Both the position numbers and the translations under genes were made by a program. Source: Candidatus Cloacimonadota bacterium (GTDB lineage: Bacteria; Cloacimonadota; Cloacimonadia; JGIOTU-2). From it: 39,358 bases of DNA. This document shows positions 1 through 39,358 of the stretch, piece by piece. The DNA lies in NCBI GenBank assembly GCA_030611765.1, contig JAUWPE010000009.1, forward strand, positions 1 to 39,358. The letters are read 5' to 3'. Each line of letters begins with the position of its first letter. The stretch's first letter is position 1. Under the pieces are notes generated by a model. It saw only the letters and a program-made list of their open reading frames with translations. It made no database searches and was not told the DNA's origin.

Positions 1-987
1 TATATTGCAGATGGCAATGTGTATTTTGATATTTCGAAATTCAAGGATTATGGCAAGCTTGCACAGTTGGATGTCAAAAGTCTAAAACCCGGTGCGCGTA
101 TTGAGATTGATTCTGCAAAAAAGAACCCGCTCGATTTTGTACTTTGGTTCACCAAATCCAAGTTCGATGATCAAGAAATGAAGTGGGACAGCCCATGGGG
201 TAGAGGATATCCTGGCTGGCATATTGAATGCTCGGCAATTTCCATGTGCTATCTTGGCGAGAGCTTTGATATTCACTGTGGCGGCATCGACCATATTCCT
301 GTTCATCATACAAACGAGATCGCGCAAAGTGAAGCGGCAACCGGCAAAAAAAGTGTCAATTACTGGCTTCATGCTGAATTTCTTATAATGAATGAAGAAA
401 AGATGAGCAAATCCAAAGGTGAGTTTCTCACCTTATCCAAACTTGAAGAAATGGGTTATTCGCCGATGGTGTATAGATATTTCTGTCTTGGTGCGCATTA
501 CAAGCAGCCATTAACTTTCAGTGATGAAGCAATCGAAACTGCAAAATATGCATATAATCGTTTGGTAAATATTATTATTGAGATAAAGAAAAATCGAGAT
601 GAAAGTAAACCAAATTTAGAATATCTTGAGAAGGTTACGCAGGAGTTCAAAAAGAAAATTAATAACGATCTGAATATGCCGGAAGCTCTTGCAGTGATGT
701 GGCAGATGCTTCGCTCTAATGAAATCGGCAATAAGGAAAAGTACGAACTCGTGCTCGATTTTGATAGAATCTTTGGACTACAGCTTGATAAAGTAGAGCA
801 GATACTCGAGGAAGAAGCCCAACAGAAGGTTGATGTTAAACTCGTAGAGCAGCTAATCAAGGAGCGTGAGGAAGCGAGGAGGAGTAAAAATTGGGTTAAA
901 TCTGATGAAATAAGAGAAAAACTGAGTGAAATGGGAGTAGAAGTTCGCGATAGTGCAGAAAGGACATTTTGGCGCATGAAATCGTAA
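1..987 (+). CDS. cysS: Cysteinyl-tRNA synthetase, 3' part (5' end outside window)
   Basis: Charges tRNA-Cys with cysteine in the cytoplasm (class I aminoacyl-tRNA synthetase). The frame is open from base 1, so the N-terminal part with the HIGH motif is missing and about 328 residues remain. Visible family marks are WHIECS, with the zinc-ligand Cys, then a GGID...HHTNEIAQSE block with the His and Glu of the zinc site, then KMSKS in EEKMSKSKGEF, and a helical C-terminal DALR-like part ending in FWRMKS. The zinc/active-site block reads GGIDHIPVHHTNE rather than the more common GG-DL-FPHHENE, a variant form. No terminator is obvious after the stop; a tRNA promoter follows. Confidence 0.96.
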   Translation, partial: YIADGNVYFDISKFKDYGKLAQLDVKSLKPGARIEIDSAKKNPLDFVLWFTKSKFDDQEMKWDSPWGRGYPGWHIECSAISMCYLGESFDIHCGGIDHIPVHHTNEIAQSEAATGKKSVNYWLHAEFLIMNEEKMSKSKGEFLTLSKLEEMGYSPMVYRYFCLGAHYKQPLTFSDEAIETAKYAYNRLVNIIIEIKKNRDESKPNLEYLEKVTQEFKKKINNDLNMPEALAVMWQMLRSNEIGNKEKYELVLDFDRIFGLQLDKVEQILEEEAQQKVDVKLVEQLIKEREEARRSKNWVKSDEIREKLSEMGVEVRDSAERTFWRMKS

Positions 988-1092
988 AAAAATATTGTTA
1001 CAGAATTTCTTTTCATTTATTATAATAAATTATTAAATTCATATTTAAGTTATATAAAAAAGCATAAAAAATTTGACAGTATTTTTGTCATT
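988..1092. other. AT-rich spacer between cysS and tRNA promoter
   Basis: Very AT-rich, with no ORF of note and no convincing terminator for cysS. A TTGACA hexamer sits at 1073-1078 but has no matching -10 at normal spacing. It forms a short inverted repeat (TGACA ... TGTCA) with the bases around 1087-1090. Confidence 0.4.
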
Positions 1093-1122
1093 TTGGCAAT
1101 CTGTATTTTCTAACTATATAAG
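1093..1122 (+). promoter_or_regulatory. Probable sigma-70-type promoter of the tRNA-tuf operon
   Basis: TTGGCA at 1093-1098 (five of six -35 positions) is followed after 16 nt by TATATA at 1115-1120, or after 18 nt by TATAAG at 1117-1122. Transcription would start near 1128, about 20 nt before the first tRNA, which is typical of a tRNA operon leader. No other promoter is evident before tuf. The assignment rests on motif and position only. Confidence 0.5.
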
Positions 1123-1149
1123 TGGTATAAATGTGTGAAGAATATAGTA

Positions 1150-1224
1150 GCCACCATAGCTCAGGGGTAGAGCAGGGGTTTTGTAAACCTCTGGTCGGGG
1201 GTTCAAATCCCTCTGGTGGCTCCA
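1150..1224 (+). tRNA. tRNA-Thr (anticodon TGT)
   Basis: Full cloverleaf with acceptor GCCACCA / TGGTGGC, discriminator T and encoded CCA at 1222-1224. The anticodon loop TTTGTAA gives TGT at 1182-1184, reading ACA and wobble partners. The T-arm GTTCAAATC is canonical. It is the first of four tRNAs ahead of tuf. Confidence 0.96.
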
Positions 1225-1238
1225 GAATTAATTTAAAT

Positions 1239-1323
1239 GGGGAGATACCCTAGTGGTCAAAGGGAGCAGACTGTAAATCTGCCGGCGAAGCCTTCGGAGG
1301 TTCAAATCCTTCTCTCCCCACCA
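1239..1323 (+). tRNA. tRNA-Tyr (anticodon GTA)
   Basis: Acceptor GGGGAGA / TCTCCCC, discriminator A, CCA encoded at 1321-1323. The anticodon loop CTGTAAA places GTA at 1273-1275. The long variable arm (class II, total 85 nt) is as expected for bacterial tRNA-Tyr. It lies 14 nt after the tRNA-Thr. Confidence 0.96.
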
Positions 1324-1329
1324 TAAATT

Positions 1330-1406
1330 GCGGGAATAGCTCAGCTGGCTAGAGCATTAGCCTTCCAAGCTAAGGGTCGCGGGTTCGAACCCCGTTTCCC
1401 GCTCCA
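1330..1406 (+). tRNA. tRNA-Gly (anticodon TCC)
   Basis: Acceptor GCGGGAA / TTCCCGC, discriminator T, CCA encoded at 1404-1406. The anticodon stem TTAGC / GCTAA encloses CTTCCAA, giving TCC at 1364-1366. Only 6 nt separate it from the tRNA-Tyr and 1 nt from the next tRNA, so the four must be processed from one transcript. Confidence 0.96.
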
Positions 1407-1407
1407 T

Positions 1408-1483
<76 letters not shown>

Positions 1484-1510
1484 TTGAAATGTATAATATT
1501 AGGAGGATAC

Positions 1511-2701
1511 ATGGCAAAGGAAACTTATAAGAGAACAAAACCGCATGTTAATGTTGGTACTATTGGTCATATCGACCACGGTAAGACCACATTAACCGCT
1601 GCAATGACACTTATTCTTTCTAAGAAAGGGCAGGCAAAATATGTCTCTTTCGATCAAATCGATAATGCCCCGGAAGAGAAAGAACGTGGTATCACTATTG
1701 CAACTGCTCATGTTGAGTATGAGAGTGCAAATCGACACTACGCGCACGTAGATTGTCCAGGTCATGCTGACTATATTAAGAACATGATCACAGGTGCTGC
1801 ACAGATGGACGGCACAATTTTGGTCGTGAGTGCTGCAGATGGTGTAATGCCACAGACAAGAGAACATATTCTTCTTGCAAAGCAAGTGAATGTGCCCTAT
1901 GTTGTGGTATTCTTGAACAAGATCGATATGGTCGATGATCCTGAACTCATTGAATTGGTAGAACTTGAAGTTCGTGACCTTCTCAATGATTATGAATTTC
2001 CAGGCGACGATGTCCCAATCATTCAGGGAAGTGCTCTCGAAGCATTGAATAATCCTGATGATCCTGAAAAAACAAAATGTATTCATGACCTTATTGATGC
2101 AATTGATGAGTACATTCCGATTCCAGATCGTAAAACCGATCAGCCCTTCTTGATGCCTATTGAAGATATTTTCAGTATTCCCGGACGTGGAACAGTGGCT
2201 ACAGGAAGAATCGAGCGTGGTATTGTCAAAGTCGGAGACAAAGTCGAACGTGTAGGAATCAGAGAAACCCGTGAAGTCGTTGTGACCGGTGTCGAAATGT
2301 TCAAAAAACTTCTGGATCAAGGTCAAGCTGGTGATAACGTTGGTGTGTTGCTTCGTGGTATTGCAAAAGACGATGTTGAACGTGGTATGGTTCTGGCAAA
2401 ACCAGGCAGTATTACCCCTCATAAGAAATTCAAAGGCGAAACCTATATTCTTACCAAAGAAGAAGGTGGAAGACACAAACCTTTCTTTTCTGGTTACAGA
2501 CCTCAGTTCTATTTCAGAACTACTGACGTGACTGGAACCTTAACACTTCCAGAAGGAATAGATATGGTTATACCCGGCGATAGAGTAATTATGGAAATCG
2601 AACTTCTTACTCCTATCGCTATGGAAAAAGGTCTTCGTTTCGCTATTCGTGAAGGTGGACGTACAGTCGGCGCTGGAGTTGTCACAGAGATAATAGAATA
2701 A
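1511..2701 (+). CDS. tuf: Elongation factor Tu
   Basis: GTPase that delivers aminoacyl-tRNA to the ribosomal A site. It has 396 aa, the normal length. G1 GHIDHGKT is at residues 19-26, G3 DCPGH at 81-85 and G4 NKID at 136-139, followed by domains 2 and 3 with a normal C-terminus (VVTEIIE). The ATG at 1511 is chosen because AGGAGG lies at 1501-1506 and MAKE-type starts are the family norm; the upstream in-frame ATG at 1484 abuts the tRNA CCA end and has no SD. It is co-transcribed with the four upstream tRNAs. It is the only tuf in the window, none lying between fusA and rpsJ. Confidence 0.98.
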
Positions 2702-2711
2702 GGATAATATA

Positions 2712-2861
2712 ATGAGAATTTATATTAAATTTTCCTGTTCGGAATGCAAGTCACGTAATTATGTGACCACGAAGAACAAGCAAACTCATCCAAATAAATT
2801 GGAATTTAAAAAGTATTGTCCGAAATGTAGAAAGCATACACTTCACAAGGAAACTAGATAA
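2712..2861 (+). CDS. rpmG: 50S ribosomal protein L33 (zinc-binding form)
   Basis: A 49-residue large-subunit protein near the E site. Two CxxC pairs (Cys9/Cys12 and Cys36/Cys39) mark the zinc-binding form. The start MRIYIKFSC and the tail HTLHKETR fit the family. It begins 10 nt after tuf with only a weak AGGA upstream, which suggests translation coupled to tuf. Its position between tuf and secE is the usual one in many phyla. Confidence 0.93.
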
Positions 2862-2872
2862 TCCAACTGTGT

Positions 2873-2948
2873 AGGGCTGTAGCTTAATTGGCAAAGCGGC
2901 GGTCTCCAAAACCGAAGAGTGCGGGTTCAATTCCTGCCAGCCCTGCCA
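2873..2948 (+). tRNA. tRNA-Trp (anticodon CCA)
   Basis: Acceptor AGGGCTG / CAGCCCT, discriminator G, encoded CCA at 2946-2948. The anticodon loop CTCCAAA gives CCA at 2906-2908. The outermost anticodon-stem pair is a G-A mismatch and the other four pairs are good. It lies between rpmG and secE, 11 nt after the former, so it must be excised from the mRNA of the flanking genes. Confidence 0.95.
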
Positions 2949-2970
2949 TTATTTTTCTGGAAAGAAATTT

Positions 2971-3156
2971 ATGTTTAAAAAAATAGCAAAGTTCTTAAAA
3001 GAAGTTCGCCAGGAACTACGCAATGTAGTCTGGCCAACAAAACCTGACCTCAAGGAAGGCACTACTGTAGTTATTGCTTTTTCTGTGATCATGGGTATTT
3101 TTATATGGATTGTTGATATTATATTCACCCAAGTTGTGAATTTTGTTTTATTTTAG
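2971..3156 (+). CDS. secE: Preprotein translocase subunit SecE
   Basis: Small membrane subunit that clamps SecY in the SecYEG channel. The 61 aa form the short single-span type. An amphipathic N-terminal helix carries the conserved block EVRQELRNVVWPTK (about residues 11-24), followed by one hydrophobic span at about residues 32-55. GGAAAG precedes the start. nusG follows after 3 nt, the classical secE-nusG pair; the partner SecY is encoded at 26066. Confidence 0.96.
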   Translation: MFKKIAKFLKEVRQELRNVVWPTKPDLKEGTTVVIAFSVIMGIFIWIVDIIFTQVVNFVLF

Positions 3157-3159
3157 ATA

Positions 3160-3690
3160 ATGAAAAAAAAGTGGTACGTGCTACACACCTATGTGGGCAA
3201 AGAGAAAAAAGTTAAAGAAGCAATTGAAAAGTTTCTCGAAGATAGTGATCTCAAAGAACACTTTGGTGAGATCATTATACCTTCTCACAAAACCTTCATT
3301 TTCAGAGATGGTAAGAAGATCGAAAAAGAGAAGAAGATCTTTCCAAATTATGTTCTTATTGAGATGAATATGACTCCTGAAACCTATCAATTCGTGCTTA
3401 AACTACCTGCCACAACAAAATTTTTGGGCAGCGGTAAAACTCCGAAACCATTATCTAAAAAAGAAGTAAGTAGAATTCTTGGAATAAAAAGAGATAAAGA
3501 CTCTGTGTCCAGCGAAGTGAAATTCATTGGTGGCGATCGCATAAAGATCATTGAAGGTCCCTTTGATGATTTCGAGGGTGCAATAGAGAGAATTATTGAA
3601 GACAAGGAAAAACTTATTGTGAATGTAACCGTTTTCGGTCGTATTACACCGGTCGAGGTCGGTTTCAATCAAGTAGAAAAGCTCGATTAA
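3160..3690 (+). CDS. nusG: Transcription termination/antitermination factor NusG
   Basis: Binds the beta' clamp helices of RNA polymerase and couples it to Rho or to the ribosome through S10. The 176 aa comprise an NGN domain ([13 protein letters not shown] at the start, the FPNYVLIEM block near residue 65) and a C-terminal KOW domain ([16 protein letters not shown], about residues 125-140). It ends 14 nt before rplK, continuous with the L11-L1 genes. Confidence 0.97.
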
Positions 3691-3704
3691 AGGTTACTAT
3701 TACT

Positions 3705-4130
3705 ATGGCAAAAAAAGTTTTAGCAAAAATTAAGATACAATTGGCTGCAGGCCAGGCAACTCCTGCTCCTCCTGTTGGTCCTGCTTTGGGACAGCACGGA
3801 GTGAATATTGGAGAGTTCTGCAAACAGTTCAATGATAAGACAAAAGATCAGCCGGGAATGATCATTCCTGCTGAAATCACTGTTTGGGCCGATAGGACAT
3901 TCAGTTTTATTACAAAAACACCACCCGCAGCAGTTCTGATAAAAAAGGAAGCTGGACTCGCAAAAGGTTCTGGTGTTCCTAATAGAGAAAAGATCGGCTC
4001 GATAACAGATGAGCAGGTCGAAAAGATCGCAAAGATCAAAATGGAAGATTTGAATGCTGCAAACATTGAAGCTGCGAAAACAATGATCGCAGGTACTGCC
4101 CGTAGTATGGGTATCACAATTCAGCATTAA
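3705..4130 (+). CDS. rplK: 50S ribosomal protein L11
   Basis: Forms the stalk base with 23S rRNA helices 43/44, the GTPase-associated centre. At 141 aa it has normal length. The N-terminal domain carries [19 protein letters not shown] with the flexible proline-rich switch, and the C-terminal rRNA-binding domain ends in AGTARSMGI. It is 22 nt upstream of rplA, the usual L11-L1 pair. Confidence 0.98.
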
Positions 4131-4152
4131 GTGAAATAGAGGAGCATACTTC

Positions 4153-4860
4153 ATGAAAAGAGGTAAGAAATATAATCAGGGTTTGGAGAAGCTTGAAGCA
4201 GAAAAAGCATATGGGTTTGATGAATCTCTGAATCTGCTTAAAGAAATTGCAAATAAAAATTTCGATGAAACCGTTGAGCTTCACATTCGCTTAGGTGTTG
4301 ATCCCAAAAAGGCAAACCAGATGGTTCGTGGAACAGTGGTGCTTCCTTATGGAACCGGTAAAGATGTGAAGGTTCTTGTCTTTGCAGAAGGCGATAAAGT
4401 TGAGGAAGCAAAAAATGCCGGAGCAGATTATGCAGGTATGGATGATCTCGCAGAAAAGATACAGGGCGGTTGGACAGATTTTGATGTTGCAATTGCATCT
4501 CCCAATATGATGGGTAAGGTTGGTAAACTGGCTCGTATTCTTGGTCCCAGAAGATTAATGCCCAATCCCAAAGCCGGTACTATTACCAATGATATTGAAA
4601 AGGCAGTAAAAGAAGCAAAAGCTGGTAAAGTCGAATATCGAATTGATAAATTTTCAAACATTCATGTTCCCCTTGGAAAAATATCATTTGAGAATGAAAA
4701 ACTGGCTGGAAATGCAGAAGTATTAATGCGTGCAATACTTCGTGACAGACCGGCATCAGCCAAAGGTCGATATGTGAAAAATATAACCCTATGCTCAACT
4801 ATGAGCCCGGGTATTAAGATAGACTCAGTCGGCTACATTAAAGAAATTCAAGCGAAATAA
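4153..4860 (+). CDS. rplA: 50S ribosomal protein L1
   Basis: Mobile L1 stalk protein that interacts with E-site tRNA; in well-studied bacteria it also represses its own operon. It has 235 aa, with the family block GRLGPRRLMPNPK-like (here ILGPRRLMPNPKAGT) near residue 135. GAGGAG at 4139-4144 serves as SD. The gap to rplJ is only 12 nt. Confidence 0.98.
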   Translation: MKRGKKYNQGLEKLEAEKAYGFDESLNLLKEIANKNFDETVELHIRLGVDPKKANQMVRGTVVLPYGTGKDVKVLVFAEGDKVEEAKNAGADYAGMDDLAEKIQGGWTDFDVAIASPNMMGKVGKLARILGPRRLMPNPKAGTITNDIEKAVKEAKAGKVEYRIDKFSNIHVPLGKISFENEKLAGNAEVLMRAILRDRPASAKGRYVKNITLCSTMSPGIKIDSVGYIKEIQAK

Positions 4861-4872
4861 ATAGGATATTAT

Positions 4873-5415
4873 ATGGAACAGAAAGCTGTAAATCCAAAAA
4901 ATATTGAAAATGTTCAAAAGTTAACAGAACGTTTGGATGAAGCAAAAGCCATTGTGCTTGTTGATTATAAAGGAATATCTGTTCAGGAAGATACAGATTT
5001 GAGAAGCAAGTTTAGAGATAATAAAGTTGATTACTTTGTTGCAAAAAATACACTGTTAAAATTAGCTGCAAAAGAATTATCAATTGAAGGTCTTGATGAA
5101 TATCTTGTCGGACCCACTGCGGTTGCAGTATCAAAGGAAGATGAAGTCACTCCTCCGAAGATGATTTCGGATTTTATGAAGAGTCTTCCCGATGAAAAAG
5201 ATTTTTTCAAATTCAAAGTTGGTATAATTGACAATCAGCTTATGGATGTTCATGAACTCGAAAAGATAGTGAACCTGCCATCCAAACAGGAGTTACTTGC
5301 AAAAGTTGTCAGAAGTTTCAATTCACCTATCTCCGGATTGGTCTATACACTTAACAGTATTTTGCAGAAGTTGGTTCTTGTGCTCAATGAAATCAAGAAC
5401 AAACAGCAATCATAA
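4873..5415 (+). CDS. rplJ: 50S ribosomal protein L10
   Basis: Stalk protein whose N-terminal domain binds rRNA next to L11 and whose C-terminal helix carries L7/L12 dimers. It has 180 aa, slightly longer than average. VDYKGISV and FVAKNTLLKLA are family blocks, and the C-terminal amphipathic helix (about residues 140-178) is the L12-docking region. An SD-like AGGAT lies in the 12-nt gap after rplA, which leaves no space there for a free-standing L10 leader. Confidence 0.97.
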   Translation: MEQKAVNPKNIENVQKLTERLDEAKAIVLVDYKGISVQEDTDLRSKFRDNKVDYFVAKNTLLKLAAKELSIEGLDEYLVGPTAVAVSKEDEVTPPKMISDFMKSLPDEKDFFKFKVGIIDNQLMDVHELEKIVNLPSKQELLAKVVRSFNSPISGLVYTLNSILQKLVLVLNEIKNKQQS

Positions 5416-5486
5416 ACGTATTTAACTGCATTTGAATATTAATCATAATAAATAAATAATAACATGCTTAATTATAGGAGGATATA

Positions 5487-5870
5487 ATGGCAGAAGGCAG
5501 CAAAAAAGATAAGATTATTGAGCTCGTCAAAGAACTCAATGTAATGGAATTAGCTGAATTAGTTAAAGCTTTAGAAGAAGAATTTGGTGTGTCAGCTGCT
5601 GCACCAGTCGCTGCGGTTGCAGGTCCTGCTGCAGGCGAAGCCGCAAAAGAAGAAGAGAAAACAGAATTTGACGTGATCTTAACAAATTCCGGAGCAAAGA
5701 AGATCCAGGTAATTAAAGTTGTACGTCAGATTACAAAATTAGGATTGAAAGAATCCAAAGCCCTTGTTGATGAAGCACCAAAACCAGTAGCAGAAGGTGT
5801 TTCAAAAGATGAAGCACAGTCAATCAAAGAGAAGATCGAAGCTGAAGGTGGCTCTGTAGAGATTAAGTAG
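5487..5870 (+). CDS. rplL: 50S ribosomal protein L7/L12
   Basis: Multi-copy stalk protein that recruits translational GTPases. The 127 aa comprise an N-terminal dimerisation domain ([16 protein letters not shown]), an Ala/Gly/Pro-rich hinge (about residues 33-50) and a C-terminal factor-binding domain ([17 protein letters not shown] ... [15 protein letters not shown]). A strong SD (AGGAGG at 5477-5482) fits its high stoichiometry. The 71-nt AT-rich gap from rplJ contains weak promoter-like hexamers (TTGAAT at 5432) that I do not call. Confidence 0.97.
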
Positions 5871-5878
5871 ATAATGAC

Positions 5879-5937
5879 GTGTTCTCTAACACATTTCATT
5901 CAAACACTAATAGACTCTTCATTCACACGAATGAAGA
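5879..5937 (+). promoter_or_regulatory. Tandem hairpins between rplL and rpoB
   Basis: Two perfect inverted repeats sit in the 91-nt rplL-rpoB gap: GTGTT-CTCT-AACAC at 5879-5892 and TCTTCATTC-ACAC-GAATGAAGA at 5916-5937. Neither is followed by a T-tract, so they are not ordinary intrinsic terminators. In E. coli this interval holds an attenuator and an RNase III site that lower rpoBC expression relative to rplL. A similar role here is inference. Confidence 0.55.
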
Positions 5938-5961
5938 TGTCTTATGCTAAATAAGGAGCAC

Positions 5962-8900
5962 ATGAAGGAAAGAAAAAGCTTTTCTAAAATGGCTGAAAGT
6001 CTTCACGGTTTTGAATTGCCTGATGTAGAGATCCCAAATCTGCTTACTATGCAGATGGGTTCCTATGCCAAATTTCTGCAAAAGGACATTCTGCCCGAAA
6101 AAAGAGAAGATATCGGCTTGCAGGAAGTATTTAATCATCATTTCCCTGTCGAGGATACGCAAGGGCAATTTCTGCTGGAGTTCATTCAATATAATGTTCT
6201 CAAGGAAAAATATACTCCTGATGAATGTATTGAGCGAAACCTGACCTACAGTTCTCCATTGAAAATTAAATTCCGTTTAACGACCTTTGAGAAGACTGTA
6301 GCTGGTGAACAGCAGAGAATTAAAAGCGTAAAAGAAAAAGACCTTTTCCTCGGTGAGATTCCAATGATCACCGATACGGGAACCTTCATTATTAATGGTG
6401 AGGAGCGGGTGATCATAAGTCAGCTCCATCGTTCTCCAGGTATTACTTTTACCAGTGAAATTCATGGAAGTGGCAAGATTCTCTATAACGCAAAGGTCAT
6501 TCCAGTACAGGGCTCATGGTTTCAATTCCTTACAGACACTAAGGATGTAATTTATATTCTTATTGATAAACGGCATAAAGTACCTGTGACGACTATTCTT
6601 CGATGTCAGGGTCTTTCTGACAATAATTCAATCAGAAAAACTTTTTATACTCCCCAAGAACTCAATCTTACAAAGGAAGAATTTCTTGAGAGAGTTCTAT
6701 TTGAAGACATTATTGATAAAAAGAGTGGCGAGGTAATTGCTGAAGGTGGTGCGATTCTTACGGAAGGTCTTGTTGATAAGATACTGAATGCTAAGATCAA
6801 GAAGGTTAAGGTTATTCACGAAAGTCAAGAAGATGAGCGAAAGATCGTTGAAAGTACTCTTGCCAAAGATCCCACTGCTTCCGAGGAAGAAGCCCTCAAA
6901 TTCATTTATAATATTATTCGTCCTGGAGAAGAACCTCCCATTGATACTGCTCGTGAGCTCATTACTAGGATATTCTTCAATCCCAAAAGGTATAGTCTTG
7001 GTGAAGTTGGAAGATATAAATTAAACAGACGTCTTCATCTTGAGATCCCAATTGAAACACAAATACTTACACAGGATGATTTCATTGCGATTATTAATGA
7101 AATAGTTCGTTTGTATAAAAGGATCAGTACAACTGATGATATTGATCATCTCAGTAATCGCCGTGTTAGTGGCGTAGGTGAACTTGTCGCCAATCAGTTC
7201 TCAATAGGACTTTCCCGGATCGCGAGAATTGCACGTGAAAGAATGACCCTTCGTTCCAGTGAAGATGCATCAGTACTGGGCTTAGTGAATACCAATGCTT
7301 TGATGGCTGTGGTGAATTCCTTCTTCCTTACCGGTGAACTTTCTCAGTTCATGGAGCAGACAAATCCTCTTGCAGCAATCACTCATATGCGACGTTTGAG
7401 TGCATTGGGTCCAGGTGGACTAACTAGAGAGCGAGCTGGTTTTGAAGTACGTGACGTGCACTATTCACATTATGGAAGAATTTGCCCAATTGAAACCCCA
7501 GAAGGACCGAATATCGGTCTTCTAACCTCACCTGCTATCTATGCACGTGTGAATAAATTTGGTTTTTTAGAAACACCATATATTAAGGTAGAAAACGGCA
7601 GAATAACTAATCAGGTTGATTATCTCGACCCAACTCAAGAAGAGAACATGAAGATCGCACAAGCGGGTATTGAAGTTGATAAAGAAGGTAATATCGTCAA
7701 CGATATGGTATTCTGCTTGACAGGTGGCGACTTTGTACGTGTTCCAAAAGAAGATGTTGATTATATAGATTCTTCCAGACAGCAGATCGTAAGTGTTTCT
7801 GCTGGACTGATACCTTTCCTTGACCATGATGATGCAAACCGGGCATTGATGGGATCCAACATGCAGCGACAAGCTGTACCTCTCATCAAACCAAAGCCGC
7901 CAATTGTCGCCACTGGAATTGAAAAATTAGTTGCTCAAGACTCAGAGCTTGCAATTAAAGCTCCCTTTGATGGAGAAGTTGAAAAAGTTTCTTCGGATGA
8001 GATCGTTCTTAAGAGAATTCTCAAAGATGATGAGAAAGAACCAATTTCAGCACTGGAAGATAAGAGAACCTTTAAACTTAAAAAATTCCAGCGAACAAAT
8101 CAGGAAACCTGTATTAATCAGCATCCTGAAGTTGTTGTGGGACAGAAAGTCAAAAAGGGTGAACTGATCACTGATGGTCCTGCAATTAAGAATGGTGAGC
8201 TTGCTCTTGGTACTAATATGATTGTGGCATTCATGCCTTGGTATGGTTACAACTATGAAGATGCAATAATCATTAACGAAAAAGTTGCTCGTGAAGATGA
8301 GCTGACCTCGATTTATATTGAGGAACTTGAAGTGCTCGTACGCAGTACTCGAGAAGGAGACGAAGAACTCACTGATGATATTCCCAATGTGCCGAAATTC
8401 GCATTAAGAAACCTTGACAAAACTGGTGTTGTACGTGTCGGCTCTCATGTCAAATCCGGCGACATATTGGTTGGAAAGATCACTCCAAAGTCTTCAAATA
8501 TTGATCTGTCGCCTGAGGAAAAATTAATGCGAGCATTATTTGGAGAACGTGCTGGTGATTTCTCTGATACTTCATTGAAAGCAAAGCCCGGTATGGAAGG
8601 TATTGTCGTTGATGTAAAATTCTTCTCAAAAGCAGAAAGCGATGAACTATCCGAACAGGAAAAAGAGGAGAAGTTATCCAAACTGAAAAATAAATATGAT
8701 ACAGAAAACAAGAAGATCTATAAATTTCTAAAATCCAAATTGACAAACCTATTACTTGGTGAAACTGCTTATAGAATAACTGAGGAAAAAACAGGTCGTT
8801 TCTTTATTCCCCCTAACAAAAAAATAACTGATGAAGAACTGAAAAAAATCTCTTTCAGAAAATTGAATCTGGAAAACAAGCTTGTCACAGACGAAAAGAA

Positions 8901-9780
8901 GAATGAACAGATCTATGAAAAAGTTATCGTAGATGTGAAAAATGCTCTTGATGAAAATGATAATAACTATAAGAAGCACAAAAATCGTGTTAAATATGGG
9001 GATGAACTTCCTTCCGGTGTGCTGAAGATGGTAAAAATTTTCATCGCAAAAAAAAGACAGATTGAAGTGGGCGACAAAATGGCTGGACGTCATGGTAATA
9101 AAGGTGTGATCGCAAAAATTGCTCCTATACAAGATATGCCCTTTATTCAAGATGGAACACAGGTAGATATTATTTTAAATCCGCTTGGTGTACCTTCCCG
9201 TATGAACATTGGTCAAATTCTTGAAACTCACCTCGGCTGGGCTGCCAGAGCCCTTGGATATGATGCAGAAACTCCGATTTTTGACGGTGCTGCAATCCAT
9301 GAAATCACCGATGAACTAAAAAAAGCGAACTTAACGGAAGACGGAAAAGTTGTGCTTTATGATGGTAAAACCGGTGAAGCAATGCATGAACGGGTTACTG
9401 TCGGTGTTATTTATATGATGAAACTGAATCACCTTGTTGTTGATAAGATGCATGCTCGTTCAACCGGTCCCTATTCACTTGTAACTCAACAACCTCTTGG
9501 TGGTAAAGCTCAGCATGGTGGTCAACGACTCGGAGAAATGGAAGTCTGGGCATTAGAAGCATATGGAGCATCTCGCCTCCTTCAGGAAATGTTAACAGTA
9601 AAATCTGATGATGTTGATGGTAGAAATCAAACATATGAAGCTATCACAAAAGGAAAGGAATTACCTAAGCCGGGCATTCCTGAATCCTTTAATGTCCTGG
9701 CAAGCGAGTTGAGAAGCCTTTGCTTAGATTTCGATCTGCATTCGGAAAAATCTGAAAGCACAACAGCTAATAATAAGTAA
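5962..9780 (+). CDS. rpoB: DNA-directed RNA polymerase subunit beta
   Basis: Catalytic-core subunit of RNA polymerase, 1272 aa from the ATG at 5962. This start is preferred over the in-frame ATG at 5944 because AAGGAG lies at 5953-5958, although spacing is only 3 nt; 5944 sits 6 nt after a hairpin and lacks an SD. The fork-loop/rifampicin region (LSQFMEQTNPLAAITHMRR, about residues 460-478) and ALGPGGLTRERAGFEV are intact, as is the C-terminal GGQRLGEMEVWALEAYGA block. A Lys/Glu-rich insertion of roughly 100 residues follows the GMEGIVVDVK block (about residues 880-1000), as in several FCB phyla. E465 replaces the usual Asp (E. coli D516). Confidence 0.97.
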   Translation: MKERKSFSKMAESLHGFELPDVEIPNLLTMQMGSYAKFLQKDILPEKREDIGLQEVFNHHFPVEDTQGQFLLEFIQYNVLKEKYTPDECIERNLTYSSPLKIKFRLTTFEKTVAGEQQRIKSVKEKDLFLGEIPMITDTGTFIINGEERVIISQLHRSPGITFTSEIHGSGKILYNAKVIPVQGSWFQFLTDTKDVIYILIDKRHKVPVTTILRCQGLSDNNSIRKTFYTPQELNLTKEEFLERVLFEDIIDKKSGEVIAEGGAILTEGLVDKILNAKIKKVKVIHESQEDERKIVESTLAKDPTASEEEALKFIYNIIRPGEEPPIDTARELITRIFFNPKRYSLGEVGRYKLNRRLHLEIPIETQILTQDDFIAIINEIVRLYKRISTTDDIDHLSNRRVSGVGELVANQFSIGLSRIARIARERMTLRSSEDASVLGLVNTNALMAVVNSFFLTGELSQFMEQTNPLAAITHMRRLSALGPGGLTRERAGFEVRDVHYSHYGRICPIETPEGPNIGLLTSPAIYARVNKFGFLETPYIKVENGRITNQVDYLDPTQEENMKIAQAGIEVDKEGNIVNDMVFCLTGGDFVRVPKEDVDYIDSSRQQIVSVSAGLIPFLDHDDANRALMGSNMQRQAVPLIKPKPPIVATGIEKLVAQDSELAIKAPFDGEVEKVSSDEIVLKRILKDDEKEPISALEDKRTFKLKKFQRTNQETCINQHPEVVVGQKVKKGELITDGPAIKNGELALGTNMIVAFMPWYGYNYEDAIIINEKVAREDELTSIYIEELEVLVRSTREGDEELTDDIPNVPKFALRNLDKTGVVRVGSHVKSGDILVGKITPKSSNIDLSPEEKLMRALFGERAGDFSDTSLKAKPGMEGIVVDVKFFSKAESDELSEQEKEEKLSKLKNKYDTENKKIYKFLKSKLTNLLLGETAYRITEEKTGRFFIPPNKKITDEELKKISFRKLNLENKLVTDEKKNEQIYEKVIVDVKNALDENDNNYKKHKNRVKYGDELPSGVLKMVKIFIAKKRQIEVGDKMAGRHGNKGVIAKIAPIQDMPFIQDGTQVDIILNPLGVPSRMNIGQILETHLGWAARALGYDAETPIFDGAAIHEITDELKKANLTEDGKVVLYDGKTGEAMHERVTVGVIYMMKLNHLVVDKMHARSTGPYSLVTQQPLGGKAQHGGQRLGEMEVWALEAYGASRLLQEMLTVKSDDVDGRNQTYEAITKGKELPKPGIPESFNVLASELRSLCLDFDLHSEKSESTTANNK

Positions 9781-9804
9781 CACCCCAAACTATGAGGGTC
9801 ATAC

Positions 9805-12800
9805 ATGATTAGAGAATTAAAAAGAGACAAAGTCGTAAAAGATTACGATTATGTAAGCATAAAGATTGCTTCTCCCGAGAAGATCCGTGACTGGTCTTAC
9901 GGAGAGGTAACCAGACCTGAAACGATAAATTACAGAACACTTAAGCCCGAAAAGGACGGACTGTTCTGTGAAAGAATATTCGGACCCGAAAAAGACTATG
10001 AATGTTCATGTGGTAAGTATAAGAAATATCGTTTTAAGGGATTGATATGTGACCGCTGTGGTGTTGAGATTACCTCCTCAAAGGTTCGCCGTCAAAGAAT
10101 GGGACATATTGAGCTTGCAGTGCCTGTTGCTCACATCTGGTTTGTGAAGCAAATGCCCAGTTCAATACAGTTGCTACTCGATCTTAAATCAAAAGAATTG
10201 GATCGAGTTCTTTATTATGAATCCTATATTGTTCTCAATCCCGGTGCATCTGAATACAATGTTGGTGATGTTATTGATGAAGAATCCTATCAGCAGGCAA
10301 AAGAAAAATATCCCACCGGCTTTGAAGCAGAAATGGGTGCTGAACCTATTAGAAAGCTCCTCTCTGAGATAGAGCTTAATGATGAAGTTGATAAATTACG
10401 TACCTCGATAAAATTCGAAACCAAGCAAGCAAAAATAAAACTTATTAAAAAACTGAAAATTGTAGATGCATTTTTGAACTCAGGTAACCATCCGGAATGG
10501 ATGATTCTTGAGACAATTCCAGTCATGCCACCTGATCTGAGACCTCTTGTATATCTCGAAGGTGGAAGTTTCGCAACTGCCGATTTTAACGACCTTTACA
10601 GGAGAGTTATTACAAGAAATAATCGTCTGAAAGCCCTCATTGAAGGGCATGCTCCTGAGGTTATTTTACGTAATGAAAAGAGAATTCTTCAGGAAGCAGT
10701 TGACGCACTTCTGGATAACGGCAGAAAAACCAGACCTGTAAAAGGCAGAGGAAATAGACCTCTCAAATCGTTGAGCGATCAGCTGAAAGGTAAAAAAGGT
10801 CGATTCCGACAGAATCTTCTCGGAAAGCGTGTTGATTATTCTGGACGTTCAGTTATTGTTATCGGTCCTGATTTAAAGCTCAATCAATGTGGATTACCAA
10901 AGAAAATGGCTCTGGAACTTTTCAAACCCTATATCATAGAAAGGATGGAGAAGTTCGAAGGTATCAGCACAGCCAAGCAGGCAAAACGCCTTATGGAAGA
11001 GAAGAAGCCGGAAGTCTGGAAGATTCTCGAAGAGGTGATAAGGGACTATCCCATACTTCTGAATAGAGCACCTACGCTTCATAGATTGAGTATGCAGGCA
11101 TTTATCCCCGTGCTCATTGAAGAAAAAGCTATTCAATTACACCCGCTTCTTTGTTATCCCTTCAATGCTGACTTTGATGGTGACCAGATGGCTGTGCATA
11201 TTCCTCTTTCAGGGGAAGCTCAAATGGAAGCCCGTGTGCTTATGACTCCTGTGAACAATATTCTCTCACCTGCGAACGGAAAACCGGTGCTTATGGCAAG
11301 TCAGGATATTGTGCTTGGTGTGTACTTCCTCACTACTGCTACTTCAGAAGAACCCGAAGATGCAAAAAAACTTCCCAAATTCAATTCCACCGAAGAAGTG
11401 CTTATCGCTTATGAACTTCATGGAACAAAATCCTATCAAAAGTATGAAAATAAAGAAGAAGACACTGGTTTGCATATCCACTCATGGATCGAGTACAGAT
11501 GCCCCGGATCAGTAAAGCGTATTATTACTACTGTCGGAAGAGTCATCTTCAATCAAATTATTCCTGAGGATATCATTTTCAAAAATTACAGTTTTGATAA
11601 AGGTAAAATAAATCAGCTTACTTATGAAGTATATGAAAAGTACGGTGCTGAACGTACTGCTGAATATCTCGATGATTTGAAAGATATTGGATTCAAATAT
11701 GCAACAAAATCAGGAACCACTTTTGGTATAACAGATATTATTGTTCCAAAAGAAAAGACGAGCATTCTCGAACATTCCGAAGATGAGGTTCTTGAAATTC
11801 AGGAAGAATACGATACTGGTATTATTACTGAAAGTGAACGCTATGACCGTATTATTGACCAGTGGAAGATCGCGACTGAAGAGATCACCGATAAAATGAT
11901 GGAAGAGCTCAAGGAAGACAGACATGGATTCAACCCTATCTGGATCATGGCCGTATCCGGTGCTCGTGGTGGAAGAGATCAGATCAAACAGCTCGGTGCA
12001 ATGAGAGGTTTGATGGAAAAACCTTCCCGTAAACTTACCGGTGAGATAGGCGAGATCATTGAGAATCCTATTAAATCTAACTTCAAAGAGGGTTTGACAA
12101 TTTTGGAATACTTCATATCCACACACGGTGCCCGAAAAGGTTTGGCTGATACTGCGCTCAAAACAGCTGATGCAGGTTATCTGACACGTCGTTTAGTCGA
12201 TGTGGCTCAATCAGTGGTTATCTCGCAATATGATTGTGGAACCATGCAAGGTGTAGATATGACTGCACTCAAAGAAGGCAATAAAACGATAGAACCTTTG
12301 AGTGATCGTATCAAGGGACGTACTGCTGTCGAAGAAGTCGTTGATCCTGTAAACGGAGAGATCATTGTAGAAGCTGGGGAGACCATTTCTGATAATAAAG
12401 CAAATCTAATTCAAAAACATGGTATCAGACTTGTCCGTATTCGATCCGTTTTGACCTGTGAAGCTGATAAAGGGATCTGTGCAAAATGTTATGGAAGAGA
12501 TCTCTCAACAGGAAAACCCGTTACTATAGGAACACCTGTAGGCGTTATTGCGGCTCAGAGTATCGGTGAGCCCGGAACTCAGCTTACGCTTCGAACCTTC
12601 CACATAGGTGGTGCAGCAAGTACTTTGGTGGAAAAAGCAGAAATTAATGCGGAAAAAGATGGTATTATTAAATATAATAGATTGGATTATGTCGTCAATA
12701 GAGATGGACAGAAGATCGCATCGAGTTATCAGGGGAAAATTAGAATTATTGACCCGGAATCAAAAAAAGAACTCAGTCATTATAAAGTTGAGTATGGTGC

Positions 12801-13962
12801 AACTATTTATGTGGCAAAAGACCAAAAAGTAGTGAAAGATACTTTATTGTTCAGCTGGGATAACTATAATACGCCGTTGATTTCCACTGCTGAAGGGACT
12901 GTTTATTATGACGATTTTATTGCAGATGAAACATTTAAAACAGAATTCAATGAGCTAACCGGTCGTACTGAGATCACAATTCTTGAATCAAGAGATGTCG
13001 GCAAACAGGCAACACTCATAATTGAAACTGATAAAAAGAAGAAGATTCGGGTTCCATTACCAGCAGGACTAAGTCTTGAAGTTGAAGAAGGTTCACGTGT
13101 CTTTCCCGGAGAAATTCTGGGTAAAACATCTCGTGTGACAGTGAAACAACGGGATATCACCGGTGGTCTGCCGCGTGTGGTAGAACTCTTTGAAGCTCGA
13201 TCTCCTTCAAGCAAGGCAGTTATTACTGAAATCGATGGTGTGGTAAAGATCGGTAAATTGACACGTCTTGGAAGAAAGGTTACCATTTCTTCTGAAGCAT
13301 CAGGTATTGATAAGGATTATACTATTCATTATGGAAGAAGAATAATTGTTCATGATGGTGATGTGGTTGAAGCAGGTGATTCATTGTCAGATGGACCAAT
13401 TGATCCTCATGATATTATTACTGCAGGAAGTGTGATCGCAACTCAGGAATTCATCACAAATGAAGTTCTGGAAATCTACCGAAAACAGGGTGTTGATATC
13501 AATGACAAGCACGTTCGTGTGATAGTGCGTCAGATGATGCAGAAAGTGAATATCATCGATCCAGGTGACACAATTTTCCTTGAAGGTGAGATCGTTGATA
13601 AACTTCATGTGAATAAAGTGAATGAGAAAATTGCGAAAGAAGGTGGAAAACCTGCTGAGATTGAGCAGCTTCTCATGGGTATCACAAAATCTGCGCTGAT
13701 CACCGACAGCTTTATCTCTGCAGCTTCATTCCAGAATACTACAAAAGTGCTGACTGAAGCTGCCGTGTACGGAAAAGTGGATACTTTAGAAGGACTTAAA
13801 GAGAGCGTGATCATCGGTCACAGAATTCCTGCCGGAACCGGTGCGAAATATTGGCGTGATAAGGTAAAAAGTACTATTGATGAAGAGTTGAGTCTAAAGA
13901 AAACAGTAGAAAAATTATTTAAAGAAGAATTTGAAAAAAACATAAAAGAACAGGAGGCGTAA
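9805..13962 (+). CDS. rpoC: DNA-directed RNA polymerase subunit beta'
   Basis: Subunit carrying the RNA polymerase active site, 1385 aa. The N-terminal zinc ribbon uses Cys67, Cys69, Cys82 and Cys85. The catalytic motif NADFDGDQ is at 454-461, with Asp456, Asp458 and Asp460 binding Mg2+. The second zinc site is formed by Cys811, Cys885, Cys892 and Cys895. The trigger-loop region [16 protein letters not shown] lies near residue 920. GAGGG at 9793 is the SD. The C-terminus reaches the rpsL start with no gap, and the rpsL SD lies inside the last rpoC codons. Confidence 0.98.
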
Positions 13963-14343
13963 GTGCCTACAATTTCACAACTTATCAGAAAGGGCAGACA
14001 GAAACAGAAGAAAGCCAAAAAGAATAAGGCTTTGCAGGGTTGTCCTCAAAAAAGAGGTGTGTGCACAAGAGTGTATACTACAACTCCCAAAAAACCTAAC
14101 TCTGCGCTGCGTAAAGTTGCCCGTGTGCGTCTTTCAAATGGAATTGAAGTGACGTGCTACATTCCAGGTGAGGGTCACAATCTACAGGAACACTCCATTG
14201 TCTTGATAAGAGGTGGTCGTGTAAAGGACTTACCAGGTGTGCGTTACCACGTTATTCGTGGAACCCTAGATGCAAGCGGAGTGGACAGCAGAAAGAAAAG
14301 CCGTTCCAAATATGGAACAAAGAAAACCAAGAAATTAGGATAG
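13963..14343 (+). CDS. rpsL: 30S ribosomal protein S12
   Basis: Decoding-centre protein, 126 aa. The GTG start is directly adjacent to the rpoC stop and is served by CAGGAGG at 13951-13957 inside rpoC, so translation is probably coupled. The motif [13 protein letters not shown] places Lys43 at the classical streptomycin-resistance position, and no resistance substitution is present. Asp89 in [10 protein letters not shown] is the residue modified by RimO in organisms that have it. The basic C-terminus is normal. Confidence 0.98.
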
Positions 14344-14352
14344 TGGGTTTAA

Positions 14353-14823
14353 ATGTCTAGAAGAAAAAGAGCTCAAAAAAGACAAATACTTCCTGATCCA
14401 AAATATGGTGATATCATCGTTGCAAAATTCATCAATCAATTGATGATGCGCGGGAAGAAGAGTCTTGCTGAACGCAAATTTTATCACGCTTTGGAGATCA
14501 TAGAGAAGAAGACACAGGAAGATCCGATAAAAGTTTTCAAGCAGGCGCTTGATAACGTGAAGCCCAGAGTTGAAGTGAAAACTCGCAGAATCGGTGGTGC
14601 GAACTACCAGGTTCCTATAGAAGTCAACAGGGAAAGACAGCAAGCACTTGCTTTCAGATGGATAGTTAATTTCGCTCGTAAACGCCATGAAAAGACAATT
14701 GATGAAAAATTGGCTGGTGAGTTTATCGCCGCATACAACAACGAAGGTTCATCGATCAAGAAGCGTGAAGAAGTCTGGAGAATGGCAGAAGCGAATAAAG
14801 CATTTGCACATTTTAGAATCTAA
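14353..14823 (+). CDS. rpsG: 30S ribosomal protein S7
   Basis: Primary assembly protein of the 30S head at the E site, 156 aa. It begins [19 protein letters not shown] and carries [11 protein letters not shown], both diagnostic. It starts 9 nt after rpsL with only a weak GTGGG upstream. The str order rpsL-rpsG-fusA is intact. Confidence 0.98.
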
Positions 14824-14825
14824 CG

Positions 14826-16940
14826 ATGCAACAAAAACACTATGCCTTGGAAAACATTCGCAATATCGGGCTTATCGCTCATATTGATGCAGGAAAGACG
14901 ACCGTCACTGAACGGATCCTTTTCTACACAGGTATAGTGCACCAAATGGGTGAAGTACACGAAGGAACAGCAACAATGGATTGGATGGTTCAGGAAAAAG
15001 AACGCGGCATAACGATTACTTCCGCAGCCATAACTTGTTTCTGGAAGGATAATAGGATCAATATTATCGATACTCCCGGACATGTTGATTTTACTGTTGA
15101 AGTGGAGCGTTCATTGCGTGTTCTTGACGGTGCTGTAGTGATCTTCTGCGGTGTTGGAGGTGTAGAACCTCAATCTGAAACTGTGTGGCATCAAGCGGAC
15201 AGATATCATGTTCCACGAATTGCATTCATCAACAAGTTGGATAGAGTCGGCTCTGATTTTGATTATGCAGTGAAAACCATCAGAACAAAGCTTCAGCCAA
15301 ATGCAGTTCCGGTACAACTTCCCATCATATATCAAGATGAATTCATCGGTATTATCAGTCTGGTAAATCAGAATGCTTACATCTATGATCAGGATGACAT
15401 GGGTTTGGAATTTTCAACTGTATCGCTTGATGATGAGAGAATTTCTCCTGAACTTATTGAGAATGTTGCAGAAAGAAGAACTAAGCTCATTGAAAAATTA
15501 GCGGAATTCGATGAAGTGCTTTTTCAAAAGTACATCGATGAAGAAAAAATTACTGAAGAGGACATTGATGAATCATTGAGGAAAGTTACTTTATCCTGCG
15601 AATTCGTGCCGATCCTTTGCGGTGCTGCACTCAGAAATAAGGGCATTCAGCTTCTTATTGATGCGATAGTGAAATATCTTCCTTCACCAATAGATGTCCC
15701 CGAGATCGATGGTGTTGATCCGAGAACAGGTGAAGAAAAGAAGATCAAAGTTGATGAAGCATTACCATTTTCTTCACTGGCTTTCAAAATACAGGTGAAT
15801 CCCTATGTAGGCAAGTTGACGTATCTTAGAGCATATTCCGGAAAGATCAACAAGGGTGATCATGTGCTGAATGTCAACACAGGCAAAAAGGAAAGAATTA
15901 CTCGTATCATGCACATGCATGCGAATAAATCAATAAATGTGGACAGTATCAGTGCCGGTGAGATTTCCGCAGTAGCCGGTCTCAATGAAACTGTTTCGGG
16001 TGATAGCATCACTGCACTGAATAATCCCGTGTTGCTTGAACGTATCAACTTTGCTGATCCTGTGATGTCAGTTGCTATTGAGCCGAAGACAAAAGCTGAT
16101 CAGGAAAATCTAAAAGATACTCTGCCGCGTCTTCTCGAAGAGGATCCGACTTACATTATCATAGAAGATAAGGATACAGGCCAAACGCTCATTTACGGAA
16201 TGGGAGAACTGCACCTGGATATCCTTGTTGATAGATTGAAACGTGAATTCAAGATCAATGTGAATGTCGGAAAGCCAAGAGTTAATTATAAAGAAACAAT
16301 CCTTAATGGCGCTGATGGCGAAGCAAAGTTCGAGAGAAATATTGGCGGTCATGGGCAGTACGCAAAAGTGAAACTTCATATTGAGCACTACAATGATGAA
16401 TTTGAAGAATCAAGGTACAAAATTCAGATAGAGAATAATGCTGCAGAAGAAGATATTCCCAAAGAATTCATACGGGCAGTGAAAGCTGGAATTGTGGAAT
16501 CTGCACAAAGCGGTCCTCTTACAGGAAATCGAGTAGAAAATATCAAAGTACTCATCACAGGTGGATCATTCAATCCTGTTGACTCATCAGAAATTGCATT
16601 CAAAATTGCAGGTTCAATGGCTTTTTCACAAGCACTTCGGCATGCTAAATTTGCTTTGCTTGAGCCAATTATGAACATCACTATTATCACACCTGAAGTA
16701 TATATGGGCAATGTAATAAACGATCTTAACAGCCGTCGTGGCAAGATATTAGAAGTTAAAGACAAAGATTCAATAAAAATATTAAGTGGCTTGGTACCAT
16801 TAAGTGAAACTTTTGGATATACTACTGCTCTTCGTTCTGCATCTCAGGGAAGAGCATCCTATTCTATGGAATTCAAAGAGTATGAAATGGTTCCGGAAAA
16901 TATTTCAAATCAAATTATAAACAAAATGCGCGGTTATTAG
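14826..16940 (+). CDS. fusA: Elongation factor G (variant resembling mitochondrial/spd-type EF-G1)
   Basis: GTPase that catalyses translocation. It has 704 aa. G1 AHIDAGKTT is at residues 18-26, G2 region RGITITSAA at 60-68, G3 DTPGH at 82-86 and G4 NKLD at 136-139. Domains II-V follow, with GGHGQYAKV in domain IV and GRASYSMEF near the end. Several blocks ([31 protein letters not shown]) read more like mitochondrial EF-G1 and the spd-type EF-Gs than like common EF-G1 (FVNKMDR, GSAFKNKGVQ). It nevertheless occupies the normal fusA place, 2 nt after rpsG, so it is probably the housekeeping factor. Confidence 0.94.
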
Positions 16941-16952
16941 AATTGAGGAGAC

Positions 16953-17255
16953 ATGAATAAGATAAGAATCAAATTAAAGGCGTATGATCATTTTCTCTTG
17001 GATAAATCTGTTGTGGAGATCATAAGAAACACAAAGGGAACAGGTGCCAAGATCATCGGTCCTATTCCGCTTCCAACCAGACGCAGAATCTACACGGTAT
17101 TGCGTTCACCCCATGTTGATAAAAAGTCTCGCGAGCAATTCGAAATGAAAATTTATAAGAGAATTATTGACATAGAAAATCCAACTCCAAAAACAACGGA
17201 CGCTATCAAGAATTTGAACATACCTGCGGGTGTTCATATAGAAATCAAAACCTAA
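16953..17255 (+). CDS. rpsJ: 30S ribosomal protein S10
   Basis: 30S head protein and NusE transcription factor partner of NusG, 100 aa. The blocks [30 protein letters not shown] and FEMKIYKR are diagnostic. GAGGAG lies just upstream. It follows fusA by 12 nt where many bacteria have a tuf gene, so the str and S10 operons are joined here. Confidence 0.98.
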
Positions 17256-17288
17256 ACTATATCTAAATATAATTTTTTAGGAGAAAAA

Positions 17289-17918
17289 ATGTTAGGCATA
17301 ATTGGTAAAAAGATTGGAATGACTCGATTTTTCACAGAAAATGGTGACTCTATTGCTGTGACACTTATTGAAGCAGGTCCCTGTACTATTACCAGTCATA
17401 AAACCATAGAGAAAGATAATTATTCTGCACTTCAGCTTGGATTTCAGGAAGTTCCTGAGAAAAAGCTCACTAAACCTCTTTTGGGACATTTTAAGAAAAA
17501 CAATGTCTCAGCTTTCAAAATCATGAAAGAGTTTAGAGTAAATGAAGATGTGATGAATGATTATTCTCCTGGTGCAGAAATTAAAGTGGATATTTTCAAG
17601 CCAAAAGATAAAATTCATGTGACTGGAATTTCAAAAGGAAAGGGCTTTACCGGTGTTATTAAACGCCATAATTTTCATGGGAAAACTCAAACTCATGGAA
17701 CCCATGAGAGCTTTCGCGGAACCGGTTCTATCGGTATGTGTGCCACACCTTCGAGAGTTCACCGCGGTAAAAAAATGCCCGGTCAATATGGCAATGATAG
17801 GGTAACAGTTCGTAACCTCACCGTTTATAATATCGATGAAGAGAGAAACCTCCTTATGGTTAGAGGAGCGATTCCAGGTCATAGAAACAGTATTGTAATG
17901 ATTCAAAAAACTAAGTAA
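17289..17918 (+). CDS. rplC: 50S ribosomal protein L3
   Basis: Early-assembly protein whose loop reaches the peptidyl-transferase centre, 209 aa. It begins MLGIIGKKIGMTRFF. The central extension contains GMCATPSRVHRGKKMPGQYG, in which the Gln of PGQYG is the PrmB methylation site in E. coli. SD TAGGAG at 17278-17283. Confidence 0.98.
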   Translation: MLGIIGKKIGMTRFFTENGDSIAVTLIEAGPCTITSHKTIEKDNYSALQLGFQEVPEKKLTKPLLGHFKKNNVSAFKIMKEFRVNEDVMNDYSPGAEIKVDIFKPKDKIHVTGISKGKGFTGVIKRHNFHGKTQTHGTHESFRGTGSIGMCATPSRVHRGKKMPGQYGNDRVTVRNLTVYNIDEERNLLMVRGAIPGHRNSIVMIQKTK

Positions 17919-17929
17919 AAGGTTTTGTT

Positions 17930-18547
17930 ATGGAAGTAATAAAGTATTCAAAAACAGGTGAAGAAATTGGAAAAGTTACTTTGCCGGAACATCTCTTTGA
18001 TACGGAAGTGAACCAGGCTGTTCTTCATGAAGTGATCAAACTTCTCAGGCAGAATAAGCGATTGGGAACAGCTTGTGTCAAGGGACGCTCTGACGTGCAT
18101 GGTTCAACACGAAAATTATATCGTCAAAAGGGAACTGGTCGAGCCAGAGCAGGTAGTAAAAAAAGTCCCATAAGAGTCGGCGGCGGAGTAGCTTTCGGAC
18201 CTCGACCAAAGGACTGGCATGTAACCATTCCAAAGAAGAAAAAAAGAATTGCATTAAAATCAGCACTCAGTAGTAAAAAAGATCATGTTGCAGTCATTGA
18301 AGATATCATAATGGAAAAACCCAGTGTAAAAATTGCTCATGATATTTTGAATGCAACAAAGATACCTTTTCAGCGCTGCTTGTTCGTGATGTCCGATAAT
18401 GAACCCAACATGGTTCGTTCACTGAGAAATATCAAAAATGTTTCCAGTATTCGTGCCGAGGATTTAAATGCCTATGAGATCCTGCATGCAAGCGATTTGA
18501 TCATAACTGAAAAGGCATTGGAGAAAATGGAAGGGGTATTCAAATGA
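17930..18547 (+). CDS. rplD: 50S ribosomal protein L4
   Basis: Lines the polypeptide exit tunnel and in E. coli autoregulates the S10 operon. It has 205 aa, with the tunnel loop KLYRQKGTGRARAGSKKSP (about residues 63-81) and GGGVAFGPRPKDW. Its stop overlaps the rplW start (ATGA), indicating coupled translation. Confidence 0.98.
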   Translation: MEVIKYSKTGEEIGKVTLPEHLFDTEVNQAVLHEVIKLLRQNKRLGTACVKGRSDVHGSTRKLYRQKGTGRARAGSKKSPIRVGGGVAFGPRPKDWHVTIPKKKKRIALKSALSSKKDHVAVIEDIIMEKPSVKIAHDILNATKIPFQRCLFVMSDNEPNMVRSLRNIKNVSSIRAEDLNAYEILHASDLIITEKALEKMEGVFK

Positions 18548-18840
18548 ACAAGAACCCAAGACAAATTATTATTCATCCGATAATCACTGAAAAAGGGACT
18601 CATATTCAGGAAGCAGCTGGCGGATATTTATTCAAAGTGCGTCTTGATGCAAACAAGATAGAAATACGGAACGCTATCCAGGAAATTTTTCAGGTACATG
18701 TTCGCAAGGTAAACACCATAAATTGCAAGGGTAAGCCGAAGAATCTTGGTCGCTATCAAGGCAGAAGATCTGACTGGAAAAAAGCCATTGTATATCTTGT
18801 AAAAGGTGAATCTATAAGCGAATTTGAAGTGATGCAGTAA
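18544..18840 (+). CDS. rplW: 50S ribosomal protein L23
   Basis: Rim protein at the tunnel exit that docks trigger factor and SRP, 98 aa. Family blocks are IIHPIITEKGT and the Lys-rich loop KPKNLGRYQGRRSDWKKA. It overlaps rplD by 4 nt. The 86-nt gap that follows is the largest inside the S10 operon. Confidence 0.97.
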   Translation: MNKNPRQIIIHPIITEKGTHIQEAAGGYLFKVRLDANKIEIRNAIQEIFQVHVRKVNTINCKGKPKNLGRYQGRRSDWKKAIVYLVKGESISEFEVMQ

Positions 18841-18926
18841 AAAGTGTTTCTACTTCTTGTTTTAATTGACATAAAATATTAACTGTTAGGTTTTTTACAC
18901 TTATCCCTAAAATGGAGATGTAATTC
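18841..18926. other. Gap between rplW and rplB with weak promoter-like motif
   Basis: AT-rich interval with TTGACA at 18866-18871. At 16-18 nt spacing the sequence is AGGTTT/GGTTTT, which is a poor -10, so an internal promoter is possible but unproven. SD GGAG lies just before the rplB start. Confidence 0.25.
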
Positions 18927-19757
18927 ATGGCAATAAAGAAATATAAGCCTATAACACCATCTAGACGGTATTATACGGGTTACTCCTTTGATGAGATCAC
19001 AAAGGACAAACCCGAGAAATCTCTAGTTGAGCCGACAAAGAGAAATGCTGGAAGAAATAACCAGGGAAGAATTACTATTCGTCATCGTGGTGGTGGTCAT
19101 AAACGGTTTTATAGAATAATAGATTTTAAAAGACATAATAAGAAAGGGATCGAAGCCCGAGTGCATTCAATTGAGTATGATCCCAATCGTTCAGCACGAA
19201 TTGCATTGCTTTACTATGTTGATGGCGAAAAGCGTTATATTATTGCTCCTGACAAACTGCAGGTCAATGATGTAGTCATGATCGGTGAAAATGTGGAGAT
19301 CAAGCCGGGGAATGCCCTTCCAATAAGGAAGATTCCGATTGGTACTATGATCCACAATATTGAGTTCAAGCCCGGTCGTGGAGCCCAGATCGCACGCAGT
19401 GCAGGTGTTAATGCAGAAGTTGTTGCTAAAGAAGGTGGCTATGTTCATGTGAAAATGCCTTCAGGCACTATCCAGCTTCTTCGTGCAGAGTGTTATGCAA
19501 CTATAGGACAGGTCAGCAATATTGATCATTCCAAAATTTCCTATGGTAAGGCAGGCAGAAAACGCTGGCTTGGACGTCGTCCTCATGTAAGAGGTGTTGC
19601 CATGAACCCTGTTGATCATCCAATGGGTGGTGGTGAAGGTAAATCATCTGGTGGTCGTCATCCTGTTTCTCCATGGGGTACACCCGCAAAGGGATTCAAA
19701 ACCAGAAAGAAAAAGAAATATTCTGATCCATACGTGATTAAGAAGAAACGTAAATAA
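18927..19757 (+). CDS. rplB: 50S ribosomal protein L2
   Basis: Needed for subunit association and peptidyl-transferase centre assembly, 276 aa. Family blocks are [17 protein letters not shown] and, near the C-terminus, [20 protein letters not shown], containing the conserved His important for activity. Normal length. rpsS follows after 15 nt. Confidence 0.98.
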
Positions 19758-19772
19758 GCGGAGGATTTGTTA

Positions 19773-20060
19773 ATGGCAAGGTCACTCAAAAAAGGACCCT
19801 TTTACGATGAGCATCTCATGCACAAAGTAGAAAAGTTGAATGAACTGAATAAGAAACAGGTTATCAAGACCTGGTCCCGTCGTTCTACTGTTATGCCCGA
19901 ATTCGTTGGTCATACATTTGCAGTTCATAACGGTAAAAGGTTCGTACCTGTTTTTGTTACAGAATCGATGGTCGGACATAAACTTGGAGAATTCTCTCCC
20001 ACCAGAACGTTCCGTGGACATAAAGGTAAGAGAGAAAAACTTGCAAGGAAACGTGGTTAA
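19773..20060 (+). CDS. rpsS: 30S ribosomal protein S19
   Basis: 30S head protein in contact with S13, 95 aa. The ATG at 19773 is chosen over the in-frame TTG at 19767: GGAGGA at 19760-19765 is 7 nt from the ATG but only 1 nt from the TTG, and [10 protein letters not shown] is the family start. GRKFVPV-like and [12 protein letters not shown] blocks are present. rplV starts 2 nt after the stop. Confidence 0.97.
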
Positions 20061-20062
20061 TT

Positions 20063-20407
20063 ATGGAAGCGATTGCGAGAATAAAAAATCAAAAAGGTTC
20101 ACCAAGAAAAGTGCGTCTTGTGGCAGATTTGATTCGTAAAAAACGGGTTAGCGATGCAAGAGATATTCTTAATTTCTCAAAGAAGCGTGCTGCACGCAGT
20201 ATTCTTAAAATACTCGATTCCGCAGTGGCAAATGCTGCAAACAAATCAGGCAAAGTCGAAATCGATAAATTATATATAAACAAGATCACCGTGGATGAGG
20301 GCATCACTATGAAACGCTGGCGCTCTCGTGCAATGGGTCGAGCTGATATGATCTTCAAAAGAACTCATCATATTGCTTTATCCGTAACTGATGAAATGGA
20401 AGATTAG
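20063..20407 (+). CDS. rplV: 50S ribosomal protein L22
   Basis: Its beta-hairpin lines the exit tunnel constriction. It has 114 aa. Blocks are KGSPRKVRLVADLIR at the start and the hairpin WRSRAMGRADMIFKRTHHI at the end. The hairpin tip looks ordinary, with no macrolide-resistance type insertion or deletion. Confidence 0.97.
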   Translation: MEAIARIKNQKGSPRKVRLVADLIRKKRVSDARDILNFSKKRAARSILKILDSAVANAANKSGKVEIDKLYINKITVDEGITMKRWRSRAMGRADMIFKRTHHIALSVTDEMED

Positions 20408-20415
20408 GAGGCACA

Positions 20416-21093
20416 TTGGGTCAAAAAACTAATCCCGTTGGTTTTCGAATAGGTTATAATAAAAACTGGGAATCTATATGGTTCGCAAATACTCGCAAAG
20501 AGTATGTTGAAACTTTTTATGAAGATATGCGCATCAAAGATTATCTTAATAAAAGGTTATCAGACGCAATGATCTCTAAAATAGTAATTTTACGTAAAAG
20601 TGATAAATTAACAATTGTGATCCATACTGCTCGTCCGGGTATTGTGATCGGCAGAAAGGGTGTCGAGATCGAAAAGGTAAAGCAAGAGCTTATAACTTTT
20701 TTGAACATGAATACCAAGGATGACTATGCCAAGCTTGCTATTGATGTGCAGGAAGTAAAAAGACCTGAACTCGATGCTCGTCTTGTCGGTATGGATATTG
20801 CACGTCAGATAGAAAATAGAATTTCCTATCGTAGAGCAATGAAAAGAGCTATTGAACGTACAATGTCAGCTGGTGCTGAAGGCATCAAGATCAAAACCAG
20901 CGGACGTCTTCATGGCGCTGAAATTGCTCGAAGTGAAGAATATAAAGATGGTCGAACACCCCTTCATACCCTTCGTTCCGATATTGATTATGCATTATCA
21001 GAAGCTCATACTCGCTATGGTATAATCGGAATCAAGGTTTGGATATGCAAGGGAGAACTAACGAAAAAAGAGTATCAGCAATCATATATATAA
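20416..21093 (+). CDS. rpsC: 30S ribosomal protein S3
   Basis: mRNA-entry protein with helicase role, 225 aa. It starts with TTG at 20416 behind GGAGG at 20407-20411, giving the family start MGQKTNPVGFRIG. The N-terminal KH domain carries the GxxG loop in VIGRKGVEI, and the C-terminal domain has GAEIARSE. This is one of two TTG starts in the cluster. Confidence 0.97.
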   Translation: MGQKTNPVGFRIGYNKNWESIWFANTRKEYVETFYEDMRIKDYLNKRLSDAMISKIVILRKSDKLTIVIHTARPGIVIGRKGVEIEKVKQELITFLNMNTKDDYAKLAIDVQEVKRPELDARLVGMDIARQIENRISYRRAMKRAIERTMSAGAEGIKIKTSGRLHGAEIARSEEYKDGRTPLHTLRSDIDYALSEAHTRYGIIGIKVWICKGELTKKEYQQSYI

Positions 21094-21105
21094 GGTATTT
21101 ATTTT

Positions 21106-21525
21106 ATGTTACAGCCGAAGAAAGTTAAACATCGTAAACAGCAGCGTGGAAAAAGACGCGGAAAAGCCTATACAGGTTCCAAGCTCAATTTTGGTCAGTA
21201 TGGTCTTGTTACTCTTGAAACTGCATGGATCACCGCACGTCAGATCGAGGCAGCTCGTGTGGCGATAACTCACTTTATGAAAAGATTGGGAAAAGTCTGG
21301 ATAAGAATATTCCCGGACAAGCCCATAACTCTTAAACCCGCAGAAACTCGTATGGGAAAAGGTAAAGGCGCTCCTGAATATTGGGTTGCAGTTGTCAAAC
21401 CAGGTCGTGTGCTTTTTGAGCTTGGTGGTGTCGATGAAGATGTTGCAAAAAGAGCACTTGAACTGGGAGGACATAAACTCCCTGTAAAAACCAAATTCAT
21501 AACTCGTGATGAGGTGAGAGGTTAA
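21106..21525 (+). CDS. rplP: 50S ribosomal protein L16
   Basis: A-site tRNA contact protein, 139 aa. Blocks are [30 protein letters not shown]-like and [19 protein letters not shown], with the loop that reaches the peptidyl-transferase centre. It is 1 nt upstream of the rpmC start codon. Confidence 0.98.
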
Positions 21526-21526
21526 T

Positions 21527-21736
21527 ATGCTGAAACCAAACGAGATCAGAGAAATGAATCTTGCCGAACTTAATATGAAAGAGCAGGACCTTCAGGAAGA
21601 ATTTTTCAACCTTCGTCTCCAAAAAGTGACGAACAGATTGGAAAATCCCTGGAAGCTTCACGAAATTCGAAGAGATATTGCACGAGTAAAGACAATTATT
21701 CGTGAAAAGCAACAAATGGATAATAAGGAAGAGTAG
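21527..21736 (+). CDS. rpmC: 50S ribosomal protein L29
   Basis: Two-helix protein next to L23 at the tunnel exit, 69 aa. EEFFNLRLQKVTNRLENPW and the RRDIARVKTII block identify it. GAGAGG at the end of rplP serves as SD. Confidence 0.96.
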   Translation: MLKPNEIREMNLAELNMKEQDLQEEFFNLRLQKVTNRLENPWKLHEIRRDIARVKTIIREKQQMDNKEE

Positions 21737-21745
21737 TAGGTTTCA

Positions 21746-22015
21746 ATGAATAAGGAAAAAATGTCAATCCGTCAAAAGCCCACGAGAATCGGTATCGTAG
21801 TAAGCGATAAAATGGATAAAACTGTAGTGGTCCGTGTTGAGCGAAAATATAAGCACCCACTCTATGGAAAATATATTAGAAAACATAAAAAATTTCATAT
21901 CCACGATGAGAATAATGAAGCACATATCGGCGATAAAGTAAAAATTGAAGAATTCCAACCTGTTAGCAAAACCAAACGCTGGAAACTCATCGAAATCATT
22001 GAAAGAAGCAAGTAG
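21746..22015 (+). CDS. rpsQ: 30S ribosomal protein S17
   Basis: Primary 16S rRNA-binding protein, 89 aa from the ATG at 21746. It has an OB-fold with [19 protein letters not shown] and [19 protein letters not shown]. An alternative ATG at 21761 (MSIRQKP) follows AAGGA and could be the true start, giving 84 aa; the sequence does not decide it. Confidence 0.96.
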
Positions 22016-22033
22016 GAAGTTTAGGAAGTTCTA

Positions 22034-22402
22034 ATGATACAGCAGGAGTCAGTTCTTAAAGTCGCAGATAATTCAGGTGCAAAAGTGGTGAAATGCATAA
22101 AGGTTTTGGGTGGTTCACGCCGCCGATATGCTAGTCTTGGTGATGTGATCGTGCTTTCTGTTAAATCTGCTATCCCTCACAGTGATGTGAAAAAAGGCAG
22201 CTTGCACAGGGGAGTGATCGTGCGCACAAAGAAAGCAGTACGCCGTTCAGATGGTTCTTATGTCCGTTTTAGTGATAATGCAGTTGTGCTTATCAATGAA
22301 GCTACGGAACCAAAAGGAACCCGTATTTTCGGTCCGGTTGCACGTGAGCTGCGAGAGAAAAAGTTCATGAAGATCCTTTCTCTTGCCCCTGAGGTTGTGT
22401 AG
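22034..22402 (+). CDS. rplN: 50S ribosomal protein L14
   Basis: Interface protein, 122 aa. [17 protein letters not shown] is the family signature, and GVIVRTKK and [13 protein letters not shown] are present. It begins 18 nt after rpsQ, behind GGAAG. Confidence 0.98.
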
Positions 22403-22411
22403 GAGTTTTAT

Positions 22412-22720
22412 ATGAGAATCAAAAAAAATGATAAAGTAAGAGTTGTTTCCGGCGAATATAAAGGTGTCGAAGGACATGTGTTAAAATCTTTCCCCACGAA
22501 GAACAAGATAATTGTGGAAAAGGTAAATTTCATCAAGAAACATCAGCGTCCCACTCAACAGAATCCTTCCGGTGGCGTTATTGAGATGGAAGCACCTATC
22601 CATGTTTCTAATGTTCAGTTCATTTGCCCGAAATGTGGAAAACCTTCTAAAATCAAAATGAAAATTTTAGATGATAAAAGTAGAATCCGATACTGCACTA
22701 ATTGCGGTGATATGGTCTAA
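22412..22720 (+). CDS. rplX: 50S ribosomal protein L24 (with C-terminal CxxC pairs)
   Basis: Assembly initiator at the tunnel exit, 102 aa. A KOW domain lies in residues 1-40 (KKNDKVRVVSGEYKGVEG). The C-terminal part carries Cys72/Cys75 and Cys95/Cys98, a zinc-ribbon arrangement seen in a subset of bacterial L24 proteins. Confidence 0.97.
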   Translation: MRIKKNDKVRVVSGEYKGVEGHVLKSFPTKNKIIVEKVNFIKKHQRPTQQNPSGGVIEMEAPIHVSNVQFICPKCGKPSKIKMKILDDKSRIRYCTNCGDMV

Positions 22721-22729
22721 CGAGGAACA

Positions 22730-23272
22730 ATGAGTAGATTACAAGAAAAGTTCAAAAAGGAAATCATACCTGAGCTTACAAAAAAGCATGAGTATGCCAA
22801 TGTTATGGATGTTCCCAAACTGAAAAAAGTAACGGTGAATATTGGTGTGGGAGAAGCGACTGAGAACAGAGCATCACTGGATAATGCACGTAAGGAAATT
22901 GAAACGATCACGGGACAGCATGCAGTGATTACTCATGCAAAGAAATCAATCTCAAATTTTAAATTACGTAAAGGTATGCCTATCGGTACGATGACAACCC
23001 TACACGGCGAAAAGATGTATGAATTCTTCGATAAATTGGTCAGTATTGTGCTTCCGAGAATTCGCGACTTCAATGGCGTTTCTCCTCATGGATTTGATGG
23101 ACGCGGTAATTATACAATGGGTATAAAAGAGCAGATCGTGTTTCCTGAAATTGATTATGATAAAGTGGATAAAGTTCGTGGTTTAAATATCACATTTGTG
23201 ACTACTGCAAAGAATGATGAAGAAGGATTCAGCCTTCTGAAAGCTCTTGGCATGCCCTTTGCTCAGAAATAA
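22730..23272 (+). CDS. rplE: 50S ribosomal protein L5
   Basis: Binds 5S rRNA in the central protuberance, 180 aa. Blocks are [31 protein letters not shown] and [19 protein letters not shown]. It lies 9 nt after rplX. Confidence 0.98.
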
Positions 23273-23289
23273 AAATAATAAGGACTTGT

Positions 23290-23475
23290 ATGGCACGTAA
23301 AGCATTAATTGTCAAATCGAAAAGAGAAAAAAAGTTTAAAGTTAGAGAATATAATAGATGTGAACTGTGCGGAAGACCTCGTGCATATTTACGAGATTTT
23401 GGTATTTGCAGATTATGTTTCAGAAAGCTTGCACTCGAAGGTAAAATACCCGGTGTGAAAAAGGCTAGCTGGTAG
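23290..23475 (+). CDS. rpsN: 30S ribosomal protein S14, type Z
   Basis: Short zinc-binding form, 61 aa, with Cys24/Cys27 and Cys40/Cys43 and the C-terminal [11 protein letters not shown]. It sits between rplE and rpsH, the canonical place in the spc operon. Confidence 0.98.
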
Positions 23476-23486
23476 TCGGAGGATGT

Positions 23487-23900
23487 ATGGCAAATTTTGA
23501 TCCAATCGCACAAATGCTCACAGTTATCCGTAATGGAATTCAGGCAAAGAAAAAATTCGTTGTAGTTGATTCTTCAAACCTAAAAAAAGATATTATACGA
23601 ATCCTTCACGAGGAGAATTTCATAACAAAATATTCTATCCTCGAGCCATCTGAAAAAGAAGATCGCAAGTTCGAACAGATAAAAATATATATCCGCTATG
23701 TAAATAATTTTGAATCTGTGGTCAGGGGCTTGAAAAAAGTCAGCAAGCCCAGTAAGCGCGTGTACGTTAATTCAAATAATATTCCCGTTGTGTTAAATCA
23801 TATAGGAATTGCAATTCTCTCCACCAACAAAGGTGTTCTCACCGATAGAGATGCCAGAAAATACAATGTTGGCGGCGAGTATATCTGTAATATTTGGTAA
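23487..23900 (+). CDS. rpsH: 30S ribosomal protein S8
   Basis: Central-domain protein binding 16S helix 21, and the spc-operon repressor in E. coli. It has 137 aa, with DPIAQMLTVIRNG at the N-terminus and the STNKGVLTDRDARKYNVGGE block near the C-terminus. SD GGAGG at 23477-23481. Confidence 0.97.
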   Translation: MANFDPIAQMLTVIRNGIQAKKKFVVVDSSNLKKDIIRILHEENFITKYSILEPSEKEDRKFEQIKIYIRYVNNFESVVRGLKKVSKPSKRVYVNSNNIPVVLNHIGIAILSTNKGVLTDRDARKYNVGGEYICNIW

Positions 23901-23911
23901 AGGAGTAGTCA

Positions 23912-24496
23912 ATGTCCAGAGTAGGAAAAGAACCAATAGTTATTCCTGAAAATGTTTCAGTTGCTATAAAGGGACAGCACGTTAAAGTAACTGGTCCTTT
24001 AGGAACGCTGGAGCGCACACTCAATGATGGAATTACTATTAAAATAAAAGACAATCAAGCAATTTTTACGCGAAAAGATGATGAAAAGCAGACACGAAGT
24101 CTTCATGGATTGAACCGATCTCTCGTTGCCAATATGGTAGAGGGTGTACATAATGGATATTTGAAAAAGCTTATGATCGTTGGAACAGGTTACAAGGCAG
24201 AGGTTAAAGGCAAATGGCTTGTACTCACTCTTGGTTTTTCTCATGATGTGTATTTTGAAATTCCAAAAGAAGTGAAAATCGAAATTGAAAAGATCGGTCG
24301 TGCAGAAGCAAGCAGTATATCCGGTCTGCAGGCGATCGTTGATTTTCGCAGCCATGATAAAGAAATGCTTGGTGCTGTCTGCGCTGCTATTCGAGATGTC
24401 AAACCTCCGGAATGTTATAAAGGAAAAGGTGTTCGTTATGCTGATGAGCATATCCGTATCAAACCTGGTAAAGTTGCTGGCGGAGCAGGTGTCTAA
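23912..24496 (+). CDS. rplF: 50S ribosomal protein L6
   Basis: Located near the sarcin-ricin loop, 194 aa, somewhat longer than the usual 177-180. It begins MSRVGKEPI, has two repeats of the L6 fold, and the block KGVRYADEHIRIKPGK is followed by a short extra tail VAGGAGV. SD AAGGAG just upstream. Confidence 0.97.
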   Translation: MSRVGKEPIVIPENVSVAIKGQHVKVTGPLGTLERTLNDGITIKIKDNQAIFTRKDDEKQTRSLHGLNRSLVANMVEGVHNGYLKKLMIVGTGYKAEVKGKWLVLTLGFSHDVYFEIPKEVKIEIEKIGRAEASSISGLQAIVDFRSHDKEMLGAVCAAIRDVKPPECYKGKGVRYADEHIRIKPGKVAGGAGV

Positions 24497-24505
24497 GGAG
24501 CAGGT

Positions 24506-24883
24506 ATGTTAAAGAAAAAGGTAAGAAAAAATATATTATTAAGAAATCGCCGAAAAGTTGCTATCCGAAATAAAATTTCCGGAACAGCAGAAAAGCCACG
24601 TCTCAGTGTATATAGAAGCTTGAAGCATATCTATGCACAAGTCATTGATGATGAGAACAGTGTAACACTTTGTGCGGTTTCTACTCTAAGTCCTGAGTAT
24701 AAAAAGCGGGCAAAAGATGGCATGAAACCCGTTGCAAAAGCAAGTCTTATTGGCGAGCTTTTTGCCAAGAAATGTCTTGAGAAGAAGATAAAAAAAGTTT
24801 GTTTTGATAGAAATGGCTTTAAGTACCATGGTCGTGTAAAAGCCCTTGCAGAAGGCGCACGTAAAGCCGGTCTGGAATTCTAG
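24506..24883 (+). CDS. rplR: 50S ribosomal protein L18
   Basis: 5S rRNA-binding protein, 125 aa. The basic N-terminus is followed by [19 protein letters not shown], and it ends in [26 protein letters not shown]-type sequence typical of the family. SD AAGGAG. Confidence 0.97.
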
Positions 24884-24891
24884 GAGAGCAT

Positions 24892-25398
24892 ATGCTTAAT
24901 GAAAGAAAACGTGATGAAAACGAATTAGTTTATGAACAAGTTGTTGATACTAACCGTGTTTCCAAAGTGACCAAAGGGGGAAGACACTTCAGCTTTAATG
25001 CTACAGTTGTTGTTGGTGATAAAAATGGCAAAGTCGGTGTCGGCATGGGAAAAGCCAATGAAGTTATTCCAGCGATAAATAAAGCCAAGGATAAAGCAAG
25101 AAAATCTCTCTTCGTATTCCCGATTCGTAATGGTACGATCCCACACATGATCCTTGGCAAATTCAGAGGTAGTAAAGTGCTACTCAAACCAGCTGCTCCC
25201 GGTACCGGTGTTATAGCTGGTGGACCGATTCGTGCGATCCTCGAAGCAGCAGGTGTGGAAAATGTGCTGACTAAATCTCTTGGATCTAGCACAAAACACA
25301 ACATGGTAAAAGCCACAGTTCGTGCATTGCAAGCTCTCCGTTCTCATGAAGAAGTCGCAAAACTACGTGGCAAAACTTTGTCGGAACTTCTATCATAA
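24892..25398 (+). CDS. rpsE: 30S ribosomal protein S5
   Basis: Decoding-fidelity and mRNA-entry protein, 168 aa. The double-stranded-RNA-binding-like N-terminal domain contains [20 protein letters not shown], and the C-terminal domain has [18 protein letters not shown]. rpmD follows after 18 nt. Confidence 0.98.
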
Positions 25399-25416
25399 AT
25401 AAAGGTTGATCGAGAA

Positions 25417-25614
25417 ATGAAACTTAAAATTACATTAGTGAAAAGCCCGATAGGACAGAAGCCCAATACCAGAAGAACCGTAGAAGCATTAGGACTTCGC
25501 AAGCTCCATCATTCTGTTATTCAAAAAGATACTCCTCCAATTTTGGGAATGATCAATACTGTAGCACATCTAGTAAAAGTTGAAGAAATAAAAGGTAGAA
25601 GAGGTTCAAAATGA
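25417..25614 (+). CDS. rpmD: 50S ribosomal protein L30
   Basis: Short bacterial L30, 65 aa. The start [20 protein letters not shown] and [10 protein letters not shown] are diagnostic. Its stop overlaps the rplO start by 4 nt (ATGA). Confidence 0.96.
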
Positions 25615-26066
25615 AATTAAATGAATTAAAACCTCCTCAAAATTCTCGTAAGAAAAAATCCCGTCTTGGCAAAGGCGATGGCTCAGGAAAAGGCAAAACA
25701 AGCGGTCATGGCATGAATGGACAGAAGTGCAGAAGCGGCGCCAGTATTCCTAACTGGTTTGAAGGCGGACAAATGCCTATACATCGCAGATTGCCTATAA
25801 AGGGTTTTAATAATAGTAAATTTTCCAAGAAATATAGGATCGTTTCATTGAACACTCTTGCTGGAATCGATGAAAGTATTATTGATATCGAGCTCATGGA
25901 GAAATATGGATTTATAGATGTTCAAAATCACAAAGTTCAAATGGTAAAAGTTCTTGCAAATGAGGAAAATAAATTTGAAAAAAAGAAAGTTATCAAAGCC
26001 AACTGTTTTAGCAAAAAAGCAATTGAAATCATTCAGAAGGTTGGCGGGAAAGTAGAGGTTGTATAG
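25611..26066 (+). CDS. rplO: 50S ribosomal protein L15
   Basis: Late-assembly protein, 151 aa. [30 protein letters not shown]-like Gly/Lys-rich N-terminus, then GFEGGQMP-type sequence ([18 protein letters not shown]) and a globular C-terminal domain. Its TAG stop shares a base with the secY GTG. Confidence 0.97.
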
Positions 26067-27376
26067 TGCTTAAATCACTATTTAACGTCTTTAAAGTTCC
26101 TGAATTAAAGAAGAAAGTTCTTTTCACTCTTGGTATTTTTATTGTTTATCGTCTTGGTAGTCATATTCCTACTCCTGGTATCAATACCTCAGCGCTTGGA
26201 GAATTTTTTGCAACGCAAGGTAATACAATATTCAGTATGATCGACCTCTTTGTAGGAGGAAACCTGAGCAAGGCAACCATCTTTGCTCTCGGTATCATGC
26301 CATACATTACTGCTTCTATTGTGATGCAACTTCTCGGTGGAGTTATTCCTTATTTTGAAAAGCTCAAAAAAGAGGGTCCTGAAGGTCAGAAAAAAATTAC
26401 CCAGTATACACGTTATGGTACACTCATTGTTGGTACTTTTAATGCGTTCTGGATAACTACTTTCCTTGAGAGCATTACTTCTCCTACCGGTGCAGCAGTT
26501 GTTCCATATCCCGGGTTGATGTTCAAATTTGTAACTATACTCACACTTGTTACCGGTACGATATTCATCATGTGGCTTGGTGAGCAGATCACAGAAAAAG
26601 GTATTGGCAACGGTATTTCTCTCATCATCTTTATTGGTATTATTGCTCGATATCCAAACGGATTTATAAATATGTTCAAAATGGTTGCAACAGGTACCCT
26701 TCCTCTAATACTTGCTATTGCGGTTCTCGTGTTTATGGTGCTTGCCACTACTGCAGTTATTTTCATAACTGAAGCGACTCGAAAGATCCCGGTGCAATAT
26801 GCAAAGCGCGTCATAGGCAGAAAGATCTATGGCGGACAGGCAACATATATTCCGCTGAAGGTAAACTCCGCAGGTGTTATTCCTATTATTTTTGCGCAAT
26901 CCGTGCTCATGTTCCCACAAACGATCACGACATTCTTTAAGGATAGTGATTTCATGCATATGCTCACAAGCTGGCTTTCACCTGGTGCTTTTTTGCATAC
27001 GGCACTGTATGTGATATTGATCGTATTCTTTGCCTACTTCTATACTGCTATTGTGCTCAATCCGACAGAGATTGCAGCAAATATGAAAAAATATGGCGGC
27101 TTCATTCCCGGACGTAAGCCCGGTAAGAGAACTGCCGAATATATAAACAATGTGATTGTTCGTATCACCTTACCCGGTGCAATATTCTTTGCATTCATCG
27201 CAGTTACACCGACATTTCTTATCCAATATGCCAGACTTCCATTCTATTTCGGAGGTACTGGTTTGATAATTATCGTCGGTGTGGCGCTCGATACACTGAA
27301 GCAGATTGAATCCCATCTTGTTATGCGTCATTATGACGGATTTATGAAGAAGGGTAAATTGCGAGGAAGAAGGTGA
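26066..27376 (+). CDS. secY: Preprotein translocase subunit SecY
   Basis: Channel-forming subunit of the Sec translocon in the inner membrane, 436 aa with about ten predicted spans. GTG start at 26066 (TAGTG overlap with rplO). Family marks are RLGSHIPTPGI near residue 30, the plug/TM2 region FALGIMPYITASIVMQLL, GNGISLIIF, and the cytoplasmic loop RKIPVQYAKRVIGRK. Its stop overlaps the adk GTG (GTGA). Confidence 0.97.
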   Translation: MLKSLFNVFKVPELKKKVLFTLGIFIVYRLGSHIPTPGINTSALGEFFATQGNTIFSMIDLFVGGNLSKATIFALGIMPYITASIVMQLLGGVIPYFEKLKKEGPEGQKKITQYTRYGTLIVGTFNAFWITTFLESITSPTGAAVVPYPGLMFKFVTILTLVTGTIFIMWLGEQITEKGIGNGISLIIFIGIIARYPNGFINMFKMVATGTLPLILAIAVLVFMVLATTAVIFITEATRKIPVQYAKRVIGRKIYGGQATYIPLKVNSAGVIPIIFAQSVLMFPQTITTFFKDSDFMHMLTSWLSPGAFLHTALYVILIVFFAYFYTAIVLNPTEIAANMKKYGGFIPGRKPGKRTAEYINNVIVRITLPGAIFFAFIAVTPTFLIQYARLPFYFGGTGLIIIVGVALDTLKQIESHLVMRHYDGFMKKGKLRGRR

Positions 27377-28044
27377 TCGACACGAAAAAACGCATAGTTG
27401 TGTTATTAGGTCCTCCCGGAGCAGGAAAAGGCACACAGGCAGAATACATCGAAGAGAAGTATCGCATTCCGCATATCTCTACCGGCGAAATTCTCCGTGA
27501 TAATATTGATAAAAAAACACCTCTTGGTATTGAAGCCCATAAATTCATGCACAAGGGTGAGCTTGTTCCTGACGATCTTATTATCAAGATGGTGAAAAAC
27601 AGAGTGCAGCAACCGGATTGTGCCGAAGGTGCCCTGTTTGACGGATTTCCCAGAAATGAGGATCAGGCGGAAATGTTCTTTGATATGGAATATGTTTCCA
27701 CCAATGCTAAAGTATGTGCCATTATAGTCGATATACCCGATGAAGAGGTCATCAAACGGTTATCAAATCGACGATACTGCCCGAACTGTAAAAGCATTTA
27801 TAACCTCATTCATAAAGTTCCCAAAAAGAAAGTGGGAGATTCCTTCCTTTGTGATAAATGCAGCACTGAACTGATCGTTCGTGATGATGACAAAGTCGAG
27901 ACCATTAAGAATCGGTTGAAGATTTTTCATAATACTGCCGGACCGCTCATTGATTATTTCGCAAAGGAGAATGTTCTTCACAAAGTGAATGGCGTAACCT
28001 CTCTTGAAGAAGTATTCGAACAGATTGCAATAATACTCGAATAA
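27373..28044 (+). CDS. adk: Adenylate kinase (zinc-LID type)
   Basis: Interconverts ATP + AMP and 2 ADP. It has 223 aa, with P-loop GPPGAGKGT at residues 13-21 and the AMP-binding block GFPRNEDQA at 91-99. The LID domain holds Cys136/Cys139 and Cys160/Cys163, a zinc-binding LID like that of Gram-positive enzymes. The GTG at 27373 overlaps the secY stop, and AGGAAG upstream can act as SD. The order secY-adk-map-infA is widespread. Confidence 0.95.
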   Translation: MIDTKKRIVVLLGPPGAGKGTQAEYIEEKYRIPHISTGEILRDNIDKKTPLGIEAHKFMHKGELVPDDLIIKMVKNRVQQPDCAEGALFDGFPRNEDQAEMFFDMEYVSTNAKVCAIIVDIPDEEVIKRLSNRRYCPNCKSIYNLIHKVPKKKVGDSFLCDKCSTELIVRDDDKVETIKNRLKIFHNTAGPLIDYFAKENVLHKVNGVTSLEEVFEQIAIILE

Positions 28045-28046
28045 GA

Positions 28047-28814
28047 ATGATAACGATTAAGAATGCCCGGGAAATCAAACTCATGAGGGAGAGTAATGCT
28101 CTCGTTGCCCTCATCCTTGATGAACTGCACGACATGGTCAAACCTGGTGTGAATGCTTTTGATTTGAATGCCAAAGCAGAAGAGATCATAAGTGAACACG
28201 GTGCAGTATCAGCTTTCAAAGGTTATGAAATGGACGATCTTGATCCATATGAATATTCGATTTGTGCATCAGTTAACAGTGAGATCGTTCACGGTTATTC
28301 GACAAAAGATAAAGTATTAAAAAATAGTGATATAATTGGCATAGATGTGGGTATAAAAATGAATGGCTTCTGTGGTGACGGTGCCCGTACATTTGTAGTT
28401 GGTACTATTTCAAAGGAAGTTCAATCCCTTCTTGATTGTACAAAGCAAGCCCTTGAAAATGCCATCACACAGTGCAAGCCCGGCAATAGGGTTGGAGATA
28501 TTTCTGCAGCAATTGAAAAAACTGCGATGGATAACGGATTGTATGTTGCAGAATGGCTCACAGGACATGGTATCGGAAGGAATCTGCATGAAGACCCTAT
28601 GATACCAAATGTCGGCAGAAAAGGAACAGGACCTATGCTCAAACCGGGCATGACCATTTCTATTGAACCGATGTTCAATATTGGAACTTCAAAAACTGTA
28701 GAAAAAGAATGGGTTTTTTACACAATGGATGGTTCACCATCTGCACATTTCGAAAACACCGTTCTTATCACAGAGAATGAACCGGAAATTTTAACGAAAA
28801 CAAGGAGCTCATGA
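28047..28814 (+). CDS. map: Methionine aminopeptidase, type I
   Basis: Removes the initiator Met from nascent chains (M24 family, dinuclear metal centre). It has 255 aa. The metal ligands Asp100, Asp111, His174, Glu207 and Glu236 and the substrate-side His82 are all present. The start is 2 nt after the adk stop with no good SD, so translation is probably coupled. The stop touches infA. Confidence 0.97.
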
Positions 28815-29032
28815 TGGCTAAAGATGGCCTCATAGAAGTTGACGGCACAGTCGTTGAAGCACTTCCTGGCACGAAATTTATCGTGGAACTGGAAAATGGT
28901 CATAAAGTACATGCCCATATTTCTGGTAAGATGAGAATGCACTATATCCGTATTCTTGTGAGTGATAAGGTGAAGATGGAACTCTCTCCTTATGACCTTA
29001 ACCAGGGACGTATTGTTTATCGTTATAAATAA
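28814..29032 (+). CDS. infA: Translation initiation factor IF-1
   Basis: Small OB-fold factor that occupies the A site during initiation, 72 aa. Of two adjacent ATGs (28811 and 28814) the second is chosen: AAGGAG at 28802-28807 is 6 nt away and [11 protein letters not shown] matches the family start. [19 protein letters not shown] carries the RNA-binding face. Confidence 0.96.
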
Positions 29033-29048
29033 TATAGAGGATTTTTTT

Positions 29049-29165
29049 ATGAAAGTACGAGCATCAGTAAAGAAACTTTGTAAAGATTGTAAAATCGTAA
29101 AGCGCAAAGGGCGCATATATGTAATTTGTTCATCAAATCCAAAACATAAACAGAGACAAGGTTAA
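29049..29165 (+). CDS. rpmJ: 50S ribosomal protein L36 (zinc-binding form)
   Basis: A 38-aa zinc-ribbon protein, [20 protein letters not shown] at the start. Ligands Cys11, Cys14, Cys27 and His33 are intact. It lies between infA and rpsM as is usual. AGAGGA upstream serves as SD. Confidence 0.95.
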
Positions 29166-29178
29166 GATAGGAGGCACT

Positions 29179-29544
29179 TTGGCAAGAATAGCAGGTGTTG
29201 ATTTACCAAATGAAAAGCGAATAGAGATTGGCTTGACCTATATTTTTGGTATAGGTCGCTCAACCTCTAATGCGATACTGGGAAGAGCCGGTGTCGATAT
29301 CAATAAAAAAGTAAAAGATCTTACTGATCAGGACGTTATTAAACTGCGTGATATCATCAGAGATAATTATATGATCGAAGGTGATCTGCGTAAAGAAAGA
29401 ACCATGAATATCAAACGTCTCATGGAGATTGGTTGCTATCGTGGTTTGCGTCATCGTATCGGTCTTCCTGTTCGCGGACAAAGTACACATTCAAATGCCC
29501 GTACAAGAAAAGGACCACGAAGTAGCCGAGTCGGCAGGAAATAG
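29179..29544 (+). CDS. rpsM: 30S ribosomal protein S13
   Basis: 30S head protein contacting P-site tRNA and L5, 121 aa. TTG start at 29179 behind AGGAGG at 29169-29174, giving [19 protein letters not shown]. The helix-two-turn-helix region and the C-terminal [16 protein letters not shown] block (usually [16 protein letters not shown]) are recognisable. Confidence 0.97.
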
Positions 29545-29555
29545 CAGGAGAAAAG

Positions 29556-29957
29556 ATGGCAGTAAAAAGCAAACAGAAAAAAACAGTAAGAAAAAAGAAA
29601 GTACGTCTTCAAGAAACCGACGGCATTGCCCATATCCAGGCAACATTTAATAATACTATTATCACAATTACTGATAAGAAGGGTAATGTGATCACTTGGT
29701 CAAGCTGTGGAAAGAATGGATTCAAGAATTCCAAAAAAAGCACTTCCTATGCAGCTCAGCAGACCGCAAAGGACATCGCATCCAAAGTGTTGAATATGGG
29801 TTTAAGAAATATACATGTTCGCGTGAGTGGACCCGGTTCCGGAAGAGATTCTGCAGTTCGTTCACTTCAAGCAGAAGGTTTGAATGTATTGTCAATACTT
29901 GATACGACTCCCATTCCTCATAATGGCTGTCGTCCACCCAAGCGAAGAAGAATTTAA
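29556..29957 (+). CDS. rpsK: 30S ribosomal protein S11
   Basis: Platform protein near the mRNA exit, 133 aa. [33 protein letters not shown] and the C-terminal [16 protein letters not shown] are diagnostic. SD CAGGAG at 29546-29551. Confidence 0.98.
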
Positions 29958-29968
29958 GAGGATTCAGA

Positions 29969-30598
29969 ATGGCTAGATTTTTAGGATCAAAATGTAAATT
30001 ATGTAGAAGAGAAGGTGTTAAACTCTTTTTGAAAGGCGCACGTTGTTACACTCGAAAATGCAGTATTGAACGCAGGAATACTCCTCCAGGAGAGAGTAAA
30101 AGAAGATATCGCGCAAAATTGAGCGACTATGCGATCCATCTTCGTGAAAAGCAAAAAGCAAAGAGAACCTATGGTCTTCTTGAAAAACAGTTCAAGAACT
30201 ATTTCAAGAAAGCATCCAAAATGAAGGGTGTGACCGGTGAAAATCTTTTAAGACTTCTAGAAATACGACTGGATAACACTATTTATAGAATGGGTTTTGC
30301 AACCTCACGAAATGCTGCTCGTCAGCTTGTGAATCATGGACATGTGCTGGTCGATGGAAAGAAAGTTGATATTCCATCCTTTCTCGTTGCACCCGGACAA
30401 AAGATCGAAATAAGAAATAAAAGTAGACAAATACCCAATATCCATGAAGCTATGGAAGCACATAAGTCACTTGATCAGTTTAACTGGCTTGAGGTTCATC
30501 CTGAAGAATTTTCGGGTTATGTGAAAACTCTGCCAAGCGCTGATCAGCTTCCACAGGATATTGATCATAGATTGATTATTGAATTCTACTCTAAATAA
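29969..30598 (+). CDS. rpsD: 30S ribosomal protein S4 (four-cysteine form)
   Basis: Primary assembly protein and mRNA-entry helicase component, 209 aa. The N-terminus has Cys9, Cys12, Cys26 and Cys31 in the zinc-binding arrangement. The S4 RNA-binding domain lies at about residues 95-160 (RLDNTIYRMGFATSRNAARQ). The alpha order rpsM-rpsK-rpsD-rpoA is intact. Confidence 0.98.
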   Translation: MARFLGSKCKLCRREGVKLFLKGARCYTRKCSIERRNTPPGESKRRYRAKLSDYAIHLREKQKAKRTYGLLEKQFKNYFKKASKMKGVTGENLLRLLEIRLDNTIYRMGFATSRNAARQLVNHGHVLVDGKKVDIPSFLVAPGQKIEIRNKSRQIPNIHEAMEAHKSLDQFNWLEVHPEEFSGYVKTLPSADQLPQDIDHRLIIEFYSK

Positions 30599-30613
30599 TA
30601 CATAGGAGTACAC

Positions 30614-31624
30614 ATGGTTGATTTAGAACCAATACAAATGCCTACATATATTAATAAGGACGAAAAGACCTATTCAAAAACCTATGGCAAATTCACCATC
30701 GGTCCCTTTGAACAGGGTCTCGGCACTACGGTAGCAAATTCCTTCCGTCGAGTGCTTTTGTCTTCAATTCAGGGCGGAGCAGTACGTTTTGTAAAGGTGC
30801 ATGGACTCCAGCATCAATATGCTGCGATACCTGGTGCACGTGAAGACTATATAGAGCTTATTCTTAACCTGAAAAATCTTGTGCTAAAGATTAACAGCAC
30901 CAAAGAAGAAAAGCTCGAATTATCTGTAAAAGGTCCTGGCAAGATCACTGCTGGACAGATCACCACACCCAAAGCTGTTGAGATCATAAATAAAGACCTA
31001 TGTCTCCTTGAACTTGTCGATGATGTTGATTTTCATATGGAACTCTGGGTAAATAACGGTATCGGTTATATCCGTGAAAATGAGCATGATACATCAGAAA
31101 CACAGATTGGAATGATCCCCATTGATTCAATTTATTCACCGATTCGAAAGGCAAATTTCAGTATCGGCAGAGAAAGAGTTGATGAGAAGATCGACTATGA
31201 CAAGATCATCCTAGAGATATGGACTGATGGAAGTATTGTGCCGGAAGAAGCACTCAGTCTTTCAGCGAAAATATTAAAAGATTGTTTCAAAGCAATTATT
31301 CAGTTCGAAGAAGAACCAAAATATATCAAGAGAGAAAAGATCGATCCTGAATTGAAAAATCTTCAAAAACTTATGAAGATGAAGGTTGGTGAACTTGAGT
31401 TGAGTGTCCGTTGCAGCAATTGTCTTGCAGCATCAAAGATAGGATTCGTAAAAGAACTGGTTGCAAAAACAGAGAACCAGCTTCTGCGCCTGCGTAATTT
31501 CGGCAAGAAATCTCTTGATGAAGTAAGAACAGTACTTGACCGTTATGGCTTGAAACTTGGTATGGATATTAAGAAAATTGATGACCAACTTGACACTCTC
31601 AAAAAAATTGAGGAACAAAAATGA
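30614..31624 (+). CDS. rpoA: DNA-directed RNA polymerase subunit alpha
   Basis: Assembly platform for beta and beta', 336 aa. The N-terminal domain has GPFEQGLGTTVANSFRRVLLSS (about residues 29-50) and SVKGPG. The C-terminal domain (about 255-325) has LELSVRCSNCLAAS, retaining the Arg that corresponds to E. coli R265 for UP-element DNA contact, and FGKKSLDEV. It overlaps rplQ by 4 nt. Confidence 0.98.
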   Translation: MVDLEPIQMPTYINKDEKTYSKTYGKFTIGPFEQGLGTTVANSFRRVLLSSIQGGAVRFVKVHGLQHQYAAIPGAREDYIELILNLKNLVLKINSTKEEKLELSVKGPGKITAGQITTPKAVEIINKDLCLLELVDDVDFHMELWVNNGIGYIRENEHDTSETQIGMIPIDSIYSPIRKANFSIGRERVDEKIDYDKIILEIWTDGSIVPEEALSLSAKILKDCFKAIIQFEEEPKYIKREKIDPELKNLQKLMKMKVGELELSVRCSNCLAASKIGFVKELVAKTENQLLRLRNFGKKSLDEVRTVLDRYGLKLGMDIKKIDDQLDTLKKIEEQK

Positions 31625-32274
31625 GACATCGCAAAAAAGGCACAACATCATTTGGCAGAATTTTAGGGCAAAAAAAAGCTCTCTTGAATAATCTCGTCAA
31701 AGCACTCCTGCAAAATGAGAGAATTGAAACTACACTTGCTCGTGCAAAAGAAACAGGACGTCTAACAGAAAAACTGATCACATACGGAAAAAAAGGTACT
31801 GTTCATGCACGCAGACAGGCATATAAAATTTTAAAAAACAGAGATCTGGTAAAAAAACTCTTTGATGAAATAGCACCAAAGTATAAAAGCAGAAATGGCG
31901 GTTATACTCGCGTTATCAAAACTGGCTTCCGTATCGGCGATGCAGCTCCCACAGCTATTGTCGAATTTGTAGAAGAAGAAATTGCAGCAAAGAAGAAAAA
32001 GAAATCAAAAACTGAAAAGCCCAAAACAATAAAGAAACCTGCTGTTGAGAAGAAAAAACAAGAGAAGCCAAAAGCGAAAGCTGAGGAAAAAGTAGAAACT
32101 CCCGAGACTGTGGAACCGGAAATTGAAGAGAAGCAGGAAGATATTGAAGAGAGCAAGGAAGAAGTGGAAGAAGCGTTGAATGAGGGAGTTGCAGAAAATA
32201 CTCAAGTAGGAAAAGAAGAAAAAGCAATCGAAGAGAAATCAGAAGAACAAATTGACAAAGAGAAATCTGAATGA
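31621..32274 (+). CDS. rplQ: 50S ribosomal protein L17 with long charged C-terminal extension
   Basis: Tunnel-exit protein. Residues 1-118 are an ordinary L17 (MRHRKKGTTSFGRILGQKKA, TRVIKTGFRIGDAAPTAIVE). Residues 119-217 form an added tail of about 99 residues: first Lys/Pro-rich (KKKKKSK, KKKQEKPKAKAEE), then strongly acidic with many Glu (about 160-217). The tail is low complexity and probably disordered or helical. Related but shorter extensions occur in L17 of Bacteroidota. It is the last gene of the cluster, before a terminator. Confidence 0.96.
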   Translation: MRHRKKGTTSFGRILGQKKALLNNLVKALLQNERIETTLARAKETGRLTEKLITYGKKGTVHARRQAYKILKNRDLVKKLFDEIAPKYKSRNGGYTRVIKTGFRIGDAAPTAIVEFVEEEIAAKKKKKSKTEKPKTIKKPAVEKKKQEKPKAKAEEKVETPETVEPEIEEKQEDIEESKEEVEEALNEGVAENTQVGKEEKAIEEKSEEQIDKEKSE

Positions 32275-32298
32275 TTAATTTTATATAAAGTTTTCCCC

Positions 32299-32324
32299 TT
32301 AAAGCGGTATATTTATCGCTTTAA
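32299..32324 (+). promoter_or_regulatory. AT-rich hairpin upstream of terminator
   Basis: Perfect 8-bp inverted repeat TTAAAGCG / CGCTTTAA with a 10-nt loop, starting 24 nt after the rplQ stop and directly preceding the main terminator. It has no T-tract of its own. It could protect the mRNA 3' side or act as part of a tandem terminator. Confidence 0.5.
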
Positions 32325-32333
32325 AGACCTCCT

Positions 32334-32374
32334 CAGCCCAGGTGGCCCTCCCCTCTGCCTGGGCTGTTTGTTTT
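32334..32374 (+). terminator. Rho-independent terminator of the ribosomal protein cluster
   Basis: Perfect 9-bp GC-rich stem CAGCCCAGG (32334-32342) / CCTGGGCTG (32358-32366) with a 15-nt loop, followed by TTTGTTTT. This is the first convincing intrinsic terminator after the tRNA promoter at 1093. Confidence 0.9.
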
Positions 32375-32516
32375 GGTACAAATAATGATAAAGTGTAAAT
32401 TTTAGACTTATGATATTATTATGTTATTAGGAAAAGTTTTTATTATTATTTTAAACAACAATCGGAAATTTTGAAAAATTTGACAAAAGAAATTTAAAAT
32501 ATCTAAATATTTCAAT
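32375..32516. other. AT-rich intergenic stretch, possible promoter
   Basis: No ORF or recognisable RNA. TTGACA at 32480-32485 has CTAAAT or TAAATA at 17-18 nt spacing, a weak -10. It is the best promoter candidate for the downstream secreted-protein genes, but only tentative. Confidence 0.25.
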
Positions 32517-32704
32517 ATAAATTAGGGTTAAAACCAGCTATAAACTGAGGTAAAAATGGCACAAAAGGATTATGCAAATTTATTTACCCTGTGTAATAGC
32601 ATACAAACTTAAAATTTTATAAAGAAATATATTACGATATATTACACAGGGTAAATAGGAATTTTGGCGTTATGCCAAAAAATATTGTTAAGAATAAAAA
32701 GATA
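32517..32704 (+). repeat. Duplicated leader, copy 1
   Basis: Segment repeated at 33816-34014 with about a dozen substitutions, a 9-bp indel and a divergent tail. It holds an SD-preceded 18-codon ORF (32556-32612), an 18-bp perfect dyad TATTTACCCTGTGTAATA (32581-32598) / TATTACACAGGGTAAATA (32640-32657) with a 41-nt loop, and a second hairpin TTTTGGC-GTTAT-GCCAAAA (32662-32680). It ends about 30 nt before the start codon of the 32735 gene. It could be a structured 5' UTR, an operator or a small mobile repeat. Confidence 0.8.
32556..32612 (+). CDS. Putative short leader ORF, copy 1 (18 codons)
   Basis: ATG at 32556 with GAGG at 32547-32550, spacing 5 nt. It encodes MAQKDYANLFTLCNSIQT and then TAA. 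The copy-2 counterpart shares YANLFTLCNSIQT with three silent third-position changes. Beyond the TAA the frame continues with residues NFIKKYITIYYTG, also matched in copy 2, so the stop may be a later change. Function unknown: leader peptide, small protein or chance. Confidence 0.35.
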   Translation: MAQKDYANLFTLCNSIQT

Positions 32705-32734
32705 AAAAAAAATGACTAAAAAAAGGAGATAACC

Positions 32735-33757
32735 ATGAAAAAGATGAGATTAATGCTAACCATACTATCTCTGGTCCTGATTAGTATGCTTTACGCTGAT
32801 AAAGAGAAAGTTGATAACCCGGCAGACAGCATAGAGAACTACTGGCATTTTAAGGAAGAGGTAATTTATTTACCTGTCGGAAGTACTATTACGGAACTCA
32901 AAAAGGACGAGGGCAAAATCCCTGTAAAAGTATATCATTTAACAGAAGATCAGCTTAAAGGACCTGTTGCCGTGGATACGCCTCAACCACAAGGACCATC
33001 AGTATTTGCAGTTGATGAGGAAGGGAATATCTATATTAGAGTAGGTGGAGGAGTGAAAAAATACGATAGCAAAGGGAATTATCTCCGCACTTATAATTTC
33101 AAAGGCTGGTATACGACTGTGCATAATGATACCCTTGTGACTATAGTTCGTGATCCCCGAAATAATGTTGCTCTTTATCGTTACAGTTTAGACGGGGATG
33201 GTTATTTTATAGACAAATATTGGGTACCTGGTAAGAAATACAGCGGTGGTCAATATTATTCGCTTTGGTTTGCGACAGATTATGAAGATAATTTAGGATT
33301 CTTTTTTGGTGCAGAATTCAAAAAGATCATATTTGAAGATTCTACTTACCATTTAGAGAAGAGTGAGTTGAGTAATTATTTCAAGTTTAGTTATGGAGAT
33401 AAGATGGATGAGAAGCATCTGCTAATTAAAGAGAAAGGTGAATCTATTTGTTTAAATGAAATGTATCCAGAAGCACGCTCATTCCGATTTCTAAACGAGG
33501 ATAAATTTCATAGTCTGTACATTTATATGTATCCCAAAATCAAAGATGATCCAATCAAATTGGGAATAATAAGTAAAGATGGCAAAAGCATAGACAATAA
33601 TGTAGAGTTTCACAGAGGTGGCTTGGCTGTAGCAGGAAGTAATACCGCACCATATCTTGCAGACAAAAATGGCAAAATATATCAGATGTTGGTAAAAGAA
33701 GAAGTGGTTGAGATACACAAGTGGGTACGTGAAGAGACTAAGGGAGGTGAAAAATGA
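32735..33757 (+). CDS. Exported hypothetical protein, beta-propeller-like
   Basis: 340 aa with a Sec signal peptide (MKKMRLMLT, hydrophobic core, likely cleavage after Ala21). No family is recognised with certainty. Repeats of the type FAVDEEGNIYIRVGGGVKKYD and YDSKGNYLRTYNF resemble the blades of 6-bladed propellers (NHL/TolB-like). It starts behind AAGGAG and is preceded by leader copy 1. The Gly-rich C-terminus ends in an ATGA overlap with a 21-codon ORF. A paralogous role to the 34041 gene is likely from the shared leader and layout, although the proteins themselves are clearly divergent. Confidence 0.8.
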   Translation: MKKMRLMLTILSLVLISMLYADKEKVDNPADSIENYWHFKEEVIYLPVGSTITELKKDEGKIPVKVYHLTEDQLKGPVAVDTPQPQGPSVFAVDEEGNIYIRVGGGVKKYDSKGNYLRTYNFKGWYTTVHNDTLVTIVRDPRNNVALYRYSLDGDGYFIDKYWVPGKKYSGGQYYSLWFATDYEDNLGFFFGAEFKKIIFEDSTYHLEKSELSNYFKFSYGDKMDEKHLLIKEKGESICLNEMYPEARSFRFLNEDKFHSLYIYMYPKIKDDPIKLGIISKDGKSIDNNVEFHRGGLAVAGSNTAPYLADKNGKIYQMLVKEEVVEIHKWVREETKGGEK

Positions 33758-33819
33758 GAAAGCTTTCAAGAAACAATTTTACAAGAAGATTTTTAGAATA
33801 TCAAAATGGAATAAAATAA
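33754..33819 (+). CDS. 21-codon ORF, possibly the remnant of a downstream partner gene
   Basis: ATG overlaps the stop of the upstream gene (ATGA) and is preceded by a strong SD, AGGGAGG at 33741-33747. It encodes MRKLSRNNFTRRFLEYQNGIK and stops exactly where leader copy 2 begins. The junction parallels the one at 35318, where a full M23 gene starts MRNFL in an ATGA overlap. I infer a truncated partner gene; a genuine tiny ORF or chance cannot be excluded. Confidence 0.3.
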   Translation: MRKLSRNNFTRRFLEYQNGIK

Positions 33820-34014
33820 ATTAAGGTTAAATCCAGCTATAAATTGAGGTATAAATGGGACGAAAGGTTTATGCAAATTTATTCACCCTGTGTAATAGCA
33901 TCCAAACCCAAAATTTTATAAAGAAATATATTACGATATATTCGATATATTACACAGGGTAAATTAGGAATTTTTGCGTTATGCCAAAAAATAATGTTAA
34001 AATTAAAAGACAAA
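33816..34014 (+). repeat. Duplicated leader, copy 2
   Basis: Second copy of the 32517-32704 segment. The dyad is ATTCACCCTGTGTAATA (33881-33897) / TATTACACAGGGTAAAT (33948-33964) with one mismatch (C33884 against A33961). A 9-bp block CGATATATT is tandemly duplicated near 33934-33951. The small TTTTGGC hairpin has a G-to-T change here and is weakened. It precedes the 34041 gene. Confidence 0.8.
33855..33962 (+). CDS. Putative short leader ORF, copy 2 (35 codons)
   Basis: ATG at 33855 with GAGG at 33846-33849, spacing 5 nt as in copy 1. It encodes MGRKVYANLFTLCNSIQTQN, then FIKKYITIYSIYYTG. Compared with copy 1, the first six codons hold three replacement changes, the next twelve only silent ones; the copy-1 stop is CAA here and the 9-bp duplication adds three in-frame residues (SIY). 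Function unknown. Confidence 0.35.
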   Translation: MGRKVYANLFTLCNSIQTQNFIKKYITIYSIYYTG

Positions 34015-34040
34015 GAACAACAATACAAAAAGGAGTAATC

Positions 34041-35321
34041 ATGAAAAAGATTATTTTAATATCCTGTATAATTCTTCTAAGCAGTATAAGTTTGTTATTT
34101 GCATTAGAAGAATTTTCCACAGAGCCAATCAGTTTAGATGAATTCATTGAAGAATATCTTCCTGATTATACTCTACAAAAACGAATACCGTTGGAAGGAA
34201 TAGGACGAGCTTATGCAGTTGCAAAAGACAGTGGTGATATTGTTGCGATTACTGAAATAGGAGACCAATTTAAAGTACATTACTTTGATATTGAAGGAAA
34301 TTTGAAATGGACGAAAGATTTTGATAAAGTAGAATTGTATGGTTCTTTTCATAAAGTGAAATCTATGGACTGTGAAATATCAGACAATGGAGAGACAATT
34401 TGTCTATACATAGTTCCTCGTATGAAGTTTGCTAAACCTACCGGTTATTATGGAGTTAATAATACCATTTTGTCAAAAAAAGGTGATGTGCTTTTCACAA
34501 AAATATTCGAAGGCACCTGGTTGATACCATCTCCTGATGGAAAATATCTTTATAAGAGAACAGGTCAAGCAGCGGATTACTGGCAACCAGGTCTTGAACT
34601 TTACAGAAGTGACGGCACATTAGTTAATTTCAAAGGATTTGATTATACAAAAGATGATGTAAATGTAAGATTAAGATTTGTATTAGATGACCACATTCTT
34701 GCTTATATCGAAAGAAAAGAAGGGGATAACTATTCTGCCTATTTCAGATTTTTAAAGCTGGAAAATGAGACAGTTACAACGCTTTGGGAATATGAAATTG
34801 ATTTTGGCCAGGATCTAGCCTATAGATTTGACTCAAGGGTACAAGTTGAAAATAATAGAATTGCTTTATGCAGTGAGTTTTATCCTGCAAAATTCTATGT
34901 TTTTGATTTCGAGGGAAACCTTCTTTATTTTGAGGACAGTATTTATCAATCTTTTGATTTTGTGAATGAGAATGAATTATTCTTACAAAAACGAGATGCA
35001 AAAGGTGAATATTCCAAATTAATAAATCTTTCAACAAAAGAAAGTAGAAAGGAAAATATTACTTTTAGATATAGAAAAAATGACTATGATGACTTTAAAA
35101 ATGTATTAGTATTGAATAATCTACTTCTGTTTTCAATAAAGAGAAATCCTTATCAGAACCGAACTTTTTACACCATAATTCTTGATGCAGATAATTGGAA
35201 GCACATTAATAATCTTTCCCATAATGTTGCTTCTATTAATGTAAATAATGAAAAAATATTAGTTTTTAAGAGATACAATGAAAATCCGGAAATAGTAATT
35301 TTGAGAGGGGGTGGGAGATGA
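34041..35321 (+). CDS. Exported hypothetical protein, beta-propeller-like
   Basis: 426 aa with a signal peptide (MKKIILISC, cleavage probably after Ala21). The ATG at 34041 is chosen because AAGGAG lies at 34030-34035; the in-frame ATG at 33981 lies inside the leader hairpin. Short repeats such as VHYFDIEGNLKWTKDF and FYVFDFEGNLLYFED suggest PQQ/WD-like blades. No catalytic motif is seen. It overlaps the M23 gene by 4 nt (ATGA), so the two are translationally coupled, and a structural or binding role alongside the peptidases is plausible. Confidence 0.82.
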   Translation: MKKIILISCIILLSSISLLFALEEFSTEPISLDEFIEEYLPDYTLQKRIPLEGIGRAYAVAKDSGDIVAITEIGDQFKVHYFDIEGNLKWTKDFDKVELYGSFHKVKSMDCEISDNGETICLYIVPRMKFAKPTGYYGVNNTILSKKGDVLFTKIFEGTWLIPSPDGKYLYKRTGQAADYWQPGLELYRSDGTLVNFKGFDYTKDDVNVRLRFVLDDHILAYIERKEGDNYSAYFRFLKLENETVTTLWEYEIDFGQDLAYRFDSRVQVENNRIALCSEFYPAKFYVFDFEGNLLYFEDSIYQSFDFVNENELFLQKRDAKGEYSKLINLSTKESRKENITFRYRKNDYDDFKNVLVLNNLLLFSIKRNPYQNRTFYTIILDADNWKHINNLSHNVASINVNNEKILVFKRYNENPEIVILRGGGR

Positions 35322-36526
35322 GAAACTTTTTAATAAAAACAGCTAATATTCTTTTATTGCTTTTGGCTTTATTATTATTCTCACTTGAATGCTATGCCTG
35401 GACATGGCCATTATCTAACAGTAGTACTCAGGATGTATTTACTTCAGAATTTGGTCCCAATAATCTTGGTGGTGGAACTTTCTATCGTTTTCATAATGGA
35501 ATGGATCTTCAGGCAAGTGTTGGAGATACTGTCCATGCAACAAAGGCGGGTAATGTTCAGTATGCAGGTTATTATGATGACGAAGTTGGCAATATCGTTA
35601 CAATTTCTGATGGAATAGATAAAACTGCATATTTTCATTTAGATGACTGGTTAGTATCCCAAGGTAATTGGGTATATGAAGGCCAACCTATTGCACTTTC
35701 TGGGGAAACTGGTAATGTTGATGGTCCTCATCTACATTTTGAATACAGAAATCCTTCTACTAACCATCGTTTACATCCTCTTCAGGTTATGCCTTATGAT
35801 GATTATTACTTACTTGATTGTGATTTGGTAGAGAATTTAGATATTAATTTTACTATTCAATTAACAATTGCTACTGACGAATTAGATATTGATAGTTTAG
35901 ATTTTAATATCACCTATACAGATGGAGGTTCTTATTATGATGAGATCTTATCTGTTGATTATAGTGAAAAACAAAATATACCACTAATAAGTAATGATAA
36001 TGATATTATTGTCCTTGATAATCATTGGGTAATGACTGTAACTCCAGAATATTGGATTCCAGGTAGTGCTGATGATTATACGATTACCTTTAACTTTCAA
36101 CCCAATCAATCAGGTGTTAAAGCTTATACTGTAGAAGCTGATATTTATGCAGCAAATGGTTCGTGGGATGGAGGTTTGGATTTAGAAATGCTAATTCCAT
36201 CAAACTCAATTAATCCTGATTCACAGATAATGCTAGTGGACAAAATAATGAATAGTTATCCAAATCCATTTAATCCGGATAGAACAGGAACAAAAATCTC
36301 TTACAATCTTTCTCATAAAACCGAAAATCCAAAGATTGAAATATACAATATTCGTGGTCAAAAAGTAAAAACTCTGCAACTTAGCAATAAACCTGGCAAA
36401 GGAGAAGTAGTCTGGAATGGAACAAATATGCAGGGACAAAATTTAAGCCCCGGAATTTATCTTTACAAAATGATAAATAATGGTAAAAGTGTGGATACAA
36501 AAAAAATGCTATTACTTAGCAAATAA
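35318..36526 (+). CDS. Secreted M23 metallopeptidase with C-terminal sorting domain
   Basis: Predicted zinc endopeptidase of the LytM/lysostaphin family, 402 aa. Signal peptide with cleavage likely after Ala26. The catalytic domain is N-terminal (about residues 28-155): His58 and Asp62 in FHNGMDL, His106 in YFHL, and His137/His139 in GPHLHFE are all present, so it should be active, on peptidoglycan cross-links or glycine-rich peptides. Residues 160-310 look like a beta-sandwich with no clear match. Residues 314-402 (YPNPFNP ... NLSPGIYLYKM ... KKMLLLSK) are a type-A type IX secretion / FlgD-Ig-like tail. The next gene follows after 11 nt. Confidence 0.9.
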   Translation: MRNFLIKTANILLLLLALLLFSLECYAWTWPLSNSSTQDVFTSEFGPNNLGGGTFYRFHNGMDLQASVGDTVHATKAGNVQYAGYYDDEVGNIVTISDGIDKTAYFHLDDWLVSQGNWVYEGQPIALSGETGNVDGPHLHFEYRNPSTNHRLHPLQVMPYDDYYLLDCDLVENLDINFTIQLTIATDELDIDSLDFNITYTDGGSYYDEILSVDYSEKQNIPLISNDNDIIVLDNHWVMTVTPEYWIPGSADDYTITFNFQPNQSGVKAYTVEADIYAANGSWDGGLDLEMLIPSNSINPDSQIMLVDKIMNSYPNPFNPDRTGTKISYNLSHKTENPKIEIYNIRGQKVKTLQLSNKPGKGEVVWNGTNMQGQNLSPGIYLYKMINNGKSVDTKKMLLLSK

Positions 36527-36537
36527 TCGGAGGAAAT

Positions 36538-38631
36538 ATGCTAAATAACACAAGAAAATATAAAATATCGTTCATACTCATATTCATTCTGTTTATGAGT
36601 AGTATCTGCTTCGCAGAAACAGACTTAGAGAAAGCCACAAGAGATCAGTTAATGGAAATTATTAATGATGAACAAGTTGTTAATGATTTCATGAATGAAT
36701 TTTCAAAAGAAAATTTTAAAAGAATATCTCACAAACCCATCTCGAAAAATTTACGAGAAACCTCTGCAGTAGAGATGTATATAATCACTATTGATGAATA
36801 TGTAAATGCCTTTAATCAATTTGCAGAGCTAAAAAACAAAGAAGGTATAAATACAGAGGTAGTATCTACGACCGACATTGGAAATTCACCGGTATCAATT
36901 CGACTTTGGTTGAAAGAAATGAAACAGCAGAATGATTCATTGACGTATGTCCTTATCGGTGGAGATGAAACAGCCGTTCCTGTTAAAGATTTTAAATATT
37001 ATGACTGCGGTGTTGATTCTTGTAAAATTGCTACCACGGATTTTTATTATAGTAATGTTCTCTCTAAATGGCCCTTGGATGATAATATTTACTATATTGA
37101 TCCACATACGGATTTGTATGTTGGACGTGTTCCTGCGAGATGTGAAAAGGAAGTTGCAATGTTCACAGACAAATACATTTCATACAGATATAAATATACC
37201 CAATATACGGATGCAATGACATTTATCGCTACAAATATTCAAAAGATAAAAAATGCTACAGCAGATAACACCATGATCGATAATATTGCCTCGCATGTTC
37301 CTGACCATATCTCCAAAGATATGATCTACACTTATGACCTTATAGATACCGTGAATGGATGTGCACAACCGGTAGTTGACGAACTGAATAATAGAGATTT
37401 CAGTTTTCTTTATTTAGAATGCCATGGTGGTGATGCCTACTGCATTTATAATTCGGAATATGATGATGATTCGACTTGGGTTTGGAAGAGTTTTGGACCT
37501 AATAAACGAAATGATATTACAATAAACACAAGGCGTGTATCAGAAGGAGGAGGGTGGTATAATGATCTCACCGGAGATTCAACAGATTATTATTATGCAT
37601 CTCCTCCGGAGAAATATTGGCAATTAGAGGATAATGTGCCCAATACCCTAGGTCAAAATTATGTTACCTGGATTTCTTCTTGTTTTACTACGGATTTACT
37701 TCATTATCCAAGCCTATCCCAAGCAGTTCTTCGTGATACTTTGGGTGAAATTATTCAAACACATCATTATCCAGCGCAAGCCGGAGACGGTCCGATAAGA
37801 ATTCACGATTCCGAAATTCCGGAATGGGAAGAGAATCGTGTGCAGTGTATTTCCGAAGCCTTCTTTAATGAATTTGGCGGACCTGTTGCATTATATACCT
37901 CCTCCTGTCTTGATTATCCTTACTTGACTTATTTACTGGTTCAAGAATATTTCGATATGCTCTTTGAATATAATTTGCATACGCTTGGTTTGTTAACAAG
38001 AGATTGCTGGAAAATATGGTTTCAATACTTTCAAAATAATCGAGTGCTTAAGGAGATTTATGTTGGTTACACTTTATTTGGCGACCCAAGTATGGAGATA
38101 TGGTCCAAACAAGCAGAGAAACTGGTTACGATATGTAAGGGTGGCAATACTTTTAAAGCAATGGATTTCTCAGGAAATTCGGTTGCTGCCACCATTGTGG
38201 TTTTGGATGAAGACAAGAACATATTGGGAAGAGGAGAATCACCTTACACATATGCAGAAAGAATAAATGACGAATATATTATCACGTCCAATAGTCCTAA
38301 TTACCTGCAATCCTCTAATACGTTTTCCAAATTGAGAAGTATAACCCCAAAAACCGAATCAACAATTACAAATATAAAACTTCAAAATTTCCCCAATCCA
38401 TTTACTGCGGACACGGAGATAAGTTTTTCTCTGAAAGAACATTCGCATGTTAAAATAGTGATTTATAACGTAAAAGGTGAGCGTGTATCTACTCTTATGA
38501 ATGAAAATCGTGATTCAGGAATTCACACTATCGGGTGGGATGCCATGGATTTGAGCGCCGGTATTTACTTCATAAAATTGATGGTTAATGACAAAGTTTC
38601 CGATATTCACAAAACAATAATTCTGCGATAA
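36538..38631 (+). CDS. Secreted C25 family (gingipain-type) cysteine peptidase with sorting domain
   Basis: 697 aa. Signal peptide cleaved probably after Ala26, then a short pro-region. The caspase-like catalytic fold runs from YIITIDEY (81-88), GGDETAVP (141-148) and YVGRVPAR (194-201). The dyad is His296 in LECHGGD and Cys382 in ISSCFTTD, both intact. FGDPSMEIW (514-522) closes the domain, as in gingipains. An Ig-like stretch follows, and residues 618-697 (FPNPF ... LSAGIYFIKL ... KTIILR) form a type-A sorting tail. Export to the surface or medium by a type IX system is inferred. SD GGAGG. Ends before a terminator. Confidence 0.92.
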   Translation: MLNNTRKYKISFILIFILFMSSICFAETDLEKATRDQLMEIINDEQVVNDFMNEFSKENFKRISHKPISKNLRETSAVEMYIITIDEYVNAFNQFAELKNKEGINTEVVSTTDIGNSPVSIRLWLKEMKQQNDSLTYVLIGGDETAVPVKDFKYYDCGVDSCKIATTDFYYSNVLSKWPLDDNIYYIDPHTDLYVGRVPARCEKEVAMFTDKYISYRYKYTQYTDAMTFIATNIQKIKNATADNTMIDNIASHVPDHISKDMIYTYDLIDTVNGCAQPVVDELNNRDFSFLYLECHGGDAYCIYNSEYDDDSTWVWKSFGPNKRNDITINTRRVSEGGGWYNDLTGDSTDYYYASPPEKYWQLEDNVPNTLGQNYVTWISSCFTTDLLHYPSLSQAVLRDTLGEIIQTHHYPAQAGDGPIRIHDSEIPEWEENRVQCISEAFFNEFGGPVALYTSSCLDYPYLTYLLVQEYFDMLFEYNLHTLGLLTRDCWKIWFQYFQNNRVLKEIYVGYTLFGDPSMEIWSKQAEKLVTICKGGNTFKAMDFSGNSVAATIVVLDEDKNILGRGESPYTYAERINDEYIITSNSPNYLQSSNTFSKLRSITPKTESTITNIKLQNFPNPFTADTEISFSLKEHSHVKIVIYNVKGERVSTLMNENRDSGIHTIGWDAMDLSAGIYFIKLMVNDKVSDIHKTIILR

Positions 38632-38650
38632 GATAAGCAGTATAAATTAT

Positions 38651-38685
38651 AGACTCGAATGCATTACCTGTGTTCGAGTCTTTTT
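38651..38685. terminator. Intrinsic terminator between convergent genes
   Basis: Perfect 9-bp stem AGACTCGAA (38651-38659) / TTCGAGTCT (38673-38681) with a 13-nt loop and a TTTTT run on the + strand. It ends the secreted-peptidase operon. On the - strand the stem is followed by TATAATTTAT, so it may also serve the phosphatase gene, less efficiently. Confidence 0.85.
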
Positions 38686-38698
38686 CGTATGAAAATAA

Positions 38699-39358
38699 TC
38701 AACAGAATTTTGTATATAGTAATAATGTTCCAAACTGTAAACCGTAATCGCTTACAAATATCTTATCAATACCAAGATAAGAGAAAATACTTTCAAGAAG
38801 TATCGTTCCTGATAGCAGAACATCGGAACGGTGTGGATCAAAGGGAATAAGTCTTTCTATCTCTTTATAAGACAATTTTTTCCACAGATCTTTGAAATGA
38901 AGAACATCATCCAAAGTAAGAACCTGTTTGTGGACTTTTTCTGAAACCCATTCTTTCAAACCCTTTTTCACTGCAATAAGATTCGTTACTGTACCACCCA
39001 CACCGACAACTTCAAAGGAAGAGGGGACATGTTTCTGGATCTTGGACTGTGCCAATATATCCTGACAAAAAGCATATTTTTCCTCATCATTATCAAAAAG
39101 ATTGTTAAGTCTTCGAACTCCCATTTTTAAGCTAATTGAGAAATCCAGATCGCCATTTTTCACTATCACGAACTCAGTACTTCCACCACCAATATCAAAA
39201 ATAATGAGATTCTCATGCTCATCAAATTCGTGCTTATTTGCGAGATAGATATAGTAGATTTCCTGCTTTTCTGAAAGAATATGATATTTCAAATTGTATT
39301 TATTCAGAAGCCAGTTGGCAAGCTGTGAAATATTTTTCGCTTCCCGCGAAGCAGAAGT
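38699..39358 (-). CDS. Ppx/GppA family phosphatase, 3' part (5' end outside window)
   Basis: Exopolyphosphatase / guanosine pentaphosphatase family member of the actin-like ATPase fold, acting on polyphosphate or pppGpp. The frame is open to the window edge, where the first codons read TSASREAKN, the conserved TSA-REA block. The phosphate-loop motif IFDIGGGSTEF and a second GVGGTVTNL motif follow. About 219 residues are visible and the protein ends in LLLYTKFC, so it lacks the C-terminal HD domain of long Ppx forms and resembles the short group. Convergent with the C25 peptidase gene. Ppx and GppA cannot be told apart here. Confidence 0.92.
   Translation of the reverse strand, partial: TSASREAKNISQLANWLLNKYNLKYHILSEKQEIYYIYLANKHEFDEHENLIIFDIGGGSTEFVIVKNGDLDFSISLKMGVRRLNNLFDNDEEKYAFCQDILAQSKIQKHVPSSFEVVGVGGTVTNLIAVKKGLKEWVSEKVHKQVLTLDDVLHFKDLWKKLSYKEIERLIPFDPHRSDVLLSGTILLESIFSYLGIDKIFVSDYGLQFGTLLLYTKFC

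Follow-up and report, generated by a model that had tools for sequence, protein, structure and literature searches.

Promoters and leaders are shared by recombination at expression loci, where cargo is swapped behind a common 5′ region. The locus described here resembles such systems in that one conserved 5′ region precedes unrelated exported-protein genes; it differs in that neither an inversion nor a recombinase nor a silent gene store was found and in that exchange is inferred between genera rather than within a population. For a palindromic repeat inside this 5′ region, the closest counterparts are MITEs and palindromic intergenic repeats such as BrickBuilt of Porphyromonas gingivalis, which is located between genes and has promoter activity (PMC4596501). 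The locus as a whole recalls gene clusters that encode type IX-secreted proteins together with gingipain-like (C25) peptidases; C25 peptidases have been reported in Cloacimonadota, those of Ca. Stygibacter carrying dockerin domains (PMC8542988). C25 and M23 peptidases with Por_Secre_tail are likewise encoded here, but the two genes directly behind the leaders are of unassigned family and have no recognised sorting tail. Almost nothing on the control of exported-peptidase loci in Cloacimonadota was found in the literature searched.

The stretch of Cloacimonadota DNA analysed (the window; 39,358 nucleotides, with all window features below on the forward strand) carries two copies of a leader, recognised from sequence, blastn, and alignment. 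Copy 1 (32474 to 32734; promoter-like region, 5′ UTR, and ribosome site) belongs to the gene at 32735 to 33757, and copy 2 (33772 to 34040) to the gene at 34041 to 35321. The initial annotation had reported a leader of about 190 bp at 32517 to 32704 and 33816 to 34014, matching base for base over most of its length. The duplication is real and lies near those positions, but it is longer and less exact: 32474 to 32754 and 33772 to 34060 are 82.9% identical over 292 columns (blastn, E of about 1e-78), the 188-bp segment noticed initially is 87% identical to the second copy (E of 9.5e-64), and the differences include one 9-nt and several 1-nt indels. The copies are direct repeats in the same orientation, adjacent in order with 1.3-kb spacing. 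The duplicated unit runs from an AT-rich promoter-like stretch with TTGACA (32480), through the ribosome site, to about 20 nt into the coding sequence, and the left edge of homology of copy 1 is identical in comparisons with copy 2 and with the leader of G012 (see below). As the 188-bp segment had no match beyond the second copy elsewhere in the 2.23-Mb genome, the copies number two in total. The assembly is a draft of 189 contigs; the presence of both copies in one 39-kb contig and the 13 to 17% difference between them argue against an assembly artefact. Among hexamers preceding the sampled genes of this genome, TTGACA showed the strongest enrichment (21 versus 3.4 expected), which makes a promoter at the leader plausible, with the candidate -35 element placed by consensus at 32480 to 32485. 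The leader of G008 has TTGAAA instead, with different downstream spacing. The hexamer enrichment and the other genome-wide statistics rest on a sample of about 730 kb of the genome.

The first leader gene encodes an exported protein of 340 aa with a signal peptide, and the second an exported protein of 426 aa; a profile search and a relatives search for the former and a relatives search for the latter left their families unassigned, and neither protein had a Pfam match above the cut-off. No relative of the 340-aa protein was found in 16 other genomes of the family, and the 426-aa protein had one 31% relative, in G010, a genome without the leader. Both had been described as propeller-like and as strongly diverged from each other. 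They are in fact further apart than that, with no detectable similarity (BLASTP E of 0.13), and the propeller assignment was not confirmed: only the first protein gave a match to Hyd_WA ("Propeller"), below threshold, and the structure models (pLDDT of 38 and 50) were too poor for use. A type IX sorting tail was absent from both window genes and from the G008 leader gene and present on the G012 leader gene. At 33754 to 33820, the stop codon of the first gene overlaps an ATG (ATGA) that opens a short frame, MRKLSRNNFTRRFLEYQNGIK, into leader 2, and the second gene ends with a similar overlap, ATGAGAAA, onto the M23 gene. These two overlaps hint that leader 2 and its gene were inserted at that junction.

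Homologous leaders precede unrelated signal-peptide genes of one locus in three genera. G008 and G012, which represent two other genera of the same family, each contain one such leader directly before a signal-peptide gene. Signal-peptide-like N-termini were present in all four downstream proteins, no homology was found among those tested, and a C25-peptidase gene that carries a type IX sorting tail lies downstream of each leader. Alignment of the four leaders (two window copies, G008, and G012) delineated a block A, a palindrome confined to the window copies, and a block B. Block A (87 nt in copy 1, at 32496 to 32582; placed by alignment at 33795 to 33881 in copy 2) is 83% identical between the window copies, 60 to 61% identical between copy 1 and G008 or G012, and 60 to 68% identical between genera. 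Block B (47 nt, 32656 to 32702) is 94% identical between copy 1 and G008 and 96% identical between copy 1 and G012, and 94 to 96% identical among the three, whereas the rpoB identity of the genera compared is 67 to 71%. In copy 2 (33965 to 34010), the identity of block B is 83 to 87%. When the block B pattern was searched in 125 genomes of the class, three genomes matched, with one additional three-mismatch match in G073. A covariance model recovered the same four leaders; its other matches were weak (E of 0.002 to 1), and those inspected were coding DNA or other palindromes, i.e., noise. Exact pattern scans of genome and viral collections and a blastn search of plasmids gave no matches. Thus, leaders were found only before exported-protein genes, as the initial annotation had anticipated for a regulatory element, but the confident ones amount to four copies, two of them sisters, in three genomes, which is not a wide distribution before functionally related genes.

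The two window copies share a palindromic insertion that is missing in the other genera. It spans 73 nt with perfect arms in leader 1 (32583 to 32655; folding, pattern scan, and alignment) and 82 nt, with an extra 9 nt inside, in leader 2 (33882 to 33963; sequence and alignment), and consists of TTTACCCTGTGTAATA...TATTACACAGGGTAAA with long inverted arms. The arm pattern TTWACCCYGTKNRA occurred at four further sites in the window's own genome (G000) and at sites in G004, G005, G007, and G009, mostly intergenic and without fixed relation to gene starts; a reversed-pattern control gave zero matches. The inner palindrome belongs to a family of palindromic repeats dispersed between genes. The G008 and G012 leaders align with the window copies on both of its flanks and have no palindrome, i.e., they represent the empty site. 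Given the dispersed family and the presence of the palindrome in both window copies and its absence from G008 and G012, the best reading is that it inserted before the leader was copied. The TA found on both sides of the palindrome in copy 1 is too short to judge in AT-rich DNA. Like BrickBuilt, the palindrome is intergenic and dispersed, and it shares inverted arms with variable middles with MITEs and palindromic intergenic repeats in general; unlike BrickBuilt, the leader is not dispersed as a whole and has no minisatellite. An integron attC site was considered for GCGTTATGCC and rejected on inspection, the matching 5′ half (GGCATAAC) being missing. Palindromic repeats of 96 to 97 nt, AACCTTGCGAAYGGTT...AACCATTCGCAAGGTT, at L078:7663-7762, L067, and L068 were found repeatedly close to sorting-tail genes of G000 and G006.

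The locus lies next to the end of a ribosomal-protein operon (rpoA and rplQ), its upstream neighbour. Behind the two leader genes, the same cluster encodes an M23 peptidase with a type IX sorting tail (35318 to 36526; profile search) and a mosaic Peptidase C25 with a type IX sorting tail (36538 to 38631), the body of which is nearest to G009 and the sorting tail of which is nearest to the window's own genus. Among named relatives, those nearest to the C25 gene come mostly from Candidatus Cloacimonadota, NIOZ-UU1 included. Gene X, leader, secreted genes, and C25 follow one another in the same order in G008 and G012, and the window matches these two genomes in the C25 and sorting-tail parts. The C25 gene is 81% identical between the window and G009 over 2.0 kb, a 240-bp coding segment of the locus is 86 to 89% identical between genera, and gene X is 85% identical between G008 and G012 over 1.2 kb. 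These identities exceed that of rpoB and indicate exchange between genera; the cluster appears to have been exchanged and reshuffled between related genera. Gene X, the upstream neighbour of the leader in both other genera, seems, tentatively, to have been deleted in the window save for its first codons. A putative remnant of its 5′ end (32421 to 32453; codons MLLGKVFIIIL), short and AT-rich, was recognised by blastn and alignment and matches the gene X start of G008 (86% over 36 nt) and of G012 (79% over 58 nt). Truncated genes or gene ends with fragments of the same sorting-tail sequence were observed at L076 4577-4673 (G009) and L049 8272-8868 (G008), and these fragments suggest that recombination may occur at the tails.

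A structured RNA spanning the leader, or a riboswitch-like element, is not supported. The leaders searched came near no gathering score in Rfam, in agreement with the initial statement that no known riboswitch or leader family was matched, and the covarying stems envisaged for a regulatory leader largely failed to appear. RNAalifold, applied to the leader without the palindrome, gave one 7-bp hairpin, TTTTGGY-N5-RCCAAAA, in block B (TTTTGGCGTTATGCCAAAA; TTTTGGC-GTTAT-GCCAAAA at 32662 to 32680 by folding and alignment). Its top pair covaries stepwise (C-G, U-G, and U-A) with pairing kept, and one pair is broken in copy 2 (G to T). Block A contained no helix common to the leaders with useful variation; a CCCGTTARAG hairpin considered there was good in G012 only. 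Judging by the predicted structures, the inserted palindrome is largely responsible for the folding z-scores of -3.5 and -2.8 obtained for the full leaders. A small ORF as the 5′ element was rejected: the block B ATG of copies 1 and 2 and G008 is ATA in G012 and is followed there by a +1 insertion, so that the start is lost and the frame is shifted. An Acido-Lenti-1 RNA was matched by Rfam above the gathering score elsewhere in G008 (L049:11706-11752+).

In a cross-genus mosaic, raised leader identity is expected from exchange alone, and exchange accounts for much of the leader conservation. The initial annotation had reasoned from noncoding conservation beyond that of the proteins to either a repeat insertion or a functional 5′ element. 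As evidence, this conservation is weak, because coding segments of the mosaic lie above the genome background and because a similar second copy turned up, within about a third of the genome, for 12 of 67 other upstream regions sampled here. Duplication of upstream sequence is not unusual in this genome. Both halves of the proposal nevertheless have a counterpart, the palindrome being a dispersed repeat and the rest a 5′ expression leader before exported-protein genes. Block B is the sole part whose conservation exchange does not readily explain: exchange alone fails to predict 94 to 96% beside 60 to 68% for block A in all three pairs, so that constraint or separate recombination of block B is needed. 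We favour, as the probable explanation, that the leader supplies promoter, 5′ UTR, and ribosome site to an exported-protein locus that is mosaic, has been exchanged horizontally, and runs into the C25 peptidase, and that this leader was copied in place after a repeat insertion. The palindromic repeat would have inserted into the leader first; the leader would then have been copied within the locus, and a second, unrelated exported-protein gene would have gained the same expression signals through leader-anchored recombination or cargo swapping, with the leader as the source of promoter and ribosome site. Constraint may be limited to block B, which would serve as an mRNA hairpin or a DNA operator immediately ahead of the ribosome site. 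What looks like a special, conserved noncoding leader in an uncultured phylum can thus be assembled from ordinary parts, i.e., an exchanged expression region and a dispersed repeat.

A simple tandem duplication of leader and gene together, after which both proteins diverged rapidly, fits the adjacency, shared order and orientation, and 1.3-kb spacing of the copies, but it is very improbable, given that the leaders remain 83% identical before proteins of different lengths (340 versus 426 aa) and without detectable similarity. That the whole 190- to 270-bp unit is a MITE-like mobile element inserting upstream of genes is improbable as well. Such an element would explain the perfect-armed palindrome of a dispersed family within the unit, its occurrence before unrelated genes, and the similar upstream region without a leader in G009; on the other hand, the genome contains just two such units and the class four, their edges showed neither terminal inverted repeats nor target duplications, and the kind of locus and the orientation are always the same. 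The many scattered copies by which an ordinary interspersed repeat was to be recognised were not seen, only the inner palindrome being dispersed.

Selection may have shaped block B, alone or together with block A, as a cis-regulatory element, i.e., a structured mRNA leader or palindromic operator coordinating exported-protein genes of this locus across genera, although on balance we doubt it. The identity of block B in three genera (relative to block A and rpoB), the two changes at the top hairpin pair that keep pairing, and the signal-peptide-like N-termini of all four downstream genes argue for it. A motif compatible with the block B hairpin, TTTTGG-N3-TAT-R-CC, was counted 9 times in 732 kb of this genome, with 5 occurrences within 60 nt upstream of TTGACA (chance of about 0.016 each), and most control patterns had few matches. 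Against this stand the small number of copies, the broken pair in copy 2, and the lack of an Rfam match and of a usefully varying common stem in block A. Moreover, because several of the motifs are ends of other dispersed repeats, the link between motif and block B may be accidental and is a lead only. A wider but unlikely proposal gives block B the role of a control element shared across genera, as an operator or mRNA hairpin of the TTTTGG-N7-CCAAAA type. It would mark a slot in which exported proteins of Cloacimonadota are expressed and can be exchanged, new cargo being swapped behind a constant regulated 5′ end. If block B is regulatory, it would offer a handle on how Cloacimonadota control exported-peptidase loci.

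The motif (TTTTGG-N3-TATRCC) was located 18 to 20 nt upstream of TTGACA at L139:5100+, L157:2788+, L169:148-, and L151:12261+ in G000. At three of these four sites, the same near-identical dispersed repeat ends with CTTAAAGTGTCATGAATATGAAAAA just before the motif. A second dispersed repeat, with the same core and a different left part, ends with GAATCTTCATCGAATTTTTGGKGGTATCCCTG at L139:4753-, L153:4027-, L162:310+, and L151:12452-.
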